Shown here: in pieces, positions 1-64,000 of the stretch
Layout: the number at the start of each line of letters is the position of its first letter
Numbering within the stretch: position 1 is the stretch's first letter
Assembly: GCF_003718735.1 (NCBI RefSeq)
Contig: NZ_CP033460.1
Coordinates: 558,001-622,000, forward strand
Direction of reading: 5' to 3'
Length of the DNA stretch: 64,000 nt
From: Staphylococcus debuckii
GTDB taxonomy: Bacteria > Bacillota > Bacilli > Staphylococcales > Staphylococcaceae
Program-made: the position numbers and the translations under genes
The notes under the pieces: generated by a model
The model's input: only the letters and a program-made list of their open reading frames with translations
Databases searched by the model: none
Told to the model about the DNA's origin: nothing

Positions 1-1
1 T

Positions 2-463
2 CCACTAGATGCACAAATTTCTGCGGATGTCTTCGGTTATTCTGCGACAGTTGAAGAAGCGCCGGGTATAGGGCAAAGTTTCCCTAAGATTGCTGAAAAT
101 GTAGATGTGATATCTTCGATGATTTACCCTTCTCACTGGAACCCAGGTGACTTCGGTATTGAACATCCTGACTTAGAACCTTATAAAACAGTAGATAATT
201 ATTTGGATAAAGAAGAAGCGGTATTGAAAAAAACTGGAAAGCAGCATCCTAAAACGCGTCCTTGGCTGCAAGATTTCACTGCAAGCTATCTAGGTGAGGG
301 GAATTATAAAGAATATGATTCTAAAGAAGTTTCCGAACAAATTCAAGCTTTGCGCAATCATGGAATTCATGAATTCTTGTTGTGGGATGCTTCTGGAGAT
401 TACACTAAAGGTGTAGATTATACGCCAGAGAAAAGTCAAAAGCAAAGTGATAAAACACAATAG
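2..463 (+). CDS. C-terminal part of a DUF4015-type putative glycoside hydrolase (5' truncated by window edge)
   Basis: The reading frame is open from base 2, so the gene starts before the window; 153 codons plus stop are visible. The sequence contains SSMIYPSHW, GIEHPDLEPY, RPWLQDFTASYLGEGNYKEY and a final LLWDASGDYT. These fit the C-terminal half of the TIM-barrel-like family known as DUF4015 (putative glycosyl hydrolase), in which the MIYPSH and LLWxAS segments are conserved. The substrate is unknown; family members are often secreted or lipid-anchored, but the N-terminus that would show this is missing. A charged tail follows the domain. A rho-independent terminator lies directly downstream. 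Family assignment is fairly sure; a precise function cannot be given. Confidence 0.75.
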   Translation, partial: PLDAQISADVFGYSATVEEAPGIGQSFPKIAENVDVISSMIYPSHWNPGDFGIEHPDLEPYKTVDNYLDKEEAVLKKTGKQHPKTRPWLQDFTASYLGEGNYKEYDSKEVSEQIQALRNHGIHEFLLWDASGDYTKGVDYTPEKSQKQSDKTQ

Positions 464-471
464 TAGTTAAG

Positions 472-506
472 AACTGAGCCTTTATTTGAGGTTCAGTTTT
501 TATTTT
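472..506 (+). terminator. Terminator of the DUF4015 gene
   Basis: A 9-bp stem, AACTGAGCC (472-480) with GGTTCAGTT (490-498, one G-U pair), is followed by a T-rich run. It lies 8 nt after the stop codon. Confidence 0.75.
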
Positions 507-512
507 GAGCAT

Positions 513-547
513 AAAAAAACCTAGAAACTGTTGGACAGTTTCTAGGT
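513..547 (-). terminator. Terminator of the CshA-type adhesin gene
   Basis: A perfect 12-bp stem, ACCTAGAAACTG (519-530) with CAGTTTCTAGGT (536-547), has a 5-nt loop. The A-run at 513-519 gives a U-tract for minus-strand transcripts, so it serves the minus-strand gene that ends at 561. Confidence 0.85.
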
Positions 548-560
548 AAAGAAAGAACTA

Positions 561-3500
561 TTATTTATCTTCTTTTTTTCTTCTGCTGAATGCTGCTAAT
601 CCGAATAATACAAGGATTGAGCCAAGCAATGTTGTGTTAGCATTATTATCTTCATTACCAGTTTTTGGTAATGCTTTAGCTTTGTTAGCAGATGCAGCTT
701 TTTGATGTTTTGTTTCAGCTTTATCAGTTGCTGGTTGAGCTTTCTTAGCTTGTTTTTCAGGTGCAACTGTATTAACTTCGTCTTCATTAGATGTTATAAC
801 TTTATCTTTTTTCACTGGAGTTTTACCTTCAGGTACAACAGGTTTAGTCGGCGTTGGTTTTGTTTTTGGAGTAGCTTTAACAGTTGGTGTATATTTAGCT
901 GTTACTACTGTACCATTTTTATCAACGCGTTTAACTACAACACCTTTACCTTCACCTGTAAAGTTAGGATCTGGAGTGAATGTAACTTTGCCAGATGGGT
1001 CGATAGTGTAAGTACCTTCGCCAGGAATAACAACTTTGTCGACTTCTTTTCCAGTGTTAGGAGCAATCAATTTAGGTGCAACCGTTTCGTCGATTGGTAC
1101 AAATGGATCTCCGCCTTCAAATGTAGGAGTACCAGTTTGAGGTTGACCTTGAACACCAGTAGATGTTGCAGGTGTACCTTTAGGTGTTACTGCTGTTACA
1201 GTTGGAACGAACTTCGCAGTAACTGGTGTACCATTTTTATCGACACGTTTGACTTCGACGCCTTTGCCTTCACCTTTGAATTGAGGATCCGGAGTGAAAG
1301 TGACTTTGCCGTCAGGATCAACAGTGTAAGTACCTTCGCCAGGAACTGTTACGTTGTCAACTTCGTTGCCAGTTTCAGGGTCGATCAATTTAGGCGCAAC
1401 GTTTTCGTTGATTGGTACTAAAGGGTCTCCGCCTTTGAATACAGGCGTACCTTCTTGAGGGTGACCTTGAAGGCCTGTAGATGTCGCAGGAGTACCAGTT
1501 GGTGTTACTGCAGTTACATTAGGTGTATAAGTCGTTTGAGCCGGCGTACCGTTCTTATCAACTCTTTCTACCGTAACTGGAGTTGCTTTTCCTGTGAATT
1601 TAGGGTCCGGAGTAAATGTTACTGTACCATCCTCATTCGCAGTATAAGTACCTTCATTAGGAATAGTTAAAGTAGGTACTTTATTTCCAGTTTGTGGGTC
1701 AACCAATTTAGGTGCAGCTGTTTCATCGATTGGCACTAAAGGATCTCCGCCTTTGAATTCAGGCGTACCAGTTTGAGGTTGTCCTTGAACACCAGTAGTT
1801 TCTGCTGGTTTTGCAGTTGGAATAACCTCATTTACTTTAGGTGTGTACTTCGCAGTAACCGGTGTACCGTTTTTATCGACGCGTTTGACATCGACACCTT
1901 TGCCTTCGCCTTTGAATTGAGGTTCTGGATTAAATGTTACCGTGCCATCTGGATTAGCTGTATAAGTACCTTCGCCAGGAACAGTTAAAGTATCAACTTT
2001 GGCACCAGTAGCTGGATCAACCAATTTAGGCGGCACGCTCTCATCGATTGGTACTGCTGGATCTCCTGCTTTAAATACTGGCGTACCAGTTTGAGGTTTA
2101 CCTTGAATATCTGTAGTCTCAACTGGATCAGCAGTTGGAGTAACAGCAGTTACTATTGGAATGTAAACAGCATCCATTGTAGTTGTTCCGTTTACACCAT
2201 TATTGTTATTTTCTAAGTTGTTTTCAGCTGTGTTGCTTGTCCAACCTGATGTGTTGCCGTTTAAGTCAGTTGCACGTAAAACAATACCTTTAGCTGTGCC
2301 AGTAAATTGAGGTTCAGGAGTGAAAGTGATAGAACCATCTGGAGCTATATCATATTTACCTTCACCAGGAACAGTTAAAGTAGAAACTAAGTTGCCTTGA
2401 TCATCGACAATTTTAATATCTTTAGTAGTATCAATTTCGTTCACTTTCGGCCAGTCTTTATCCACACGTCCATGAGCTGTAAATACCGCTTTAGATGTTT
2501 GAGGTTGTCCTTGAACACCTGTAGTTTCAGATTTTTCACCTCTAGGAGGGTGTACCACTCTGATTTCGAAGTCTTCTATTTCACCTGAATATGCTACACC
2601 GTTAGGACGATTTACTGAATCTTTAGCAAGAGAAGTACGTACTCTAACTCGTAAGTAATCAAGTGCATCATCCGTTAGCTGTGGAATGTTTTTAAATGTA
2701 AGTGTAATTTTCTTGCCATCAGCGCCAGTTCTAGAAACTGTTACGAGGTCTGAACCTTCTTTTTCATCAAATACACCATTGTTATTGAAATCAACCCAGC
2801 CACGAACATAAGATGTGTCGTTGTCGGCTGTATTTGCAATAACATCTAAGCTGTAAGATTGATCAGCAGCATTATAAACAACATATTTGTCTGTAACACC
2901 CACAAGTTGTTTTTCACCTTCATCAGGGTCTTTTACACTATTAGGGGTATTAATATCATCAGTTTCCCAGTTTTTATGTTGATCATCTAATGTATCAAAA
3001 TCAACATCGGCTTTCTGACTACCTAAGAATGGTTGACTAATATTACTATTCTCAGTTATAGCATGGATTGCTTCTCCATACGTTTCCGGAGCATCTCCCT
3101 TGTCTATAAGAACAAATCCCATTTGAACTGTTTGAATACCGGGTGAGTTTACAAAGAATGATACTTCGGTAGCACCAGTCGTTAATACAATAGGTACGCT
3201 ATTATAATCTTGTCTTGTTTGATTCGAACCAAATATTTGGGTACCTAAGCCGCCGAAATTCTCATCTGGAGTAGCATAATATTTACCTTTACCGTGCCCA
3301 CCCTTATCTATAGAGTCAGTAAAATATCCTTGTTTGGTTGTTTGAGGCATATAGTTTTCTGGGTTACCATCTTTTCTCGCATTAGCAAATAATTCCCAAC
3401 CACTACCATTAGTGGTATATATTAAAGATTCAATATTCTTTGCTTCTTCGCCGTCTGCCATAACAATATTAGCAGGAACTTCTTTGCCATTATAAATAGT

Positions 3501-4517
3501 TTTCACTTCGAAAGTAGCACCGACATTTCCATAATTTCGATTCGAACCAAAGTTTGTTAGTTCTTCTCCAGTATCAATGCCTGCTTTTTTAAGATGTGAC
3601 CAGTTTGGATCTTGTTTGGTAACAACTACGAAAGCCTCTTTATCAATTTCATCATCGTGAGCGTCTTTTCTTACAATATTAGTAGCATTAGGGTTATAAC
3701 CTGAATTGGGATCACCTTCTGCTCGACGTTTATACATTGGTGTTGCTTCGAAAGGTTGTAAAGATTTAACTGTAGCTTTCACTACTAAACCAGGCATAAT
3801 CTCTTTTTCATATTTTGTTCCGACTTTAAGGGCTATTTGGCCTGTATCACTTTGACCAACATTTGAAATTGCATTTTGATCAGAAAAATCAATCCATGTA
3901 ATTTGATTGTTGATATTCTTCACCTGTTCTTTAGTAGCGACAGGTAAGTCAGCTGCTTTTGTTACACCCGTTTGAACAGTAGGGTCGGGACCAACAATAT
4001 TATCTGATGCGTCTAAACTTGAACTTGCTGACTTAGCATTTTCTATAATAGCTTTATTATTTTCATAATTTGTAGGTGCTTTAATATTATCTTTAGTTTT
4101 AGATTCTGTATTTTCAACAGGTACCTTATCTTTATCAACATCAGGTTGAGCTTTAGGTTGGGCTGGTTTTGTATTTTGCTCTTGGGGAGCGGTATTATCA
4201 GTAGGTTTATTAGTATCTTGTTGTACCGGCGCAACGGGTTTATTTACACCTTTCTGTGCAGAGAGGGTAGGGTCTTTCGGAATATCTGTTGATGGAGCTT
4301 CTTTAGATTGGGTACTATCTTTAGGTTGTATTTCATCTGTTGTAGTTTTAACTATTTCTGCTTTTAATTCTTCTGTGCTAGCGCTTGCATCAGATGAAAA
4401 GCCTAAAAATAATAAACTGCTTACTAAAATGGAAGCTGTTCCTATTGAATATTTTCTTATTGAATATTTGTTGTAAATATTTTGTGGAAAGTTTGATTGA
4501 AGCTTTCGTTTTTTCAT
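561..4517 (-). CDS. YSIRK/LPXTG wall-anchored CshA-type fibrillar adhesin
   Basis: 1,318 aa. Residues 1-47 are a YSIRK-G/S signal peptide (YSIRKYSIGTAS, then a hydrophobic stretch ending SDASAS). Next come a low-complexity E/T/P/K-rich stretch to about 200, a non-repetitive region resembling the CshA non-repeat adhesin domain (about 200-485, ending near VNSPGIQTVQMGFVLIDKGD), and a GEVED-like domain (WVDFNNNGVFDEKE and SGEIEDFEI, about 490-665). Five CshA-type repeats of roughly 100 aa follow, each opening with a T-G-x-QGxPQ motif and containing VPGEGTY and FTPDPQF. The end is a sorting signal: LPKTG at about 1283, a membrane segment and RRKKEDK. Sortase A should link it to peptidoglycan. The first repeat is the most divergent and carries an insertion; the last four are very alike. 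An AGGAG site at 4526-4530 supports the start. It is divergent from the giant collagen-like gene. The ligand is unknown. Confidence 0.85.
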   Translation of the reverse strand: MKKRKLQSNFPQNIYNKYSIRKYSIGTASILVSSLLFLGFSSDASASTEELKAEIVKTTTDEIQPKDSTQSKEAPSTDIPKDPTLSAQKGVNKPVAPVQQDTNKPTDNTAPQEQNTKPAQPKAQPDVDKDKVPVENTESKTKDNIKAPTNYENNKAIIENAKSASSSLDASDNIVGPDPTVQTGVTKAADLPVATKEQVKNINNQITWIDFSDQNAISNVGQSDTGQIALKVGTKYEKEIMPGLVVKATVKSLQPFEATPMYKRRAEGDPNSGYNPNATNIVRKDAHDDEIDKEAFVVVTKQDPNWSHLKKAGIDTGEELTNFGSNRNYGNVGATFEVKTIYNGKEVPANIVMADGEEAKNIESLIYTTNGSGWELFANARKDGNPENYMPQTTKQGYFTDSIDKGGHGKGKYYATPDENFGGLGTQIFGSNQTRQDYNSVPIVLTTGATEVSFFVNSPGIQTVQMGFVLIDKGDAPETYGEAIHAITENSNISQPFLGSQKADVDFDTLDDQHKNWETDDINTPNSVKDPDEGEKQLVGVTDKYVVYNAADQSYSLDVIANTADNDTSYVRGWVDFNNNGVFDEKEGSDLVTVSRTGADGKKITLTFKNIPQLTDDALDYLRVRVRTSLAKDSVNRPNGVAYSGEIEDFEIRVVHPPRGEKSETTGVQGQPQTSKAVFTAHGRVDKDWPKVNEIDTTKDIKIVDDQGNLVSTLTVPGEGKYDIAPDGSITFTPEPQFTGTAKGIVLRATDLNGNTSGWTSNTAENNLENNNNGVNGTTTMDAVYIPIVTAVTPTADPVETTDIQGKPQTGTPVFKAGDPAVPIDESVPPKLVDPATGAKVDTLTVPGEGTYTANPDGTVTFNPEPQFKGEGKGVDVKRVDKNGTPVTAKYTPKVNEVIPTAKPAETTGVQGQPQTGTPEFKGGDPLVPIDETAAPKLVDPQTGNKVPTLTIPNEGTYTANEDGTVTFTPDPKFTGKATPVTVERVDKNGTPAQTTYTPNVTAVTPTGTPATSTGLQGHPQEGTPVFKGGDPLVPINENVAPKLIDPETGNEVDNVTVPGEGTYTVDPDGKVTFTPDPQFKGEGKGVEVKRVDKNGTPVTAKFVPTVTAVTPKGTPATSTGVQGQPQTGTPTFEGGDPFVPIDETVAPKLIAPNTGKEVDKVVIPGEGTYTIDPSGKVTFTPDPNFTGEGKGVVVKRVDKNGTVVTAKYTPTVKATPKTKPTPTKPVVPEGKTPVKKDKVITSNEDEVNTVAPEKQAKKAQPATDKAETKHQKAASANKAKALPKTGNEDNNANTTLLGSILVLFGLAAFSRRKKEDK

Positions 4518-5252
4518 TATTTTTTCTCCTATGTTCTTTATGTTGTTATGAAAAATTGAATTTAAAAATGGGAGGACGGGGGATTACTAATATCTCTAAT
4601 TATTTATGAGAGGTCAGATAATAACGATGGTTTAATTGTTGAATTATATTTAAGTACTGTATTTAGATGAATAGATATTTAATTTCATTTCTAGAATTGT
4701 TGGTTGCAGATGACATATTGAGAAAACAGAAATCTATAGTTAAAAATATTATGGCGGTGTTAAATATAATTAGTTACGCACGCTCCTTTTTATATAATGT
4801 CAACAACTAAACTACTGGAATATATTAACATGTTTAAGAGTAGATTGGAATAGATATTCTTAAATAAATTAATGTAATTTTTCCAGAATTTAAAATGAAA
4901 TTAATATTAATATATTACTAACGTTTGAATTTTATAACTCGAGTCTTAGTGTGATTAATTATGCTTGTTCTAATAATATAAGTAATGACAAAAATAATAT
5001 TTCTTTACTTATTTACTTCTATAAATAATGCGTGCAGGAAACATTTTAACTAACAAAAGATATAAATGCATATATCTATATGACTTTTTTTCGATAGAGA
5101 TATAATTGACACATTTAATGCGACGTTAATATTTTTAGTACTCACATGAAAAAGTATATGATATAATGATTTTGCACTATGGAATAATATTAAATATACG
5201 ATTTGTTTAGTATTAAATGGTGCATAACATCAAAGGAAAACGGAGGACATCA
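4518..5252. other. A+T-rich divergent intergenic region between two surface-protein genes
   Basis: About 735 bp with no credible ORF. It must hold both divergent promoters. For the plus-strand gene a TTGACA (5106-5111) and a separate perfect TATAAT (5162-5167) are visible, but they are too far apart to form one promoter, so the start site is uncertain. I see no obvious repeat or RNA gene. Confidence 0.5.
4643..4671 (-). promoter_or_regulatory. Candidate promoter of the CshA-type adhesin gene
   Basis: On the minus strand, a perfect -10 TATAAT (4643-4648 on the plus axis) lies 17 bp from a weak -35 TTCATC (4666-4671). The leader would be about 120 nt. Only the -10 is convincing. Confidence 0.35.
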
Positions 5253-8200
5253 ATGAAACAACGTAAAAGCAAGCGTTTAGACTTCTTGCCAAATATTCAT
5301 AATAAGTATTCGATTCGTAAGTTTACAGTCGGCACAGCATCTATTTTATTAGGTTCTACTTTAATTTTTGGGGCTAGCCATGAAGCAGAAGCAGCAGAAA
5401 ATGATTCGACAGCAGCCACTCAAAATTTAAATGATTCTGATGAGGTACCATCAACTACAGAGCAGCAGGTAAAACAAAGTGAAGAGCAGCAACCAGTAAG
5501 CGATGAAGCAAAACTGAAACAAAGTAATGTATCGTCAGAAAATGTTTCTGAAAATAAATCGGGTATTAAAGATACACCAGAAAAAGTTTCTGAAAGCAAT
5601 GAAGTTCTAAAACCAGAAGTGAAAGAAGAAACTCCTAAAGCATCTGAGAATGCACCGGATTTAAAGAATGATTATTCTGACTTTTCTTCAGACAAAACAA
5701 AAAAGTCGTCAGAAAATCATTTAGAAAAGAATAATGAACAAGTAAATAGTAGTATAAATAATAATGAAAAAGATTCACTTGCGGAAGTTACTGTACCAGA
5801 AACTCCAATACAGCCAGGGCATCTTCCGGAAGCAGTTGAAGCACCACAAGAATTCATTTCAAAATATGAAGCGTCATCAGATCATGCTGGATTAGTTCGT
5901 GAAATGTTGGCAGAAAATTATAATTCAGAAGATGTTGAAGGTATTTTGAATAAATGGGATGTTGACTATAATACAATTTCGCCTGAAGATTTATTTTCAG
6001 AAATAATTAAAGCAGGTATTTTATATGCTAACGAGCAAACATCTAAATATTCTGTATATGCAGTTCGTGCTATGCCAGGTGATGCAAATGCACCTACTAT
6101 GGCGGACAGCGATCCAGCTGATAGCGATTCAACTTTATTTGATTCAGAAACTAGTTCTAATGTTTCTATTCCTAAGAAAGCATCAGCTTCAGAAGCAATA
6201 GGAGCTTTGAAAGCAGAAGCTTCAATTAATCCTAATACAGGTATAGAAATTACTGGGGATGGTATGACATATAGTGGGCAAAAGCCAGCTTCATATGTTA
6301 TCAATGCAATCCCAGATAAAGCGCATAATAAGATGAATTTTGAAATTAAATATTATGTTACGCCAGGTACAGGCCAAACACACGCTATAGATTTAGGTGG
6401 TTTTAATTTTGGTGACGGATTTGTATTGCCACCTGAAGGAGGAGCAATTAATACTACTGTTGATATGGTAGGAACGACTGCTAAACCAAGTACTGTTAGA
6501 TTGCTGGAGGGCAAAACAAAACCAGGTTATCCTCAAGGATATGCTTTAGAAAGTAGACCTTTCCTTAGTGATTTTGCCGTTAAGAATAATGGATATGCTG
6601 ATGTCAAATTTAGTTTGCCAGTTAAAGATTGGAACGGAGATTTGAGTGTAAACGGTTATGTAATGATGTATCCTAATGGAGGAAACTATTCAACTACTTT
6701 AAATCCGTATTCAACTCAAAACTATTTCAATAAAAATATGCAAGTAATTTTAGATGGAAACGTTGATTTGAATTTACACAAAAAGAATAAAGTATCTACA
6801 GAGCCCGTGCCATTTGAAAAAGAGTATATAATTTCTAAAGATATTCCGGTAGGATCTCAGCGAGTTACAACAAAAGGTAAAGATGGTTTGAAAGAAGTCA
6901 ATAATTCAGTTTGGTATTATAAAAACGTAGCTATAGGTTCAGAAGTAGACAGCGAAAAAATACTCAAAGCACCTATCAATGAAGTTATTGAACTAGGTAT
7001 TGGGGATATAGACAATGCAGGTTTACAAGCTCCTGTTATAGACCCTCAACTTTCTAAAACACAGGTTGTTACAGGAACAGCCTCTCCTAATTCTAACGTA
7101 GAAATTAAGGTAGGCAATAAAACTTATAATACAACAGCAGATAATCAAGGTAACTTTACTCAACGATTAAATACTCCTTTACAAGAAGGAGATAGAATTA
7201 CTGCTATTGCTCATAAGGACGGTAAAACAAGCCAACCAGGAAAAACAATTGTACCGAGAGACGGACGTCCGGCTGAGTTAGAAACAATCACTTCTCGTGG
7301 AAATGATCAAGGTAAGCAGGGAACTTGGGTAACAATTACTGATAAATCAAATGGTCAAGAAATTAGTCGTTTCTTTGTACCAGATGGAGAAGCCGGAGCA
7401 CAAGGTGCGAAAGGTGAAAAAGGAGATAGAGGAGAATCCATTAAAGTAAAAAGTTCTGGTTTATTACCAAACGGTAATATGCAAGTAACCTTTACTGATG
7501 AAAATTCTGTAGTAGTTCCTCAAGGTCCTCAAGGTATCCAAGGTGAAAGAGGACCACAAGGAGATTCAATTACTGTTCAAGATACTGAAAAATTACCAAA
7601 TGGAGATACTAAAGTAATTTTTACTGACGGTACTGAAATAACTATTCCTAAAGGTGATAAGGGAGATCCTATACGTATAGTTGATACTACACAGATACTA
7701 ACGGGGACGAGAGTAACCTTTAGTGATGGAACAAATATTATTATTCCGAAAGGTGCTCAAGGTCCTAAAGGAGATAAAGGAGATAGAGGCGCTACAGGTA
7801 GAGATGGAGACGATGGAGAACGTGGTGAAACTGGTCCAGCAGGTCCGGCAGGTACTTCAATTGGTATAAAAACTACTGAAAAATTGCCTAATGGAGATAC
7901 AAAGGTAACTTTCACGGACGGTAAATCTATAACCATACCAAAAGGAGAAGACGGTAAATCCATTACTGTTACAAACTCTGCTCCTGATAATAATGGAGAT
8001 ATTGTTGTAACATTTAGTGATGGTAGTACGGTAAAAGTACCTAAAGGTGCTAAAGGAGATCGTGGAGAAGTTGGAGCACAAGGTGCGAAAGGTGAAAAAG
8101 GCGATGCAGGAGATTCAATCCGTATTACTACAACTGAACCACAATCAAATGGAGATATTAAAGTTAACTTTAGTGACGGCAAGTCAATTATTGTTCCTAA

Positions 8201-11200
8201 AGGCGATAAAGGAGACAAAGGTCAAGATGCCGCACCATTAACTGTTACAAGTGAATCAAAAGATAAAGATGGTAATACAGTAGTACATTTCAGCGATGGA
8301 AAAACAGCTACTATCTCTAAAGGAGATCCTGGAGTTGCGGGTCCTAAAGGAGACAAAGGAGACCGTGGCGAACAAGGTACTAAAGGAGACAAAGGAGATA
8401 CTGGAGCTGCTGGAGCAAACGGAAAAGATGCTGCACCATTAACTGTCACTAGTGAAGCAAAAGATGCAGACGGCAACACAGTAGTCAACTTCAGTGATGG
8501 CTCTCATGTTACGATTTCTAAGGGAGATAAAGGAGACCGTGGCGAACAAGGTACAAAAGGTGAAAAAGGCGACCCAGGTAAAGACGGAGCAGCCGGTGCA
8601 CAAGGTGAAGCAGGTGCTAAAGGTGAGAAAGGCGATTCTATTTCAATCGTAAGCATCACACCACAATCTAACGGCGACACTAAAGTAATCTTTTCAGATG
8701 GCAAGGAATTAACGATTCCTAAAGGTGAAAAGGGCGACAAAGGTGAAGCAGGTCAAAATGCTACACCATTAACTGTAACTGAAACAACTAAAGATCCGGA
8801 TGGTAATACGGTTGTACACTTCAGTGATGGAAAAACAGCAACAGTCTCTAAAGGTGATAAAGGAGATACTGGTGCTGCAGGAGCAAATGGTAAAGACGCA
8901 GATCCGCTTACAGTAGTGAAAGAGTCCAAAGATGCAGACGGCAATACAGTCGTTGAATTCAGCGATGGCCAAACAGCAGTTGTTTCTAAAGGCGACAAAG
9001 GTGAAGCAGGTCAAGATGCTAAACCACTCACAGTCACTTCTTCAGAAAAAGATGCTGCAGGCAATACAGTAGTTCATTTCAGTGACGGCTCAGCAATCAC
9101 AGTAGATAAAGGAGCCCGCGGTGAACAAGGTGCTAAAGGTGAGCAAGGTGAAAAAGGCGAAAATGGTACATCTGTTTCTATCGATAAAATTGAAAAATTA
9201 CCGGATGGAGCTACAAAAGTAACCTTCTCTGACGGAAAATCATTTGAAATTCCAAAAGGCCAAGATGGTACTTCAGTTACAATTACTGAGACAAAAACAT
9301 TGCCGAATGGTAATAAACAAGTCACTTTCTCTGACGGTAAAACGTTAGAAATCCCTAAAGGCGACAAAGGTGATAAAGGTGAAGCTGGTGTTAACGGAAA
9401 AGATGCAGCGCCGCTTACAGTAGTGAAAGAATCTAAAGATGCTGCAGGCAACACAGTCGTTGAATTCAGCGATGGTTCAACAGCTACTATCTCTAAAGGA
9501 GAGAAAGGCGAACAAGGTGAAGCCGGTGCTCAAGGAGCAAAAGGCGACAACGGTGAATCTATCACAATCAAGAGCATCGATCCGCAAGCGAACGGCGACA
9601 CTAAAGTCACTTTCTCTGATGGCAAAGAATTAACAATCCCTAAAGGTGAAAAAGGCGAAAATGGAGCAGCAGGAAAAGATGCGGAACCATTAACAGTTGT
9701 TAACACAACTAAAGACCCAGACGGCAACACAGTTATCCACTTCAGTGATGGCCAAACAGCAACTGTCTCTAAAGGAGATAAAGGAGATGCCGGAGTTAAT
9801 GGTAAAGATGGTGCTAACGGAAAAGACGCTGCACCACTTACAGTAGTGAAAGAATCTAAAGATGCTGCAGGCAATACAGTTGTAGAATTCAGCGATGGCT
9901 CAACAGCTACAATCTCTAAAGGAGATAAAGGCGAACAAGGTGAAGCTGGCGCTCAAGGAGCAAAAGGCGACAACGGTGAATCTATCACAATCAAGAGCAT
10001 CGATCCGCAAGCGAACGGCGATACGAAAGTAACGTTCTCTGACGGCAAAGAATTAACAATTCCTAAAGGGGAAAAGGGCGAAAATGGAGCAGCAGGAAAA
10101 GATGCGGATCCATTAACAGTAGTTAACACAACTAAAGACCCAGACGGCAACACAGTTATCCACTTCAGCGACGGTCAAACAGCAACTGTCTCTAAAGGAG
10201 ATAAAGGAGATGCCGGAGCAAAAGGCGAAGCTGGTGAAAAAGGAGCAGACGGACAATCTATTACGATTAAGTCTACTGAAACAACACCAGATGGCGATAC
10301 AAAAGTCACATTCTCTGACGGACAAGTAATTACTATTCCTAAAGGTAAAGATGGTAAATCTATCACTGTAGATAATTCAGCACCTGATAAAGATGGTAAT
10401 ACAGTCGTACATTTCAGCGATGGTTCTGAAGTCGTTATTCCGAAAGGGGAAAAAGGCGAAGCTGGAGCAAAAGGCGAAGCTGGTGAAAAAGGAGCAGATG
10501 GTCAAAACGGTAAAGATGGACAATCTATTACGATTGATAGTATTGAACCACAAGCGAATGATGATACGAAAGTTACATTCTCAGACGGTCAATCTATTAC
10601 AATACCAAAAGGCAAAGATGGCCAATCTATTTCTATTACTAATACTGAAACACTCCCTAACGGCAATAAACAAGTAACGTTCTCAGATGGTAAAACGCTT
10701 GAAATCCCTAAAGGTGATAAGGGAGAAAATGGCGATTCTGTAACTGTACAAGATACACAAACACTTCCTAATGGTGATACTGAAGTAACGTTCTCAGATG
10801 GTAAAAAAGTTACAATTCCAAAAGGAAAAGACGGTGTTGATGGTAAAGACGGCAAAGACGCTGCGCCACTTACAGTAACAAGCACTGAGAAAGATGCAGA
10901 TGGCAACACAGTTGTACACTTCAGTGATGGCGGTACGGCTACTATCTCTAAAGGTGACAAAGGTGATGCAGGTGCTAAGGGAGAAAATGGCGAATCTATC
11001 ACCGTAGATCACATCAATAAATTACCAAACGGCGATTCTGAAGTCGTCTTCAGCGACGGTAAAACAGTAACAATCCCTAAAGGTGAGAAAGGTGATGCAG
11101 GAGAAAATGCCGCACCACTTACAGTAACAAGCTCTGATAAAGATGCAGACGGCAACACAGTTATTCACTTCAGCGATGGTAGCACAGCTACTGTTTCTAA

Positions 11201-14200
11201 AGGAGATAAAGGTGACCAAGGTCTTCAAGGTAATCCAGGTGAAGCAGGCGCTAAAGGTGATTCAATCACAATTAATAGCATTGAAACACAACCAAATGGC
11301 GACACTAAAGTTTCTTTCTCTGATGGAAAAGAATTAACAATTCCAAAAGGAGCAAAAGGCGACAAAGGTGATAAAGGTGACACAGGCGCAGCTGGTAACG
11401 GTACTTCAGCAACACCATTAACAGTAACTGGAACTGATAAAGATGCAGACGGCAATACTGTTATCCACTTCAGTGACGGTTCACAAGCAGTCGTTTCTAA
11501 AGGCGACAAAGGTGAACGCGGCGAAGCAGGTGCACAAGGCGAAGCAGGCACACCAGGTAAATCGATTACTGTTCAAAATGTAGGTCCGGATGCAGACGGC
11601 AATACTGTACTTGAATTTAGTGATGGTTCACATGTGACAATCCCTAAAGCTAAAGACGGTGCAGCTGGTAAAGATGGTATTGACGGTAAATCAATCACAA
11701 TTACATCTTCAGAAGTTCAACCGGACGGAACAACTAAAGTAACGTTCAGTGATGGACACGAAGTAGTAATTCCGAAAGGTGAAAAAGGAGATAAAGGTGC
11801 AGATGCAACACCATTAACTGTAACTGGCTCAACTCAAACACCAGACGGCAATACTGAGGTTACATTCTCTGACGGTTCTAAAGTTGTGATTCCTAAAGCG
11901 AAAGATGGTGTGAACGGTAAAGACGGTGCATCAATCACAGTCCAAAATACTGAAACAACACCAGATGGCGATACTAAAGTAACCTTCTCAGACGGCTCTT
12001 CAGTTACGATTGCTAAAGGTGCTAAAGGAGATAAAGGTGATAACGGAGCAGACGGACAATCCATTACGGTTCAAAGTGTAAAACCAGATGCAGACGGTAA
12101 TACTGAGGTCACATTCTCAGATGGTTCTAAAGTAGTTATCCCTAAAGCGAAAGATGGAGCTGCAGGTAAAGACGGCGTTGATGGTCAATCAATTACGATT
12201 ACTGATACAGCAGTACAACCGGATGGTTCAACTAAAGTGACGTTCAGTGACGGTCATGAAGTTACTATTCCAAAAGGCGCGCAAGGCGATAAAGGTGCAG
12301 ACGGTACTTCAGTCACTGTCGCAAATGTAGAACCGCAACCAGATGGTTCAACTAAAGTGACATTTAGCGATGGAAAAGAAGTAGTTATCCCTAAAGGAGA
12401 AAAAGGAGATAACGGAGCACAAGGTGAAGCGGGCGCTGCAGGTAAAGATGGTCAATCAATTACAATTGCAGATACTGCTACAGATGCAGATGGTAATACA
12501 GTTATCACATTCAGTGACGGTACTAAAGTTGTTGTACCTAAAGGTGCTAAAGGCGACACAGGAGCCGCAGGTAAAGATGGTGCTGATGGACAATCAGTTA
12601 CAGTTCAAAATACTGAAACAACACCAGACGGCGACACTAAAGTAACCTTCTCAGATGGCACTTCAGTTACAATCGCTAAAGGCGCTAAAGGTGATAATGG
12701 AGCAGACGGTACATCTATTACTGTTGCTAAAGTAGAACCTCAGCCAAATGGTGATACTAAAGTTACATTCTCTGACGGCAAAGAAATTGTGATTCCTAAA
12801 GGAGAAAAAGGCGACAAAGGTGATAATGGTGAGGCTGGTGCCCCAGGTACTTCAGTTACTGTCGCAAATGTAGAACCGCAACCAGATGGTTCAACTAAAG
12901 TGACATTCAGTGACGGAAAAGAAGCTGTCATGCCTAAAGGCGAAAAAGGCGATACAGGAGCACAAGGTGAAGCTGGCCAAAATGGTAAAGATGGTCAATC
13001 TATCACAGTTCAAAGTACAGCTCCAGACGCAGACGGCAATACAGTGGTAACCTTCTCTGATGGATCTAAAGTTGTTCTTCCAAAAGCCAAAGACGGTGTG
13101 AACGGTAAAGATGGTGCGTCAGTCACAGTTCAAAATACTGAAACAACACCTGAAGGCAACACTAAAGTAACCTTCTCAGATGGACATGAAATCACAATCG
13201 CGAAAGGCGACAAAGGTGATAAAGGTGACTCAGTCACTGTTGCTAAAGTAGAACCTCAACCAAACGGTGATACTAAGGTCACATTCAGTGACGGCAAAGA
13301 AGTTGTAATTCCTAAAGGTGAAAAAGGTGACGCAGGTAAAGACGGTGTAGACGGTAAAGATGCACCACCTCTAACTGTTACAAACACTGAAAAAGATGCA
13401 GACGGCAATACAGTCATCCACTTCAGCGATGGTGGCACAGCTGTCATCTCTAAAGGAGATAAAGGAGCAGATGGTCAATCCATCACTGTTCAAAATGTAG
13501 AGCCAGACGCAGACGGCAACACTGAAGTAACCTTCTCAGACGGCTCTAAAGTTACAATTCCAAAAGCCGAAGATGGTGTTGATGGCAAATCAATTACTGT
13601 TACTGGTAACGAAACATTGCCAAGTGGAGATGTTAAAGTAACCTTCTCAGATGGACATGAAATCATTGTTCCTAAAGGCGCTAAAGGTGATGCTGGAGAA
13701 TCTGTGACAGTTGTGAAAACTGCTAAAGACGCAGATGGTAACACAGTTGTAGAATTCAGTGATGGAAGCAGCGTTACAATTCCTAAGGGAGATAAAGGCG
13801 ACAAAGGAGAAGATGGTACTTCAGTAACTATTACAAGTACTTCAGTACAACCAGATGGCACTACTAAAGTAACATTCTCTGACGGTCGTGAAATCAATAT
13901 TCCTAAAGGCTTAGACGGTAAATCAGTTACTATTACTAAAGCTGAACCAGATGCAGATGGCAATACAGTTATTGACTTCAGTGACGGCTCTAAAGTAACT
14001 GTACCAAAAGGTCAAGATGGCAAATCAATTACTATCACTAATACTGAAAGCTTGCCAAACGGAGACGTGAAAGTCACATTCAGTGATGGACATGAAGTCG
14101 TAGTACCTAAAGGTGCTAAAGGAGATAAAGGTGAAGATGGACAATCTATCACAATTACTTCTTCTGCAGTACAACCAGATGGTAATACGAAAGTAGTCTT

Positions 14201-15815
14201 CAGCGATGGACACGAAATTGTTGTACCTAAAGGTCAAGACGGCAAATCAATTTCTATCGTTTCAACAACTAAAGACCCAGACGGTAACACAGTTGTAGAA
14301 TTCAGCGATGGTACTTCAGTTACAATTGCTAAAGGCGATAAAGGTGAACAAGGCTTAAACGGTAAGGGTGGTCGTGATGGTCAAGACGGCAAATCAATTA
14401 CAGTAACTGGCCAAACTATTGATCCGGATGGTAATACGAAAGTAACATTCAGTGATGGCAACTCAATCACTGTACCAAAAGGCCAAGACGGCACATCTGT
14501 CACTGTGAAAGATTCACACCAAGATGCAGACGGCAACACAGTTGTAGAATTCTCTGACGGTAACACAATCACTGTGTTAAAAGGTAAAGACGGAAAAGAC
14601 GGCTTGAACGGTCAGGACGGCAAAGATGGCAAATCTATCACAATTACTGGTCAATCTGTAGATCCGAACGGCAATACTGTTGTGACATTCAGTGATGGCA
14701 ACTCAATTACTGTATCTAAAGGTCAAGATGGCAGATCTGTTTCTGTTAAAGACTCACACCAAGATGCAGACGGCAACACAGTTGTAGAATTTACTGATGG
14801 AAATACAATCACTGTCTTGAAAGGTAAAGATGGAAAAGACGGCAAAGATGGCAAGTCTATCACAATCACTGGCCAATCTGTAGACCCGAACGGCAATACA
14901 ATTGTGACATTCAGCGATGGCAGAGAAATCACTATTCCAAAAGGCAAAGACGGCGTATCTGTTACTGTTAAAGATTCACATCAAGATAAAGATGGTAATA
15001 CTGTCGTAGAATTTAGCGATGGCAATACAATTACAGTCATGAAAGGTAAAGACGGACGTGACGGTATTAATGGTAGAGACGGTAGAGATGGTAGAGACGG
15101 ACGCGATGGACGTGATGGCAGAGATGCTCAACCAACAGCACCTGTTTATATCGTGAATAATTACATTGATCAATATAATACAAACATTATTGTATTTAGC
15201 GATGGTCAACGTATCGAAATTCCATGCGATGAAAATGGTAATGCAGTTGTGATTATTGGATATAACCACGATGTGAAAGGTAACGTAGTATTGCAATGTG
15301 CAAATAAAACTAAAATTATCGTACCTTGTCATAAACCTGAAACACCAAAAGTTACGATTCCAATGATTCCATTAGTGCCAGCAACACCTGTTGTACCGAA
15401 TCAACCAGTGACACCGACACCAAGTGGACCAAATCATCCAGGTAAATCACCGAACGATGGTGGACAAACTAACACGCCGCTTGTACCAAATCAAAATACA
15501 ACACCAAGTAATTCTCGACCAACTCCACCAGTAACAGGCACTCACACACCTGTTGTAAACCATGACGGTGGTCATAAAGTTGGAAACCCAGAACCAAATC
15601 ATCAACCAGAAGTAAAAACAACTACGAAAGTTTCAACACCAAATAAAGTAGCTACTCAACCAAGCAAAGCGAAACCAGAACAAAATCAACCAAAAGCAAA
15701 AGTATTACCAAATACAGGCGCTAACGATACAGCACCAATGCTTTATGGTACTATCTTTGCTGGCTTAGGAACTGCAATGATGTTCGGCATGAAACGTCGT
15801 AAAAATCAAAAATAA
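5253..15815 (+). CDS. Giant YSIRK/LPXTG wall-anchored protein of alternating collagen-like and FSDG repeats
   Basis: 3,520 aa from ATG 5253, chosen over an upstream in-frame ATG (5217) because GGAGG (5242-5246) sits correctly before it and the signal peptide then begins normally. Order: [12 protein letters not shown] signal peptide; S/E/K-rich stretch to about 215; a unique N-terminal region (to about 610); a bacterial Ig-like module ([18 protein letters not shown], about 610-675); then from about 712 to 3291 roughly 60 units. Each unit has a beta-like segment (typically [22 protein letters not shown] plus xxVTIPKG) followed by a short Gly-X-Y run rich in GDKGDKG, GEAG and GKDG. The array ends in repeated Gly-Arg-Asp triplets, a degenerate cap with three cysteines (3325, 3349, 3359), a P/T/N-rich wall-spanning region and LPNTG (3485-3489) with membrane anchor and RRKNQK. 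It is probably an extended surface fibre, possibly trimeric through the collagen-like runs (inference). The binding partner is unknown. Confidence 0.88.
7390..15126 (+). repeat. Coding repeat array: about 60 FSDG/Gly-X-Y units
   Basis: Every 30-50 codons an F-S/T-D-G motif followed by V/I-P-K-G recurs, with intervening Gly-X-Y runs of about 2 to 12 triplets. I counted about 59 canonical units and two degenerate ones after them. Codon choice varies between units (for example GAC/GAT and AAA/AAG), so most are not recent copies; a few are near-identical. Confidence 0.9.
9393..10238 (+). repeat. Near-identical 423-bp tandem duplication inside the repeat array
   Basis: The segment beginning AACGGAAAAGA at 9393 recurs at 9816, an offset of 423 nt (141 codons). 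Both copies encode [18 protein letters not shown], then the [16 protein letters not shown] unit, then [15 protein letters not shown] or [15 protein letters not shown], with only scattered synonymous changes. Confidence 0.75.
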
Positions 15816-15836
15816 ATAAAGTTTTCTTCAAATTAA

Positions 15837-15867
15837 GAGCCAGGCCACCGTGCCTGGTTCTTTTTTA
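15837..15867 (+). terminator. Terminator of the giant surface-protein gene
   Basis: Stem GAGCCAGGC (15837-15845) with GCCTGGTTC (15852-15860), then six T. Confidence 0.9.
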
Positions 15868-16004
15868 ATTTTGAAAAGAGAAAAAGAAAACGAGTAAATG
15901 AACTGATTTTGAATAGCTTTACTATTGAGTTGAAAAGTTGCAAACGCTTACTAGCTCTAGTGTTTAGAATTAAGTTGAAATTAACAATTTTCTAAAAATT
16001 AATG

Positions 16005-16032
16005 TTGACTTTTTCACTCAGTAATGTAATAT
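16005..16032 (+). promoter_or_regulatory. Candidate promoter of the S-box/metNIQ transcript
   Basis: -35 TTGACT (16005-16010), 16-bp spacer, -10-like TAATAT (16027-16032), about 25 nt before the riboswitch P1 stem. Confidence 0.5.
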
Positions 16033-16058
16033 ATGAAATATAAATGAACTGAATACAT

Positions 16059-16176
16059 AACTCTTATCCAGAGAGGTGGAGGGACAGGCCCTATGAAACC
16101 TCGGCAGCAGGATCGAAATCGTAACTATTCGATTACTGTGCCAATTCCTACAGCAAATGCTGTAAAGATGAGACGA
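16059..16176 (+). ncRNA. SAM-I (S-box) riboswitch aptamer
   Basis: The conserved S-box features are present in order: the CTCTTATCCAGAGAGGTGGAGGG segment (P1/P2 with the kink-turn region), then CCCTATGAAACCTCGGCAGC, the P3 hairpin, GTGCCAATTCC and the closing GATGAGAC. S-box RNAs bind S-adenosylmethionine and cause premature termination when methionine is plentiful. An intrinsic terminator and metNIQ follow, which is the expected context. The final GAGAC can pair back with the opening strand to form P1. Confidence 0.96.
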
Positions 16177-16184
16177 GCCAAATT

Positions 16185-16226
16185 ATTCCGAGGACTTGTT
16201 TCATTGTCCCCGGAATTTTTATTTTT
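16185..16226 (+). terminator. Riboswitch-controlled terminator
   Basis: ATTCCGAGGAC (16185-16195) pairs with GTCCCCGGAAT (16206-16216) with one internal mismatch, followed by a T-rich run. Placed between the S-box and metN, it is the expression platform. Confidence 0.85.
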
Positions 16227-16290
16227 CAAAATAAAAGTCAAAATAGAGGCAAAATTCATTCATTTCAAACTATCAGAGGGGGACTAACCT

Positions 16291-17307
16291 ATGATTGAGT
16301 TCAAGGATGTGAGTAAAACATTCCATAAGCGCTCAACAGAAATTCAAGCTTTAAAGGATGTCAGCTTTACTGTTGAACGACAAGAAATCTATGGTGTTAT
16401 TGGCTACAGCGGTGCAGGTAAGAGTACTTTAATCCGTTTGGTAAATAAGCTTGAGAATGTAACATCTGGTGAAGTCGTTGTCGATGGACATCAAATAAAT
16501 CAATACAGCAAGAAAGAATTGCGTAAAGTTAAGAAGAATATTGGTATGATATTCCAGCATTTCAACTTGCTGAATTCTAAAACGGTATTTAATAATGTGG
16601 CAATGCCGCTGATTTTGGAAGGCAAGAGTAAAAAATACATAAAAGAGAAAGTAGATGAAATGTTAGAGTTCGTCGGACTTGGAGATAAAGGCTCACAATA
16701 TCCGAATGAACTTTCTGGTGGTCAAAAACAAAGAGTAGCCATCGCCAGAGCACTTGTCACAGATCCTCAAATTTTATTGTGTGATGAAGCTACAAGTGCA
16801 CTCGATCCAGCTACTACGGACTCTATCTTGCGACTCTTAAAGCGAGTGAATGAAACATTTGAAGTAACGATTTTATTGATTACTCACGAGATGAGTGTCA
16901 TTCAAAAGATTTGCGATAAAGTTGCCGTTATGGAACAAGGGCGCGTCATTGAAAAAGGCACTGTCTTAGATGTCTTCAGTCACCCGAAAACCGAAACGGC
17001 GAAGAACTTCGTTTCTACAGTTATCAGCACAGACATCAGTGAGAAGATGATTCATCAATTACCGACAGATGCCAATTATCAAGATGTGAAAGTTTATATG
17101 GAAGGTGCTCAATTAGGCTTATCTGTGATCCAAACATTGATTAAAGACTTTAATTTAGGAGTGAACGTCATTTATGCTTCGATGTCGGATATTCAAGATA
17201 CTTCAGTCGGTTATTTGACATTACGTATTAAAGGCACTGACGAAGAGAAACAACGCGCATATGATTACTTGAAACAACATCACATCGAATATGAGGAGGT
17301 TGGATAA
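16291..17307 (+). CDS. metN: Methionine ABC importer ATP-binding protein MetN
   Basis: 338 aa. Cytoplasmic ATPase powering D/L-methionine uptake with MetI and MetQ. Walker A GYSGAGKST (38-46), ABC signature LSGGQKQR (about 141), Walker B ILLCDEATSALD (about 161) and the switch histidine in LITHEM. The last 90 or so residues form the NIL/ACT-like domain typical of MetN, which in characterised relatives binds methionine and inhibits transport. Length is normal for the family. The start has a strong AGAGGGGG site. It is the first gene of metN-metI-metQ under the S-box, so induction on methionine starvation is expected. metI begins 1 nt after the stop codon. The assignment is secure from sequence and context. 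Confidence 0.95.
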   Translation: MIEFKDVSKTFHKRSTEIQALKDVSFTVERQEIYGVIGYSGAGKSTLIRLVNKLENVTSGEVVVDGHQINQYSKKELRKVKKNIGMIFQHFNLLNSKTVFNNVAMPLILEGKSKKYIKEKVDEMLEFVGLGDKGSQYPNELSGGQKQRVAIARALVTDPQILLCDEATSALDPATTDSILRLLKRVNETFEVTILLITHEMSVIQKICDKVAVMEQGRVIEKGTVLDVFSHPKTETAKNFVSTVISTDISEKMIHQLPTDANYQDVKVYMEGAQLGLSVIQTLIKDFNLGVNVIYASMSDIQDTSVGYLTLRIKGTDEEKQRAYDYLKQHHIEYEEVG

Positions 17308-17308
17308 T

Positions 17309-17968
17309 ATGCTTGGTTCATCTTTAGACTCGTCGCAATTATGGGAAGCACTCTATCAAACGTTATTGATGGTTTCAATTTCACTAGTGATTGGTGCATT
17401 AATTGGGATTCCTTTAGGCATCTTACTAGTAGTGACGAAGAAAAATGGTATTTGGGAAAATGTAGCAATCTATCATATCTTAAATCCGATTATTAACATT
17501 TTTCGTTCGATTCCATTCATTATTTTGTTAATTGCGATTGTACCGTTTACTAAATTAATCGTAGGGACATCCATCGGTACAGCAGCGGCGATTGTACCTT
17601 TAACGGTATACGTAGCACCTTACATTGCGCGTCTCGTTGAAAATTCATTATTGGAAGTAGACGCAGGGGTTATCGAAGCAGCGAATGCAATGGGCGCCTC
17701 ACCGTTCCAAATTATTCGCTACTTCTTAATGCCAGAAGCTTTAGGATCATTAATCTTAGCGATTACTACTGCAATCATCGGTTTGATTGGTTCAACAGCT
17801 ATGGCCGGTGCAGTAGGTGGCGGCGGTATTGGTGACTTGGCCTTAGCTTATGGTTACCAACGTTTTGATACTATCGTCATTGTTATTACAGTAGTTATTT
17901 TAGTCATTATGGTTCAGCTGATTCAATCTCTCGGGAATGTTTTGGCTAAGAAGATTCGCAGAAATTAA
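17309..17968 (+). CDS. metI: Methionine ABC importer permease MetI
   Basis: 219 aa from ATG 17309. An earlier in-frame ATG (17291) lies in the metN end and overlaps the AGGAGGT site (17294-17300), so 17309 is preferred. About five hydrophobic membrane segments and the BPD-type permease EAA loop (EVDAGVIEAANAMGASPFQIIRYFLMPEA) that contacts MetN. GGGGIGDLALAYGYQRFDT near the C-terminus is also typical of MetI. It forms the transmembrane channel of the methionine importer. It is translated almost without a gap after metN and followed 24 nt later by metQ. Homodimeric in characterised systems. Confidence 0.95.
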   Translation: MLGSSLDSSQLWEALYQTLLMVSISLVIGALIGIPLGILLVVTKKNGIWENVAIYHILNPIINIFRSIPFIILLIAIVPFTKLIVGTSIGTAAAIVPLTVYVAPYIARLVENSLLEVDAGVIEAANAMGASPFQIIRYFLMPEALGSLILAITTAIIGLIGSTAMAGAVGGGGIGDLALAYGYQRFDTIVIVITVVILVIMVQLIQSLGNVLAKKIRRN

Positions 17969-17992
17969 TCACACAAAGGGGTTTTTTAGGAT

Positions 17993-18838
17993 ATGAAAAA
18001 GTTATTAGTATTATTAATGGCATTAGTCGTAGTACTTGCGGCTTGCGGCGGCAATAAGAAAGATGATAAGACCGTCACAGTAGGGGTCGCATCAGATGAT
18101 ACAAAGGTATGGGATAAAGTGAAAGAACTGGCGAAGAAAGATGGAATCAACGTTGAAATCAAGAAATTCTCTGATTACAACGTACCGAACAAGGCGCTAA
18201 ACGATGGGGATATCGACATGAACGCATTCCAACATTTCGCATTCTTGCATGAATATGAGAAAGCAAACAAAGGGACTCATATCACACCAATCCGTACAAC
18301 AGTCTTCGCTCCATTAGGTATTTATTCTAAGAAGATTAAAGACGTTAAAGATTTGAAAAAAGGGGCAAAAGTCGTTATTCCTAACGATGTATCAAACCAA
18401 GCACGTGCATTGAAACTTTTAGAAAATGCAGGTTATATCAAACTTTCTAAAGACTTCGGCTTAAAAGGAAGCAAGAAAGATATTGTAGAAAACAAGAAAG
18501 ATTTAGATATCAAAGCAGTGGATGCGCAACAAACAGCACGTTCTTTAGACGATGTAGATATTGCAGTTATTAATAATGGTGTAGCTTCTAAATCAGGTTT
18601 AGATCCTAAGAAAGATCCAATTTTCTTAGAAAAAGATAACACTAATACATCTAAACCTTATATCAATATTATCGCTGTAAATGACAAAGATAAAGATAAT
18701 AAAACATACAAGAAAGTTGCTGAATTGTATCATTCTAAAGAAGCACGTAAAGCTTTAAAAGAAGATACTAAAGATGGAGAAAAAATCGTGGATCTATCTC
18801 AAAAAGAAATCAAAGATATTACAGATAGTTTGAAATAA
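17993..18838 (+). CDS. metQ: Methionine-binding lipoprotein MetQ (NlpA family)
   Basis: 281 aa. The N-terminus is a lipoprotein signal peptide with lipobox LAAC (MKKLLVLLMALVVVLAACGG), so the mature protein should be anchored to the outer face of the membrane at the cysteine. The rest matches the NlpA/MetQ fold: TVTVGVASDD, VPNKALNDGDIDMNAFQH, APLGIYSKKIKDVKDLKKGAKVVIPND and INIIAV. It captures methionine and delivers it to MetI. Third gene of the S-box operon, ending at a strong terminator. Staphylococci often carry more than one metQ-like gene, so the precise substrate (L- or D-methionine, or a Met dipeptide) is not certain. Confidence 0.93.
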   Translation: MKKLLVLLMALVVVLAACGGNKKDDKTVTVGVASDDTKVWDKVKELAKKDGINVEIKKFSDYNVPNKALNDGDIDMNAFQHFAFLHEYEKANKGTHITPIRTTVFAPLGIYSKKIKDVKDLKKGAKVVIPNDVSNQARALKLLENAGYIKLSKDFGLKGSKKDIVENKKDLDIKAVDAQQTARSLDDVDIAVINNGVASKSGLDPKKDPIFLEKDNTNTSKPYINIIAVNDKDKDNKTYKKVAELYHSKEARKALKEDTKDGEKIVDLSQKEIKDITDSLK

Positions 18839-18849
18839 GCAATAAGCAG

Positions 18850-18890
18850 AGTGGGATTGAGACAAAATAAAGTCTCGATTCCACTTTTTT
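18850..18890 (+). terminator. metNIQ terminator
   Basis: A 14-bp stem, AGTGGGATTGAGAC (18850-18863) with GTCTCGATTCCACT (18872-18885, G-U pairs), then a T-run. It is of the GTGGGA...GAGAC hairpin class common between staphylococcal genes. Confidence 0.9.
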
Positions 18891-18901
18891 AATAGAACAA
18901 T

Positions 18902-18942
18902 AAAAAAAGACTTCGAATCAGTTGCCTGAATCGAAGTCTTTT
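18902..18942 (-). terminator. tRNA-Ser terminator
   Basis: GACTTCGAATCAG pairs with CTGAATCGAAGTC around TTGC, with one mismatch. The A-run at 18902-18908 gives the U-tract on the minus strand, just after the tRNA 3' end. Confidence 0.8.
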
Positions 18943-18948
18943 AAGTAG

Positions 18949-19038
18949 CGGAGAAAGAGGGATTCGAACCCCCGCGGGCCGTTAAGCCCCTGTCGGTTTT
19001 CAAGACCGATCCCTTCAGCCGGACTTGGGTATTTCTCC
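18949..19038 (-). tRNA. tRNA-Ser (anticodon UGA)
   Basis: 90 nt on the minus strand. Acceptor GGAGAAA/TTTCTCC with discriminator G; T-arm GGGGGTTCGAATCCC; anticodon loop CTTGAAA with anticodon TGA; and the long variable arm typical of class II tRNAs such as serine. CCA is not encoded. A near-consensus promoter lies upstream and a terminator follows directly, so it is a single-gene unit. Confidence 0.97.
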
Positions 19039-19061
19039 ATGTAATATTTAACACAAGAATT

Positions 19062-19090
19062 ATTATATAATAAGATAACCTACCCGTCAA
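19062..19090 (-). promoter_or_regulatory. tRNA-Ser promoter
   Basis: On the minus strand: -35 TTGACG (19085-19090), spacer exactly 17 bp, -10 TATAAT (19062-19067). Transcription would start about 17 nt before the mature tRNA. Confidence 0.85.
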
Positions 19091-19236
19091 TAACTTTTTT
19101 AATAAAAAATCTAAAATCTTTGTAGCCACTTCACAAAGTTAAAATCAGCTAAGCAAAGTTGTTATGGTTGTCAGTCTTATAAAGCGGGTAAATATTAAAT
19201 GTTATGACAAAACTACCAATTTAGGAGTGCTACAAA

Positions 19237-19938
19237 ATGGAAGAATTATATTACGGTGACCATGAAGAACAATTGATTGATGTTTATCCTGCCTCAGATG
19301 CTTTGGCTGAACATGATGATAAATGGTTAGTACTTATTCATGGCGGTTATTGGAGACAGAAATTTGACCGTTCATTAAATGATAAATTAATCGAAATGCT
19401 TACAAGAGAAGGATACAATGTGGCGAACGTTGAATATCGTCGTGGGGAGCATGCTTGGCCGACACCAGAGGAAGATACAAAGAAAGCCATTCAAGCTTTC
19501 AAGTCTTCAAAGTTTGTGGATAATCAAGAAATTATATTGATTGGTCACTCAGTAGGCGGCCAGCTTGTATTGAATAATGCAGACGAAGCAGACCGTGTGA
19601 TTGCGATGGCACCCGTGACTGATGTGCCTTATACCAAAGAACAAGGGTTAGGCAGAAATGCAGTAGATGAGTATTTTGGAGACATCACTGATGCGGCGCT
19701 TGAAGCTGCCTCTCCAATGTCACGTTTACCTCTAAAAACTAAAACTTTAATAATCCAAGGTTTCAATGACAACGGCGTCAAAGTTGAATCTACCTTGGCT
19801 TATGTGTCTCAAAATGAAGAAAATACCATAGATTTATATGCATTTGCGCATTTAGGCCACATGCAATGCCTTGAACCTGAAGGACGCCATATTGATTTAA
19901 TGCTTGAGTGGATTGATCATAGAGACGAAGAAAATTAA
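19237..19938 (+). CDS. Alpha/beta-hydrolase, esterase or kynurenine-formamidase-like
   Basis: 233 aa, cytoplasmic (no signal peptide). The HGGYW motif near residue 36 forms the oxyanion-hole region and is shared by arylformamidases and related small-ester hydrolases; GHSVGG is the nucleophile elbow with the catalytic Ser. The acid is probably in IIQGFNDNGVKVES and the His in AHLGHMQCLEP. The start is well placed after AGGAG. Monocistronic, with its own terminator. Formamidase activity is only one possibility: no tryptophan-degradation genes are nearby, so a general carboxylesterase is equally likely. Confidence 0.75.
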   Translation: MEELYYGDHEEQLIDVYPASDALAEHDDKWLVLIHGGYWRQKFDRSLNDKLIEMLTREGYNVANVEYRRGEHAWPTPEEDTKKAIQAFKSSKFVDNQEIILIGHSVGGQLVLNNADEADRVIAMAPVTDVPYTKEQGLGRNAVDEYFGDITDAALEAASPMSRLPLKTKTLIIQGFNDNGVKVESTLAYVSQNEENTIDLYAFAHLGHMQCLEPEGRHIDLMLEWIDHRDEEN

Positions 19939-19954
19939 AATAAGCGAGAAGTTG

Positions 19955-19986
19955 GAGCAGAACAGAAATAATGTTCTGCTCTTTTT
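19955..19986 (+). terminator. Terminator of the esterase gene
   Basis: GAGCAGAAC (19955-19963) pairs with GTTCTGCTC (19973-19981), followed by T-rich sequence. Confidence 0.85.
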
Positions 19987-20278
19987 ATTGTATAAGATAA
20001 CGCTTACATTTGAGATTTTCTTTAAATTTTTACATTTTTTTGAAAATAGGTATTTTATTTTTGCGGATTTTAGTATATTATATTAACGAAAAGTGAGAAA
20101 TTTGAGAAAAAACCTATAGAATAAATGAAATTATTACATTTTGGGAATAACTCAATCATTTATGAAAAACACCTCAATACATGCTCACTCCACAAAATTT
20201 CTTCGTTTAATTGCTTTATATTTTCTTTCTAATTTTTATTACCCAAACATATTTAAATAGACAACAAGGGGGACCTCT
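19987..20278 (+). other. Intergenic leader region of the AraC gene
   Basis: About 290 bp, A+T-rich, without a credible ORF. It ends in the AAGGGGGA ribosome site of the AraC regulator. No clear promoter or RNA. Confidence 0.4.
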
Positions 20279-21127
20279 ATGGATTATAATTACAGTATTA
20301 TTAAATCATCGACTTGTACTTTAGATTTTACGAATAAACAAGATTACATTAATATCTACTTTGTGCTTTCAGGAACTGCTAAGACTGTGAAACAAGAAGG
20401 TTCACTTACCTATCACGCAGGGGAATTATTTATCAGAAGACCAGACATGAAACCTTTACAGATTGAAATTAAAAATGGCAGTGTGATTTGTTTAGAGATT
20501 CATACAGACTATTTTGAAAAGTACTATCTGAAAAACGCTCTGAATATGGAAAACAACTTTGAAATTCACCATCATATTAAAGAAGCATTTGTGCATACCA
20601 TTCGCTGTATGTATGAAAAGAAATATTCCCACGCTGATGTCAGTATTATTAAACTCGTGAATTATTTACGTATCTTTTTTGAAACCTTTGATAACTATTT
20701 ATTCCGACCGACATTAAGTCCGTTAGTAAATGAAGTGATTGAGTATGTTAATGAACATTATAAGAAACCATTGAAATTATGTGTTGTTGCTAGAGATATC
20801 TATGCGAACGAAAGCTTTCTTTCTAGAAAATTCGGAGAAGAGATGCAAATGACCTTCTCAGAATACCTCACTAATATCAGAGTGTTCAATTTATCCGAGC
20901 TATTAGTCACAAGAGGTGAAGAAGGTGAAATATGGAAAGAATTTGGTTTTGCGAGTAACCGCACTTTCTTGAACCGTTTCAAAGAGATCTTTAACATGTC
21001 TCCAAGAGAGTTCATTCTGCACTCTCAAGTTTATCGTAGTAATGAAGATATTATTTCAGACTCAGTATATTTAGAAATACTAAAATTTGTGCAGCCAGAT
21101 AAGAGCTCTATCCCAGAAATTCAATAG
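20279..21127 (+). CDS. AraC/XylS-family transcription regulator
   Basis: 282 aa. The N-terminal part (about 1-140) looks like a cupin-type sensing domain (IYFVLSGTAKTVKQEGSLTYHAGELFIRRP). The C-terminal part (about 165-265) is an AraC double helix-turn-helix: VNEVIEYVNEHYKKPLKL, ESFLSRKFGEEMQMTFSEYL, then IWKEFGFASNRTFLNRFKEIFNMSPREF, the family's most conserved segment. It should bind DNA and respond to a small molecule. No transport or metabolic gene adjoins it, so the regulon cannot be inferred from context. Start supported by AAGGGGGA 8 nt upstream. Confidence 0.88.
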   Translation: MDYNYSIIKSSTCTLDFTNKQDYINIYFVLSGTAKTVKQEGSLTYHAGELFIRRPDMKPLQIEIKNGSVICLEIHTDYFEKYYLKNALNMENNFEIHHHIKEAFVHTIRCMYEKKYSHADVSIIKLVNYLRIFFETFDNYLFRPTLSPLVNEVIEYVNEHYKKPLKLCVVARDIYANESFLSRKFGEEMQMTFSEYLTNIRVFNLSELLVTRGEEGEIWKEFGFASNRTFLNRFKEIFNMSPREFILHSQVYRSNEDIISDSVYLEILKFVQPDKSSIPEIQ

Positions 21128-21475
21128 CGCTCATTGATAATTTCGATTAAATGATTAACGAAGCGTCAAGAGAGACACAAGCACGCTTCACTTTAAATTA
21201 ATCCCTTCTTTAAAAGCATCATTTTGTACACACCTTCCCATCTTTAAACGGCACTTCAAAAATGAAATTCCTCTCTTTCTCAGTTACTACTTTTATAATG
21301 AATTTTTTTGAACTCCTTAAAGTTACATTTAATAATCTTTATTCTCTAAGAAATGATAGAATGTACATAAGTTAGCGATAAAGGTTAAATACAATAAAAT
21401 CTTAATATTATAAGGGTGTAATTAGGGTATAAGTTACTAAATCACGAAAAAATTAAGTTTATGGGGGAATGAATC
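21128..21475 (+). other. Intergenic region with weak terminator
   Basis: A 7-bp stem GAAGCGT (21160-21166)/ACGCTTC (21183-21189) with a short T-run may end the AraC transcript. The rest is A+T-rich with nothing else recognisable; it should contain the promoter of the next gene. Confidence 0.35.
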
Positions 21476-22510
21476 ATGAAGGTCAATGTGACTGAACTTT
21501 TAAAGAAGCGATTAAATAAATTTGATGATAATTTTAAACACTATGGAGACGATATGGCTTATCTTACATTAACAAGCCGTAATGACAGCACTTTGAAGGA
21601 TTTGCTAGGCGTTCAGCTATTAAGAAATTCTGATAAAGAAACTGTAGCTAGAGAAATTGCACGATTGGACTTAGCTATTTTAGACAACAATGTGCTGACG
21701 GATATTATCAAATTAAAATCAGTGTATATCCAAGACTTTGAGCAGAATCCTACTGTGGAAGAATCAAACGCAATTAAAGCGATTAAACGTGATATCGAGG
21801 ATAACTTAAATAAAATAGTGAATCCACCGAAATCATGGACTTATACAGTATCAGAAAGCGCGAAGTTGCACTTTGCGGCGATCTACGTGGATGTACAAGC
21901 GAAAAAGAAATTCGAGTTGCCAGCAACGAAAACTGAATTCCTTAAATCACATCCTGAATTAAAAGAGGGAGATTTAGTATACAAAAGTATTTTCCGTCAT
22001 CGTGAAGCACGCGATTACTCAATTGAAGAAATTATTGAACCTAGACTGCAAACTGCCGTCTTCAATCCTATACTAGAAGAACATTCTGATATCTATATTA
22101 AAAAAGGTGATATCGAAGAGTTATACAAAGGAAAATATGACAACTTCAAAGTCCAAGTTTATCTACAAACTTACGAAATCGGCCAAGGACCAGAACCTGA
22201 AGAAGTAGAAGTCGATGAAGAAGTTGTAGAAACAGTGGACGTTAAGCCAGAAGAAGTGGAAGCTTCAATTGAAGTAGATGAAATGATTAAAGACGCAAGA
22301 ACAAATCAAGAAAACGCATCTAAGACTGATACTTCAAAAGATGACAACGAGAAAGATAAAGACTCTAAAAAAGACGATAAGAAAAAAGATAACAACAAAT
22401 CAAAAAAAGACAAAAAGAAAAAATCCGAGAAAACGGAAAATAAAAAAGATAAAAAGAAAGACACATCTAAGAAAAAAGACAACAAGAAGAAAAATAAGAA
22501 AAAGAAATAA
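21476..22510 (+). CDS. Unrecognised protein with acidic linker and Lys-rich tail
   Basis: 344 aa, no signal peptide or membrane segment. Residues 1-240 look like a folded domain (MKVNVTELLKKRLNKFDDNFKHYGDD, KSWTYTVSESAKLHFAAIYVD and IYIKKGDIEELYKGKYDNFKVQVYLQTYEIG). Residues about 243-290 are strongly acidic (EEVEVDEEVVETVDV), and the last 50 or so are nearly all Lys, Asp and Glu (KKDKKKK, KDKKKDTSKKKDNKKK). Such a basic tail suggests nucleic-acid or anionic-polymer binding, but this is inference. I do not recognise the family. Monocistronic, GGGGGAATG context at the start, and a very strong inverted repeat after the stop. Confidence 0.6.
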   Translation: MKVNVTELLKKRLNKFDDNFKHYGDDMAYLTLTSRNDSTLKDLLGVQLLRNSDKETVAREIARLDLAILDNNVLTDIIKLKSVYIQDFEQNPTVEESNAIKAIKRDIEDNLNKIVNPPKSWTYTVSESAKLHFAAIYVDVQAKKKFELPATKTEFLKSHPELKEGDLVYKSIFRHREARDYSIEEIIEPRLQTAVFNPILEEHSDIYIKKGDIEELYKGKYDNFKVQVYLQTYEIGQGPEPEEVEVDEEVVETVDVKPEEVEASIEVDEMIKDARTNQENASKTDTSKDDNEKDKDSKKDDKKKDNNKSKKDKKKKSEKTENKKDKKKDTSKKKDNKKKNKKKK

Positions 22511-22519
22511 TTTTTTTGG

Positions 22520-22559
22520 AATCCCCGTTAGAAACTTGCTCAAGTTTCTAACGGGGATT
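22520..22559 (+). terminator. Strong inverted repeat, probable terminator
   Basis: Perfect 18-bp stem AATCCCCGTTAGAAACTT (22520-22537), 4-nt loop, complementary arm 22542-22559. The following sequence is only moderately T-rich (TAATTTAT), so it may also protect a 3' end. Confidence 0.7.
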
Positions 22560-22846
22560 AATTTATATAAATTGCTATCTACTAAACCACGAAATATTGT
22601 TAATTAAAAAAGGTAGAATACTCAAATGGAAGTTCGGAGTATAAGCTGTCTACACTTTATTAAATTAATATATCTTTATAAAAAATTCTCAAAAAAGCCG
22701 ATGTATGACATTAATTACAAAGAATGTAAGAGGAAGTGTAAAAAGAAAGGAGAAAATCAAATTAGCAGAAAGCCTTTTAAAATGATTCTTATATGTTGAA
22801 GTGTAAAATAATGTTGTATATACAAAAATAATTATTTTAAAAAGTA

Positions 22847-22875
22847 TTGCCTTTACAGATGAATTTACATATAAT
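22847..22875 (+). promoter_or_regulatory. Candidate promoter A of the shared glycopolymer type, upstream of mnaA
   Basis: -35 TTGCCT (22847-22852), 17-bp spacer, -10 TATAAT (22870-22875). The -10 is embedded in TTTACATATAATTTA, a string also found at the promoters near 31.7 kb and 55.07 kb. The leader to mnaA would be about 230 nt. Confidence 0.55.
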
Positions 22876-22932
22876 TTAAGTTGATTTAACAAAACTTTAC
22901 ATAGAGCAATGGAAAACATTTGTATTTAGAAA

Positions 22933-22964
22933 ACTTCTAATTCATATATTTAGAAGTGTTTTTT
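22933..22964 (+). terminator. Leader terminator/attenuator-like hairpin upstream of mnaA
   Basis: ACTTCTAA (22933-22940) pairs with TTAGAAGT (22950-22957), then GTTTTTT. It lies about 50 nt after the predicted start and 148 nt before mnaA. The same arms and T-run occur in the leader at 31717. It may give either premature termination or a small RNA. Confidence 0.5.
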
Positions 22965-23111
22965 AATGGTTATTTTAGATTATAAAGTGAAAGTGTACGT
23001 TTTTCGTTTGTCTATTCAATTATAAAGGATTGTGGAAAATAAGATTTTTTTATTAATGAAATTGATTTTTTATAGTAAAGAAAAAGTTGATTTTTAAAGG
23101 AGAGATGATTA

Positions 23112-24251
23112 ATGAAAGAAATTATGACTATTTTTGGGACTAGACCAGAAGCAATTAAAATGGCTCCCTTAGTGAAAGAACTTGAAAAAAGTAATTTTCT
23201 TAACCCTATAGTAGTTGTGACTGCACAACATAGAGAAATGTTAGATGGTGTACTGGAAACATTTAAAATCAAGCCTGATTTTGATTTAGATATAATGAAG
23301 AAAAATCAAACACTTTCAGAAATAACAGCAAATGTATTAGTGAAACTTGATGAAATAATTAAGATTAAAAAACCGGATATGATTTTAGTGCATGGTGACA
23401 CTTCAACTACTTTTGCTGGAAGCTTAGTAGCTTTTTATAACCAAATTCCTATAGGACATGTAGAAGCTGGCTTGAGAACTTGGAATAAATATTCTCCATT
23501 TCCTGAAGAATTGAATAGACAAATGGTTAGTGTGATGTCAGATATTAATTTTGCGCCTACTAAAACAGCAGCTAATAATCTTTTAGAAGAAAACAAAAAT
23601 GAAGATACTATTGCTATTACTGGCAATACTGCAATTGACGCTATGAAATATACAATAAAAAAAGATTATTCTTCTAATATTGTTGATAAACATAAAGATA
23701 AGCGCATATTATTATTGACCGCACATCGAAGAGAGAACCTTGGATCTTCAATGCATAATATATTTAAAGGGGTTAAAAGAATAGTTGAAGAATATGAAGA
23801 TGTAGTAGTAGTTTACCCTATGCACAAGAACCCTAAAGTTAGAGAAATAGCAAAAAAATATTTGGCAAATCATGAGAGAATTGAGTTAATCGAACCTTTA
23901 GGAGTAACAGATTTTCATAACTTTGCTAATCAAGCGTATTTAATATTAACTGATTCAGGTGGTGTGCAAGAAGAAGCACCATCATTGGGAAAGCCGGTTT
24001 TAGTTTTAAGGGATACAACAGAAAGACCTGAAGGTGTCGAAGCGGGAACTTTAAAGGTAATTGGAACATCAACAGATTCTATTTATAATCACACAAAAAA
24101 TTTGTTAGATGATACAGAACTTTATCAAAATATGAGTAAAGCCTCAAACCCCTATGGAGATGGCAATGCAGCAAAAAGAATTTGTGATAATATTGAGTAT
24201 TATTTTGAAATAAGATCTGAAAAACCAAAGTCATTTCTTGATGGATTTTAG
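23112..24251 (+). CDS. mnaA: UDP-N-acetylglucosamine 2-epimerase (non-hydrolysing)
   Basis: 379 aa, cytoplasmic. Converts UDP-GlcNAc to UDP-ManNAc, the precursor for teichoic-acid linkage units and ManNAc-containing capsules. Family signatures: FGTRPEAIKMAPLV at the start, TAQHREMLD, VHGDTSTTFAGSL, HVEAGLRT, FPEELNRQ, LLTAHRRENLG, and the C-terminal LTDSGGVQEEAPSLGKPVLVLRDTTERPE(G) that binds the nucleotide. Full length. AAAGGAGAG site 8 nt before ATG. It opens an operon with a glycerophosphotransferase-family protein (14 nt later) and a hydrolase-like protein. Staphylococci usually also have a housekeeping mnaA, so this may be a dedicated second copy; not checkable here. Confidence 0.93.
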   Translation: MKEIMTIFGTRPEAIKMAPLVKELEKSNFLNPIVVVTAQHREMLDGVLETFKIKPDFDLDIMKKNQTLSEITANVLVKLDEIIKIKKPDMILVHGDTSTTFAGSLVAFYNQIPIGHVEAGLRTWNKYSPFPEELNRQMVSVMSDINFAPTKTAANNLLEENKNEDTIAITGNTAIDAMKYTIKKDYSSNIVDKHKDKRILLLTAHRRENLGSSMHNIFKGVKRIVEEYEDVVVVYPMHKNPKVREIAKKYLANHERIELIEPLGVTDFHNFANQAYLILTDSGGVQEEAPSLGKPVLVLRDTTERPEGVEAGTLKVIGTSTDSIYNHTKNLLDDTELYQNMSKASNPYGDGNAAKRICDNIEYYFEIRSEKPKSFLDGF

Positions 24252-24265
24252 GAGGCTTAATATCG

Positions 24266-26581
24266 ATGGAATTAAAGTTAGTTAATTATAATATTGGCTA
24301 TATAGAGTCACAAACAAACCAACTAATTGTTTTTGGTTTTCATAATAGCAAAAAAAAATTGAAAGTTAACCAAGAAACTTTATTAAAAGATGAACGGATA
24401 TTGTTTAAAGTTAATAGACCTGATGCTTTATTAGGAGTTGTAACCTTTAAAGAAAAAGAATATTTTATTCATGTGAAAAAAGGAAAATTAATTATAACTA
24501 GATATATAAATGGCGATACTAAAGGAAGCTTAATATTAAACTTCACTATTTTTGATGATAGATTTGAAATTGTTAAAACTAAGTACAGCTATAACCTTTT
24601 TGATAAATCGACATCTTCAAATTTTACATTGACTAGCGATATCTTTGAAGTTAGCCATAAAATAATTGCCAAAAATCCTATAAGAAGGAAAAAAGAGAGC
24701 AATATCTATCTAAAAATTCGTTATGGTAGCTATTATAATTTCGTTGAATACAATGTAAAAAAGAAAAAGATAGTATTAAAAACTTTGAGTTTTTCAGTAT
24801 TAGGAAATAGAAAATTAAAAGTTAGCTTTTCAACTGCGAATGAATTGGAAATTAATTTTAAAGGTAAAAAAGAAAATATAAAAATCAGCGACTTACTCAA
24901 GAAAAAACACATAAGACTAAATGATAAATTTAAAGAGGTATTAATCGAACCTGTCTATTTTAGAGTCGGAAAAAGATTATTTGTACTTATTAAAAATTCT
25001 GTTAACGGTAATTGCTATATTAAATTTAATACTAGAGTCAACTTAATGTTGAAATATTCGGAATATGATATAAAAAGTAAAAAAGGCTACTTTTATATTG
25101 ATGGTAAAATAGAATTTAAAGAGAATCCTCATTTCGATTCATTAATGACTAATAAAGGGAAAATTTTAAGCAAGTTAATATGGAAAAACTCTACTAATTT
25201 TACAGCTAAAATTAAAAAAAGCGATATTTATAACTTGCCTAATATTCATACGTCGTTGTTGTTCTGTAAAAGCAACGAGCCTATATTACCAATGAAAAGA
25301 TATAATAAAGATAGAATTCCACCGAAAAAAGTTGTACACACTACTACAATTTATAAAGATAAGGTACTAATTGCTCGTTTGAATTTAGCAAATAATATTT
25401 CTATTTCAATTGTTCCTAAGTTACCTGTCTATAATACCTTTAACCAGATGAAAATAGAGATAGCTTACTTCATTTCAAAAAGAATGAAAAATATGTTTGG
25501 CAAGAAGATCAATCTATATTTTGAAAAAGAGGCTTCAAGAGTCGGTGAATCAGGAAGTTATGTTTTTGAAAAAGTAATGCAGAAAAAAGAGGAGAAAAGT
25601 TCAAATTATTATATTCTAGACAGAAAAAGTAAAGGCTATCAAAACATGAAAAGAAAATGGGGAAACAATTTGGTGAAAAGATTTAGTTTTAAACATTATT
25701 TACTCATATTTCTTTCTACAAGTTTTATTTCAAGTGAATTAAGTAGTCATGTAATATCAGGACGAATATACTCAGATAAACTTAACAAAAAAATTAAGAG
25801 TACTCCGCTATATTTCTTGCAACACGGGATTATGTTTGCTAAACCAGTAGATAATCCAATGGCAGCTGGATTTCATAAGAAGAATATGCTCAATAACGTA
25901 GTCAAAAACGTAATAAGTTCTGATTTAGAAGCAAGAGAATTTTATAAAATGGGCTATGATGAAAATGATTTAATGAAAACCGGTTTACCTAAGTTTGACG
26001 GAGCTCAATTAAATGATGACGCAAATAAAATAACTTTCATGCCTACTTGGCGATATTGGGAAGAAGCAGAAATTGTTAATGGTAATATACAAAACACAAC
26101 ATATTATGATAGTTTCATTAAATTAATAAAAGCATTTGAAAAAGCTGACTTGTTAAACAACTTACAGATAACTGCACATAATAAATTTACAGAATTTATT
26201 TCAGAAAGTTTGCCTCAGTATAAATCATTGATTTGTGAAGATCCTACTGAAGCGCTAAAAAATTCGAAGATTTTTATTACAGATTATTCTTCAATTATTT
26301 ATGATGCTATATATAGAGGTACTTATCCAATTTTTTATTGGAAAGATAAAGATTATTTAATAAAAAATTATCAAGCTATTCCTCCTGTGAACGAATTAAA
26401 TGCTCCTGGTGAAATTGCGTATTCAGAGGATGAATTGATAGATTTAGTAATTGCAGCAATAAAAAATAATTATAAGATTGAAGAGAAAAATTTAAAAAAA
26501 TATAGAAATATTAATGAGTTTTATGATAATAACAATTCAGAGCGTGTTATTTCTATACTTAAAAAAGAAAATGTTTTGTAG
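24266..26581 (+). CDS. CDP-glycerol glycerophosphotransferase (TagF/TarF)-family protein with long N-terminal extension
   Basis: 771 aa. The C-terminal part (about 425-770) carries TagF-family marks: YFLQHGIMFAKP (His near 520), a TGLPKFD segment, FMPTWR, ITDYSSIIYDAIYRG (about 671) and PGEIAYSEDEL. These form a GT-B-like catalytic domain that transfers polyol phosphate from a CDP-activated donor. The first 420 or so residues are lysine-rich with many beta-like segments and match nothing I know; similar regions occur in the other large proteins of this window. No membrane segment; enzymes of this family bind the membrane peripherally. Spacing of 14 nt from mnaA and an AGGAGG site support the start and co-transcription. 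Actual donor and acceptor unknown. Confidence 0.8.
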   Translation: MELKLVNYNIGYIESQTNQLIVFGFHNSKKKLKVNQETLLKDERILFKVNRPDALLGVVTFKEKEYFIHVKKGKLIITRYINGDTKGSLILNFTIFDDRFEIVKTKYSYNLFDKSTSSNFTLTSDIFEVSHKIIAKNPIRRKKESNIYLKIRYGSYYNFVEYNVKKKKIVLKTLSFSVLGNRKLKVSFSTANELEINFKGKKENIKISDLLKKKHIRLNDKFKEVLIEPVYFRVGKRLFVLIKNSVNGNCYIKFNTRVNLMLKYSEYDIKSKKGYFYIDGKIEFKENPHFDSLMTNKGKILSKLIWKNSTNFTAKIKKSDIYNLPNIHTSLLFCKSNEPILPMKRYNKDRIPPKKVVHTTTIYKDKVLIARLNLANNISISIVPKLPVYNTFNQMKIEIAYFISKRMKNMFGKKINLYFEKEASRVGESGSYVFEKVMQKKEEKSSNYYILDRKSKGYQNMKRKWGNNLVKRFSFKHYLLIFLSTSFISSELSSHVISGRIYSDKLNKKIKSTPLYFLQHGIMFAKPVDNPMAAGFHKKNMLNNVVKNVISSDLEAREFYKMGYDENDLMKTGLPKFDGAQLNDDANKITFMPTWRYWEEAEIVNGNIQNTTYYDSFIKLIKAFEKADLLNNLQITAHNKFTEFISESLPQYKSLICEDPTEALKNSKIFITDYSSIIYDAIYRGTYPIFYWKDKDYLIKNYQAIPPVNELNAPGEIAYSEDELIDLVIAAIKNNYKIEEKNLKKYRNINEFYDNNNSERVISILKKENVL

Positions 26582-26593
26582 GAGGTGGATTTT

Positions 26594-27394
26594 TTGTTAA
26601 AGGGCTTACTTGTGAATAACAATTCAAAAAATTTAACAATTATATTTCAGAGTGCAGGTAGAATCTCAAAAGATTTGTTTGAAAGAATTTTAAACGGATC
26701 TGCAAGTTATGAAGAAGTAAAATCAGCACATGAGAAATATACTTGGTTTAAATTTTCTAACTATAAATATTCTGATTATTATTTTGTCGAAGATTATTTT
26801 TCACAGAGCTATGGATGGTATATGTTTGACGGCGGGAAAAGTATTATCAATGAATTTAACGAAGAATTATCTCGGTTTATAAAAGATAGAGGATATAAAA
26901 ATGTTACGACATATGGAAGTAGCAAAGGTGGCACAGCAGCTTTGCTTTATGGGCTGATTAACCCAAACATCAATAACGTGTTTTCTTTAGTTCCACAAGT
27001 TTATACTATTAAATATATTAACTTAAAGCTATCAAAATATAAAAGGTTATTTTTTCCGAAGGATAATCCTGAAAACGAGGAATACTTTGATAAAATTTTC
27101 TTTAATGAGGAAATATATTCTGATAAAGTAATATCGGACACAAATATATACATTTATACAGGTATAAATGATGAACAGTTTGAGGATTTGTTACCTTTGC
27201 ATCAATTACTAGATAAAAAAGTTTGCAATAACAATATTATTATTAATAGTAGTATGAAAGGACATAATAATATTGTTATGGATAACGTTCCATTTATTAA
27301 TTCGGCTCTTAAGATTATTACTTTAAATCAAGTAATGAAGGGGCCGAGACTAAAAAGAGTAAATTCTAATGTCTTGTTATTAAAAGATAAATAA
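26594..27394 (+). CDS. Alpha/beta-hydrolase-like polysaccharide accessory protein (Asp2- or XcbB/CpsF-like)
   Basis: About 266 aa using TTG 26594. An in-frame GTG at 26585 overlaps the GGAGGTG ribosome site (26581-26587) and is less likely. TYGSSKGGTAALLYG (about residue 112) is a Ser-hydrolase nucleophile elbow (G-S-S-K-G-G); the closing MKGHNNIVMDNVPF could supply the histidine. This GSSKGG arrangement is seen in Asp2-like and XcbB/CpsF-type proteins of glycoprotein and capsule systems, but I assign it only loosely. It may acetylate or deacylate a wall polymer. The ribosome site overlaps the stop codon of the previous gene, so the two are translationally coupled. Confidence 0.6.
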   Translation: MLKGLLVNNNSKNLTIIFQSAGRISKDLFERILNGSASYEEVKSAHEKYTWFKFSNYKYSDYYFVEDYFSQSYGWYMFDGGKSIINEFNEELSRFIKDRGYKNVTTYGSSKGGTAALLYGLINPNINNVFSLVPQVYTIKYINLKLSKYKRLFFPKDNPENEEYFDKIFFNEEIYSDKVISDTNIYIYTGINDEQFEDLLPLHQLLDKKVCNNNIIINSSMKGHNNIVMDNVPFINSALKIITLNQVMKGPRLKRVNSNVLLLKDK

Positions 27395-27695
27395 TAAATT
27401 AATTCCGCTTTATGAATTGAATACAAAAGTTATTATTAATCTATTCTTTAGGACAAGGATTTATACTTATATAAGAGATTTAATGTTTATTTCCGTAACG
27501 TTATCATCATTTGTTACTCATCCTATTGTTTATATTTTAATTTCTGTTATTTTCACAATAGGATTTTGTATAGGACTAGCCATCGTACTTTCATTTATTC
27601 CTTACGTAAGATTTATCGTCTGCAGGAATATACTTTATCCGATGGTATTGAATAATTATAGCTTGAAACAAGAAGTTAAAGAGGGCTCTAACTAA
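27395..27695 (+). pseudogene. Decayed 3' end of an acyltransferase gene (paralogue of 31794-32879)
   Basis: The 92-codon frame at 27417-27695 has no ribosome site and begins with unrelated sequence. From about 27505 it matches the C-terminus of the intact acyltransferase at 31794: both read FTIGFCIGL, VLSFIPYVRFIV, then LYPMVLNNYSLKQE. The similarity continues into the terminator hairpin. Only about 60 of 361 residues remain, so it is a remnant of a duplicated or recombined gene, not a functional protein. Confidence 0.8.
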
Positions 27696-27714
27696 ACTAA
27701 CAATATTATTTAAA

Positions 27715-27753
27715 GCCATGAAACTGTATTATTAGTTTCATGGCTTGTTTTAT
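27715..27753 (+). terminator. Terminator after the acyltransferase remnant
   Basis: GCCATGAAACT (27715-27725) pairs with AGTTTCATGGC (27734-27744), followed by T-rich sequence. Nearly identical to the hairpin at 32901. Confidence 0.85.
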
Positions 27754-28010
27754 TTAGATCTATGATAAATCGGCTTGGTGAGTGGATAACTTGTTCAAAA
27801 TTTTTAGTGCAGTTATGATTAACTGTGGTAGGAGAGTAAATCCATAAAAAACTGCAATTGGAATAGATGTCTCTAATATAAAACAAGAGGTTAAGCAAGA
27901 TGAACTTGTTTAACCTCTAAAATTTGAGTTGCTTTTCCTTTTTGACTGTGAATCTAATTTTTCGTTAGCACTTGTATATAGTACGACCATACGTTTAGAG
28001 TATATAGAAT
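27754..28010. other. Intergenic region with possible coding debris
   Basis: No intact ORF. A plus-strand frame reads WxVDNLFKIFSAVMINCGRRVNP and then KTAIGIDVSNIKQEVKQDELV after stop codons, which could be the eroded tail of a gene I cannot identify. Confidence 0.25.
27880..27918 (-). terminator. Candidate terminator of the GT2-glycerophosphotransferase gene
   Basis: AGAGGTTAAGCAAG (27886-27899) pairs with CTTGTTTAACCTCT (27905-27918, one G-U); on the minus strand it is followed by TGTTTTAT. It lies about 95 nt past the stop codon at 28011. Confidence 0.6.
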
Positions 28011-31000
28011 TTACTTGAACAATGTTTTTATCACAGTTTCTGACGCATCTCCGTTGCGTCCGTATTGGCAAAATTCATCATAAAATTTTTGGTATTTGTC
28101 TTTATATCTAGAATTTATTGAATTGAGATTTTGCAATTCATCAATTAATGTATCAGTGTTTCTGATTACTGGTCCAGGTACTATTTTTTCATAATCTAGA
28201 TAAGTGCCTCTTTCGCTATATAAATATTTTTCAAGATCATAAGCATAAAATAGCATTGGACGTTTCAAATAGGCATAGTCAAACATTACAGAGCTATAAT
28301 CGGTGATTAATACATCACTTATAGCGTACAATTCTTCTATGCTTGGATAATTAGAAACGTTGATAGCGAAAGGATAATACTGACGAATATCCATATTATT
28401 ACTTACCATATAATGAGCTCTTACGAGTAATATGAAATCGTTGCCCAGTTTCTTCTGCATATTTTCGATATCCAATTTGATATCGGAAGATTTTCCTTCT
28501 CTCCAAGTTGGTGCATAAAGTATTATTTGTTTAGTTGATGGTATATTTAAAGATTTTTTGATCGACTCTGTATTCTTGAGAGCATCAAAAATCATATCAT
28601 TTCTTGGGAAACCAGAGGTGATAGATTTAACATTGGTATTAAACGCGCTTCTAGCCTTGCTGGTCATATAATCTGACGGTACAGAAACATAGTCCCAATT
28701 ATTGATTTTCTTTTGAAATTCATCTATTTTATTTTGTCGCGTTTCAAATTTAAATTCAGGTGTGTCAAATCCCATAGTCTTCATAAATGTACCGTGGAAA
28801 GTTTGTACTTCTTTTTGTCCCCGTCTTTTTTTATAATCTACAGGCATATTTGTATTTTGAATAAAATATTTGGCTGTAGCTAAATGGAACCAGTATTTTA
28901 AAGAATACTTTTTAACAACTTGTCCATTGCCATTAATTGGAAGATTAACATCGTTCATTATCCATATATTTTTATATTTAGAATTTTGTTTTTCTAAAGT
29001 TTCATAAACAGCTTTTGGACTGCAAGAATATTGATCTCCCCAATAAGAATAATAAATAACTTTTTTCTTGTTTTTAGGCAAAAGACGGAAAAGGGGATAA
29101 AGATATTTATAGTTTCTTTTTCTTTTCTGTCTAGTATTATCCGCTTTATCCCATATTTGTTTCTTATATAAATAGATTAAGTTTCCGTTTTTTGAACTAA
29201 AGTCATACTTTCTATTTTTATAAGTAAAGGAAAATGGGAATTTCACTTCACGATTTGCATTTAATAATAACGATGAAGGCAGTAATTTGTTGTTTAAATA
29301 ATAATCTACAGAAAATACAAATTCTCCATAAGTAACAAAATAGTTGATATTATCAGTTTCTAAAGGTATTGCGACTTGGCAAGTATTTTTATCGATTATG
29401 TCAGCTGGGAATTTCTTCACTACTTTACCATTAGTTGATTTTAAGGAAAGAAATACTTTGCTGAGTGAAACATCTAAGTTATAAGGACTTTCAAATCGAA
29501 TTAATAAATCTTTATTGTTCTTTCTCATCTCTATAACATTAGAGTGTCTTCCTTTTCTATTTAAAGTAAAAGAATGATTATTATACACTCTTATTACATA
29601 TTCGTGAGTTTCATCTTGTTTTATCTGTGAAGAATAAAAAGGAATTTTACTGAATTTAAAGTTTCGTGTTATTACACCATTATTACTTACTTCTAATTCA
29701 AATAATCTATGAATAGCTTCAAAACCATTTAAGTTAAATACTATTTCGTCCCCGTGTACTTCTCCAATAATAGGTTTTTCACGGAAATTTTTTAATTTAA
29801 ATTGTGAATCGGGATCTATATGTGCTGCTTTGATAATTAAATTATTATCTTGAATGACTAATTTATCGAAGACATTAGTAATGTTTTCTTTTGATATATA
29901 TAATTCCCAACTGAATGTGTAGTCTAGTTTATAGCTCCATTTTTCAGTTTTTTTGTTAATTGTTGTTGCTTTGTCATTGGCTCCTGGTTCACTTAATACC
30001 TTTTCGTTATACAAATCACCATCTTGATATATTAAATTGATTTTATTTAAAGAAGAATGATTTGTGGTTGGTATAATTTCTGTAGGTATTTTGATTTCAT
30101 ATAATCTTTCATCTTTTTTTCTTATTTGAATTTCCGTGTTTTCTTTATCATTATAAATAAAGGCTGAAAGACATTTTTCATCAATAGTATCTAGAAGTGG
30201 AGAAGTAATTTTTACATTAATAGAAATACTATTATCTTTAAATGTTGCTTTCTTCACTTTAGTTTTTAAAATATCGCTATGGTTGAAAGTGATCTTTTTT
30301 AAATAATAATTTTTTAAATGCTTGTCTGAAGGTTTTGAGTGCTTGCCTAATTGCATTGTTTTCACTTTATCAACACTATAGTTTAAAACTGTCTTATAAT
30401 CCTTTTTTTGTATGGCATAGTAAATTGCTTGCTTGCGGTAATCACAGTTTTGAATGTATTTTTTATCCAGCTTAGTAAGCGCGTTTCTCGTAATTTTAAT
30501 AAATTTTTTTGTATATGCTTTGTTGGTTTCTGTATATTCAGGAAAGAACAGAGGTAAATCAAAAACTATTACTTTCTTTTCAAATTCAGCACATAATTTT
30601 TTAGAAGCATGCTCTTTAAGAAATGATAAAGTATCCAAGCATGTATTTACCCGATCTTTATAGCCTTGTATATTAAATCTATCTTGAGAAATTGAAACAC
30701 TCTCGCCAGTTCTGATTCTCCAGACATAAGTCACTGTTGGAATGATATTGATTTTTTTAGCTAAGCTGAAAGATTTCATTGTAAAATAGATGTCTTCATA
30801 AACGATATTTTCTGGGAACACGATTTGATTTTCTTTTAAGAAAGAAGATTGATATATTTTGTTAGTACTAGTGCTATCATAAACTAATGAAGGTGTTTCA
30901 AAAAAGTTAGTATTTATTTTCTCCGTAAAATCTACTTTTTTATGTAACCCTGAACGGCTATATTTGTTATTTTCAAATCTTTCTACAGGGCCTGTTACTA

Positions 31001-31349
31001 TCTCCGCTTCATTAATAAAGGCAGATTCTAATAATGAACTATACGCATTTTTAGGAACAAAGTCATCGCTGTCTAAAAATGCAATATATTTTCCTTGTGC
31101 TAATTCAATCCCTTTATTACGAGTCGCACCTAAGCCGCTATTTTCAAAATGGTAAGCTTTAATGTTAGAGTACATTTCGCTAAAGTGATCGATAATTTTA
31201 CCAGAGCCGTCTTGAGACCCGTCATTAATTAAAATGATTTCATATAGGTTATCATCTAGATTTTGTTCTAATAAGGATTCTATACAGTCGTGTAGATATC
31301 CTTGGACATTATAAACCGGTACAATAATGCTTAAAAGTTTTTCATACAT
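28011..31349 (-). CDS. Two-domain GT2 glycosyltransferase / CDP-glycerol glycerophosphotransferase-family protein
   Basis: 1,112 aa. Residues 1-250 are a family 2 glycosyltransferase: LSIIVPVYNVQGYLHDCIESLLEQ, LINDGSQDGSG, GLGATRNKGIELAQGKYIAFLDSDDF (DxD-type metal site). A middle region of about 450 residues has many beta-like segments. The C-terminal part (about 755-1105) is TagF-like: YYSYWGDQYSCSPKAVYE, VQTFHGTFMKTMGF, VPSDYM, SGFPRNDMIF, ILYAPTWREG, LLVRAHYM, DVLITDYSSVMFDYAYLKRPMLFYAYD. It may add both a sugar and a polyol phosphate to one polymer, as bifunctional polymerases of this type do. AGGATG site before ATG. Faces away from the acyltransferase gene at 31794. Polymer chemistry unknown. 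Confidence 0.85.
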   Translation of the reverse strand: MYEKLLSIIVPVYNVQGYLHDCIESLLEQNLDDNLYEIILINDGSQDGSGKIIDHFSEMYSNIKAYHFENSGLGATRNKGIELAQGKYIAFLDSDDFVPKNAYSSLLESAFINEAEIVTGPVERFENNKYSRSGLHKKVDFTEKINTNFFETPSLVYDSTSTNKIYQSSFLKENQIVFPENIVYEDIYFTMKSFSLAKKINIIPTVTYVWRIRTGESVSISQDRFNIQGYKDRVNTCLDTLSFLKEHASKKLCAEFEKKVIVFDLPLFFPEYTETNKAYTKKFIKITRNALTKLDKKYIQNCDYRKQAIYYAIQKKDYKTVLNYSVDKVKTMQLGKHSKPSDKHLKNYYLKKITFNHSDILKTKVKKATFKDNSISINVKITSPLLDTIDEKCLSAFIYNDKENTEIQIRKKDERLYEIKIPTEIIPTTNHSSLNKINLIYQDGDLYNEKVLSEPGANDKATTINKKTEKWSYKLDYTFSWELYISKENITNVFDKLVIQDNNLIIKAAHIDPDSQFKLKNFREKPIIGEVHGDEIVFNLNGFEAIHRLFELEVSNNGVITRNFKFSKIPFYSSQIKQDETHEYVIRVYNNHSFTLNRKGRHSNVIEMRKNNKDLLIRFESPYNLDVSLSKVFLSLKSTNGKVVKKFPADIIDKNTCQVAIPLETDNINYFVTYGEFVFSVDYYLNNKLLPSSLLLNANREVKFPFSFTYKNRKYDFSSKNGNLIYLYKKQIWDKADNTRQKRKRNYKYLYPLFRLLPKNKKKVIYYSYWGDQYSCSPKAVYETLEKQNSKYKNIWIMNDVNLPINGNGQVVKKYSLKYWFHLATAKYFIQNTNMPVDYKKRRGQKEVQTFHGTFMKTMGFDTPEFKFETRQNKIDEFQKKINNWDYVSVPSDYMTSKARSAFNTNVKSITSGFPRNDMIFDALKNTESIKKSLNIPSTKQIILYAPTWREGKSSDIKLDIENMQKKLGNDFILLVRAHYMVSNNMDIRQYYPFAINVSNYPSIEELYAISDVLITDYSSVMFDYAYLKRPMLFYAYDLEKYLYSERGTYLDYEKIVPGPVIRNTDTLIDELQNLNSINSRYKDKYQKFYDEFCQYGRNGDASETVIKTLFK

Positions 31350-31518
31350 AGTTAATTCATCCTTATTGAAGATTTATATTTTGTAGGTATTTCTATATTT
31401 ATATTTAAAAAATGTGCTTTTCTTGTATTTAACAAAGGTGAATAGTGTATTTTAAATGATTTAGTCTAAGTTCTTGGTTAGTTGTAATAATCAATATATT
31501 TACACATAATCAATAATA

Positions 31519-31553
31519 ATTAAACAAATAAACTACATTTTGTCAATGTAGTT
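31519..31553 (-). promoter_or_regulatory. Promoter of the GT2-glycerophosphotransferase gene with overlapping palindrome
   Basis: Minus strand: -35 TTGACA (31541-31546), 16-bp spacer, -10 TTTAAT (31519-31524). The inverted repeat AACTACATT (31531-31539)-N5-AATGTAGTT (31545-31553) covers the -35 box and could be an operator. Confidence 0.5.
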
Positions 31554-31651
31554 TTCACTTTTAACTTCTTTAGATAAATTTTACACCTATTAGTTATAGA
31601 TTATTATAAGTTGGGATATTGATTTTTATATTTAGCTTGTGCAAAGTTAAG

Positions 31652-31680
31652 TTGCATTTTTAATACATTTTACATATAAT
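31652..31680 (+). promoter_or_regulatory. Candidate promoter B of the shared glycopolymer type, upstream of the acyltransferase
   Basis: -35 TTGCAT (31652-31657), 17-bp spacer, -10 TATAAT (31675-31680) within TTTTACATATAATTAA. Same layout as the elements at 22847 and 55048. Confidence 0.55.
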
Positions 31681-31716
31681 TAACATTGAATGAACAAATA
31701 TAACACACTTCAAAAT

Positions 31717-31757
31717 ACTTCTAATTTACCGATTGAGGCGACATTAGGAGTGTTTTT
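31717..31757 (+). terminator. Leader terminator/attenuator-like hairpin upstream of the acyltransferase
   Basis: ACTTCTAAT (31717-31725) pairs with ATTAGGAGT (31743-31751, one G-U), then GTTTTTAT. No plus-strand gene precedes it, so it can only act on a leader transcript or end a small RNA. Confidence 0.5.
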
Positions 31758-31793
31758 ATATGTTAGTATAACAATAATTCTAGGGAGTAGAGT

Positions 31794-32879
31794 ATGGAAA
31801 AGAAAACTGAATTAACATATGCCAGAGCTATATTTTGTATTATTATAGTGCTTGTCCACGCGATGACCGGCTTTATTAATGATATTCACGTGGGAGCCGT
31901 TCAAAAGAGAATAGTTCAAATTATGCAAATTATGCTTTTGAGTGCTACACCGTGTTTTATCATGTTATCAGAAACTTTATTAGGGATGCGATATTCGAAG
32001 TATTTACCTAAAAACTTTTTGACAAAAAGAATCAAATTTATTTTGCTGCCTTACGCTGTATTTGCTTTATTTGTAATACTAGAAATTTATTTTGATCCTG
32101 CCAAGCATTTTACGCTTTGGTATCTTATTCTCAATATACTTATCGAAGGAAAATTCTTCGGTTGGTTTGTATTAGTCATCTTCCAATTCTTTATACTACA
32201 TATGCTTTTCTATAAAGTATTAGATAAAATGAAACCTTTAATTCCTATTGTTGTTTCATTGGCTATTAGTTTTACTCATGCACTGTTAATGTATTATAGT
32301 ACAACATATTTACATTGGTGGCATGAACACTATATTCTTTATAATCGCACAATCATATTGAACTGGTTATTTTACTTTGTGCTAGGTTTCTATATTGGAA
32401 AGTATTACGATGTTGTAGTGGAATTTGTACAACGAAAAATATATTGGATTCTATTGTTATTTATAGCAAGTGCTGGAGTTATTGCTATTGATTTCTTTAA
32501 GTTCGAAGTATACTTTAATGAATCTAATCGTTTTGATTTATTTGTTTTTTCAGCAGCATTTTTTGTGCTCATTATCAGTTTGTCTAAAATATTATGCCGC
32601 ATACATTTAACCTTTATTTATATGATTAGTGAAATTTCATTTTTCATTTATTTATCGCATCAAATAATTGTAGAACACATTTCAAGAGGACTAGCATCGT
32701 TTGTCAGATATCCATTTATGTTTTTCACATTAACCACAATTTTCACGATAGGTTTTTGTATAGGACTTGGCATTGTACTTTCCTTTATTCCTTATGTGAG
32801 ATTTATTGTCGGCAGGAACACACTCTATCCAATGGTGTTGAATAATTATAGTTTGAAACAAGAAGCCAAAGAGAACTGA
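31794..32879 (+). CDS. Membrane acyltransferase family 3 (polymer O-acyltransferase, IcaC/OafA-like)
   Basis: 361 aa with about ten membrane segments. The start KKTELTYARAIFCIIIVLVHAMTGF holds the His (in LVHAM) conserved after the first membrane helix of acyltransferase-3 proteins. Such enzymes move acyl groups, often acetyl, across or at the membrane onto polysaccharides. GGGAGTAGAG precedes the ATG. Monocistronic, ending at a bidirectional terminator against the convergent glycerophosphotransferase gene. The C-terminal 60 residues are duplicated as a remnant at 27.5 kb. Given the setting, modification of the wall or capsule polymer made by neighbouring genes is a reasonable inference; the acyl donor and acceptor are unknown. 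Confidence 0.82.
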   Translation: MEKKTELTYARAIFCIIIVLVHAMTGFINDIHVGAVQKRIVQIMQIMLLSATPCFIMLSETLLGMRYSKYLPKNFLTKRIKFILLPYAVFALFVILEIYFDPAKHFTLWYLILNILIEGKFFGWFVLVIFQFFILHMLFYKVLDKMKPLIPIVVSLAISFTHALLMYYSTTYLHWWHEHYILYNRTIILNWLFYFVLGFYIGKYYDVVVEFVQRKIYWILLLFIASAGVIAIDFFKFEVYFNESNRFDLFVFSAAFFVLIISLSKILCRIHLTFIYMISEISFFIYLSHQIIVEHISRGLASFVRYPFMFFTLTTIFTIGFCIGLGIVLSFIPYVRFIVGRNTLYPMVLNNYSLKQEAKEN

Positions 32880-32900
32880 CTGAATAGCTTCATTACAAAA

Positions 32901-32936
32901 GCCATGAAACTGTATCATTAGTTTCATGGTTTTTTG
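32901..32936. terminator. Bidirectional terminator between convergent genes
   Basis: CCATGAAACT (32902-32911) pairs with AGTTTCATGG (32920-32929), then six T on the plus strand. On the minus strand CTTTTGTAAT follows the stem, just after the stop codon of the 32939 gene. Confidence 0.85.
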
Positions 32937-32938
32937 TA

Positions 32939-35440
32939 TTAGTGCAGTAAAGAATAGAGTTGTTCTAAAGCCTCGGCGTTATGCAGCTTTGCATCGAAGT
33001 GTTCGAAAGTAGGAGTAGTATGGTTTATAAATTTTCGTATATTTTCTTCAACAAGTTCAGGTGTGTTTTCAGTTAACATACCATAATCTCCGGATTTCAA
33101 GACATATCTATTAGCTGGGATATCAGAAGCAAGTGCATTGGTACCAACCGTCAATGCTTCTAACAATACCATCGATTGACCTTCATAGTGGGAAGTCAAA
33201 GCAAAGAGGTCACAGCGTTTCATTATATTGAATGGATTGCCTTTTTGACCTACTAAGAAGACATTATCTTCGAGTTTTAAACGTTTGATCATATCTTCTA
33301 AAGCTTTTCTTAACGGTCCGTCCCCTAAGATATATAATCTTGCAGTTGGATGGTCTTTTACAATACCTCTAAATCCATTGATTAAGATATCAAAGCCTTT
33401 TTCAGGAGAAAGTCTGCCCATCGCCATGACTTTATAATCATTTTCATTAAATGGAACACTGACAATTTCATTATCTTTTTGAATGGCAAGAACTTGTTGT
33501 CCTTTATGCATAAAGAAATCTGTATCTTCAGTGAGTAATTGTTGGATTTTAGGAAGATTAATCGTATTCATTGCTGATACAAATTTCTCTTTGGTATTTG
33601 GCTTAGTCAGTTCTTTAATATTAATCTTACATGTTTCTTCGGAAACGCTTACCAGATAATCAAATTTATAATACAAGCTGATAATACCTTTTAAGTTAAC
33701 ATAGTGCGGACGGTTGCCATTAACTGTGCGGTTCATGTCGCTTTTAATATCACTATGAAGATATATTAATTTTTGTTTAGACTGAGTTCCAAGTAAAATT
33801 TTAGACCAAAACATTGAGTAGCCACTGAAATCAATAACGTAATCAAAGTCTGAACTGCCGAAGATTTTTCGGAATTCACGTTCATAAGCCTCAGTTGGAT
33901 AAGCTAATTTTTCTAGTGGTGATTTGAGACCTCTATTTTTTACGAAAATATCTCTGTATTTCTCTGAGGTAGTAGCTAGAAGAGGACCCTTTCTTAAAAT
34001 AATGCGTACGTTTTCATTGACTTGTGAAAGGTTTTTAAGGATTTCTGTGTTCTGGGTATTATTCAAGAATATCGTTACATCATATCTGTCATAATCAATA
34101 TTTTCTAAGAGGTTAATTGCTGAAGTAGTGATGCCGTTATTTTTCATTCCGCCAGGATACATTAAAATCGTTTCTTTAGTCTTTAATGATGGTCCTTTTT
34201 CAGAAGAGAACATAGCGTTAGTTAATCTTTCAGTGACTTTGCCGTCTTCATAGGGAACATATAAGTCTTTAAATTCTTGATATTGTCTGGCGTATTTTGA
34301 AGTGTTTGCTTGTGCATGATTGACTGCTTCTATCAAATCATCCGTATTAAAGACAGATGGACCTGGTAAAGCATCCGGCTTAATATAGAAGCCTCTGTCG
34401 TTCTTATAATCTTCATAATCTGGAGAATAGAAAATCATTGGCTTGTCGGTAACAAGATAATCAAAGAAAATACTAGAATAATCGGTTACTAATAAATCGA
34501 TGACACTAAGTAATTCATTGGTATCAAAGGAATCTGGCACCAAGTAAGGTTTAAGTTCTTTATATTTCAAAGCTGTTTTATAAACAAAGGGGTGAACTTT
34601 AACTAATACCTGATATTCAGTATTGTTCTTCAGTTCCATTACCATGCGATAGACATCTTTCAAACTATCTTCCGGTTTATTGACATCGCTGCCTCTCCAA
34701 GTTGGCGCAAATAGAATGATTTCTCTGTCAGACATATGCAGACCGGATTGTTTTAAATGCTTGAAGACCTTTTTCTTGTCTGCATTGAGCGTAAGATCGA
34801 TTCTAGGATAGCCGATTTCTAATAATTCTCCACTGTATAAACCCTCTAAGCTGAAAGCTCTCTTGAAGATTTCAGAAGTGTGAGCATTTGGACTGACCAG
34901 AATATCAGAACTTAAGAAGTTTCTAATGATATTTTGAGAACCAAGTAAATTATCTTCAACATCTAATCCCATCGCTTTAATTGGGGTTCCATGCCAAGTA
35001 TTGACATAAACTTGATTCTCTTTCTTGGTAAAATATGCTGGGAAAGTTGAGTTGTTTAAAATGTATTTTGCTGTTGTAAGCATTTGTAAACAATCATTAC
35101 TTTCTTTTACTACAAATTCTACGTTTGAGTAGTGTTTGTACATTTTGGCAAATTCTTGTTTTTTCTTTTGCGTATCCACAACCCAAATATGTTTGAAATG
35201 TTTATACTCTTTATGAGAAAGCAGATATAAAAAAACGGCATAGGGACTGTCTGTCATGCTCTTGCCGTCACGTGATTGATATAGGACATAATTATCTTTG
35301 ACTTTATTGTGTTTATAATACTTTGCGTATCTCGTAGTCTTAGCAACATAAGGACTTTTAAACATTGCTTTAATAGGTTGCGCAAAAAATTTATATTTTC
35401 TGCTTGCTTGGTTTAAGAACACCTTTCCTACTTTATTCAT
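32939..35440 (-). CDS. Fusion of a CDP-glycerol glycerophosphotransferase-family domain and a GT4 glycosyltransferase
   Basis: 833 aa. Residues about 35-385 are TagF-like: YVLYQSRDGKSMTDSPYAVFLYLL, VNTWHGTPIKAMGLD, LVSPNAHTSEIF, GYPRIDLTL, ILFAPTWRGSD, DLLVTDYSSIFFDYLVTDKPMIFYSPDYEDYKNDRGFY and LPGPSV. Residues about 430-830 are a group 1 (GT4) glycosyltransferase: MAMGRLSPEKGFDILINGF, RLYILGDGPLRKALE, VFLVGQKGNP, CDLFALTSHYEGQSMVLLEALTVGT. The donor sugar is unknown. It probably both glycosylates and extends a phosphopolymer (inference); the domain order is the reverse of the 28011 protein. GAGGAG site 9 nt before the ATG. Full length, no membrane segments. Confidence 0.85.
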   Translation of the reverse strand: MNKVGKVFLNQASRKYKFFAQPIKAMFKSPYVAKTTRYAKYYKHNKVKDNYVLYQSRDGKSMTDSPYAVFLYLLSHKEYKHFKHIWVVDTQKKKQEFAKMYKHYSNVEFVVKESNDCLQMLTTAKYILNNSTFPAYFTKKENQVYVNTWHGTPIKAMGLDVEDNLLGSQNIIRNFLSSDILVSPNAHTSEIFKRAFSLEGLYSGELLEIGYPRIDLTLNADKKKVFKHLKQSGLHMSDREIILFAPTWRGSDVNKPEDSLKDVYRMVMELKNNTEYQVLVKVHPFVYKTALKYKELKPYLVPDSFDTNELLSVIDLLVTDYSSIFFDYLVTDKPMIFYSPDYEDYKNDRGFYIKPDALPGPSVFNTDDLIEAVNHAQANTSKYARQYQEFKDLYVPYEDGKVTERLTNAMFSSEKGPSLKTKETILMYPGGMKNNGITTSAINLLENIDYDRYDVTIFLNNTQNTEILKNLSQVNENVRIILRKGPLLATTSEKYRDIFVKNRGLKSPLEKLAYPTEAYEREFRKIFGSSDFDYVIDFSGYSMFWSKILLGTQSKQKLIYLHSDIKSDMNRTVNGNRPHYVNLKGIISLYYKFDYLVSVSEETCKINIKELTKPNTKEKFVSAMNTINLPKIQQLLTEDTDFFMHKGQQVLAIQKDNEIVSVPFNENDYKVMAMGRLSPEKGFDILINGFRGIVKDHPTARLYILGDGPLRKALEDMIKRLKLEDNVFLVGQKGNPFNIMKRCDLFALTSHYEGQSMVLLEALTVGTNALASDIPANRYVLKSGDYGMLTENTPELVEENIRKFINHTTPTFEHFDAKLHNAEALEQLYSLLH

Positions 35441-35654
35441 TTCAAAAACTCCTCTTATCTATTTTTCGGTTACTTTTCGAATGATTTATATATGGTTATA
35501 GGTGAGACTGCTTATTTTAGGTTAAAGATTAGTTAATAATATGTATACAATCTTTACACTAAACTATACTTTAGTATATCTTTTATGACTTATTTATACA
35601 ATTAAAGACTTGAGTAGAATGTGGAGTCTGAATTTCTTGATAAGTAAAAAAGGC

Positions 35655-35700
35655 AAAAAAATCCACCGCCAAGCTCCAACTTGACGGTGGATTTCATTTT
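35655..35700. terminator. Terminator of the YhgE-like membrane protein gene
   Basis: AAATCCACCGCCAAG pairs with CTTGACGGTGGATTT around CTCCAA with one mismatch. T-rich sequence on both strands; mainly serves the minus-strand gene ending at 35717. Confidence 0.8.
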
Positions 35701-35716
35701 TCCCCAAAGTATTGAA

Positions 35717-37003
35717 TTATGCTGGAATTTCTGCACGTTTGTCTGAGTGTTTACGAATGAATGCAGCTACGATAACTGAAATGATACCGAAGATCATAAA
35801 GCCGATAAACATCCAGATTGTAGTATTCATTTCAATATGTTGATTCATATAGATGAGATCTCTGAGAGTGTGTGCATAGTGATTAAATGGATTCCAAGTT
35901 ACGATATATTTACGGTAGAAGCTTGGAAGCATTTGTTCTGGCAACATTAAGAGTTGCATACTGAAGAACAATAATAGGAAGAAGACCGGTACAATTTTCA
36001 TGCCTGCCCATGTCATACAACCGAGTACTAATCCGATGAATCCTAAGAATGCAATCATGATATAAAGTGCAACACGATTTGGATGATCAAAGTGGAATCC
36101 GAGTACACCTTTCATGAAGTAGATATATCCGAAACTACCGATTAAGGCACTTACAATTGCCATACCAATTTGACTGAAAGCTGCAATCAAACGGTTTTTA
36201 CGAGTAACTAAATTACTTGTACGGAATGCAAAGAATAAGATAACGGATGTCACTAATGAGCCCATCCAAACTGGCATAAACATTAAGAATGATGCATTAC
36301 CATTTGCTTGGTGATCTTTGATTTTGTGCACTGTTATATTATCTACATTTACAGGTTGAGTTAAACTTTCAATATCTTTAGCTGGAATAGATACATTTTG
36401 TTTATTTAAAATATCTAAACTTTGTTTTGTGATTTGTGCATTTACTTTTTGTCCTAAACCGTCGAGTGCTTTAGTGGCGATCTGAGAACCTTGTAAATTT
36501 ACCCCTTGGCTGATGATTGTTTTAAGTTGTGCTGATTCAGGTTTTACATCTTGTGAACCTGACTGTTTCATTTTCTCAGCCATTTGTTGTGCTGCTTCTG
36601 GAGGGATTTCTCCTGATTTTACTTTATCTTCCATTTCTTGTTTTTTAGCTTTCATAACAGAAACTTGTGTTTTGCTGAGTGCATGTTTTGAAAAATCTTT
36701 TTCTAATACGACAGTACCGAAGTATTTTTCCTCGTCCATACCTTTACGCGCTTTATGTTCACTAGATACTTCTTTCCATTCTATTGCTTCTGATTTATTT
36801 TTGAGTAAGTTGTCTGTTAAATTTTTACCGATATTCATATGTTTGCCTTGCATATCAGTACCTTTATCTAAATTCACAACTGCAATAGGTATATTTTTAG
36901 GTTTTGGATTATACGCTGGATAGAATGCAACTGCTAATATCATTAGAACTGCTAGTAATCCGATTGGCGCAATCCAAAGTAATTTATTTTTTAAAATGTT
37001 CAT
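35717..37003 (-). CDS. YhgE/Pip- or ABC-2-type membrane exporter protein (DUF3533-like)
   Basis: About 428 aa from ATG 37003; an in-frame upstream start at 37018 is possible but lies in the GGGGG ribosome site. One N-terminal membrane helix (LLWIAPIGLLAVLMILAVAFYPAY), a 200-residue extracellular part (PIAVVNLDKGTDMQGK, FGTVVLEKDFSK, then a charged Lys/Glu/Met-rich stretch), and about five C-terminal helices. This topology is that of YhgE/Pip-like and ABC-2-type proteins such as the membrane part of phage receptors, type VII secretion EsaA and drug efflux systems. No ATPase gene is adjacent. It is divergent from a TetR regulator, the usual setting for an inducible efflux function. Substrate unknown. 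Confidence 0.72.
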   Translation of the reverse strand: MNILKNKLLWIAPIGLLAVLMILAVAFYPAYNPKPKNIPIAVVNLDKGTDMQGKHMNIGKNLTDNLLKNKSEAIEWKEVSSEHKARKGMDEEKYFGTVVLEKDFSKHALSKTQVSVMKAKKQEMEDKVKSGEIPPEAAQQMAEKMKQSGSQDVKPESAQLKTIISQGVNLQGSQIATKALDGLGQKVNAQITKQSLDILNKQNVSIPAKDIESLTQPVNVDNITVHKIKDHQANGNASFLMFMPVWMGSLVTSVILFFAFRTSNLVTRKNRLIAAFSQIGMAIVSALIGSFGYIYFMKGVLGFHFDHPNRVALYIMIAFLGFIGLVLGCMTWAGMKIVPVFFLLLFFSMQLLMLPEQMLPSFYRKYIVTWNPFNHYAHTLRDLIYMNQHIEMNTTIWMFIGFMIFGIISVIVAAFIRKHSDKRAEIPA

Positions 37004-37062
37004 TTTTTCGACCCCCAATTAAAATTTATTAAACACTGTGTTGATTTATCATTACTTTGACT

Positions 37063-37090
37063 ATTATAATAGGAATATCAATAGATGCAA
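37063..37090 (-). promoter_or_regulatory. Promoter of the YhgE-like gene
   Basis: Minus strand: -35 TTGCAT (37085-37090), 16-bp spacer, -10 TATAAT (37063-37068). Confidence 0.6.
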
Positions 37091-37106
37091 TGCTCAATTT
37101 AAAACG

Positions 37107-37128
37107 ATATGTACATTTATAGACATAT
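37107..37128. promoter_or_regulatory. Candidate TetR operator
   Basis: Inverted repeat ATATGT (37107-37112)-N10-ACATAT (37123-37128) in the divergent region between the TetR gene and its presumed target, just upstream of the target's -35. Confidence 0.35.
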
Positions 37129-37169
37129 TTTAGTAAATTGTTCATTAACTTTGAAAGAAGGTTATTTTT

Positions 37170-37787
37170 ATGGTAGTTGATAGACGTGTACGAAAAACGC
37201 AGGCCGCAATTAAAGAAGCGTTTATACATTTATTAGAGAAAAAAGACTTAGATCACATTACAATTAGTGATATTACAGAAGCGGCAGATATTAATAGAGG
37301 TACATTTTACCTGCATTACGAAGATAAATATATCTTATTGGAATCTATGGAAGACGAGTACGCGAAACAATTATACGATTTAACACGCTTCCGAATTATT
37401 ATTAAAAATACAGATAGTCCTGAAGAATTCAATAAAGAATTTTCAGAGATTATTATGAAAAATGTCATCTCCCATATTGCGGATAATATAGATTTCTACC
37501 GTGTTATTCTGACTTTAGACCGACGTAGTAAATTAGAAGAAAAAATTAGAGATATTATTAAAGAAAATCTAATGGATCAAGCCGATGAAAATAATAATAT
37601 TGCCGGCATACCAGTAGAATATTTTCATAGTTATGTTACAGGATCTATGATTTCAGTCATTAAGTACTGGGTGCAAGATGAAAATCGCATGGACGTTGAT
37701 ACATTGATTAAATACGTATCACGTATCGTCTTTAATGGACCTTTACGTTTTGTGGCAGGTTCACATAATGGAGAAGTGTGGGAATAA
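37170..37787 (+). CDS. TetR-family repressor
   Basis: 205 aa. The N-terminal HTH is clear (RVRKTQAAIKEAFIHLLEKKDLDHITISDITEAADINRGTFYLHYEDKYILLESM). The C-terminal ligand domain is of the type common in Firmicutes (HIADNIDFYRVIL, FHSYVTGSMISVIKYWVQD). It probably represses the divergent YhgE-like membrane protein gene and itself; 166 bp separate the two starts. The inducer is unknown. AAGAAGG ribosome site. A carbohydrate kinase gene follows after 63 bp without a visible terminator but is probably unrelated. Confidence 0.9.
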   Translation: MVVDRRVRKTQAAIKEAFIHLLEKKDLDHITISDITEAADINRGTFYLHYEDKYILLESMEDEYAKQLYDLTRFRIIIKNTDSPEEFNKEFSEIIMKNVISHIADNIDFYRVILTLDRRSKLEEKIRDIIKENLMDQADENNNIAGIPVEYFHSYVTGSMISVIKYWVQDENRMDVDTLIKYVSRIVFNGPLRFVAGSHNGEVWE

Positions 37788-37850
37788 CGTTTAGAATAAT
37801 GATTGGTAAATGATAGTTTTAAATATTATTAAGGTGAAAAGAGGCTAATT

Positions 37851-38813
37851 ATGAATCAACTTTACGCAATAGGCGAAGCTTTAATTGATTTTATACCAAG
37901 TGAACGCGATTCAAAATTAAAGGAAGTAACACAATTTCAGCCGCAAGTTGGAGGGGCGCCAACGAATGTAGCAAGTTGTGTAGCTAAACTCGGTGGAAAA
38001 TCTTCTATTATTACACAAGTGGGCGAAGATGCATTCGGTGAAAAAATTGAAGATACTTTGATAAATATTGGCGTAGATACGCAACATTTGAAGAAAACTT
38101 CTGAAGCTACCACAGCGTTGGCCTTCGTAAGTTTAACTAAGGAAGGTGAACGTGACTTTGCCTTTTACAGAAAACCTTCAGCGGATATGTTGCTGCAAAC
38201 AGAGCATTTAACAGGATTAGAGTTTGATTCAACCGATATTCTGCATTTTTGTTCAGTAGATTTAGTGGACTATCCTATTAAACAAACGCATATAGAATTA
38301 ATAGATAAGATGCTACAAGCAGAGGGCACTGTCATATTTGATCCGAACTTACGATTTCCGTTGTGGGATTCTACGGAGGCTTTGAGAGAAACTGTTTTAG
38401 AATTTATTCCTAAAGCGCATATTTTAAAAATCTCTGATGAAGAATTAGAATTTATTTCTGGTATTAAGGATAAAGATGAGGCTGTCGCTTCATTATTTAT
38501 TGGCAATGTGGAAAGTGTAATTTATACAGAAGGCAAAAGCGGGGCCTCTATTTATACTAAAGAAGGTTTAATCGCACATGAAATTGGATTTGATGTGACC
38601 GTCAAAGATACAACGGGTGCGGGTGATGCATTTATAGGTGCAGTCATCTATCAATTATTAAACCATGATCGAAAGCATTTAATAGAAGAAGGCAATCAAT
38701 ATTTGAGATTTGCGAATGCTGTAGGAGGCGTGACAACGACTGCGTATGGTGCAATTGAAAGTTTGCCGCATCTTAGCGATGTAGAAAAAATAATGAATAC
38801 AAAAGAAGAATAA
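37851..38813 (+). CDS. scrK: PfkB-family fructokinase
   Basis: 320 aa, cytoplasmic. Phosphorylates fructose (probably to fructose 6-phosphate) with ATP. Marks: LYAIGEALIDFIPSE at the N-terminus, VGGAPTNVASCVAKLGG (sugar-binding PfkB signature 1), VIFDPNLRFPLWDS, and DTTGAGDAFIGAVIYQLL (signature 2, with the catalytic Asp). Close in character to staphylococcal ScrK. No sucrose hydrolase or PTS gene adjoins it, so it appears to act on fructose from other routes. AAGGTG ribosome site; own terminator. Substrate is inferred from similarity; other PfkB sugars cannot be excluded. Confidence 0.82.
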   Translation: MNQLYAIGEALIDFIPSERDSKLKEVTQFQPQVGGAPTNVASCVAKLGGKSSIITQVGEDAFGEKIEDTLINIGVDTQHLKKTSEATTALAFVSLTKEGERDFAFYRKPSADMLLQTEHLTGLEFDSTDILHFCSVDLVDYPIKQTHIELIDKMLQAEGTVIFDPNLRFPLWDSTEALRETVLEFIPKAHILKISDEELEFISGIKDKDEAVASLFIGNVESVIYTEGKSGASIYTKEGLIAHEIGFDVTVKDTTGAGDAFIGAVIYQLLNHDRKHLIEEGNQYLRFANAVGGVTTTAYGAIESLPHLSDVEKIMNTKEE

Positions 38814-38824
38814 AAATTAATTTT

Positions 38825-38867
38825 AAGCTGTTAAACCTTATTACAACAAGGTTTAGCAGCTTTTTTG
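38825..38867 (+). terminator. Fructokinase terminator
   Basis: AAGCTGTTAAACCTT pairs with AAGGTTTAGCAGCTT (one G-U), then a T-run. Confidence 0.88.
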
Positions 38868-38889
38868 ATTTATATCGAAAATTTTATAA

Positions 38890-38940
38890 CGATATATCGT
38901 TGGCTAGTTTCGATATATCGCTTATACTTTCGATATATCG
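38890..38940 (+). promoter_or_regulatory. padR promoter with three CGATATATCG operators
   Basis: Three perfect 10-bp palindromes CGATATATCG lie at 38890-38899, 38911-38920 and 38931-38940, with centres 21 and 20 bp apart. The promoter is interleaved: -35 TTGGCT (38900-38905), 17-bp spacer, -10 TATACT (38923-38928). Sites thus sit just upstream of the -35, between the boxes, and at the start point. A partial site TATATCGAAA occurs at 38871. Repression by the PadR protein encoded next is the natural reading. Confidence 0.8.
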
Positions 38941-38970
38941 AAATAAAGAAAACGAAAGAAGGAATTTAAT

Positions 38971-39561
38971 ATGTTCAGACGTGGATTTGATCAATTTAGA
39001 AATATGAGAGATAGTGAAGGATTTGATTTTGGTAAAGGTTTCGGCGGATTTGAGAAAATGTTTGGCGGTCGTGGACCAGGACATGAACGTATGTTTAAAA
39101 AAGGTAACTTGCAGTTTATGATTTTACGTTCTTTACAAGAGGATCCTAAACACGGTTACCAAGTGATTAAAGATTTAGAAGAACAGTTTAAAGGATTTTA
39201 CTCTCCAAGCCCAGGTTCGGTTTATCCGATTTTGCAAATGTTGGAAGATAGAGAGTTTGTGTCTGTCACTAAAGAAGGAAATAAAAAAATCTATACACTC
39301 ACTGCTGAGGGCGAAGACTTTTTAAAAGAAAATGCCGATCAAAATGAATTTGCACAACGCATGAAACAATTCCAAAATGTTAATAGAGAAGATATGCAAC
39401 GTCTAGGTTCAGATATTAAAGAAACAGTAAACGCAATACTAACAGCCAGCAAAGAAGCGATGACTGATGAAGAGAAACGTCAACAATTTGACCGCTTCCT
39501 CGCCCAAATTAAAGACCAAGCGCAAAACTTATATAAAGAAGATGATGAACATGACAAATAA
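38971..39561 (+). CDS. PadR-family transcription regulator
   Basis: 196 aa. An N-terminal Gly/Phe/Arg-rich extension (FRRGFDQFRNMRDSEGFDFGKGFGGFEKMFGGRGPGH, 40 or so residues) precedes the PadR winged helix (LQFMILRSLQEDPKHGYQVIKDLEEQFKGFYSPSPGSVYPILQMLEDREFVSV, then KKIYTLTAEGEDFL) and a C-terminal dimerisation helix region. PadR proteins repress detoxification or efflux genes and release DNA on binding an aromatic or drug-like ligand. The TetX-like flavoprotein gene overlaps its 3' end by 11 nt, so the pair forms one transcription unit under the triple-operator promoter. Ligand unknown. Confidence 0.92.
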   Translation: MFRRGFDQFRNMRDSEGFDFGKGFGGFEKMFGGRGPGHERMFKKGNLQFMILRSLQEDPKHGYQVIKDLEEQFKGFYSPSPGSVYPILQMLEDREFVSVTKEGNKKIYTLTAEGEDFLKENADQNEFAQRMKQFQNVNREDMQRLGSDIKETVNAILTASKEAMTDEEKRQQFDRFLAQIKDQAQNLYKEDDEHDK

Positions 39562-40720
39562 AAGAATTGGAATTATCGGCGGTGGTCCAGGTGGCTTAAT
39601 GTTAGGGCTACTCTTGCAAAATCAAGGTTTAGATGTCCAAATTTATGAAAAAGCAGATCGTAATGTCAATCGCTCACGTGGCGGTTCATTAGATATCCAT
39701 CACGACACAGGACAATTACCTTTAGCAGAGGCAGGTTTACTCGACGAATTTAAATCGCTTGCCCGCTTCGAAGGTGAAGATACTAAAATTGTTGATAAAT
39801 ACGGAAAAGTATACTTTGAAGAGGATGCTGAAGGTGAAGGCGGACGTCCAGAAATCGACCGCGGAGAATTATGTGATTTAATTCAAAATAAAATCGATGC
39901 AAAGCGTATCCATTATGGTTATGAATTTAACTATATGAAAACTTTAGACGATGGGCGTGTTGAAGTTAGTTTTACTAATAACGAGACAGAAACTTTTGAC
40001 TTAGTCGTAGGTTCAGATGGTGCCTTTTCAAAAGTAAGACCGTTCCTTGCAGATACTGATTTAATTTACACAGGCGTTTCATTTATCGAACTCAGCGTAC
40101 CTGATGTGCAAACAAAATATCCTGACCTGGCTGAATATAATAAGAATGGTAAATTGATGGGGTTAGGCGGCAACCAATTGATTTTAGGTCAATTGAACGG
40201 CGATGGACGTATTGTTGTGTATGTTGCATATCAATTAGACCGTAATCAATTAGATGAATACAAAGCGTTGGATAATGAAGCCTTGAAAGCACGTATCTTA
40301 GAAGAGTATCAAGATTGGGACGAAGATTTGCTTAAATATATTCGCTACTCTGATGAAAATATCATGTTTCGTCGCATTTATCGTTTGCCAATCGGATTCC
40401 AATGGCAACATCAGCCGAATGTTACTTTAATAGGAGACGCAGCACACCTCATGAGTCCTTTTGCCGGAGAAGGTGTGAACATGGCTATGTATGACGCGTA
40501 TATGTTAGCGCACGCAATAGCTGAGACAGACGATAACTTGGATGAAGCTTTAAATGATTATGAGCAGAAAATGTATGCAAGTTCTAAAGAGCGTGCTCAA
40601 GAGTCACAAGATAATTTAGAATTGTTCTTTAGAGAAGATGGCGCTGAAGTGATGGCGAACTTCTTTATAGAGGGGCAAGAAATGTTGGAAGAAGCGGACA
40701 ACCAAGAGTCCAATCAATAG
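39551..40720 (+). CDS. TetX-like FAD-dependent monooxygenase
   Basis: 389 aa from ATG 39551; ATGs at 39542 and 39545 are alternatives and an upstream extension is out of the family pattern. FAD-binding GIIGGGPGGLMLGLLLQNQG at the N-terminus, EKADRNVNRSRGGSLDIHHDTGQ (which resembles the RxFGGTLDLHKGSGQ region of Tet(X)), DRGELCDLI, LVVGSDGAFSKVR, and the second FAD motif GDAAHLMSPFAGEGVNMAMYDA. Architecture and spacing match class A flavin monooxygenases of the Tet(X) group, which hydroxylate and inactivate tetracyclines. Whether this enzyme acts on tetracyclines or another aromatic compound is unknown. Co-transcribed with padR, suggesting induction by its substrate. No terminator is evident close after the stop. 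Confidence 0.85.
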   Translation: MTNKRIGIIGGGPGGLMLGLLLQNQGLDVQIYEKADRNVNRSRGGSLDIHHDTGQLPLAEAGLLDEFKSLARFEGEDTKIVDKYGKVYFEEDAEGEGGRPEIDRGELCDLIQNKIDAKRIHYGYEFNYMKTLDDGRVEVSFTNNETETFDLVVGSDGAFSKVRPFLADTDLIYTGVSFIELSVPDVQTKYPDLAEYNKNGKLMGLGGNQLILGQLNGDGRIVVYVAYQLDRNQLDEYKALDNEALKARILEEYQDWDEDLLKYIRYSDENIMFRRIYRLPIGFQWQHQPNVTLIGDAAHLMSPFAGEGVNMAMYDAYMLAHAIAETDDNLDEALNDYEQKMYASSKERAQESQDNLELFFREDGAEVMANFFIEGQEMLEEADNQESNQ

Positions 40721-40801
40721 AACGCAATTAAATTTCAATCACATCTCGCTTTGATTGAAAGCACTTGTTAATTTTGATAAGATTTAATTGTAGATAAAGT
40801 A

Positions 40802-40831
40802 GGAGCTGAGACATTATTTTGTCCCAGCTCC
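40802..40831. repeat. Staphylococcal-type intergenic hairpin
   Basis: GGAGCTGAGAC (40802-40812) pairs with GTCCCAGCTCC (40821-40831) with one mismatch around ATTATTTT. Resembles the GGGAC...GTCCC hairpins scattered in staphylococcal intergenic DNA. No T-run follows. Confidence 0.65.
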
Positions 40832-40882
40832 AGAGCACAGACCTCGCAATCTGAAATTGTGAATACCTCAATATGAGTGTAC

Positions 40883-40919
40883 AAAGACTAGTTATGTGGC
40901 AGCATAGCTAGTCTTTTTT
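40883..40919 (+). terminator. Plus-strand terminator overlapping the 3' end of the toxin-like ORF
   Basis: AAAGACTAGTTATG (40883-40896) pairs with CATAGCTAGTCTTT (40903-40916, one G-U), followed by more T. It would end a plus-strand RNA convergent with, and overlapping, the small minus-strand ORF. Confidence 0.8.
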
Positions 40920-41021
40920 ATTGCTGTCCTTGCTGATTAAAAACTTAATCGCTGTTGCGAGTAATGTCACTTGAACAATCGAAGAAAAATTAATCGTGAG
41001 TTCATGGATAATAATGTCCAT
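40908..41021 (-). CDS. Small hydrophobic peptide, candidate type I toxin (Fst/PepA1-like)
   Basis: 37 aa from ATG 41021: an N-terminal MDIIIHE, one hydrophobic helix (SSIVQVTLLATAIKFLI) and a charged tail SKDSNKKD. This is the general layout of membrane toxins of staphylococcal and enterococcal type I systems. GAGGTGAT is an excellent ribosome site 5 nt upstream. A longer frame from 41123 has no ribosome site. A -35/-10 pair lies at 41102-41130 with a 75-nt leader whose ACCTCAC can pair with the ribosome site. A convergent plus-strand transcript ends within the 3' end of the ORF. I cannot confirm the family; a non-toxic small membrane peptide is the alternative. Confidence 0.55.
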   Translation of the reverse strand: MDIIIHELTINFSSIVQVTLLATAIKFLISKDSNKKD

Positions 41022-41028
41022 CCATATC

Positions 41029-41063
41029 ACCTCACTTTCTTGCCGAATGAAGGAATGTGAGGT
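41029..41063 (-). promoter_or_regulatory. Self-complementary leader masking the toxin-like ORF ribosome site
   Basis: In the minus-strand RNA, leader ACCTCAC (41057-41063) is perfectly complementary to GTGAGGT of the ribosome site (41029-41035). Folding would hide the start region. Confidence 0.5.
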
Positions 41064-41101
41064 ACTCACTTGCAATATACAGCCTGTTGGCTCATGAATT
41101 A

Positions 41102-41130
41102 AGTTTAGCATTTTGGTTCTCAATTTTCAA
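41102..41130 (-). promoter_or_regulatory. Candidate promoter of the toxin-like ORF
   Basis: Minus strand: -35 TTGAAA (41125-41130), 17-bp spacer, -10 TAAACT (41102-41107). Confidence 0.45.
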
Positions 41131-41256
41131 AGGAAAACACGAACAAATGTTCTATTTTTATTTTTACACCCTTTCCTCAGAAAAAAATGATACTCTGTAA
41201 TTAAGTTGAAACGCAATATAAAAAATTAAATGCGTATGATTGAGGAGGTACTTTTT

Positions 41257-41982
41257 TTGGCGAAAAGAGAAAAAAATGCCGTTATAGCTGCAATTATTTA
41301 TATAGGTATTATGGCTATCGGAATGATAACACAACACTTTATCTTCCATTATTCATACACTGATCCCAACATGGCTAAGGCATTAATTTATTTTGAAATT
41401 ATTATGGCGATATTTACCTTTATAGTTTATAAAAGAATGAAATTGACTATTTTATCGCAAAAAGTGCGGTTTACGAAATGGCTGATTCCGTTCATTATTA
41501 TCATTCTTACTACTGTTGTTATGTTAGTGACAACGGGTGACTTTAGTAATCGTACTTCTCTTATTCTCACAATCTTTATCATGACCATTTTTGTAGGGTT
41601 TTCAGAAGAGTTGATGTTTAGAGGGATTTTACTCAATGTATTATTAGAACATAGAACAGTTAAATTCGCTATTTTATTCAGTAGTGCTTTATTTGCATTG
41701 TTGCACTCAGTGAATGTACTAGGCGGAGCTTCTTTAATTGCAACGATAATCCAGCTCTTTGCGACATTCTTGTTCGGTCTGGTCTTCAGTTGCTTAGCAG
41801 TATTAATGAAAAATATTATTCCTTTGATGATATATCATTGTCTATGGGATTTCTCATTGCTGCCACAAAGCATTACAGGTGCGAATATCGGCTGGATTTC
41901 TTCAATCGCTATTCTTGTGGAATTAATTGTAGTTATTCCGCTCTTTATCTATACGGTTAAAAAATTTAAACGCGCGAAATAA
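41257..41982 (+). CDS. CPBP-family intramembrane metalloprotease (Abi/CAAX-like)
   Basis: About 241 aa from TTG 41257, chosen because GAGGAGGTA (41240-41248) is placed correctly; the ATG at 41230 lies upstream of that site. Seven or so membrane segments. Family motifs: GFSEELMFRGILLN (EExxxR), FALLHSVN (second metal-binding His) and IYHCLWDF (third motif). Members cleave membrane substrates or process small peptides; in some bacteria they give immunity to bacteriocins. No bacteriocin gene is adjacent, although a small hydrophobic toxin-like ORF lies 236 bp upstream on the other strand. Monocistronic with terminator. Substrate unknown. Confidence 0.82.
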   Translation: MAKREKNAVIAAIIYIGIMAIGMITQHFIFHYSYTDPNMAKALIYFEIIMAIFTFIVYKRMKLTILSQKVRFTKWLIPFIIIILTTVVMLVTTGDFSNRTSLILTIFIMTIFVGFSEELMFRGILLNVLLEHRTVKFAILFSSALFALLHSVNVLGGASLIATIIQLFATFLFGLVFSCLAVLMKNIIPLMIYHCLWDFSLLPQSITGANIGWISSIAILVELIVVIPLFIYTVKKFKRAK

Positions 41983-41994
41983 GCGGGGAATGGA

Positions 41995-42026
41995 AAGTGA
42001 GGCATGATGAATGTCTCACTTTTTTA
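41995..42026 (+). terminator. CPBP gene terminator
   Basis: AAGTGAGGCAT pairs with ATGTCTCACTT (one bulge/mismatch), then six T. Confidence 0.85.
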
Positions 42027-42088
42027 AGTTTTTAAATAAAAAGTGTGTGGTTGTTGGGTGGAGCGAAGTTGGATATGGCTAATAAAAT

Positions 42089-42171
42089 GGATATATTGGC
42101 CAAGAATGAGTCGAACGTGTCCAATAAACGGATATATTGGCCAAGATGGCGGGCAACATGGCCAATATATT
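42089..42171. repeat. 41-nt tandem repeat, two units (dispersed copy 1)
   Basis: Units start at 42089 and 42130 with GGATATATTGGCCAAGA and contain the palindrome TTGGCCAA; TATTGG and CCAATA within each unit can pair. The same unit recurs at 50299 and 50340 near cudT. Confidence 0.75.
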
Positions 42172-42224
42172 TACCGCACTTTATAAACCGAGCTCAATCT
42201 CATGAATCTCTAATTCTCTCTTCA

Positions 42225-42767
42225 TTATTTGGATGTATCTACCATTTGCAATAACTGGGCAACTTGATTTTCAATGGCTGCTTTATTTGAATCTTCATCT
42301 TGAATATATATCATTACCATTTGTACAATGCCTGCAGCAAAAAATTCTGGAAAAAGCTGTTCGCTTAAATAGTGTGCTTTCATAAAGGTTGTGCTTAATT
42401 TGCCGTCTAATTGACGGATGATAAATTTTTGCAATTTCTGTTTGTATTCATCAGCATTTTTGATGTTGAAAAGACGTTTGAAAAATATTTGATGGTCTTC
42501 GAAAAAATTAAACCAGATTATCGTGCCTTCTTCTAAACCTAAATCTTTCTTCGCTTCACATATTTCATCTAAGTGCTCAAAGTGTGTTTGAACAATTGCA
42601 TCAAGCAGGTCGTATTTATCTAGATAATGAAGATAAAAAGTTTTACGTTCTATTTCAGCAGCCTCAGCTATTTTTTTAACAGTAATTTTCTCAAAATCAT
42701 TTTTGTAAAATAAATCTAAAAAAGTTTCAGTGATATTACGTTGTGTTTTGATAACACGCTTATCCAT
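42225..42767 (-). CDS. TetR-family regulator
   Basis: 180 aa from ATG 42767; the ATG at 42785 lies upstream of the GAGGAG site and is rejected. HTH: VIKTQRNITETFLDLFYKNDFEKITVKKIAEAAEIERKTFYLHYLDKYDLLDAIV. The C-terminal domain is of the TetR_C type common in Firmicutes (EFFAAGIVQMVMIYIQDED). Divergent from the dienelactone-hydrolase-like gene, its likely target; a 14-bp perfect palindrome lies between them. Inducer unknown. No terminator is obvious downstream, where the 41-nt repeats begin. Confidence 0.88.
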   Translation of the reverse strand: MDKRVIKTQRNITETFLDLFYKNDFEKITVKKIAEAAEIERKTFYLHYLDKYDLLDAIVQTHFEHLDEICEAKKDLGLEEGTIIWFNFFEDHQIFFKRLFNIKNADEYKQKLQKFIIRQLDGKLSTTFMKAHYLSEQLFPEFFAAGIVQMVMIYIQDEDSNKAAIENQVAQLLQMVDTSK

Positions 42768-42808
42768 ATGGAGACATCTCCTCATTTAAAACCCGATATT
42801 CTGAATCT

Positions 42809-42822
42809 GTGTATTAATACAC
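42809..42822. promoter_or_regulatory. Perfect 14-bp palindrome, candidate TetR operator
   Basis: GTGTATTAATACAC lies in the 168-bp divergent region between the TetR gene and the hydrolase gene. A weak plus-strand promoter, TTGTAT (42842-42847)-16-TATATT (42864-42869), follows it. Confidence 0.55.
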
Positions 42823-42935
42823 GAGCGTTCGAGGGTATAAATTGTATAAATGAAATTTCTTGATATATTTAAATTATACACACATGAGTTATAAAACACT
42901 AGAGTGAATTAAAAAATACGGAAGGGTGATTATTT

Positions 42936-43859
42936 TTGAAAGAACAACATGTCACTTTTAAAACAAGAGATGTTAAAACTGCAGGGATTTTAAGAACACC
43001 AGATAATGCGAAAGATAACGCGTTACCAACTATTGTGGTCATGCACCCTATAAGCAGTGTGAAAGAACAAACTGCAAGCATTTATGCGAAACGATTAACT
43101 GAAGAAGGTTTCGCAACTTTAGCATTTGATGCATCACATCAAGGTGAAATTGCTGCAGAACCTAAAAATATTGAAGTACCTTATTATCGGGTAGATGATG
43201 CCAAAGCAGCTATCGACTATTTAAATACACTTGATATCGTAGATGATAAACGAATTGGTATTTTAGGTATTTGCGGAGGCGGCGGTTATGCAGTTAACGC
43301 CAGCTTAACTGACAAACGTATTAAAGCAGTTGGTTCTGTTGCAGGCGTCAATTTCGGAATGTTAGCACGAGAAGGAGATTTCACGCCAGATGCTGCATTG
43401 AAAACCTTGTATCAAGTTGCAGATCAACGCGAAGCAGAGGCTAAGGGTGCAGAACAAGCACTAATGCCGTATGCGCCCGACAGTGAAGAGCAACGTAAAG
43501 AGCAAGGCCTTGATGATATTGATATCAAAGAAGCGGTAGATTACTATAGAACAGACCGCGGTTATCATGAAAATGTAACAAATCGATATCGTGTTATCAA
43601 TCAAGCTGACATCATTGGTTTTGATGCTTATCATTTAGCTGATAAATTGTTAGATCAACCGTTATATATCGTAGCAGGTGATATACCGGGCGCCTTTGGT
43701 TCTTATCGTTGTGCTTATAATTTATTCGATCAAGCATTAAGTAATAAAAAAACATTGAACATTGTTAAAGGTGTTTCTCACTATGACTTATATGATCAAC
43801 CTAAAGCAGTAGACGAAGCTTTGAAAGGATTAGTTCCTTTCTATAAAAAATATTTATAA
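42936..43859 (+). CDS. Dienelactone-hydrolase-like alpha/beta hydrolase with Cys nucleophile
   Basis: 307 aa from TTG 42936 with GGAAGGGTGAT upstream. The nucleophile elbow reads GICGGGGY with Cys at about 113, the G-x-C-x-G form of dienelactone hydrolases rather than the usual serine. VVMHPISSVKEQ forms the oxyanion region; SHYDLYDQP near the C-terminus supplies the His. A helical insertion (about 150-215, AEAKGAEQALMPYAPDSEEQRKEQGLDD) probably forms a lid. Cytoplasmic, substrate unknown (a lactone, ester or xenobiotic). Controlled presumably by the divergent TetR. Ends at a strong terminator shared with the convergent CstA-like gene. Confidence 0.8.
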   Translation: MKEQHVTFKTRDVKTAGILRTPDNAKDNALPTIVVMHPISSVKEQTASIYAKRLTEEGFATLAFDASHQGEIAAEPKNIEVPYYRVDDAKAAIDYLNTLDIVDDKRIGILGICGGGGYAVNASLTDKRIKAVGSVAGVNFGMLAREGDFTPDAALKTLYQVADQREAEAKGAEQALMPYAPDSEEQRKEQGLDDIDIKEAVDYYRTDRGYHENVTNRYRVINQADIIGFDAYHLADKLLDQPLYIVAGDIPGAFGSYRCAYNLFDQALSNKKTLNIVKGVSHYDLYDQPKAVDEALKGLVPFYKKYL

Positions 43860-43902
43860 ATAATGTATCACTATTAAATCGATAGTTTCATAATAATTAA
43901 AG

Positions 43903-43945
43903 AGCCCCTTATTGCGTTTGTGAATGCAATAAGGGGTTCGTCTTA
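43903..43945. terminator. Bidirectional terminator between hydrolase and CstA-like genes
   Basis: AGCCCCTTATTGC (43903-43915) pairs with GCAATAAGGGGTT (43926-43938). T-rich flanks on both sides. Confidence 0.8.
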
Positions 43946-43950
43946 TCTTA

Positions 43951-45072
43951 TCAGATAAATAAATTATGGTTTGCATGTTCAGTGTCTCCGATATAAGTGC
44001 CGACACCTGCAAATTCAACTTCTGGACGCAGTTCTTCTTTTTTAATACCCATAACGTCCATGCTCATGGTGCAGGCAATCAGTTTAATATCATTGGTAAT
44101 TGCTTTATCAATGAGTGTTGGAAGTGAATCGACGTTCTTTTGTTTCATAATCATTTTCATCATTAATCGGCCTAAACCGAACATATTCATTTTAGAAAGC
44201 GGCATGTTTTCCGGACCATTTGGCAACATCATACCGAATAAACGCTCAATGCCTGTCTTTTTCACTTTACCTGAGTGAGGGCGTTTTAAGGCGTTTAAGC
44301 CCCAGAACGTACAGAATATTGAAACCTCTCGCCCTGCAGCACGCGCACCGTTCGCAATAATAAAGGCGGCTAAGGCTTTGTCTAATTCACCGCTGAATAA
44401 CACGATAGTAGTGCCCTTTTCAGTATGCTGTACTGTTAAATCTTGAGGTTGCTGTGCGGCTTTTTCAATAACTGCAGTGACTTCATTATTATTTTGTTTC
44501 AAGTCTACTAAGGTATTACCGGTTTGTGCTGCCCAACTTTTAATATCACTTGCAAAGCCTGGATCCGTAACCAGTACTTCAAGCTGTTCGGCTGGTTGTA
44601 GTTGTTTGAGTTCTTGATTGACATTCATTAATGGACCAGGGCATTGCATACCGCTGTAATTGACTTTCTTGCGACCTGGTTTCAGTTCAGAAACAGAAGT
44701 ATTTTCAGTGCTCGGCTGTTCTTCAAAGTTTTCCTTTTCCGCAGGGGCAGTTTGAGCTTGTTCTGCTTCTGCTCTGTCTTGAATGGCTTGGTAACCGCCG
44801 TTTAAATTTACTACAGTAAAGCCGCTGTCGCTCAGCATCTGGCTGGCTTGTTGGCTGCGTTTGCCGGCTTGGCAATAAATGTAGTAGGTCTTGCTTTGGT
44901 CGAGCGGGAATTTGGTGTTGAGTGATGAGAGCGGATAAGATTGTGCGCCGTCGATATGGCCCGCTTCGTATTCATCGGTTTCTCTCACATCTATCAGTTG
45001 GCCTTGGTGGGCCATTGCTTCTAAATCTTCATCGGTTAAATCTGTTATTTGCACGGTCTTGAATTGAACCAT
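43951..45072 (-). CDS. cstA: CstA-like sulfurtransferase: rhodanese-TusA-DsrE fusion
   Basis: 373 aa. Residues 1-100: rhodanese domain with LIDVRETDEYEAGHIDGA and active-site Cys67 in YCQAGKRS. After an E/Q/T-rich linker, a TusA-like domain (about 135-210) with SGMQCPGPLMNV, its Cys near 143. C-terminal half: DsrE-like domain with SIFCTFWGLNALKR (Cys near 254), GMMLPNGPENMPLSKMNMFGLG and LIACTMSMDVMG. This order is that of staphylococcal CstA, which shuttles persulfide sulfur among its three domains during sulfide detoxification. In S. aureus it lies with cstB, sqr and the CstR repressor; none is adjacent here, so it is an orphan. AAGGAGATG site before the ATG. Symbol given by architecture. 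Confidence 0.78.
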   Translation of the reverse strand: MVQFKTVQITDLTDEDLEAMAHQGQLIDVRETDEYEAGHIDGAQSYPLSSLNTKFPLDQSKTYYIYCQAGKRSQQASQMLSDSGFTVVNLNGGYQAIQDRAEAEQAQTAPAEKENFEEQPSTENTSVSELKPGRKKVNYSGMQCPGPLMNVNQELKQLQPAEQLEVLVTDPGFASDIKSWAAQTGNTLVDLKQNNNEVTAVIEKAAQQPQDLTVQHTEKGTTIVLFSGELDKALAAFIIANGARAAGREVSIFCTFWGLNALKRPHSGKVKKTGIERLFGMMLPNGPENMPLSKMNMFGLGRLMMKMIMKQKNVDSLPTLIDKAITNDIKLIACTMSMDVMGIKKEELRPEVEFAGVGTYIGDTEHANHNLFI

Positions 45073-45171
45073 GTGCCCATCTCCTTTGTGGATTGTTAAT
45101 GTGATTGTACAAGGATTGGTGCGATAAATAAAATGAACTGCATATGTTAGGCTAGGGATGAGGTGAGATAT

Positions 45172-45363
45172 GTGAAAAAAGGAAATAAAATAGATTATAT
45201 TTTGGTTGGTATATTAATTGTTTTGATGTTTATAAATATATCAGTTATTTTTAAAGTTATTTCTCTTCCGAATGGTCTTATCAGCTTGATGTTGACATTC
45301 ACTTTATTTGTTTGCACAATAAGTACTTACCGCAGCGGTTACAAAAAACTGCGTATTTTATGA
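45172..45363 (+). CDS. Small two-helix membrane protein, first of a pair
   Basis: 63 aa from GTG 45172 (AGGTGA at 45161-45166); the GTG at 45163 overlaps that site. Two membrane helices (YILVGILIVLMFINISVIF and LISLMLTFTLFVCTI) and a short basic tail. Similar in layout and in the IFKVI-S/D-L motif to the next small protein. Function unknown. Confidence 0.55.
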   Translation: MKKGNKIDYILVGILIVLMFINISVIFKVISLPNGLISLMLTFTLFVCTISTYRSGYKKLRIL

Positions 45364-45489
45364 TTTTTGTAACGTGTTTTAACTTAGTATTAAGCATTAT
45401 TCAATTATTTAGTTGAGCAACTATTCTTTAATACATATTAATACGATATAATATAAGACAAATAAATAATTTAAATGAGGTGAAAAAAT

Positions 45490-45735
45490 TTGAAAGGTTA
45501 TAAATTGTGGTTGACGTATTTAGGTATCGGCCTCATGGTGGTGGCTCTCATTTTAAGTTTGCTTTCGCTCTTTAAAGTGATTGATTTAGCAAGTTGGGTC
45601 TCATCGCTTATTAATGCATTCGTTATCTTCAATCTGTATTTTCTACTTTTCAAAGGAGATAAAAAATACGGTAAATTTTTCTTGATTGTAGGTTGTTTGA
45701 TGATTGTTTTTGCTATTATTGATTTTATAATATGA
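45490..45735 (+). CDS. Small three-helix membrane protein, second of a pair
   Basis: 81 aa from TTG 45490 with GAGGTGA upstream. Three hydrophobic helices (TYLGIGLMVVALILSLLSLF, WVSSLINAFVIFNLYFLLF and FFLIVGCLMIVFAIIDFII). Shares FKVI-x-L followed by an SLIN/SLML helix with the protein at 45172, so the two look like diverged tandem duplicates. Function unknown; followed by a MarR gene after 61 bp. Confidence 0.6.
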   Translation: MKGYKLWLTYLGIGLMVVALILSLLSLFKVIDLASWVSSLINAFVIFNLYFLLFKGDKKYGKFFLIVGCLMIVFAIIDFII

Positions 45736-45796
45736 TAAACTAGGACTAATTATCTGAATTTTTCAGAGAGAATTTGAAGTAAAGGAATGTATAGAA

Positions 45797-46246
45797 TTGA
45801 CTGAGTACAGTAATGATTATGAGCATCTATTGTTCTATTTCGCATACAAGACATTTATCAACACGGCGGATGAAATTATCGAGAAGAAAGGTATGAGCCG
45901 CCAACATCACCGCTTCTTATTCTTTATCGACAAAGTGCCGGGCATTACGATCCGTGATTTATTGAAAAGCATGGAGATTTCGAAACAAGGCAGCCATCAG
46001 ACTTTGCGCAAGCTGAAAGAGAAAGGGTTGGTGGTGGAAAAGAAATCCAAAGAGGATGGTCGCGTGAAAGAGTTGTTCGTGACGCAAAAAGGGCATGACC
46101 TAGTGACTGAAATCAATAAAGCGCAAAATGATTTATTGCAACATATTAAAGCGAAAGTCGGCAATGACTGGAATGCCATGATGGAAGAAATGGCGAGTTA
46201 TCGACCAGGCTTCCAAGAAGTGAAATATTTAAAGGGTGAAGAGTAG
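45797..46246 (+). CDS. MarR-family transcription regulator
   Basis: 149 aa from TTG 45797 (AAAGGA upstream). Winged helix-turn-helix of MarR type: FLFFIDKVPGITIRDLLKSMEISKQGSHQTLRKLKEKGLVVEKKSKEDGRVKELFVTQKGHDLV, with the wing residues DGRxKxLxVTxKG. It should bind as a dimer to a palindrome and respond to phenolic or oxidant ligands. Targets may be the small membrane protein upstream or the decarboxylase downstream, but no operator was evident. Own terminator. Confidence 0.88.
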   Translation: MTEYSNDYEHLLFYFAYKTFINTADEIIEKKGMSRQHHRFLFFIDKVPGITIRDLLKSMEISKQGSHQTLRKLKEKGLVVEKKSKEDGRVKELFVTQKGHDLVTEINKAQNDLLQHIKAKVGNDWNAMMEEMASYRPGFQEVKYLKGEE

Positions 46247-46278
46247 CAGACAAGCAGGCAGCGTTGTCTGCTTTTTTT
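46245..46278 (+). terminator. MarR gene terminator
   Basis: AGCAGACAA (46245-46253) pairs with TTGTCTGCT (46264-46272), then T7. Confidence 0.88.
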
Positions 46279-46381
46279 GATTGAGGCTCTCTTTCACTCA
46301 TATAAGTCAATATAATTGACCTAATTCTGTTGGAAGCGTTATCCTAGAGTTGTATTAGAAATAGAGACAAAGGTGGAATGA

Positions 46382-48028
46382 ATGATGAAGAAACGTGTCG
46401 GAGAGTATTTAATGGACTGTTTGAGCAACACGGGCGTTGAGAAAGTATTTGGTGTGCCGGGCGACTTCAACTTGGCTTTCTTGGATGATATTATCAGCCG
46501 AGACGATATTGAATGGGTCGGCAACACGAATGAATTGAATGCAAGTTATGCAGCGGATGGTTATGCGCGCATGAAAGGTATCAGTGCGATGGTCACAACG
46601 TTTGGTGTAGGCGAGTTGTCTGCGGTGAATGGTGTCGCAGGCTCTTATGCGGAACGTGTGCCGGTGATTGCTATTACTGGTGCGCCTACGCGTGCGGTTG
46701 AGAATGCGGGCAAATATGTGCACCATTCTCTTGGTGAAGGTACGTTTGATAATTACCGCAAGATGTTCAAAGAGATTACGACAGCGCAAGGTTACATTAC
46801 ACCTGATAATGCACAAACGGAAATTCCGCGTTTATTGAATGCGGCGTTAGCTGAGAAACGTCCGGTGCATTTGCATTTGCCGATTGACGTGGCGATGACA
46901 GAAATTGAGGTGGACACTGCTTATGGAGTGCCGGAACGTCAACCTCATGATGTCTCAAAATATATTTCTATGGTAAAAGATAAATTGGAAAGTGCTTCTC
47001 AACCTGTAATTATTGCAGGTCACGAAATTAATAGTTTCAAATTGCATGCAGCATTGGAAAAATTAGTAAATCAAACGCATATTCCTGTAGCGCAATTATC
47101 GCTTGGTAAAGGCGCGTTTAATGAAGAAAATCCTTATTATATGGGGATTTATGACGGCTCGATTGCCGAAGAAAATATTCGCGATTATGTAGATAATAGT
47201 GATGCAATCTTGAATATTGGAGCGAAATTGACGGATTCTGCGACAGCTGGATTCTCATTCGGATTTGATATTGACGATGTCGTGATGTTGAATCAACACA
47301 ATTTCAAAATGAATGAAACAGTGGCAGAAGATGTAACATTGCCAGATTTAATGGATGGCTTGTTGGAAATGGATTATGTGAATGAAGCGGATTATCCGAA
47401 ATTCAAACGTCCGGAAGCGGGTCAATATGACTTGAATGGCGATGTATTAACACAAGAAACTTACTTCAAAATGATGCAAGATTTCTTGGCACCTTCCGAT
47501 GTGATTTTAGCTGAACAAGGCACTTCTTTCTTTGGCGCTTATGATTTAGCGTTGTATAAAGACAATAAATTCGTGGGACAACCTTTATGGGGCTCTATCG
47601 GTTATACATTGCCAGCTACAATTGGTACACAAATTGCAGATTCGAACCGTCGCAACTTATTGTTGATTGGTGACGGCTCATTGCAATTGACGGTACAAGG
47701 TATTTCTACTATGATTCGCCAAGGTCTGAAACCGGTAATGTTCGTGATTAATAATGATGGTTACACTGTTGAACGTAAAATTCACGGTGAAAATGAACCG
47801 TATAATGATATTTACATGTGGGATTACAAAGCTTTACCTGCAGTCTTTGGCGGCGAAGATGTGGTGAAAGTGCATGATGTTTCTACAAGTGAAGAATTAG
47901 ATCAAGCTTTTGAAGCAATTAAGGCTTATCCAGATATGATGCACTTTGTAGAAGTTAAAATGGCAATGCATGATGCGCCGCATAAATTAGAAGCAATTGG
48001 TAAAGCGTTCGCTAAACAAAATAGTTAA
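46382..48028 (+). CDS. ipdC: Thiamine-diphosphate-dependent 2-oxoacid decarboxylase (indolepyruvate/pyruvate decarboxylase type)
   Basis: 548 aa. Non-oxidative decarboxylation of a 2-oxoacid to an aldehyde. N-terminal ThDP (Pyr) domain with GVPGDFNLAFLD and the catalytic Glu in NTNELNASYAADGYARMKG; an HH pair in YVHHSLGEGTF typical of PDC/IpdC/KdcA enzymes; C-terminal PP domain with the ThDP motif GDGSLQLTVQGISTMIRQGLKPVMFVINNDGYTVE. Usual length for the family. Staphylococcal homologues are annotated as indole-3-pyruvate decarboxylase, but branched-chain or plain pyruvate activity (aldehyde and alcohol formation) is equally possible. AGGTGG site 5 nt before the ATG; a second ATG follows directly. 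Monocistronic. Confidence 0.85.
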   Translation: MMKKRVGEYLMDCLSNTGVEKVFGVPGDFNLAFLDDIISRDDIEWVGNTNELNASYAADGYARMKGISAMVTTFGVGELSAVNGVAGSYAERVPVIAITGAPTRAVENAGKYVHHSLGEGTFDNYRKMFKEITTAQGYITPDNAQTEIPRLLNAALAEKRPVHLHLPIDVAMTEIEVDTAYGVPERQPHDVSKYISMVKDKLESASQPVIIAGHEINSFKLHAALEKLVNQTHIPVAQLSLGKGAFNEENPYYMGIYDGSIAEENIRDYVDNSDAILNIGAKLTDSATAGFSFGFDIDDVVMLNQHNFKMNETVAEDVTLPDLMDGLLEMDYVNEADYPKFKRPEAGQYDLNGDVLTQETYFKMMQDFLAPSDVILAEQGTSFFGAYDLALYKDNKFVGQPLWGSIGYTLPATIGTQIADSNRRNLLLIGDGSLQLTVQGISTMIRQGLKPVMFVINNDGYTVERKIHGENEPYNDIYMWDYKALPAVFGGEDVVKVHDVSTSEELDQAFEAIKAYPDMMHFVEVKMAMHDAPHKLEAIGKAFAKQNS

Positions 48029-48042
48029 TAAAACTTGATGTG

Positions 48043-48072
48043 CCTCGGTTAATTTTTTAACCGAGGTTTTTT
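48043..48072 (+). terminator. ipdC terminator
   Basis: CCTCGGTTAA (48043-48052) pairs with TTAACCGAGG (48057-48066), then T6. Confidence 0.92.
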
Positions 48073-48186
48073 AATGTGAAATTTACTATATATGGGTAGA
48101 GGATTTTGGATGGGTGATACACTCACCAAAGCTTTCTTTTAAAAAATATTTATTCGGTTAAAAAGAATAATTATGCAAAATTTACG

Positions 48187-48225
48187 TATATTAAGTTCGT
48201 TCAATTCGTTAAATTTTAATTTAAC
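48187..48225 (+). promoter_or_regulatory. cudT control region with 7-4-7 palindrome, candidate CudC operator
   Basis: GTTAAAT (48208-48214)-TTTA-ATTTAAC (48219-48225) is a perfect dyad, preceded by ATTC as at cudA. It lies 15 nt after a -10-like TATATT (48187-48192); the -35 is not clear. Identical arms and 4-nt spacing occur before cudA. Confidence 0.6.
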
Positions 48226-48445
48226 ACTACACTATGGCCGGTTTCTCGGGTTGAAACGCTTACAAAAAATATATATTTATTCATTGGAAACAATATTTTA
48301 ATCTGCATGAATTTGCATTATTATAAATAATTCGTTACTGTCTTTATGTAGCTATTAAATAAGTTGTTGAGATAGGTATGTTTCTCGGGGAAATGAATTA
48401 TATATTTTTCTCAACACAAAAATATAAATAGGGAGTGCAAATACA
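48226..48445 (+). other. Long cudT leader region
   Basis: About 220 bp between the palindrome and the cudT start, A+T-rich, with GGGAG before the TTG. No ORF or clear RNA fold seen. Confidence 0.35.
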
Positions 48446-50101
48446 TTGCAAAAAGCTAAAAAAGAAAGCAAAGCGAAAAAGTCCCACATTATGGACTGGA
48501 CGACCTTTTATGGAACGGTTATCGTGCTGCTCATTGCGGTAGTTCCGATGATGGCCTTTCCGAAAGCGAGTCAAAAAGTCATTACAGACATTAACGAGTC
48601 GATTTCGAATTCGATTGGCGCTGTTTATCTGACGTTGGGCCTCGTAATTTTAGGCTTCGTGCTTTACATTGCATTCGGTAAATATGGAAATGTGACTTTA
48701 GGTAAAGCGAGTGACCGTCCGGAGTTCGGTAATTTCAGCTGGGCTTCGATGCTGTTTTGTGCGGGTATCGGTTCTGATATTTTGTATTGGGGCGTCATTG
48801 AATGGGCGTATTATTATCAAGTTCCGCCGCATGGAGCGAAAGGTATGACCGACCACGCGTTGGAATATGCCACAATGTACGGTATGTTCCATTGGGGACC
48901 TATTGCGTGGGCGATTTATGTGTTGCCGGCATTGCCGATCGGTTATTTAGTCTTCGTGAAGAAGAAACCGGTTTATAAGATCAGCCAAGCATGCCGTCCG
49001 ATTTTGAAAGGACAAACGGATAAATTGCCTGGTAAGATTGTCGACATTCTGTTTATCTTCGGATTGCTCGGCGGTGCAGCGACTTCATTAGCTTTAGGTG
49101 TGCCGATGATTTCTGCTGGTATTGAGAAGTTAACAGGATTGGACGGCAGTAATATGGTACTACGTTCGATTATTTTGTTAACGATTACAGTAGTGTTTGC
49201 GGTCAGTTCTTATACTGGCTTGAAAAAAGGAATCCAACGTTTGAGTGACGTCAATGTTTGGTTGTCATTCTTACTATTAGGTTTCGTGTTTGTAGTAGGA
49301 CCGACTGTCTTTATCATGAATACGACGGTAACGAGTTTCGGTAACATGTTGAAAAACTTCTTTGAAATGGCCACTTGGCTGGAACCGTTCGGCGGTATTG
49401 ATGGGCGTAAGCTGACACACTTCCCGCAACAATGGACAATATTCTATTGGTCATGGTGGATTGTGTACGCACCATTTATTGGACTATTCATTGCGCGTAT
49501 CTCTAAAGGCCGTACGTTGAAAGAAGTTATCTTGGGTACGATTGTGTACGGAACATTAGGTTGTGTTCTATTCTTTGGTATCTTTGGTAACTATGCAGTT
49601 TATTTACAAATCACACATCAATTTAATGTAGTAGAATTCTTAAATACACATGGTACTGAATCAGCAATTATTGAAGTTATGCATCAATTGCCATTCGGTA
49701 ACATCGTAGTGGTCTTGTTCTTAATTTCCGCTTTCTTATTCTTGGCCACAACATTCGATTCAGGCTCATACATTTTAGCAGCCGCTTCTCAAAAGAAAGT
49801 GTTAGACGAACCATTGCGTGCCAACCGTCTATTCTGGGCGTTCGCACTTTGCTTGCTGCCTTTCTCATTAATGCTTGTAGGCGGACAACGCGCGCTCGAA
49901 GTTTTAAAGACGGCGTCGATACTGGCTTCTGTGCCATTAATCGTCATATTCGTCTTTATGATGATATCCTTTATCATCACCTTGTCGCGAGATCGGATTA
50001 AGCTTGAATTAAGGGCTGAACGACTGAAAAAAGCAGAGCAGCGGGTGTTGAATATGCATGAAATCGCTGAAAATAGAGATAATGACACACCGCTGAAATA
50101 A
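48446..50101 (+). CDS. cudT: BCCT-family choline transporter CudT
   Basis: 551 aa from TTG 48446 (GGGAG 10 nt upstream). Twelve membrane segments. BCCT family features: WASMLFCAGIGSDILYWGVIEWAYYY, a Trp-rich substrate-binding helix (WTIFYWSWWIVYAPFIGLFIARISKGRT, the BCCT signature) and FDSGSYILAAASQKK. It imports choline with Na+ or H+, supplying CudB and CudA for conversion to glycine betaine. The context of cudC, cudA and cudB makes choline the likely substrate; glycine betaine itself is the alternative (OpuD-like). Own terminator at 50111. Probable control by CudC through the 48208 palindrome. Confidence 0.9.
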   Translation: MQKAKKESKAKKSHIMDWTTFYGTVIVLLIAVVPMMAFPKASQKVITDINESISNSIGAVYLTLGLVILGFVLYIAFGKYGNVTLGKASDRPEFGNFSWASMLFCAGIGSDILYWGVIEWAYYYQVPPHGAKGMTDHALEYATMYGMFHWGPIAWAIYVLPALPIGYLVFVKKKPVYKISQACRPILKGQTDKLPGKIVDILFIFGLLGGAATSLALGVPMISAGIEKLTGLDGSNMVLRSIILLTITVVFAVSSYTGLKKGIQRLSDVNVWLSFLLLGFVFVVGPTVFIMNTTVTSFGNMLKNFFEMATWLEPFGGIDGRKLTHFPQQWTIFYWSWWIVYAPFIGLFIARISKGRTLKEVILGTIVYGTLGCVLFFGIFGNYAVYLQITHQFNVVEFLNTHGTESAIIEVMHQLPFGNIVVVLFLISAFLFLATTFDSGSYILAAASQKKVLDEPLRANRLFWAFALCLLPFSLMLVGGQRALEVLKTASILASVPLIVIFVFMMISFIITLSRDRIKLELRAERLKKAEQRVLNMHEIAENRDNDTPLK

Positions 50102-50110
50102 CAATCTAAA

Positions 50111-50155
50111 AGCACCAGAATCCTTTGGTTGAAGGGATTCTGGTGCTATTTTTGT
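50111..50155 (+). terminator. cudT terminator
   Basis: AGCACCAGAATCC (50111-50123) pairs with GGATTCTGGTGCT (50135-50147), then ATTTTTG. Confidence 0.9.
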
Positions 50156-50265
50156 GTGGTGGTATGAGCGTCGGTGGTGAGGGAGCGCGTGGTAGATGGC
50201 GATGTGTCTTGTTGGCGGGTATATTGCTTGAGATTGGTGTGGACATGATGGATTAATGTGGAAAT

Positions 50266-50366
50266 TGGTCAAGAATTGTGTGAACGTGTCCAATAAATGG
50301 ATATATTGGCCAAGATGGAGGGCAACGTGTCCAATAAGTGGATATATTGGCCAAGATGACAGGGGG
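50266..50366. repeat. 41-nt tandem repeat (dispersed copy 2)
   Basis: Full units start at 50299 and 50340 with GGATATATTGGCCAAGA, preceded by a partial unit. Matches the array at 42089 in sequence and period. Confidence 0.75.
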
Positions 50367-50384
50367 ACATACTGAAATTTGAGG

Positions 50385-50568
50385 TTTTTAGACACAACTC
50401 GGAAACTAGTGTCTAAATTAGGGTGTTTTCTAGACACAACTCGGAAACTAATGTCTAGAATAGGGTGTTTTCTAGACACAACTTGAAAACTAGTGTCTAG
50501 ATTCCTAGCTTTTCCAGTAATTTTTAAAAAAATAGTGCCTAGAACTTAATTTTTTCTAGACACTTACT
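50385..50568. repeat. 42-nt tandem hairpin array, about four units
   Basis: Units begin at 50385, 50426, 50468 and 50510, with a fifth start at 50552. Each good unit holds TCTAGACAC-N13-GTGTCTAGA (9-bp dyad in the best copy), joined by AGGGTGTTT. The fourth is decayed. The region lies between cudT and the convergent cudC gene and has no coding potential. Confidence 0.8.
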
Positions 50569-50633
50569 TATTTGATGAACCAATATAAAAATGTAACTCC
50601 TAATTCTCGACTATACTCCGATACAAGCACTCA

Positions 50634-51179
50634 CTATTCCTCAGGTATTGGGAAATATTTGAAAATCTCGCCGCTTTGGATGGCGTCGCTGATTTGTGAC
50701 AGCCATTTATAATAAACAATTGAATGTTCGAGCTGTGCATACACTTTTTCAGCATGTTCTCTCGTTTCTGAATCTACATCATCTGCCTCAAGAATTTTTT
50801 TGATAATCTCCACTGATTCTTTTAAAGATTCCATATTTACAGTGATTTCGCGATTGAATTTAATGTTGAAGAAATTACGGAAGAATAAAAAGAAATCTTT
50901 TTCCGCTACAAAGTGTTGTTTACGACTGCCGCGTGTAAATTGTTGTTTCACTAAGTCATACTCTTGCAGTTTTTTTACACCTGTACTCATACTTGGTTTG
51001 CTCATTTGCAGTTCCTCTCGCATTTGATCGAGGGTCATGCTGTCTTCGAATACCATTGTGCCGTATAAGTTGCCGACACTACGATTGATACCATATAAAT
51101 CCATTGTTTCACCAATGGCACTGATTACTAAATCCTTGGCTTCGTCAATTTCTTGTTCATATTTATTAGAACTTGCCAT
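50634..51179 (-). CDS. cudC: GbsR-type regulator CudC of choline metabolism
   Basis: 181 aa. GbsR/MarR-like winged helix: AIGETMDLYGINRSVGNLYGTMVFEDSMTLDQMREELQMSKPSMSTGVKKLQEYDLVKQQFTRGSRKQHFVAEKDFF. The helical C-terminal part probably senses choline or a betaine intermediate through an aromatic cage, as established for Bacillus GbsR. It should repress choline uptake and oxidation genes until choline appears. GGAGG site before the ATG. Convergent to cudT and divergent from cudA. A degenerate copy of the cudA/cudT palindrome (51218-51235) sits 40 bp before its own start, suggesting autoregulation. Confidence 0.9.
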   Translation of the reverse strand: MASSNKYEQEIDEAKDLVISAIGETMDLYGINRSVGNLYGTMVFEDSMTLDQMREELQMSKPSMSTGVKKLQEYDLVKQQFTRGSRKQHFVAEKDFFLFFRNFFNIKFNREITVNMESLKESVEIIKKILEADDVDSETREHAEKVYAQLEHSIVYYKWLSQISDAIQSGEIFKYFPIPEE

Positions 51180-51217
51180 ACTAAACCTCCGTCTACTGCA
51201 TTTACATTTATTTTAGA

Positions 51218-51235
51218 GTTAATTAATGAATTAGT
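51218..51235. promoter_or_regulatory. Degenerate 7-4-7 palindrome near cudC
   Basis: GTTAATT-AATG-AATTAGT keeps the spacing of the cudA and cudT palindromes with imperfect arms. Confidence 0.4.
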
Positions 51236-51240
51236 CCAAT

Positions 51241-51309
51241 GCTGGTGGGAAAAACAAAGAGAGAGCAGAGTTTCTCATTGATTCGAATTCAGACTTTGTA
51301 TTCACCAGC
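51241..51309. repeat. Long hairpin upstream of the 115-nt repeats
   Basis: GCTGGTG (51241-51247) and CACCAGC (51303-51309) enclose a segment in which CAAAG and CTTTG can also pair. It may be a diverged member of the following repeat. Confidence 0.45.
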
Positions 51310-51322
51310 ATGTTGTGATATA

Positions 51323-51552
51323 CGGGCTTTCGATAGCAGGATTTTTGATAATAAGTGCGCAAGGCGAGCTAAACCAAAGAGCGGTTTACTCTTCTTGCTT
51401 CTTATTACTCAAATCCTAAACGCTGTCTCCAGCACCTCGGGCTACAAAGTGCAGGTTTCTCGGCAATAAGGCGTCACTCGCAAAAATCAAAGAGCGATTT
51501 CTGCTCGTGCCTTCTTATTGCTCGCAACCTAGACGCACTTTTCCGCACCTTA
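51323..51552. repeat. 115-nt tandem structured repeat, two units, between cudC and cudA
   Basis: Units at 51323 and 51438 both read CGGGCT, GCAGG, AATAAG, CAAAGAGCG, CTTCTTATT, CCTA-ACGC and GCACCT in the same order and spacing. Within each, AATAAG/CTTATT and AAACC/GGTTT (or AAATC/GATTT) pair around AAAGAGC, giving a nested hairpin. No coding sense. Confidence 0.65.
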
Positions 51553-51565
51553 CTTTTCACCTGAT

Positions 51566-51629
51566 TTGACTTTGTTCTCTTTTCCATGCTAACATAAAGT
51601 CTGTAAAATTCGTTAAATAAAAATTTAAC
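51566..51629 (+). promoter_or_regulatory. cudA promoter and 7-4-7 palindrome, candidate CudC operator
   Basis: -35 TTGACT (51566-51571), 18-bp spacer, -10 TAACAT (51590-51595). GTTAAAT (51612-51618)-AAAA-ATTTAAC (51623-51629) lies about 10 nt after the predicted start, so a bound repressor could block elongation. Confidence 0.65.
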
Positions 51630-51648
51630 AAAGTTAACGGAGGTCGAA

Positions 51649-53142
51649 ATGATGGAACTTGTAAACCATTTATCTCGCCAACATTTTATTGACGGCGAAT
51701 GGGTAGATAGTGCTAATAAAGCAACACGCAAAATTATCAATCCGTACAACCAAGAAGTGATTTTTGAAGTCGCAGAAGCAGCACCTGAAGATGCTAAACG
51801 TGCCATCGAGGCTGCAAGACGCGCATTTGATGAAGGCGAATATGCCAATGAAACAAGTGAAGTCAAAGGACAGAAAGTCAGAGCTGTCGCTGATAAGATA
51901 AAAGAAAATCGTGAAGAGTTAGCGAAACTTGAAACATTAGATACAGGTAAAACTTACGAAGAATCATTAGCAGATATGGATGATATCCATAACGTATTTA
52001 TGTATTTTGCAGGACTTGCAGATAAAGACGGCGGTGAAGTGATTAACTCTCCAATTCCAGGAACAGAAAGTAAAGTCTTGAAAGAACCTGTAGGAGTAGT
52101 AACACAAATTACACCTTGGAATTATCCGTTATTGCAAGCATCTTGGAAAATCGCACCTGCACTTGCAACAGGTTGCTCACTGGTAATGAAACCAAGTGAA
52201 ATCACACCGCTTACTACAATTCGTGTTTTCGAATTGATGGAAGAAGTCGGTTTCCCTAAAGGTGTAATCAACTTGATTTTAGGTGCCGGTTCAGAAGTCG
52301 GCGACGTATTATCTGGCCATCCAGATGTCGACCTCGTTTCTTTCACAGGCGGTATTAAAACAGGTAAACACATCATGAAACAAGCTGCTGACCATGTTAC
52401 AAACGTAGCATTAGAACTTGGCGGTAAAAATCCAAACGTTATTTTTGAAGATGCTGACTTTGAGTTAGCAGTCGATCAAGCACTTAACGGCGGTTACTTC
52501 CATGCTGGTCAAGTATGCTCAGCAGGTTCACGTATTATCGTGCAAAACAGTATTAAAGATAAATTCGAGAAAGCATTAATTGACCGAGTTAAAAAAATTC
52601 GTGTCGGTAATGGTTTTGATGAAACAACTGAAATGGGACCTGTCATTTCTGCGGAACATTTAGCTAAAATTGAAGGCTATATGGATGTCGCTAAAGAAGA
52701 AGGCGCGACAATTGCCACAGGAGGCAAGCGTCCAGAACGCAAGGACTTACAAGATGGTTTCTTTTTCGAACCGACAGTCATCACGGACTGTGATACTTCA
52801 ATGCGTATCGTGCAGGAAGAAGTTTTCGGACCGGTCGTTACGGTTGAAGGCTTTGAAGATGAAGCGGATGCTGTGCGCTTAGCGAATGATTCTATTTATG
52901 GACTTGCCGGCGCGGTGTTCTCTAAAGATATCGGCAAAGCGCAACGTGTCGCTAGTCGCATGCGCATGGGTACAGTTTGGATCAACGACTTCCACCCATA
53001 CTTCGCGCAAGCACCTTGGGGCGGTTATAAACAGTCAGGTATCGGCCGTGAATTAGGAAAAGAAGGCCTTGAAGAGTACCTCGTTTCTAAACATGTCTTA
53101 ACGAATTATCAACCAGAACCGGTGAATTGGTTCCAAGGTTAA
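51649..53142 (+). CDS. cudA: Betaine-aldehyde dehydrogenase CudA
   Basis: 497 aa (or 496 from the next ATG). NAD(P)-dependent oxidation of betaine aldehyde to glycine betaine, the second step of osmoprotectant synthesis. Aldehyde dehydrogenase motifs: TPWNYPLLQASWKIAPALATGCSLVMKPSE (cofactor site with catalytic-loop Asn), SFTGGIKTGKHI, catalytic Glu in LELGGKNPNVIFEDADF, and catalytic Cys in GQVCSAGSRI; EVFGPVVTVEGF follows. GGAGG site 5 nt before the first ATG. First gene of cudA-cudB; cudB begins 151 bp later after a hairpin. Repression by CudC is expected. Confidence 0.93.
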   Translation: MMELVNHLSRQHFIDGEWVDSANKATRKIINPYNQEVIFEVAEAAPEDAKRAIEAARRAFDEGEYANETSEVKGQKVRAVADKIKENREELAKLETLDTGKTYEESLADMDDIHNVFMYFAGLADKDGGEVINSPIPGTESKVLKEPVGVVTQITPWNYPLLQASWKIAPALATGCSLVMKPSEITPLTTIRVFELMEEVGFPKGVINLILGAGSEVGDVLSGHPDVDLVSFTGGIKTGKHIMKQAADHVTNVALELGGKNPNVIFEDADFELAVDQALNGGYFHAGQVCSAGSRIIVQNSIKDKFEKALIDRVKKIRVGNGFDETTEMGPVISAEHLAKIEGYMDVAKEEGATIATGGKRPERKDLQDGFFFEPTVITDCDTSMRIVQEEVFGPVVTVEGFEDEADAVRLANDSIYGLAGAVFSKDIGKAQRVASRMRMGTVWINDFHPYFAQAPWGGYKQSGIGRELGKEGLEEYLVSKHVLTNYQPEPVNWFQG

Positions 53143-53154
53143 ATTTAAAGTATC

Positions 53155-53219
53155 GATAGAGCGAGCAAAGCAGGATGTGTCTCTATAAGCCCCTGCTTTC
53201 CCGCTTTATTTTTTGACAA
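53155..53219 (+). terminator. Partial terminator between cudA and cudB
   Basis: AAAGCAGG pairs with CCTGCTTT around a 17-nt loop, flanked by GCG/CGC, then TTTATTTTTTG. It may reduce readthrough into cudB rather than end the operon. Confidence 0.5.
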
Positions 53220-53293
53220 AAGGTTGAACAAAGCTGAAATCGCTACATTTATTCAGCATCAAACTAACCATAATAATAGGAGGATATAAATAT

Positions 53294-54982
53294 ATGGCAA
53301 CATCTTATGATTATGATTACATTATTATCGGCGGCGGAAGTGCTGGATCAGTACTCGGCAACCGTTTAAGCGTTAACCCGAACAATGAAGTATTAGTATT
53401 AGAAGCAGGACGCAGCGACTATTTCTGGGATTTATTCATTCAAATGCCCGCTGCATTAATGTTCCCATCAGGCAACCGTTTTTACGACTGGATTTATAGT
53501 ACCAACAACGAACAACATATGGGAGGACGCCAAGTCGCACATGCGCGTGGTAAAGTGCTAGGCGGATCAAGTTCAATCAACGGAATGATTTATCAACGCG
53601 GCAACCCGATGGACTATGAAAAATGGGGTGCGCCTGAAGGTATGAGTACTTGGGATTTCGCGCACTGCTTACCTTACTTTAAAAGATTGGAAAAGACATT
53701 CGGTTCGACGAAAGATGATGAATATCGTGGACACCACGGCCCAATCAAACTGAAACGTGGACCAGCGAAGAACCCGCTGTTCCAAGCGTTCTTTGAAGCG
53801 GGGGTACAAGCAGGTTATAACAAAACACCGGATGTTAACGGATTCCGACAAGAAGGCTTCGGACCTTTCGACAGCCAAGTGCATAATGGACGTCGTGTTT
53901 CTGCGTCACGCGCTTATTTAAGACCTGCAATGAAACGTAAAAACTTACATGTTAAAACACGTTCATTTGTGACTAAGTTAAACTTTGAAGGCAACAAAGT
54001 AACAGGCGTAACTTTCAAACGTAATGGTAAAGAACATACCGTGACTGCAAAAGAAGTCATTTTATCAGGTGGCGCATTCAATACACCGCAATTACTACAA
54101 TTGTCTGGTATTGGTGATCCAGAACACTTGAAATCATTAGGCATCGAGCCACGTATCAACTTGCCAGGTGTCGGTGAAAATTTTGAAGACCATTTAGAAG
54201 TGTATATTCAACATGCAGCTAAACAACCAGTCTCTGAACAACCGAGCTTGAATTTATTAAGATGGCCATGGATTGGTATGCAATGGATCTTCAGTCGTAA
54301 AGGCCCAGCAGCGTCAAACCACTTTGAAGGCGGTGGCTTTGTCCGCTCAAATGATGACGTGAAATATCCAAACTTGATGTTCCACTTCTTGCCGATTGCA
54401 GTACGTTATGATGGTCAGAAAGCCGATACAGAACATGGTTATCAAGTCCACGTTGGACCAATGTACTCTAATTCTCGCGGTCACTTGAAGATTAAATCTA
54501 AAAATCCATTCGAACATCCAGACTTTACTTTCAATTATTTATCAACTGAAGAAGATAAACGTGAATGGGTAGAAGCGATTCGTGTAGCACGTAACATCTT
54601 ATCGCAACCCGCAATGGACCCATATAATGCAGGAGAAATTTCTCCAGGACCTGAAGTACAAACGGACGAAGAAATTTTAGATTGGGTACGTCGTGATGCT
54701 GAAACAGCGTTACATCCGTCTTGCAGTGCGAAAATGGGACCAGCTTCTGACCCTATGGCAGTGGTAGATCCATTAACAATGAAAGTACATGGTATGGAAA
54801 ACCTACGCGTAGTCGATGCGTCAGTCATGCCGACAACAACAAATGGTAATATTCATGCACCAGTCTTAATGATTGCTGAAAAAGCAGCAGATATCATCTT
54901 AGGAAATGACCCTATGGAACCAGAATACAAAGATTATTATCAACATGGCGTGCATGATAAAGATGCAGGCACAGTAAAATAA
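53294..54982 (+). CDS. cudB: Choline dehydrogenase CudB (GMC oxidoreductase)
   Basis: 562 aa. FAD-dependent oxidation of choline to betaine aldehyde (BetA type). N-terminal ADP-binding [21 protein letters not shown] signature 1 in [21 protein letters not shown]; signature 2 [20 protein letters not shown]-terminal [10 protein letters not shown] and [28 protein letters not shown] with the catalytic His/Asn region. Likely membrane-associated with a quinone acceptor, as for BetA. The CudB product feeds CudA upstream. AGGAGG site before the ATG. Terminator directly after. Confidence 0.93.
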
Positions 54983-54999
54983 TATGAATAGTTAATTAA

Positions 55000-55027
55000 A
55001 AGTCCTCTGTTTAGAGGGCTTTTTTTA
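55000..55027 (+). terminator. cudB terminator
   Basis: AAGTCCTCT (55000-55008) pairs with AGAGGGCTT (55013-55021), then T-run. Confidence 0.9.
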
Positions 55028-55047
55028 AAGTTTTATAAAGAGTGCTA

Positions 55048-55076
55048 TTGTAATTTACAATAATTTTACATATAAT
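55048..55076 (+). promoter_or_regulatory. Candidate promoter C of the shared glycopolymer type
   Basis: -35 TTGTAA (55048-55053), 17-bp spacer, -10 TATAAT (55071-55076) within TTTTACATATAATTTA, as at 22847 and 31652. About 240 nt before the next gene. A weaker leader hairpin (CTGCAAAAA 55139 with TTTTTCAG 55162-55169) follows. Confidence 0.5.
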
Positions 55077-55318
55077 TTATAGTGTTTTTACATTTAATAT
55101 ATCATAGTAATTTTCAAAAAAATTTTAATGTGCTTAATCTGCAAAAATTATAAACCATAGGTTTTTCAGTTTAGCTTTTTAATTTACATATACTTCTTTA
55201 TTGCAAATATATAGAGAGATTGAGTTAAACTTGTGTCGACAAAAAGATTCTGTGGTACAAATTTTTAAAAATAGAACTATGTATATCTAAATTAATAAAT
55301 CAAAAAGAGGTATGTAAA
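55077..55318 (+). other. A+T-rich leader of the double glycerophosphotransferase gene
   Basis: No ORF. Apart from the weak hairpin at 55139-55169 nothing is recognisable before the AGAGGT ribosome site. Confidence 0.35.
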
Positions 55319-58300
55319 TTGAAAAAAGTCATAATTTTTCAAGAGCAAAACACATTGTATATTGACTTTCGTGAATTTGAAAAAAGAATATTAGGTGTTT
55401 ATATAAAAGACGAGACTAAAGAAATAAAATTAGAAAAATCGAATAACCAATACAAAATTGATTTGGAAAAAATAGCCAAAATATTTGAGAATCAAAAAAA
55501 TGATAAAGTGAGTTTAATGATTAAACAATATCGTGGCAAACTAGAAATTCAAAGAAAATTAAATATTTATGAGATGAATATTTCTATAATAGGATTAGAA
55601 GGAGTTAAAGGTAATAATTTAACACTGTTTCCTTATATTACTAAAAGCGGATTTTTCCATTTTTCATTCGTTGATAATTTACCTAGACAAACTTATTTTT
55701 CGAGAAGACATATTGATAAACTAGTAATTAAATCTAATAAAGTATTAGTCGAAGGTAAATTTACTTTGCATAATTCTACTTTAGAGGATGCTAATTTAGT
55801 TATCTGTACTCGTTTATCTAGTGAAGAAACAAAACTAAGAATGCAAACTAGTTATATAGGATTTAATAAATTATTGTTAACCAAGGCCTATAGCTATAAA
55901 GTTGAATTCTATAAGCAACTTGAAGAATTTTTACATTATAAATTTAACAAAGAAGATATAGTTGATATTTATTTAGAGCTTCAAACCAAAGAGTATAGAC
56001 AACCAATAAGAATAAAGCTAGGCAACCCTAGAATATTAGTTGAACGATTTTTGAAAGGAAAAATAACCATACGAGATAATAATGAAGTTATTACAGCCGT
56101 TCCTTATTTTACTATGAAAGGAAGAAATCTATCCTTCCGAATTAATCGCATCAGTCAAGAAAGTTTTAAAGCTTATAATTCAGCTGTTCATAATAGAAGA
56201 ATGCCAAATTCTAAAAAAGATATTTGGGTTATTGGAGAAAAATATTATAAAGCACAAGATAACGGTTACCATTTCTTTAAATATTTAAGAAATAATCATC
56301 CTGAAATCAATGCTTACTATGTTATTGACAAAGAGTCGGCAGAAGCTCGAAATGTAAAACCTTTAGGTAATATTATTGATTTTCAATCACCTGAGCATTA
56401 CGAAATAATGCCTAAAGCTAAATACATTTGTACTACACACCATCCGGAATTGATATTCCCTACACAAAGTGAAGAGTATGTAAAAAAAGTTAATGGCACA
56501 AGAATATTTTTACAGCACGGAGTCTTAGGAACAAAGAATTTAACTAATATAAATGGAAAACAACTCAAGGATTTCAACGTTGATATGTTTATTACAAGTT
56601 CAGATAGAGAGAAACAAATCGTAGTGAGAGATTTAAAATTTGATGATTATCAAGCTAAAGTCACTGGACTTTCAAGGTTTGATAGTTTATTTGACGACAA
56701 TACACCAAATAAAAATCAAATTCTTATTATACCTACTTGGCGTGATTGGATTACTAATATAGATGCTTTAAAAGTCTCAGATTACTTGCAAAGATTTAAT
56801 GAGTTACTCAACAGCGATTCTCTAGAAAAATTAAATCAAAAAGGAATGAGTATTGCTTTTTGTCTTCATCCAAACATGCAACCATATATTGATTTGTTTG
56901 ATGTGCCTGAATTTATTAATACAATTAAACAAGGCGATGTGGAAGTGCAAGAATTGATTAAAGAAAGCGCTTTGATGATTACTGATTATTCAAGTGTAGG
57001 TTTTGATTTCAGCTTTTTAGAAAAACCAGTAATTTACTACCAATTTGACAGAGACCGCTTCATAGGTCGATCTCCTTCTCATTTAGATATTGAAAGAGAG
57101 TTACCAGGTATTATTGTTAATAGTTTGGATACACTAGAAAAAACATTAATGGAATTTGAACAAAACAACTTTGAAATTGGACATCAGCTCTTAGAAAGAA
57201 TAAATAATTTTAATCCGTTCAGAGACACAAATAATTCTGAAAGAATTTTTAATGAAATTATCAATTTTAAGAAAGAAAACCGAATTAAAGATACTATTAA
57301 ATATGATATTTTATCTCAGCACTTGTTTAAGCGTTTCAGAAAGAGCAAATATTATTTCAAAACAATGAAATTGTACAATAATATTGCTGCAACATACGGG
57401 AAGGTAGATTCTAATTTAATTGTTTTTGAAAGTAATGTTGGAAAATCAGTAAGTGATAGTCCTAAAGAAATATATGATGAATTGAAGAAAAGAAATCATA
57501 ACTACAAAATTGTTTGGGTAAATAATTCTATTTATCCTTTTGACGACAATAAAGTGGTATCCGTAAAAAGATTAAGTCCTTCATACTATAGATATTTATC
57601 TAAAGCTAAGTTTTGGATAAATAACCAAAATTTCCCTCATTATATTAAAAAGAATAAAAACACTACTTATATACAAACTTGGCATGGAACACCGTTAAAA
57701 AGAATGATTAATGATTTAGAAGATGTAAAAGGCAGAGACGAAGGTTATAAAGAAAGGGTAAATAATGCGATAAGCAGATGGGATTATTTAATCTCTCCAA
57801 GTCCTTACGCTACTGAACATTTTAAGTCGGCATTCAATTATTCAAAAGAAATTTTAGAAGTCGGTTATCCTAGAAATGATATATTCCATAAGAAAAATGG
57901 AAATGAAATAGAAAACAAGAAGAGAATAATTAAACAAAAATTAGGTATACAAGATGATCGTAAAGTAATACTTTATGCACCAACTTTCAGAGATGATGAA
58001 GTAAGTGTTGCAAAAAAACACACAATCAGTTTGAAGCTTGATTTGAAAAAAATGCAGAAAGAGCTAGGGGATGAATATATTTTGTTATTACGTCCTCATA
58101 TTATCATTAGTAATGCTTTACACATCGATCAATCATTATCTGATTTTGTTATCAACACAAGTAAATATAATGAAATTAGTGACTTATATTTAATTAGTGA
58201 TATATGTATTACTGACTATTCTTCTGTTATGTTTGATTTTGCTAATACTAAGAAACCATTATTATTCTTTACTTATGACTTCGATCATTACAGAGATAAC

Positions 58301-58510
58301 TTACGTGGATTTTATATGGATTTTGAAAAAGAAGCACCTGGTCCGTTGCTAAGAAACAACACTGAGTTAATTAATAGTATCAAGCATATAAGTGAATACC
58401 CTTCTAAGTATGAAGAAAAATATCAGGAATTTTATCAGAAATATTGCACTTATGAACAAGGTAATGCTTCAGAGATAATTGTGGATAGTTTCTTTGATAA
58501 AATAGATTGA
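55319..58510 (+). CDS. Protein with two CDP-glycerol glycerophosphotransferase (TagF/TarF)-family domains
   Basis: 1,063 aa from TTG 55319. The first 300 or so residues are beta-rich and unassigned, like the N-terminus of the 24266 protein. Domain 1 (about 305-665): IWVIGEKYYKAQDNGYHFFKYL, RIFLQHGVLGTKNL, VTGLSRFDSLF, ILIIPTWRDW, LMITDYSSVGFDFSFLEKPVIYYQ and ELPGIIV. Domain 2 (about 690-1060): LIVFESNVGKSVSDSPKEIYDEL, YIQTWHGTPLKRM, LISPSPYATEHF, VGYPRNDIF, VILYAPTFRDDE, LLLRPH, ICITDYSSVMFDFANTKKPLLFFTYD and EAPGPLL. The two domains are not close copies, so each may transfer a different group or act in succession (inference). Monocistronic with terminator. Markedly A+T-rich compared with cudAB. 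Confidence 0.85.
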   Translation: MKKVIIFQEQNTLYIDFREFEKRILGVYIKDETKEIKLEKSNNQYKIDLEKIAKIFENQKNDKVSLMIKQYRGKLEIQRKLNIYEMNISIIGLEGVKGNNLTLFPYITKSGFFHFSFVDNLPRQTYFSRRHIDKLVIKSNKVLVEGKFTLHNSTLEDANLVICTRLSSEETKLRMQTSYIGFNKLLLTKAYSYKVEFYKQLEEFLHYKFNKEDIVDIYLELQTKEYRQPIRIKLGNPRILVERFLKGKITIRDNNEVITAVPYFTMKGRNLSFRINRISQESFKAYNSAVHNRRMPNSKKDIWVIGEKYYKAQDNGYHFFKYLRNNHPEINAYYVIDKESAEARNVKPLGNIIDFQSPEHYEIMPKAKYICTTHHPELIFPTQSEEYVKKVNGTRIFLQHGVLGTKNLTNINGKQLKDFNVDMFITSSDREKQIVVRDLKFDDYQAKVTGLSRFDSLFDDNTPNKNQILIIPTWRDWITNIDALKVSDYLQRFNELLNSDSLEKLNQKGMSIAFCLHPNMQPYIDLFDVPEFINTIKQGDVEVQELIKESALMITDYSSVGFDFSFLEKPVIYYQFDRDRFIGRSPSHLDIERELPGIIVNSLDTLEKTLMEFEQNNFEIGHQLLERINNFNPFRDTNNSERIFNEIINFKKENRIKDTIKYDILSQHLFKRFRKSKYYFKTMKLYNNIAATYGKVDSNLIVFESNVGKSVSDSPKEIYDELKKRNHNYKIVWVNNSIYPFDDNKVVSVKRLSPSYYRYLSKAKFWINNQNFPHYIKKNKNTTYIQTWHGTPLKRMINDLEDVKGRDEGYKERVNNAISRWDYLISPSPYATEHFKSAFNYSKEILEVGYPRNDIFHKKNGNEIENKKRIIKQKLGIQDDRKVILYAPTFRDDEVSVAKKHTISLKLDLKKMQKELGDEYILLLRPHIIISNALHIDQSLSDFVINTSKYNEISDLYLISDICITDYSSVMFDFANTKKPLLFFTYDFDHYRDNLRGFYMDFEKEAPGPLLRNNTELINSIKHISEYPSKYEEKYQEFYQKYCTYEQGNASEIIVDSFFDKID

Positions 58511-58580
58511 AATTACAGCTTTAATTCTAAAAAAGTAAAACAATGCAATAGTATTTGAAATTGAGATATTTTCCCTTTAA

Positions 58581-58608
58581 GCGTCCCTCATATGAGGGGC
58601 GTTTTTTA
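58581..58608 (+). terminator. Terminator of the double glycerophosphotransferase gene
   Basis: GCGTCCCTCA (58581-58590) pairs with TGAGGGGCGT (58593-58602, one G-U), then T6. Confidence 0.9.
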
Positions 58609-59044
58609 TTACTTCGATTATTCCTATTCAACCTGTACTAAAAAATTGAATATAACGTAAATTACATTTTCTTTTGTTGGTGTATATTTTGATTCGGTAA
58701 TCAAGTATGTTTGCTGGAACATAATTGTAAATTGAATGTAAATATCGTTAATTTGAAGTTGATAATTTAACAGTATCATTAAAATATTGTTAGCTTAGGT
58801 TTAGATTTGTTAAATAATAATTTTGATTCTGAATAATGATTGAATACTTTTTAGAGGATAGACTATACTGTTACTAAATTGAAACATAATATCTGTGCGG
58901 AGAGCATGCAGCGAATTTCAATTACGTTAGGGTATGCTCAATTTATTTTTTATAAATTCCGTTAATGATGAAGACAACTACGAATCGACGTGTATGAGTA
59001 ATGTTTACTTTTTTAATAGAGAGAAATCAAAGGAGAAGATAGCA
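58609..59044 (+). other. Intergenic region before the polysaccharide operon
   Basis: About 435 bp, A+T-rich. Apart from the promoter at 58840 no feature stands out; an in-frame upstream extension of the aminotransferase ORF (from 58934) has no ribosome site and is not taken as coding. Confidence 0.4.
58840..58869 (+). promoter_or_regulatory. Candidate promoter of the polysaccharide operon
   Basis: -35 TTGAAT (58840-58845), 18-bp spacer, -10 TATACT (58864-58869), giving a leader of about 170 nt. Confidence 0.45.
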
Positions 59045-60250
59045 ATGCAAATACCATTTAGTCCGCCACAAATCTCTGAAGACGCTATTGATAGCGTAGT
59101 GGAAACATTAAGAAGCGGTTGGATCACAACTGGACCAAAGACCAAACAATTTGAAGATGCTTTAACAGAATACATGGGTACGCAAGGTACGGTGTGCATG
59201 AATTCAGCTACTGCAGCTTTAGAAATGACTTTGCGATTATTAGGCATCGGACCTGGAGATGAGGTTATTACTTCTGCCTATACATACACAGCTTCCGCTT
59301 CAGTCATTGATCATGTCGGCGCCCAAATCGTATTAGTCGATACGCAGAAGGATTCTCTTGAAATGGACTATGCACAATTAGAAGAAAAGATTACAGAAAA
59401 TACGAAAGCGATTATTCCTGTAGATATTGCTGGTCAATTGTGTGATTATGAAAAGATTTTTGAAATTGCGGAAAATAAGCAAGCATTATTTTCAACTGAA
59501 AATGAAATCCATCAAAAATTGAATCGAATCGCGGTCATTGATGACGGGGCGCATTCATTCGGTGCTAAGAAAGGTGAGTTGCGAAGCGGTCGTTTTGCAG
59601 ACTTCACAACTTTCTCGTTCCATGCAGTTAAAAATTTAACGACTGCAGAAGGTGGCGCGGTAACTTGGACAGAAGATTATGCCAAGTATGGTATTGATAT
59701 CGCTAAAAGATTTAAAACTTCTATTTTACACGGCCAAAGCAAAGATGCATTTTCTAAAATGCAAAAAGGAAATTGGGAATATGACATTGAAGCGTTAGGC
59801 TATAAATTCAATATGACGGATATCAACGCGGCCATCGGATTGGATCAATTAGATAAGTACGAAGAGAACTTGAAACGTCGCAAAGAAATCGTGAAGCTAT
59901 ATGAAGCACATTTAAATCCTGAATTATTAACTACTTTGAAACACTTTGATAATGACAAGGAATCAAGTTGTCACTTATTCCTAACATGGATTAAAGGAGC
60001 TTCAGAAGAACAACGTAATCAAATTATCACACGTCTAGCTGAAGAAGGCATTGCGTCTAATGTACATTACAAACCGCTTCCGATGTTCACGGCATATCAA
60101 AATTACGGTTTTGATATCAAAGATTATCCTAATGCTTATGCGCATTATAAAAATGAATTATCGTTACCTTTATATCCTCAACTCACTGACGAAGAAGTAG
60201 AATACATCGTAAAACATGTGAATCAAGCAGCAAATGAGGTTTTAATATGA
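59045..60250 (+). CDS. DegT/DnrJ/EryC1-family sugar aminotransferase
   Basis: 401 aa from ATG 59045, supported by AAGGAGAAG and the standard family start MQIPFSPPQISEDAI. PLP-dependent transfer of an amino group to a keto nucleotide sugar. Marks: LRSGWITTGPKTKQFE, VCMNSATAALEMTLRLLGIGPGDEVITSAYTYTASASV, VIDDGAHSFGA, FTTFSFHAVKNLTTAEGGAV (with the PLP Lys in HAVKNL), YKFNMTDINAAIGLDQL. The substrate is probably a UDP-4-keto-hexose; no 4,6-dehydratase is visible in the window. It overlaps the ATP-grasp gene at ATGA, and opens a coupled operon of five genes reaching the window edge. Confidence 0.92.
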   Translation: MQIPFSPPQISEDAIDSVVETLRSGWITTGPKTKQFEDALTEYMGTQGTVCMNSATAALEMTLRLLGIGPGDEVITSAYTYTASASVIDHVGAQIVLVDTQKDSLEMDYAQLEEKITENTKAIIPVDIAGQLCDYEKIFEIAENKQALFSTENEIHQKLNRIAVIDDGAHSFGAKKGELRSGRFADFTTFSFHAVKNLTTAEGGAVTWTEDYAKYGIDIAKRFKTSILHGQSKDAFSKMQKGNWEYDIEALGYKFNMTDINAAIGLDQLDKYEENLKRRKEIVKLYEAHLNPELLTTLKHFDNDKESSCHLFLTWIKGASEEQRNQIITRLAEEGIASNVHYKPLPMFTAYQNYGFDIKDYPNAYAHYKNELSLPLYPQLTDEEVEYIVKHVNQAANEVLI

Positions 60251-61356
60251 AGAAAATATTAATTTTAGGTGTAGCGCCCGTGCAAGCAGAAGCTATTGAA
60301 AAATTGAATGATATGGGATATGAAACCTATGCGCTTGCAATGAAGAAAGACGGACCAGGCGCGGATGCAGCTCAGCACTTTGCAGAAATTAATATTATAG
60401 ATGAAACGGCAGTAGCTGAATATATCCGAGAAAATAAAATTGACGCTGTATATTCTGTCGGCTCGGATTTAGCTATGCCTGTAGCTAATAAATTATCTGA
60501 AGAACTAGATTTGCCGCACTTTGTAAGTTATGAAACTGCCTATGCATGTAATCATAAAGATGACATGCGTAATCGGACGAAAGGCATCACAGGTTCTGTC
60601 CCTTTTGAAATTACTCAAGATGCCAACCATAAAACAGCAATTGAGTATCCGGTTTTCGTAAAACCTACAGACGGACAAGGGCAACGCGGTATTTCTTTAG
60701 TAGAAACAGAAGCGGAATTACCTGCAGCAATCGAAAGAGCTGTAGATCATTCAAGAGAAGGCGCTGCGATTATTGAACGCTATATAGAAGGTTATGAAAT
60801 CAGTGTGAATGGTTACGTAGTAGACGGCCAGCTGCAATTCACACTCGTTTCCATGCGTGAAACATGGCCGCAACACCCAGGTCTTATTCATAAGCATGTG
60901 ATTGATCCAGAAACCAAGTTTCCTATGGCATCAATCGAAGCTGCCATCCAAGCACATTTAGAAACCTTGCATATCGATAATGGGCCAGTTTACGCGCAAG
61001 TGAAAGTGATGAATGATGAAGCTTTTATTATTGAAATTACACCGCGATTTGATGGGTGTCATATGCACAAATTAATTCAATACTACAATGAAGATGATTT
61101 ACTGGGAAAAACATTCAAACACCTTTTAGAAGGTGAAAAACCTTCATTTACAAATCAAAAAGAAGTACACCCAGTTGTTTTAGAATTTATGTGTGAGGTT
61201 CCTAATCAGACCATCGATTATCAACAGTTTGAAACACCTGAGGGCACAGTAGAATCCTATCGTTATTACAGCCAAGGTGATATGATTCGTCCAGTCAATG
61301 GTGTTTATGATAAAGTCGGCTTCTTTATTTATCCTTTAAAAAAGGAGGAAAACTAA
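60247..61356 (+). CDS. ATP-grasp ligase of the polysaccharide operon
   Basis: 369 aa. N-terminal Rossmann-like pre-ATP-grasp domain (KKILILGVAPVQAEAIEKLNDMGYETYAL), then the ATP-grasp fold: YPVFVKPTDGQGQRGISLV (phosphate-binding loop), AAIIERYIEGYEISVNGYVV, and IIEITPRFDGCHMHKLIQYY (metal ligands). Such enzymes join a carboxylate to an amine or thiol through an acyl phosphate. In a cluster making an amino sugar it may attach an amino acid or other acid to the sugar amine (inference). Start ATG overlaps the aminotransferase stop (ATGA). Next gene starts directly after its stop. Confidence 0.85.
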   Translation: MKKILILGVAPVQAEAIEKLNDMGYETYALAMKKDGPGADAAQHFAEINIIDETAVAEYIRENKIDAVYSVGSDLAMPVANKLSEELDLPHFVSYETAYACNHKDDMRNRTKGITGSVPFEITQDANHKTAIEYPVFVKPTDGQGQRGISLVETEAELPAAIERAVDHSREGAAIIERYIEGYEISVNGYVVDGQLQFTLVSMRETWPQHPGLIHKHVIDPETKFPMASIEAAIQAHLETLHIDNGPVYAQVKVMNDEAFIIEITPRFDGCHMHKLIQYYNEDDLLGKTFKHLLEGEKPSFTNQKEVHPVVLEFMCEVPNQTIDYQQFETPEGTVESYRYYSQGDMIRPVNGVYDKVGFFIYPLKKEEN

Positions 61357-62268
61357 ATGGCCTTTCGAATCACAGGAGGAACAGGTCTTTTAGGTCGTTA
61401 CTTTACTGAATTGTTAGAAGAGCATAATGAAGAATATACAGTGCTGTCACGCCAAGCCGCTCATCTTGAACAACATCCTCAACGCATCCAGACTGATTAC
61501 TCTCAAGCATCTTTAGAAATGATTTTTCAAGAGGGTGACATTATTGTTCACTTAGCAGGTGGCAGGGGGCCGAAGAAAGAAATCAGCGCTTATACTTCAG
61601 AATTGCAGCTGGCGCAAAATATTTTTGATGCGGCAGCTGCCAAAAAGTGCAAGAAAGTGATTGTGGCTTCTTCTATCTCTGTCTATTCAGAAACTGAAAC
61701 TTTGCCATGGCAGGAAAACGCCGCAAGCGAAGCGATGCCCAAGTCATTATACGGTTTGAATAAAAGATATATTGAAATGTTGGCAGATTATTACACAGTA
61801 CATTTCGGTTTGGATATCACTTGTTTACGCTTTTCACATTTATTCGGCGCTAACGAGCAAAATAATTACATGATTAATTATTTTATGCGCTTAGCGTACT
61901 TAAACCAACCACTCACAGTGATGGGGGCGAGCAATGTGAAACGAGAATTTCTGTATGCTAAAGATGCTGCACAAGCGATTTGGCAGGCGAGTCAGCAGGA
62001 AACGAAAGCCTTGATTTTAAATGTCAAAGGCAGTGAAACATTGACCAACCTCGAAGTGGCTGAACAGATCAACACAGCGTTTGCTAACCAGGCACCGATT
62101 GAACGCAAAGATGAAGATGTCAAAGATTTCTTTGCGCCTTCTTATATGAATGGTACGCGAGCTGAAGCAGCCATAGCTTATACACCACAATATGCTTTTG
62201 GCGAAGCCTTGCAAGAAATTTATCACGAAATGGAGCTACATGATGATGAAATACCAGAAAAATATTAA
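61357..62268 (+). CDS. NAD-dependent epimerase/dehydratase (extended SDR)
   Basis: 303 aa. Cofactor motif ITGGTGLLGRYFTELL at the N-terminus; VHLAGGRGPKKE; VIVASSISVYSE; catalytic YGLNKRY (YxxxK) near 131; LRFSHLFGANEQNN; and a nucleotide-sugar-binding C-terminal part. It probably reduces or epimerises a 4-keto or hydroxyl position of the nucleotide sugar made with the aminotransferase. AAGGAGG lies inside the end of the previous gene; the start follows its TAA directly. Its last 26 bases overlap the sugar transferase gene. Exact reaction unknown. Confidence 0.85.
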   Translation: MAFRITGGTGLLGRYFTELLEEHNEEYTVLSRQAAHLEQHPQRIQTDYSQASLEMIFQEGDIIVHLAGGRGPKKEISAYTSELQLAQNIFDAAAAKKCKKVIVASSISVYSETETLPWQENAASEAMPKSLYGLNKRYIEMLADYYTVHFGLDITCLRFSHLFGANEQNNYMINYFMRLAYLNQPLTVMGASNVKREFLYAKDAAQAIWQASQQETKALILNVKGSETLTNLEVAEQINTAFANQAPIERKDEDVKDFFAPSYMNGTRAEAAIAYTPQYAFGEALQEIYHEMELHDDEIPEKY

Positions 62269-62836
62269 ACGTGTATTAGATGTAGTGTTGTTTATCGCAT
62301 TATTGCCGATACTCTTATTAGTAGCTTTGCCGGTCGGTCTGGCAATTAAAGCAGAAGACCGTGGAAGCATTCTTTATAACGGGAAACGCCTTGGAGCAGG
62401 CATGCTCCCATTTAAGATGCATAAGTTCAGAACTATGAAAGAAAACGCAGCAGATATCCGTAATGAAGACGGTAGTACATTTAACAGTGACAATGATCCA
62501 CGTGTTACACGTATTGGCAGCTTTTTAAGAAAATCCAGTATAGATGAATTGCCTCAGCTCTTAAATGTCTTAAAAGGAGATATGAGTTTTGTTGGGCCAC
62601 GTCCAAGCCCGCTAGGCAATGAAGAGCGTTATCCTGATTATTATATTGAGAAGTTTCATGTGAAACCAGGCATTACAGGCTTGACGCAAGCATTGCTCAG
62701 AAATAGTGCTTCGATGGAAGAACGTATGCGTTTAGATGCATTTTATGCACAAAATGTCGGCTTTAAAATGGATGCATTTATTATTTATAAAACAATAGCT
62801 ACAGTCTTGTTGCAAAAAAATATCAATCAGAAATAG
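62243..62836 (+). CDS. Undecaprenyl-phosphate sugar phosphotransferase (priming enzyme, small WcaJ/PglC type)
   Basis: About 197 aa; three successive ATGs (62240, 62243, 62246) follow GGAG (62232-62235) and I take 62243. One N-terminal membrane or re-entrant helix (VLDVVLFIALLPILLLVALPVGLAI), then the conserved catalytic core: FKMHKFRTMKENA, NDPRVTRIGSFLRKSSIDELPQLLNVLKGDMSFVGPRPSPLGNEERY and KPGITGLTQ. It moves a sugar phosphate from UDP-sugar to undecaprenyl phosphate at the inner face of the membrane, starting repeat-unit assembly. Short form without the CoA-binding-like extra domains. Likely uses the amino sugar made by the upstream enzymes. Confidence 0.92.
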   Translation: MMKYQKNIKRVLDVVLFIALLPILLLVALPVGLAIKAEDRGSILYNGKRLGAGMLPFKMHKFRTMKENAADIRNEDGSTFNSDNDPRVTRIGSFLRKSSIDELPQLLNVLKGDMSFVGPRPSPLGNEERYPDYYIEKFHVKPGITGLTQALLRNSASMEERMRLDAFYAQNVGFKMDAFIIYKTIATVLLQKNINQK

Positions 62837-62853
62837 AAGGGGAAGGAAACCAT

Positions 62854-64000
62854 ATGCATAAAGAATTGATTCTGTTGACGAATTATTTCCCTTATTACAA
62901 AGGTGAGGAATATTTAGAAGAAGAAATTAATTATCTTGCAGAAGAGTTTGATCATATTACGGTGATTCCTACGATGGTAAGCCCATCCATGCAGTTAACA
63001 CGTACTGTTCCAGGCTCTGCTACTGTCTTGGATCTGCCTTTTCCGCAAGGGTTGAAGAATAAAGCAGTGAACTTTCTGAAGACAGCGCCGCATATTATGT
63101 TGAATCGCAGTCGTCTGAAAGGGATTGGTCAGAATGCAGGTTCGCTCAACCCTTATAAATGGATGTATAATCTGTACTTTGAAGCGCGTACAGATGCCAT
63201 TTATTATGATTTGGTTCATTCGGGTTTGCTGCCGGAAAATGACAAAGATACTCAATTGTACCTTTATAGTTATTGGTTCTATATTACTGCCAACTTAGGT
63301 ACCAAGCTGAAATATGAGTATTATGGTGATACTTCAATTCCGTTGATTTCTCGTGGCCATGGCTATGATGTCAATGACTATATCAAACCTTTTAGTTTCT
63401 TGCCTATGCGTAAAGGGATGTTGTCACGTGTCGATACGCTTTATCCTGTATCGGATACCAGCAGTCAATATTTGCAGAAGAAATTCCCGAAATATGCTGA
63501 TAAGATAGAAACAAGACGTTTAGGGGTCGGGAAGGGAGATTTCCAAGTTTCTGAACGCAATCCGATGTTGATTGTGAGTTGTTCAACGATTCGCCAGTTG
63601 AAACGTTTAGATGTCATTATCGATGCTTTAGCGCAGTTGAATGAAGCGGGTTATGTATTTAAATGGGTACATATCGGTGATGGTCCGGATACTGAAAAGA
63701 TTAAAGCACGAGCTGCTGAAAAATTAAATGCAGATGAATATGAATTTATCGGGCGTCTACCAAATCAAGAGGTGCGTCAATGGTATCATGATTATAATCC
63801 TTCACTGTTTGTGAACACTTCGGAATCAGAAGGGGTGCCGGTTTCAGTCATGGAAGCCATGGCTAATGCGATTCCGGTAGTTGCATCAGACGTAGGAGGC
63901 ACCGCAGAAATCGTGAAACCTGAATATAATGGTTTGCTGATCGGCGCTGATTTAAGCGTGGATGATACAGCCTCTGCGATTGAAGATTTTATTCAAATGT
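62854..64000 (+). CDS. Glycosyltransferase family 4 (3' truncated by window edge)
   Basis: 382 codons visible from ATG 62854 with AGGGGAAGG upstream; the frame is open to the window end. N-terminal part: ELILLTNYFPYYKGEEYLEEEI, then SRGHGYDVNDYIKP. C-terminal GT-B domain: IVSCSTIRQLKRLDVIIDALAQL, HIGDGPDTEKIKARA, YEFIGRLPNQEVRQWY, and the donor-binding LFVNTSESEGVPVSVMEAMANAIPVVASDVGGTAEIV. It should add the second sugar to the lipid-linked unit begun by the preceding transferase, 17 nt upstream. Donor and acceptor unknown. Confidence 0.9.
   Translation, partial: MHKELILLTNYFPYYKGEEYLEEEINYLAEEFDHITVIPTMVSPSMQLTRTVPGSATVLDLPFPQGLKNKAVNFLKTAPHIMLNRSRLKGIGQNAGSLNPYKWMYNLYFEARTDAIYYDLVHSGLLPENDKDTQLYLYSYWFYITANLGTKLKYEYYGDTSIPLISRGHGYDVNDYIKPFSFLPMRKGMLSRVDTLYPVSDTSSQYLQKKFPKYADKIETRRLGVGKGDFQVSERNPMLIVSCSTIRQLKRLDVIIDALAQLNEAGYVFKWVHIGDGPDTEKIKARAAEKLNADEYEFIGRLPNQEVRQWYHDYNPSLFVNTSESEGVPVSVMEAMANAIPVVASDVGGTAEIVKPEYNGLLIGADLSVDDTASAIEDFIQM

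Follow-up and report, generated by a model that had tools for sequence, protein, structure and literature searches.

The locus raises the question of what kind of structure a wall protein could build from dozens of short Gly-X-Y runs alternating with small beta-like segments. Within the window, the whole 64,000-nucleotide stretch of Staphylococcus debuckii DNA analysed here, an open reading frame on the forward strand (5253–15815) encodes 3,520 residues plus a stop codon. An alternative in-frame ATG at 5217 would give 3,532 residues, but the start at 5253 is favoured because it is preceded by GGAGG at 5242–5246. A first-pass annotation had described a 3,520-residue wall protein with a signal peptide and an LPNTG anchor, and this description held. 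The YSIRK-type signal was recovered by PF04650 (41 bits, cut-off 20) and TIGR01168 (43.9 bits), and the LPXTG anchor by PF00746 (24 bits, cut-off 20) and, likewise above its cut-off, TIGR01167. The features are as follows.

5242–5246, +: ribosome-binding site GGAGG for the ATG at 5253 (by eye)
5253–5396, +: YSIRK-type signal peptide, residues ~1–48 (PF04650, TIGR01168; end of the peptide by eye)
5397–5846, +: N-terminal low-complexity region, residues ~49–198 (sequence)
5847–6068, +: head, helical subdomain, residues 199–272 (AF2 helices at model positions 19–92; head alignment A1)
6231–6761, +: head, PsrP-BR-like beta domain, residues 327–503, the probable ligand-binding part
6783–6998, +: G5 domain, residues 511–582
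7017–7259, +: Bap C-region-like Ig domain, residues 589–669
7386–15125, +: segmented stalk, residues 712–3291, with 48 Gly-X-Y runs and 58 of the 59 F[ST]DG motifs
15132–15338, +: two terminal beta units without Gly-X-Y, residues 3294–3362, ending IPC and VPC (by eye; tail alignment of the window protein and 10 relatives)
15225–15227, +: Cys 3325
15297–15299, +: Cys 3349
15327–15329, +: Cys 3359
15339–15704, +: Pro-rich wall-spanning region, residues 3363–3484 (sequence)
15705–15812, +: LPNTG sorting signal, membrane segment and charged tail, residues 3485–3520 (PF00746, TIGR01167)
15837–15866, +: terminator-like hairpin with a T run (by eye)

The folded head with its G5 domain, the spacing of the stalk by whole triplets and the three cysteines below the stalk were absent from the first-pass annotation. 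Fold prediction gave the head a domain resembling the PsrP adhesin, a G5 domain and a Bap-like Ig domain; the G5 match exceeds the Pfam cut-off and is a single stretch, with no G5-E array. Residues 181–190, at the end of the low-complexity region and in the first part of the AF2 model, have pLDDT values below 50. The PsrP basic region (3zgh/3zgi) is 15% identical to the corresponding domain here, and PsrP is a Ser-rich repeat protein, unlike the protein of the window. Since these three domains occur together in the head, the protein is probably a fibrillar adhesin, anchored by sortase and of the SlsE type.

The segmented collagen/beta stalk proposed by the first-pass annotation was also borne out. 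Its estimate was about 60 FSDG/IPKG segments, and the protein has 59 F[ST]DG motifs; its approximately 60 runs of 2–12 triplets become 48 runs of 3–13 Gly when at least three Gly at a spacing of three are counted and shorter runs are left out. In 200 composition shuffles of residues 681–3300, the mean number of runs was 9.0 (maximum 16) against 48 observed, and the mean number of motifs was 0.28 (maximum 3) against 58. The Collagen family PF01391 matched 20 stretches with 125.4 bits, passing the curated cut-off of 27.2. Unit spacing, with units marked by [FV][STKR]D[GN], shifts almost only by whole triplets: it was congruent to 1 modulo 3 in 526 of 555 intervals shorter than 75 residues in 13 open reading frames, ranging from 33 to 74 and equalling 34 in 83 cases. 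From the last Gly of one run to the first of the next, the distance in the window protein is 31 in 19 of 47 gaps, 34 in 15 and 65 in 8; in the related protein L049 it is 65 in 39 of 58.

Repeat recombination alone could explain whole-triplet variation in run length. Fresh 9-bp slippage was rejected as the source of the runs, which contain 121 distinct 9-mers among 218 and in which neighbouring Gly codons are identical in 85 of 218 cases (0.39; expected 0.37). With regard to charge, KGD/KGE-type pairs, which stabilise the triple helix in host–guest peptides according to the accessible part of that study (PMC7824840), occur 62 times in 37 distinct runs, where shuffling gives a mean of 25. We rejected this pattern as proof of a triple helix, with which it is merely consistent, because like charges are avoided nearly equally in the in-triplet control pairs: opposite-charge enrichment over 371 distinct runs was 2.05 within triplets and 2.80 across Gly. 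The charge pattern is therefore not specific to the triple helix. The final stalk runs use the reversed order, D/E-G-K/R, 13 times to 1.

The beta unit is amphipathic, with six sites on one face hydrophobic (VILMFYW) in 80–100% of the 59 units: offsets −17 (98%), −15 (98%), −2 (100%), 0 (the motif Phe, 100%), +6 (80%) and +8 (100%). At adjoining offsets the figures were 3% (−16), 17% (−14), 8% (−1), 0% (+1), 2% (+5) and 31% (+7), with offset −3 mixed at 46%. Among profile families, the MiiA motif NF053582 matched 33 stretches (344.4 bits, cut-off 24) and DUF4988 (PF16378) matched 55 (399.1 bits, cut-off 30), the best stretch of the latter spanning just positions 37–80 of 183. A four-unit profile also matched chains of the WD40 fold, several of which are designed proteins (2ymu, E 6e-47). 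This propeller assignment was discarded because repeat scores add up and the printed alignments cross the Gly-X-Y linkers, and because the 13 hits of a units-only profile include no WD40 chain. The first-pass annotation had named a confidently predicted monomeric solenoid as an outcome that would refute its trimer. An AF2 model of four units in a single chain, from a 27-row alignment, reached pLDDT 50.2 and pTM 0.34 with three strands per unit; no confident solenoid emerged, but low confidence on 27 rows is not positive evidence, and the model bears on a monomeric solenoid in neither direction.

Units of the FSDG type also occur in phage tail proteins (phrog_28074, phrog_29134 and the IMG/VR sequences L064–L073), adjoining Gly-X-Y runs or single triplets. 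In L064 the unit accompanies Mtd_N and a phage-tail repeat, and in L070 it shares a chain with a J-like domain, lying ~850 residues beyond the J-like part. Both the Mtd_N-type and the J-like families include homotrimers. The five phage carriers that were scanned are tail proteins, not wall proteins, and each of 10 phage contigs has 1–3 F[STKN]DG motifs, against 59 F[ST]DG in the window protein. A tblastn search with one stalk segment found 1 of 50,697 phage records, a count that the low-complexity filter may have lowered.

All three cysteines of the window protein lie just below the stalk. Across 15 related proteins, whose cysteines are not independent events, 35 of 39 Cys fall within 4.6% of the length in this position; L025 has none, and the tail Cys of L049 stand 197–200 residues below the stalk. 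Thirteen of these proteins have Cys in this base zone, and in 9 of them each chain carries an odd number (1, 3 or 5), so that pairing within the chain cannot use them all. Other wall proteins examined in the same genome are almost free of Cys. The cluster, newly noticed here, is a candidate inter-chain lock.

Taken together, these observations lead us to favour, by a modest balance of probability, an SlsE-type adhesin of three parallel chains in which beta nodes register short triple helices above a Cys-linked base. We regard a trimer as the best reading of indirect evidence, namely the exposed hydrophobic face, the triplet spacing, the lack of a confident monomer, the units in phage tails and the cysteines at the base, although none of these five lines distinguishes it from other oligomers. 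It is also backed by relatives from Aerococcus and the f27 family, in which much of the head is preserved and the alternation persists with beta units of another kind. In such a fibre the stalk would hold the head a few hundred nanometres away from the cell, and the head would probably bind a ligand of the host or of a cell surface. Along the stalk, beta units of near-fixed length, each presumably of three short strands with one hydrophobic face, alternate with Gly-X-Y runs that vary by triplets. Most likely the units of three parallel chains would pack face to face as nodes that keep the register, and the runs, whose shortness would leave them unstable on their own, would fold as triple helix between them. 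The two Cys-bearing terminal units would probably cross-link the chains at the base by disulfides.

Monomeric beads on a string, in which the beta units are small independent or partly ordered domains, the Gly-X-Y runs serve as spacers of a charged, flexible or polyproline-II kind and the head is still an adhesin, seem unlikely but deserve weight. The G-box/TCP beta sheet needs no second layer for its stability, and the Pfam family Tcp10_C, which describes it, matches 15 stretches; in the PDB the unit profile scores best with a CPAP G-box chain, albeit weakly (E 0.026 over 10 positions). The three strands per unit in the low-confidence single-chain model fit as well. Beads of this kind would nevertheless leave one hydrophobic face exposed, a spacer needs no Gly at every third position, here kept while X, Y and Gly codons vary, and the odd Cys numbers also count against them.

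We consider improbable a parallel dimer or lateral bundle, with disulfides joining two chains and the G5 and Bap-like parts driving cell–cell aggregation. The head does carry two domain types of biofilm proteins, G5 and Bap-like, and the one tail Cys of L026, L027 and L030 can join just two chains, but a Gly in every third position is the hallmark of three-chain packing, and there is one G5 stretch only. When a collagen-plus-unit segment is compared with the PDB, the nearest match, the phage fibre protein 80alpha gp68 (6v8i, E 1.6e-5), has a collagen-like segment and was modelled as dimers; in the accessible part of the report, its authors had expected trimers, saw just twelve copies and list six dimers (PMC7048315). 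The density is absent beyond residue 123 (PMC7048315), which rules out 6v8i as a solved example. Slightly less probable still is a monomeric nodular fibre in which neighbouring units of one chain pack in pairs or threes and the runs loop out: the many units a single triplet apart (spacing 34) and the gaps of 65 would suit it, but the range of spacings, and a Gly periodicity unnecessary in loops, would not.

Returning to the trimer, a stronger version can be put forward tentatively, namely a covalently locked three-chain wall fibre whose beta nodes, registering short triple helices, have been exchanged as complete sets from family to family, with the head and the overall plan retained, and which ends in a Cys knot at the base. 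Animal collagens have C-terminal knots, to which the proposed one would be comparable. If the three-chain reading is right, very long bacterial fibres would be built from triple-helix pieces far too short to be stable by themselves and clamped by small beta nodes. How short a collagen segment can be, and by what rules it is clamped, could then be tested in a natural system, recombinant collagen would gain a modular design, and a little-studied staphylococcal group would become a well-defined family of fibrillar adhesins whose binding head is predicted.

The first-pass annotation had judged the size and architecture unusual for Staphylococcus, a judgement that did not hold: the full-length head occurs in 15 of 84 Staphylococcus genomes, related open reading frames reach 4,888 residues, and SlsE of S. 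lugdunensis, a published relative (2011), varies from 2,818 to 4,166 in length across 21 strains, according to the accessible parts of the reports (PMC3615170, PMC6834553, PMC7763024). The segmented architecture is already known from SlsE; the Cys clustering is newly noticed here. The open-licence PMC text on SlsE, as far as accessible, mentions neither triplet register, head fold nor Cys. From species and anatomy we infer that the S. lugdunensis gene L029/L037 is SlsE. The window protein has the features of SlsE-type proteins, a signal peptide, an LPXTG anchor and a G5-bearing homologous head adjoining a stalk of collagen and 31-residue repeats, but its head is just 39% identical to that of L029/L037, whose tail Cys follow a different pattern (CVPC). 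A genome-contig scan with the window head alone found no relatives, and one with alignment A1 instead found nine. The collagen-flanked surface repeat (CFSR, PF19079), by its name the same design, matches the relatives from Aerococcus (10 stretches) and f27 (6 stretches), which share head sequence, L040 and L050 being the proteins with the match. For the window protein, 20 families were listed at E values of 10 or less; CFSR is not one of them, and the unit matches the MiiA motif. Among the closest known systems, by description alone, is PclA of Streptococcus pneumoniae (excerpts of PMC9276737 and PMC8968730). Scl1 and Scl2 of Streptococcus pyogenes are likewise wall-anchored and rich in Gly-X-Y, and NF038329 matches here, but both Scl cut-offs are missed (NF038329, 216.5 against 325 bits; NF038330, 120.4 against 400). 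As outlined in the accessible part of PMC8968730, an Scl protein carries one collagen-like region after its N-terminal domain, whereas the longest run here has 13 Gly.

The first-pass annotation had described a large wall protein in which Gly-X-Y runs alternate with FSDG units, and counting bears this out. The gene and its surroundings are as follows.

561-4517 (-): divergent neighbour, CshA-type fibrillar adhesin of 1,318 aa with YSIRK, LPXTG and five CshA repeats
5253-15815 (+): wall protein of 3,520 residues
16061-16174 (+): SAM riboswitch (79.4 bits), directly downstream of the wall protein gene and ahead of a metN-metI-metQ-like operon

The mature part of the CshA-type neighbour has no cysteine, and a CshA-like gene also adjoins the relative in locus L020. 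In the wall protein, Pfam cut-offs were exceeded by the YSIRK signal, the G5 domain, Collagen repeats and the LPXTG anchor. Counting a Gly-X-Y run as at least three glycines at spacing three, we found 48 runs (266 triplets, 798 residues) in the stalk, residues 712-3291, together with 58 of the protein's 59 F[ST]DG motifs; 200 composition shuffles of residues 681-3300 gave means of 9.0 runs and 0.28 motifs. Collagen-flanked repeats are already a known kind in Pfam and, as far as the available text of PMC3615170 goes, the related S. lugdunensis protein SlsE already shares this architecture. A triplet register, the fold of the head (the N-terminal folded part), a swap of beta units from one family to another and a cysteine base were not found in the descriptions of SlsE in that text.

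Intervals from unit to unit, counted in the window protein and 12 relatives only when shorter than 75 residues, number 555; of these, 526 leave a remainder of 1 on division by 3 and 29 do not. Gaps between runs of the window protein, taken from the last glycine of one to the first glycine of the next, measure 31 or 34 residues in 34 of 47 cases and 65 (two units) in eight more. The beta unit is nearly fixed in length, and variation comes by whole triplets. The Gly-X-Y runs are not the product of recent copying of a single 9-mer: 121 of 218 9-mers in them are distinct, and identity between neighbouring glycine codons (85 of 218 pairs) is close to that expected at random. These features point to selection on glycine in the stalk, although triplet-wise lengths could likewise be maintained by recombination among the repeats. 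The largest stalk seen belongs to the longest ORF among the relatives (L049:1134-15800; 4,888 aa, 70 F[ST]DG motifs, 59 runs), where units are mostly paired, the gap being 65 in 39 of 58 cases.

Six offsets from the phenylalanine (−17, −15, −2, 0, +6 and +8) are hydrophobic in 80-100% of 59 units and correspond to alternating sites of three strands. The sites between them are mostly polar (0-31% hydrophobic), the exception being the mixed offset −3 (46%). An AF2 model of four units, made with 27 aligned segments, likewise has three strands per unit, at low confidence (pLDDT 50.2, pTM 0.34); sequence searches turned up no experimental structure for the unit. The beta unit is a sheet with a single hydrophobic face that has no partner inside its own unit, and therefore fits packing between chains, short of proof. 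As for the intervening runs, opposite-charge pairs of the KGD/KGE type across glycine number 62 in 37 distinct runs, compared with a shuffled mean of 25; this support for a triple helix is weakened by a control on pairs inside triplets. The charge order is reversed in the last stalk runs.

The stalk was also matched by PHROG families of tail proteins. The unit occurs in 10 IMG/VR contigs, where it is part of open frames between 331 and 2,865 aa long, and all five phage frames scanned gave tail-family matches. In phage contig L064 an Mtd_N domain is followed by three units and then a phage tail repeat; in L070 the unit and a J-like part lie in one chain, about 850 residues apart. Since known Mtd and J family proteins are homotrimeric, these phage proteins offer the best comparative hint of a three-chain unit. 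Counting against this hint, the collagen-like fibre gp68 of phage 80alpha is described, in the part of the account available, as forming dimers in its ordered part (PMC7048315).

The window protein has three cysteines in its 3,520 residues, located 33, 57 and 67 residues after the last Gly-X-Y run. By eye, they sit in two terminal beta units whose ends read IPC and VPC in place of the PKG of other units. Fifteen proteins that extend to the C-terminus were compared (L028 and L029, whose ORFs stop short, were dropped, and S. lugdunensis contributes a tail piece only); of their 39 mature cysteines, 35 fall no more than 150 residues below the stalk, in a zone making up 4.6% of the length. As these proteins are related, the cysteines are not independent events. 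Two proteins are exceptions: L025 lacks cysteine altogether, and L049 carries two in stalk units and two more at +197 and +200. The motif below the stalk differs by group: three or more spread cysteines in the simulans group, CVPC in S. lugdunensis and L049, CCKPC in Aerococcus and CGC in f27, a family outside Staphylococcus. Nine further LPXTG-type ORFs of the genome, taken as a control, contain 0, 0, 0, 0, 0, 1, 1, 1 and 2 cysteines in about 10,900 mature residues, a count that leaves out two YSIRK-only ORFs lacking a sorting motif (0 each), one antisense ORF (3) and the weakest of 15 anchor matches at E up to 1. Among the controls, L054 likewise carries its only cysteine close to the C-terminus, within a FIVAR domain. 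A second giant LPXTG protein of the genome (L053, G000:C1:533076-545504; 4,142 aa) has only the anchor listed by Pfam at E up to 1e-4.

Nine of the 13 proteins with any cysteine in the zone have an odd number (1, 3 or 5), leaving at least one without a pairing partner inside its own chain, and an inter-chain lock at the stalk base is likely. Three chains are not proven by the cysteines, because a single cysteine links only two. Less probably, the tail cysteines could be free thiols or form a metal site. In the mechanism that these features probably reflect, the head would be borne on a long, segmented, wall-anchored stalk in which beta nodes hold the chains in register, short triple helices connect the nodes and the base is cross-linked. 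At the rise of 0.286 nm per residue of the collagen triple helix, the Gly-X-Y residues (798) would by themselves reach a length of about 230 nm.

The claim that the architecture is unusual for Staphylococcus did not survive: SlsE already has it, and 15 of 84 Staphylococcus genomes encode the head in full length (best E below 1e-140). A further 41 match the head in pieces only, for example G5, Ig or the helical part, which brings the total at E up to 0.001 to 56 of 84. Relatives were found in S. simulans (three genomes), S. caledonicus, S. devriesei, S. lugdunensis, S. microti, S. rostri and an Aerococcus. In five of the first 12 relatives retrieved (L019, L021-L024), metN is the next gene downstream, so the wall protein gene occupies the same chromosomal site in these. 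In G063:C13 (L019), one of the 15 genomes with the whole head, it is split between a 508-aa ORF and the start of a 4,290-aa ORF, and the gene looks broken or misassembled. Single MiiA-motif matches lie in giant, perhaps Ebh-like, ORFs of 8,715-10,627 aa in genomes G006, G066 and G058.

In a class-wide sample, 296 of 398 genomes gave some match, mostly G5 or Ig pieces among the matches listed; the best outside the genus were in two f27 genomes (E 2.7e-37, head columns 119-378). Over the head, the Aerococcus protein shares 31% identity; for the 4,209-aa f27 protein (L050) the figure is 28% and covers just the BR and G5 region. In neither does Pfam list G5 at E up to 1e-4. Gly-X-Y alternates with beta-like segments in the two proteins, yet both lack the F[ST]DG motif. 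Spacing is highly regular in L050, with 57 of 66 gaps measuring 33, and less regular in the Aerococcus protein, where 14 of 30 gaps measure 43-45. The Pfam collagen-flanked surface repeat (CFSR) matches the units of both proteins and has no match in the window protein. These comparisons suggest that the stalk design persists even when the beta unit changes.

The C-terminal stalk (13308-15079) shows about 79-85% DNA identity to L020, L023 and L024 in best local matches, while identity between the head proteins is about 46-57%; stalk segments may have been converted or exchanged between species. At the C-terminal ends of L026 (S. rostri) and L027 (S. microti), Ser-Asp repeats replace Pro-rich sequence as the wall-spanning part.
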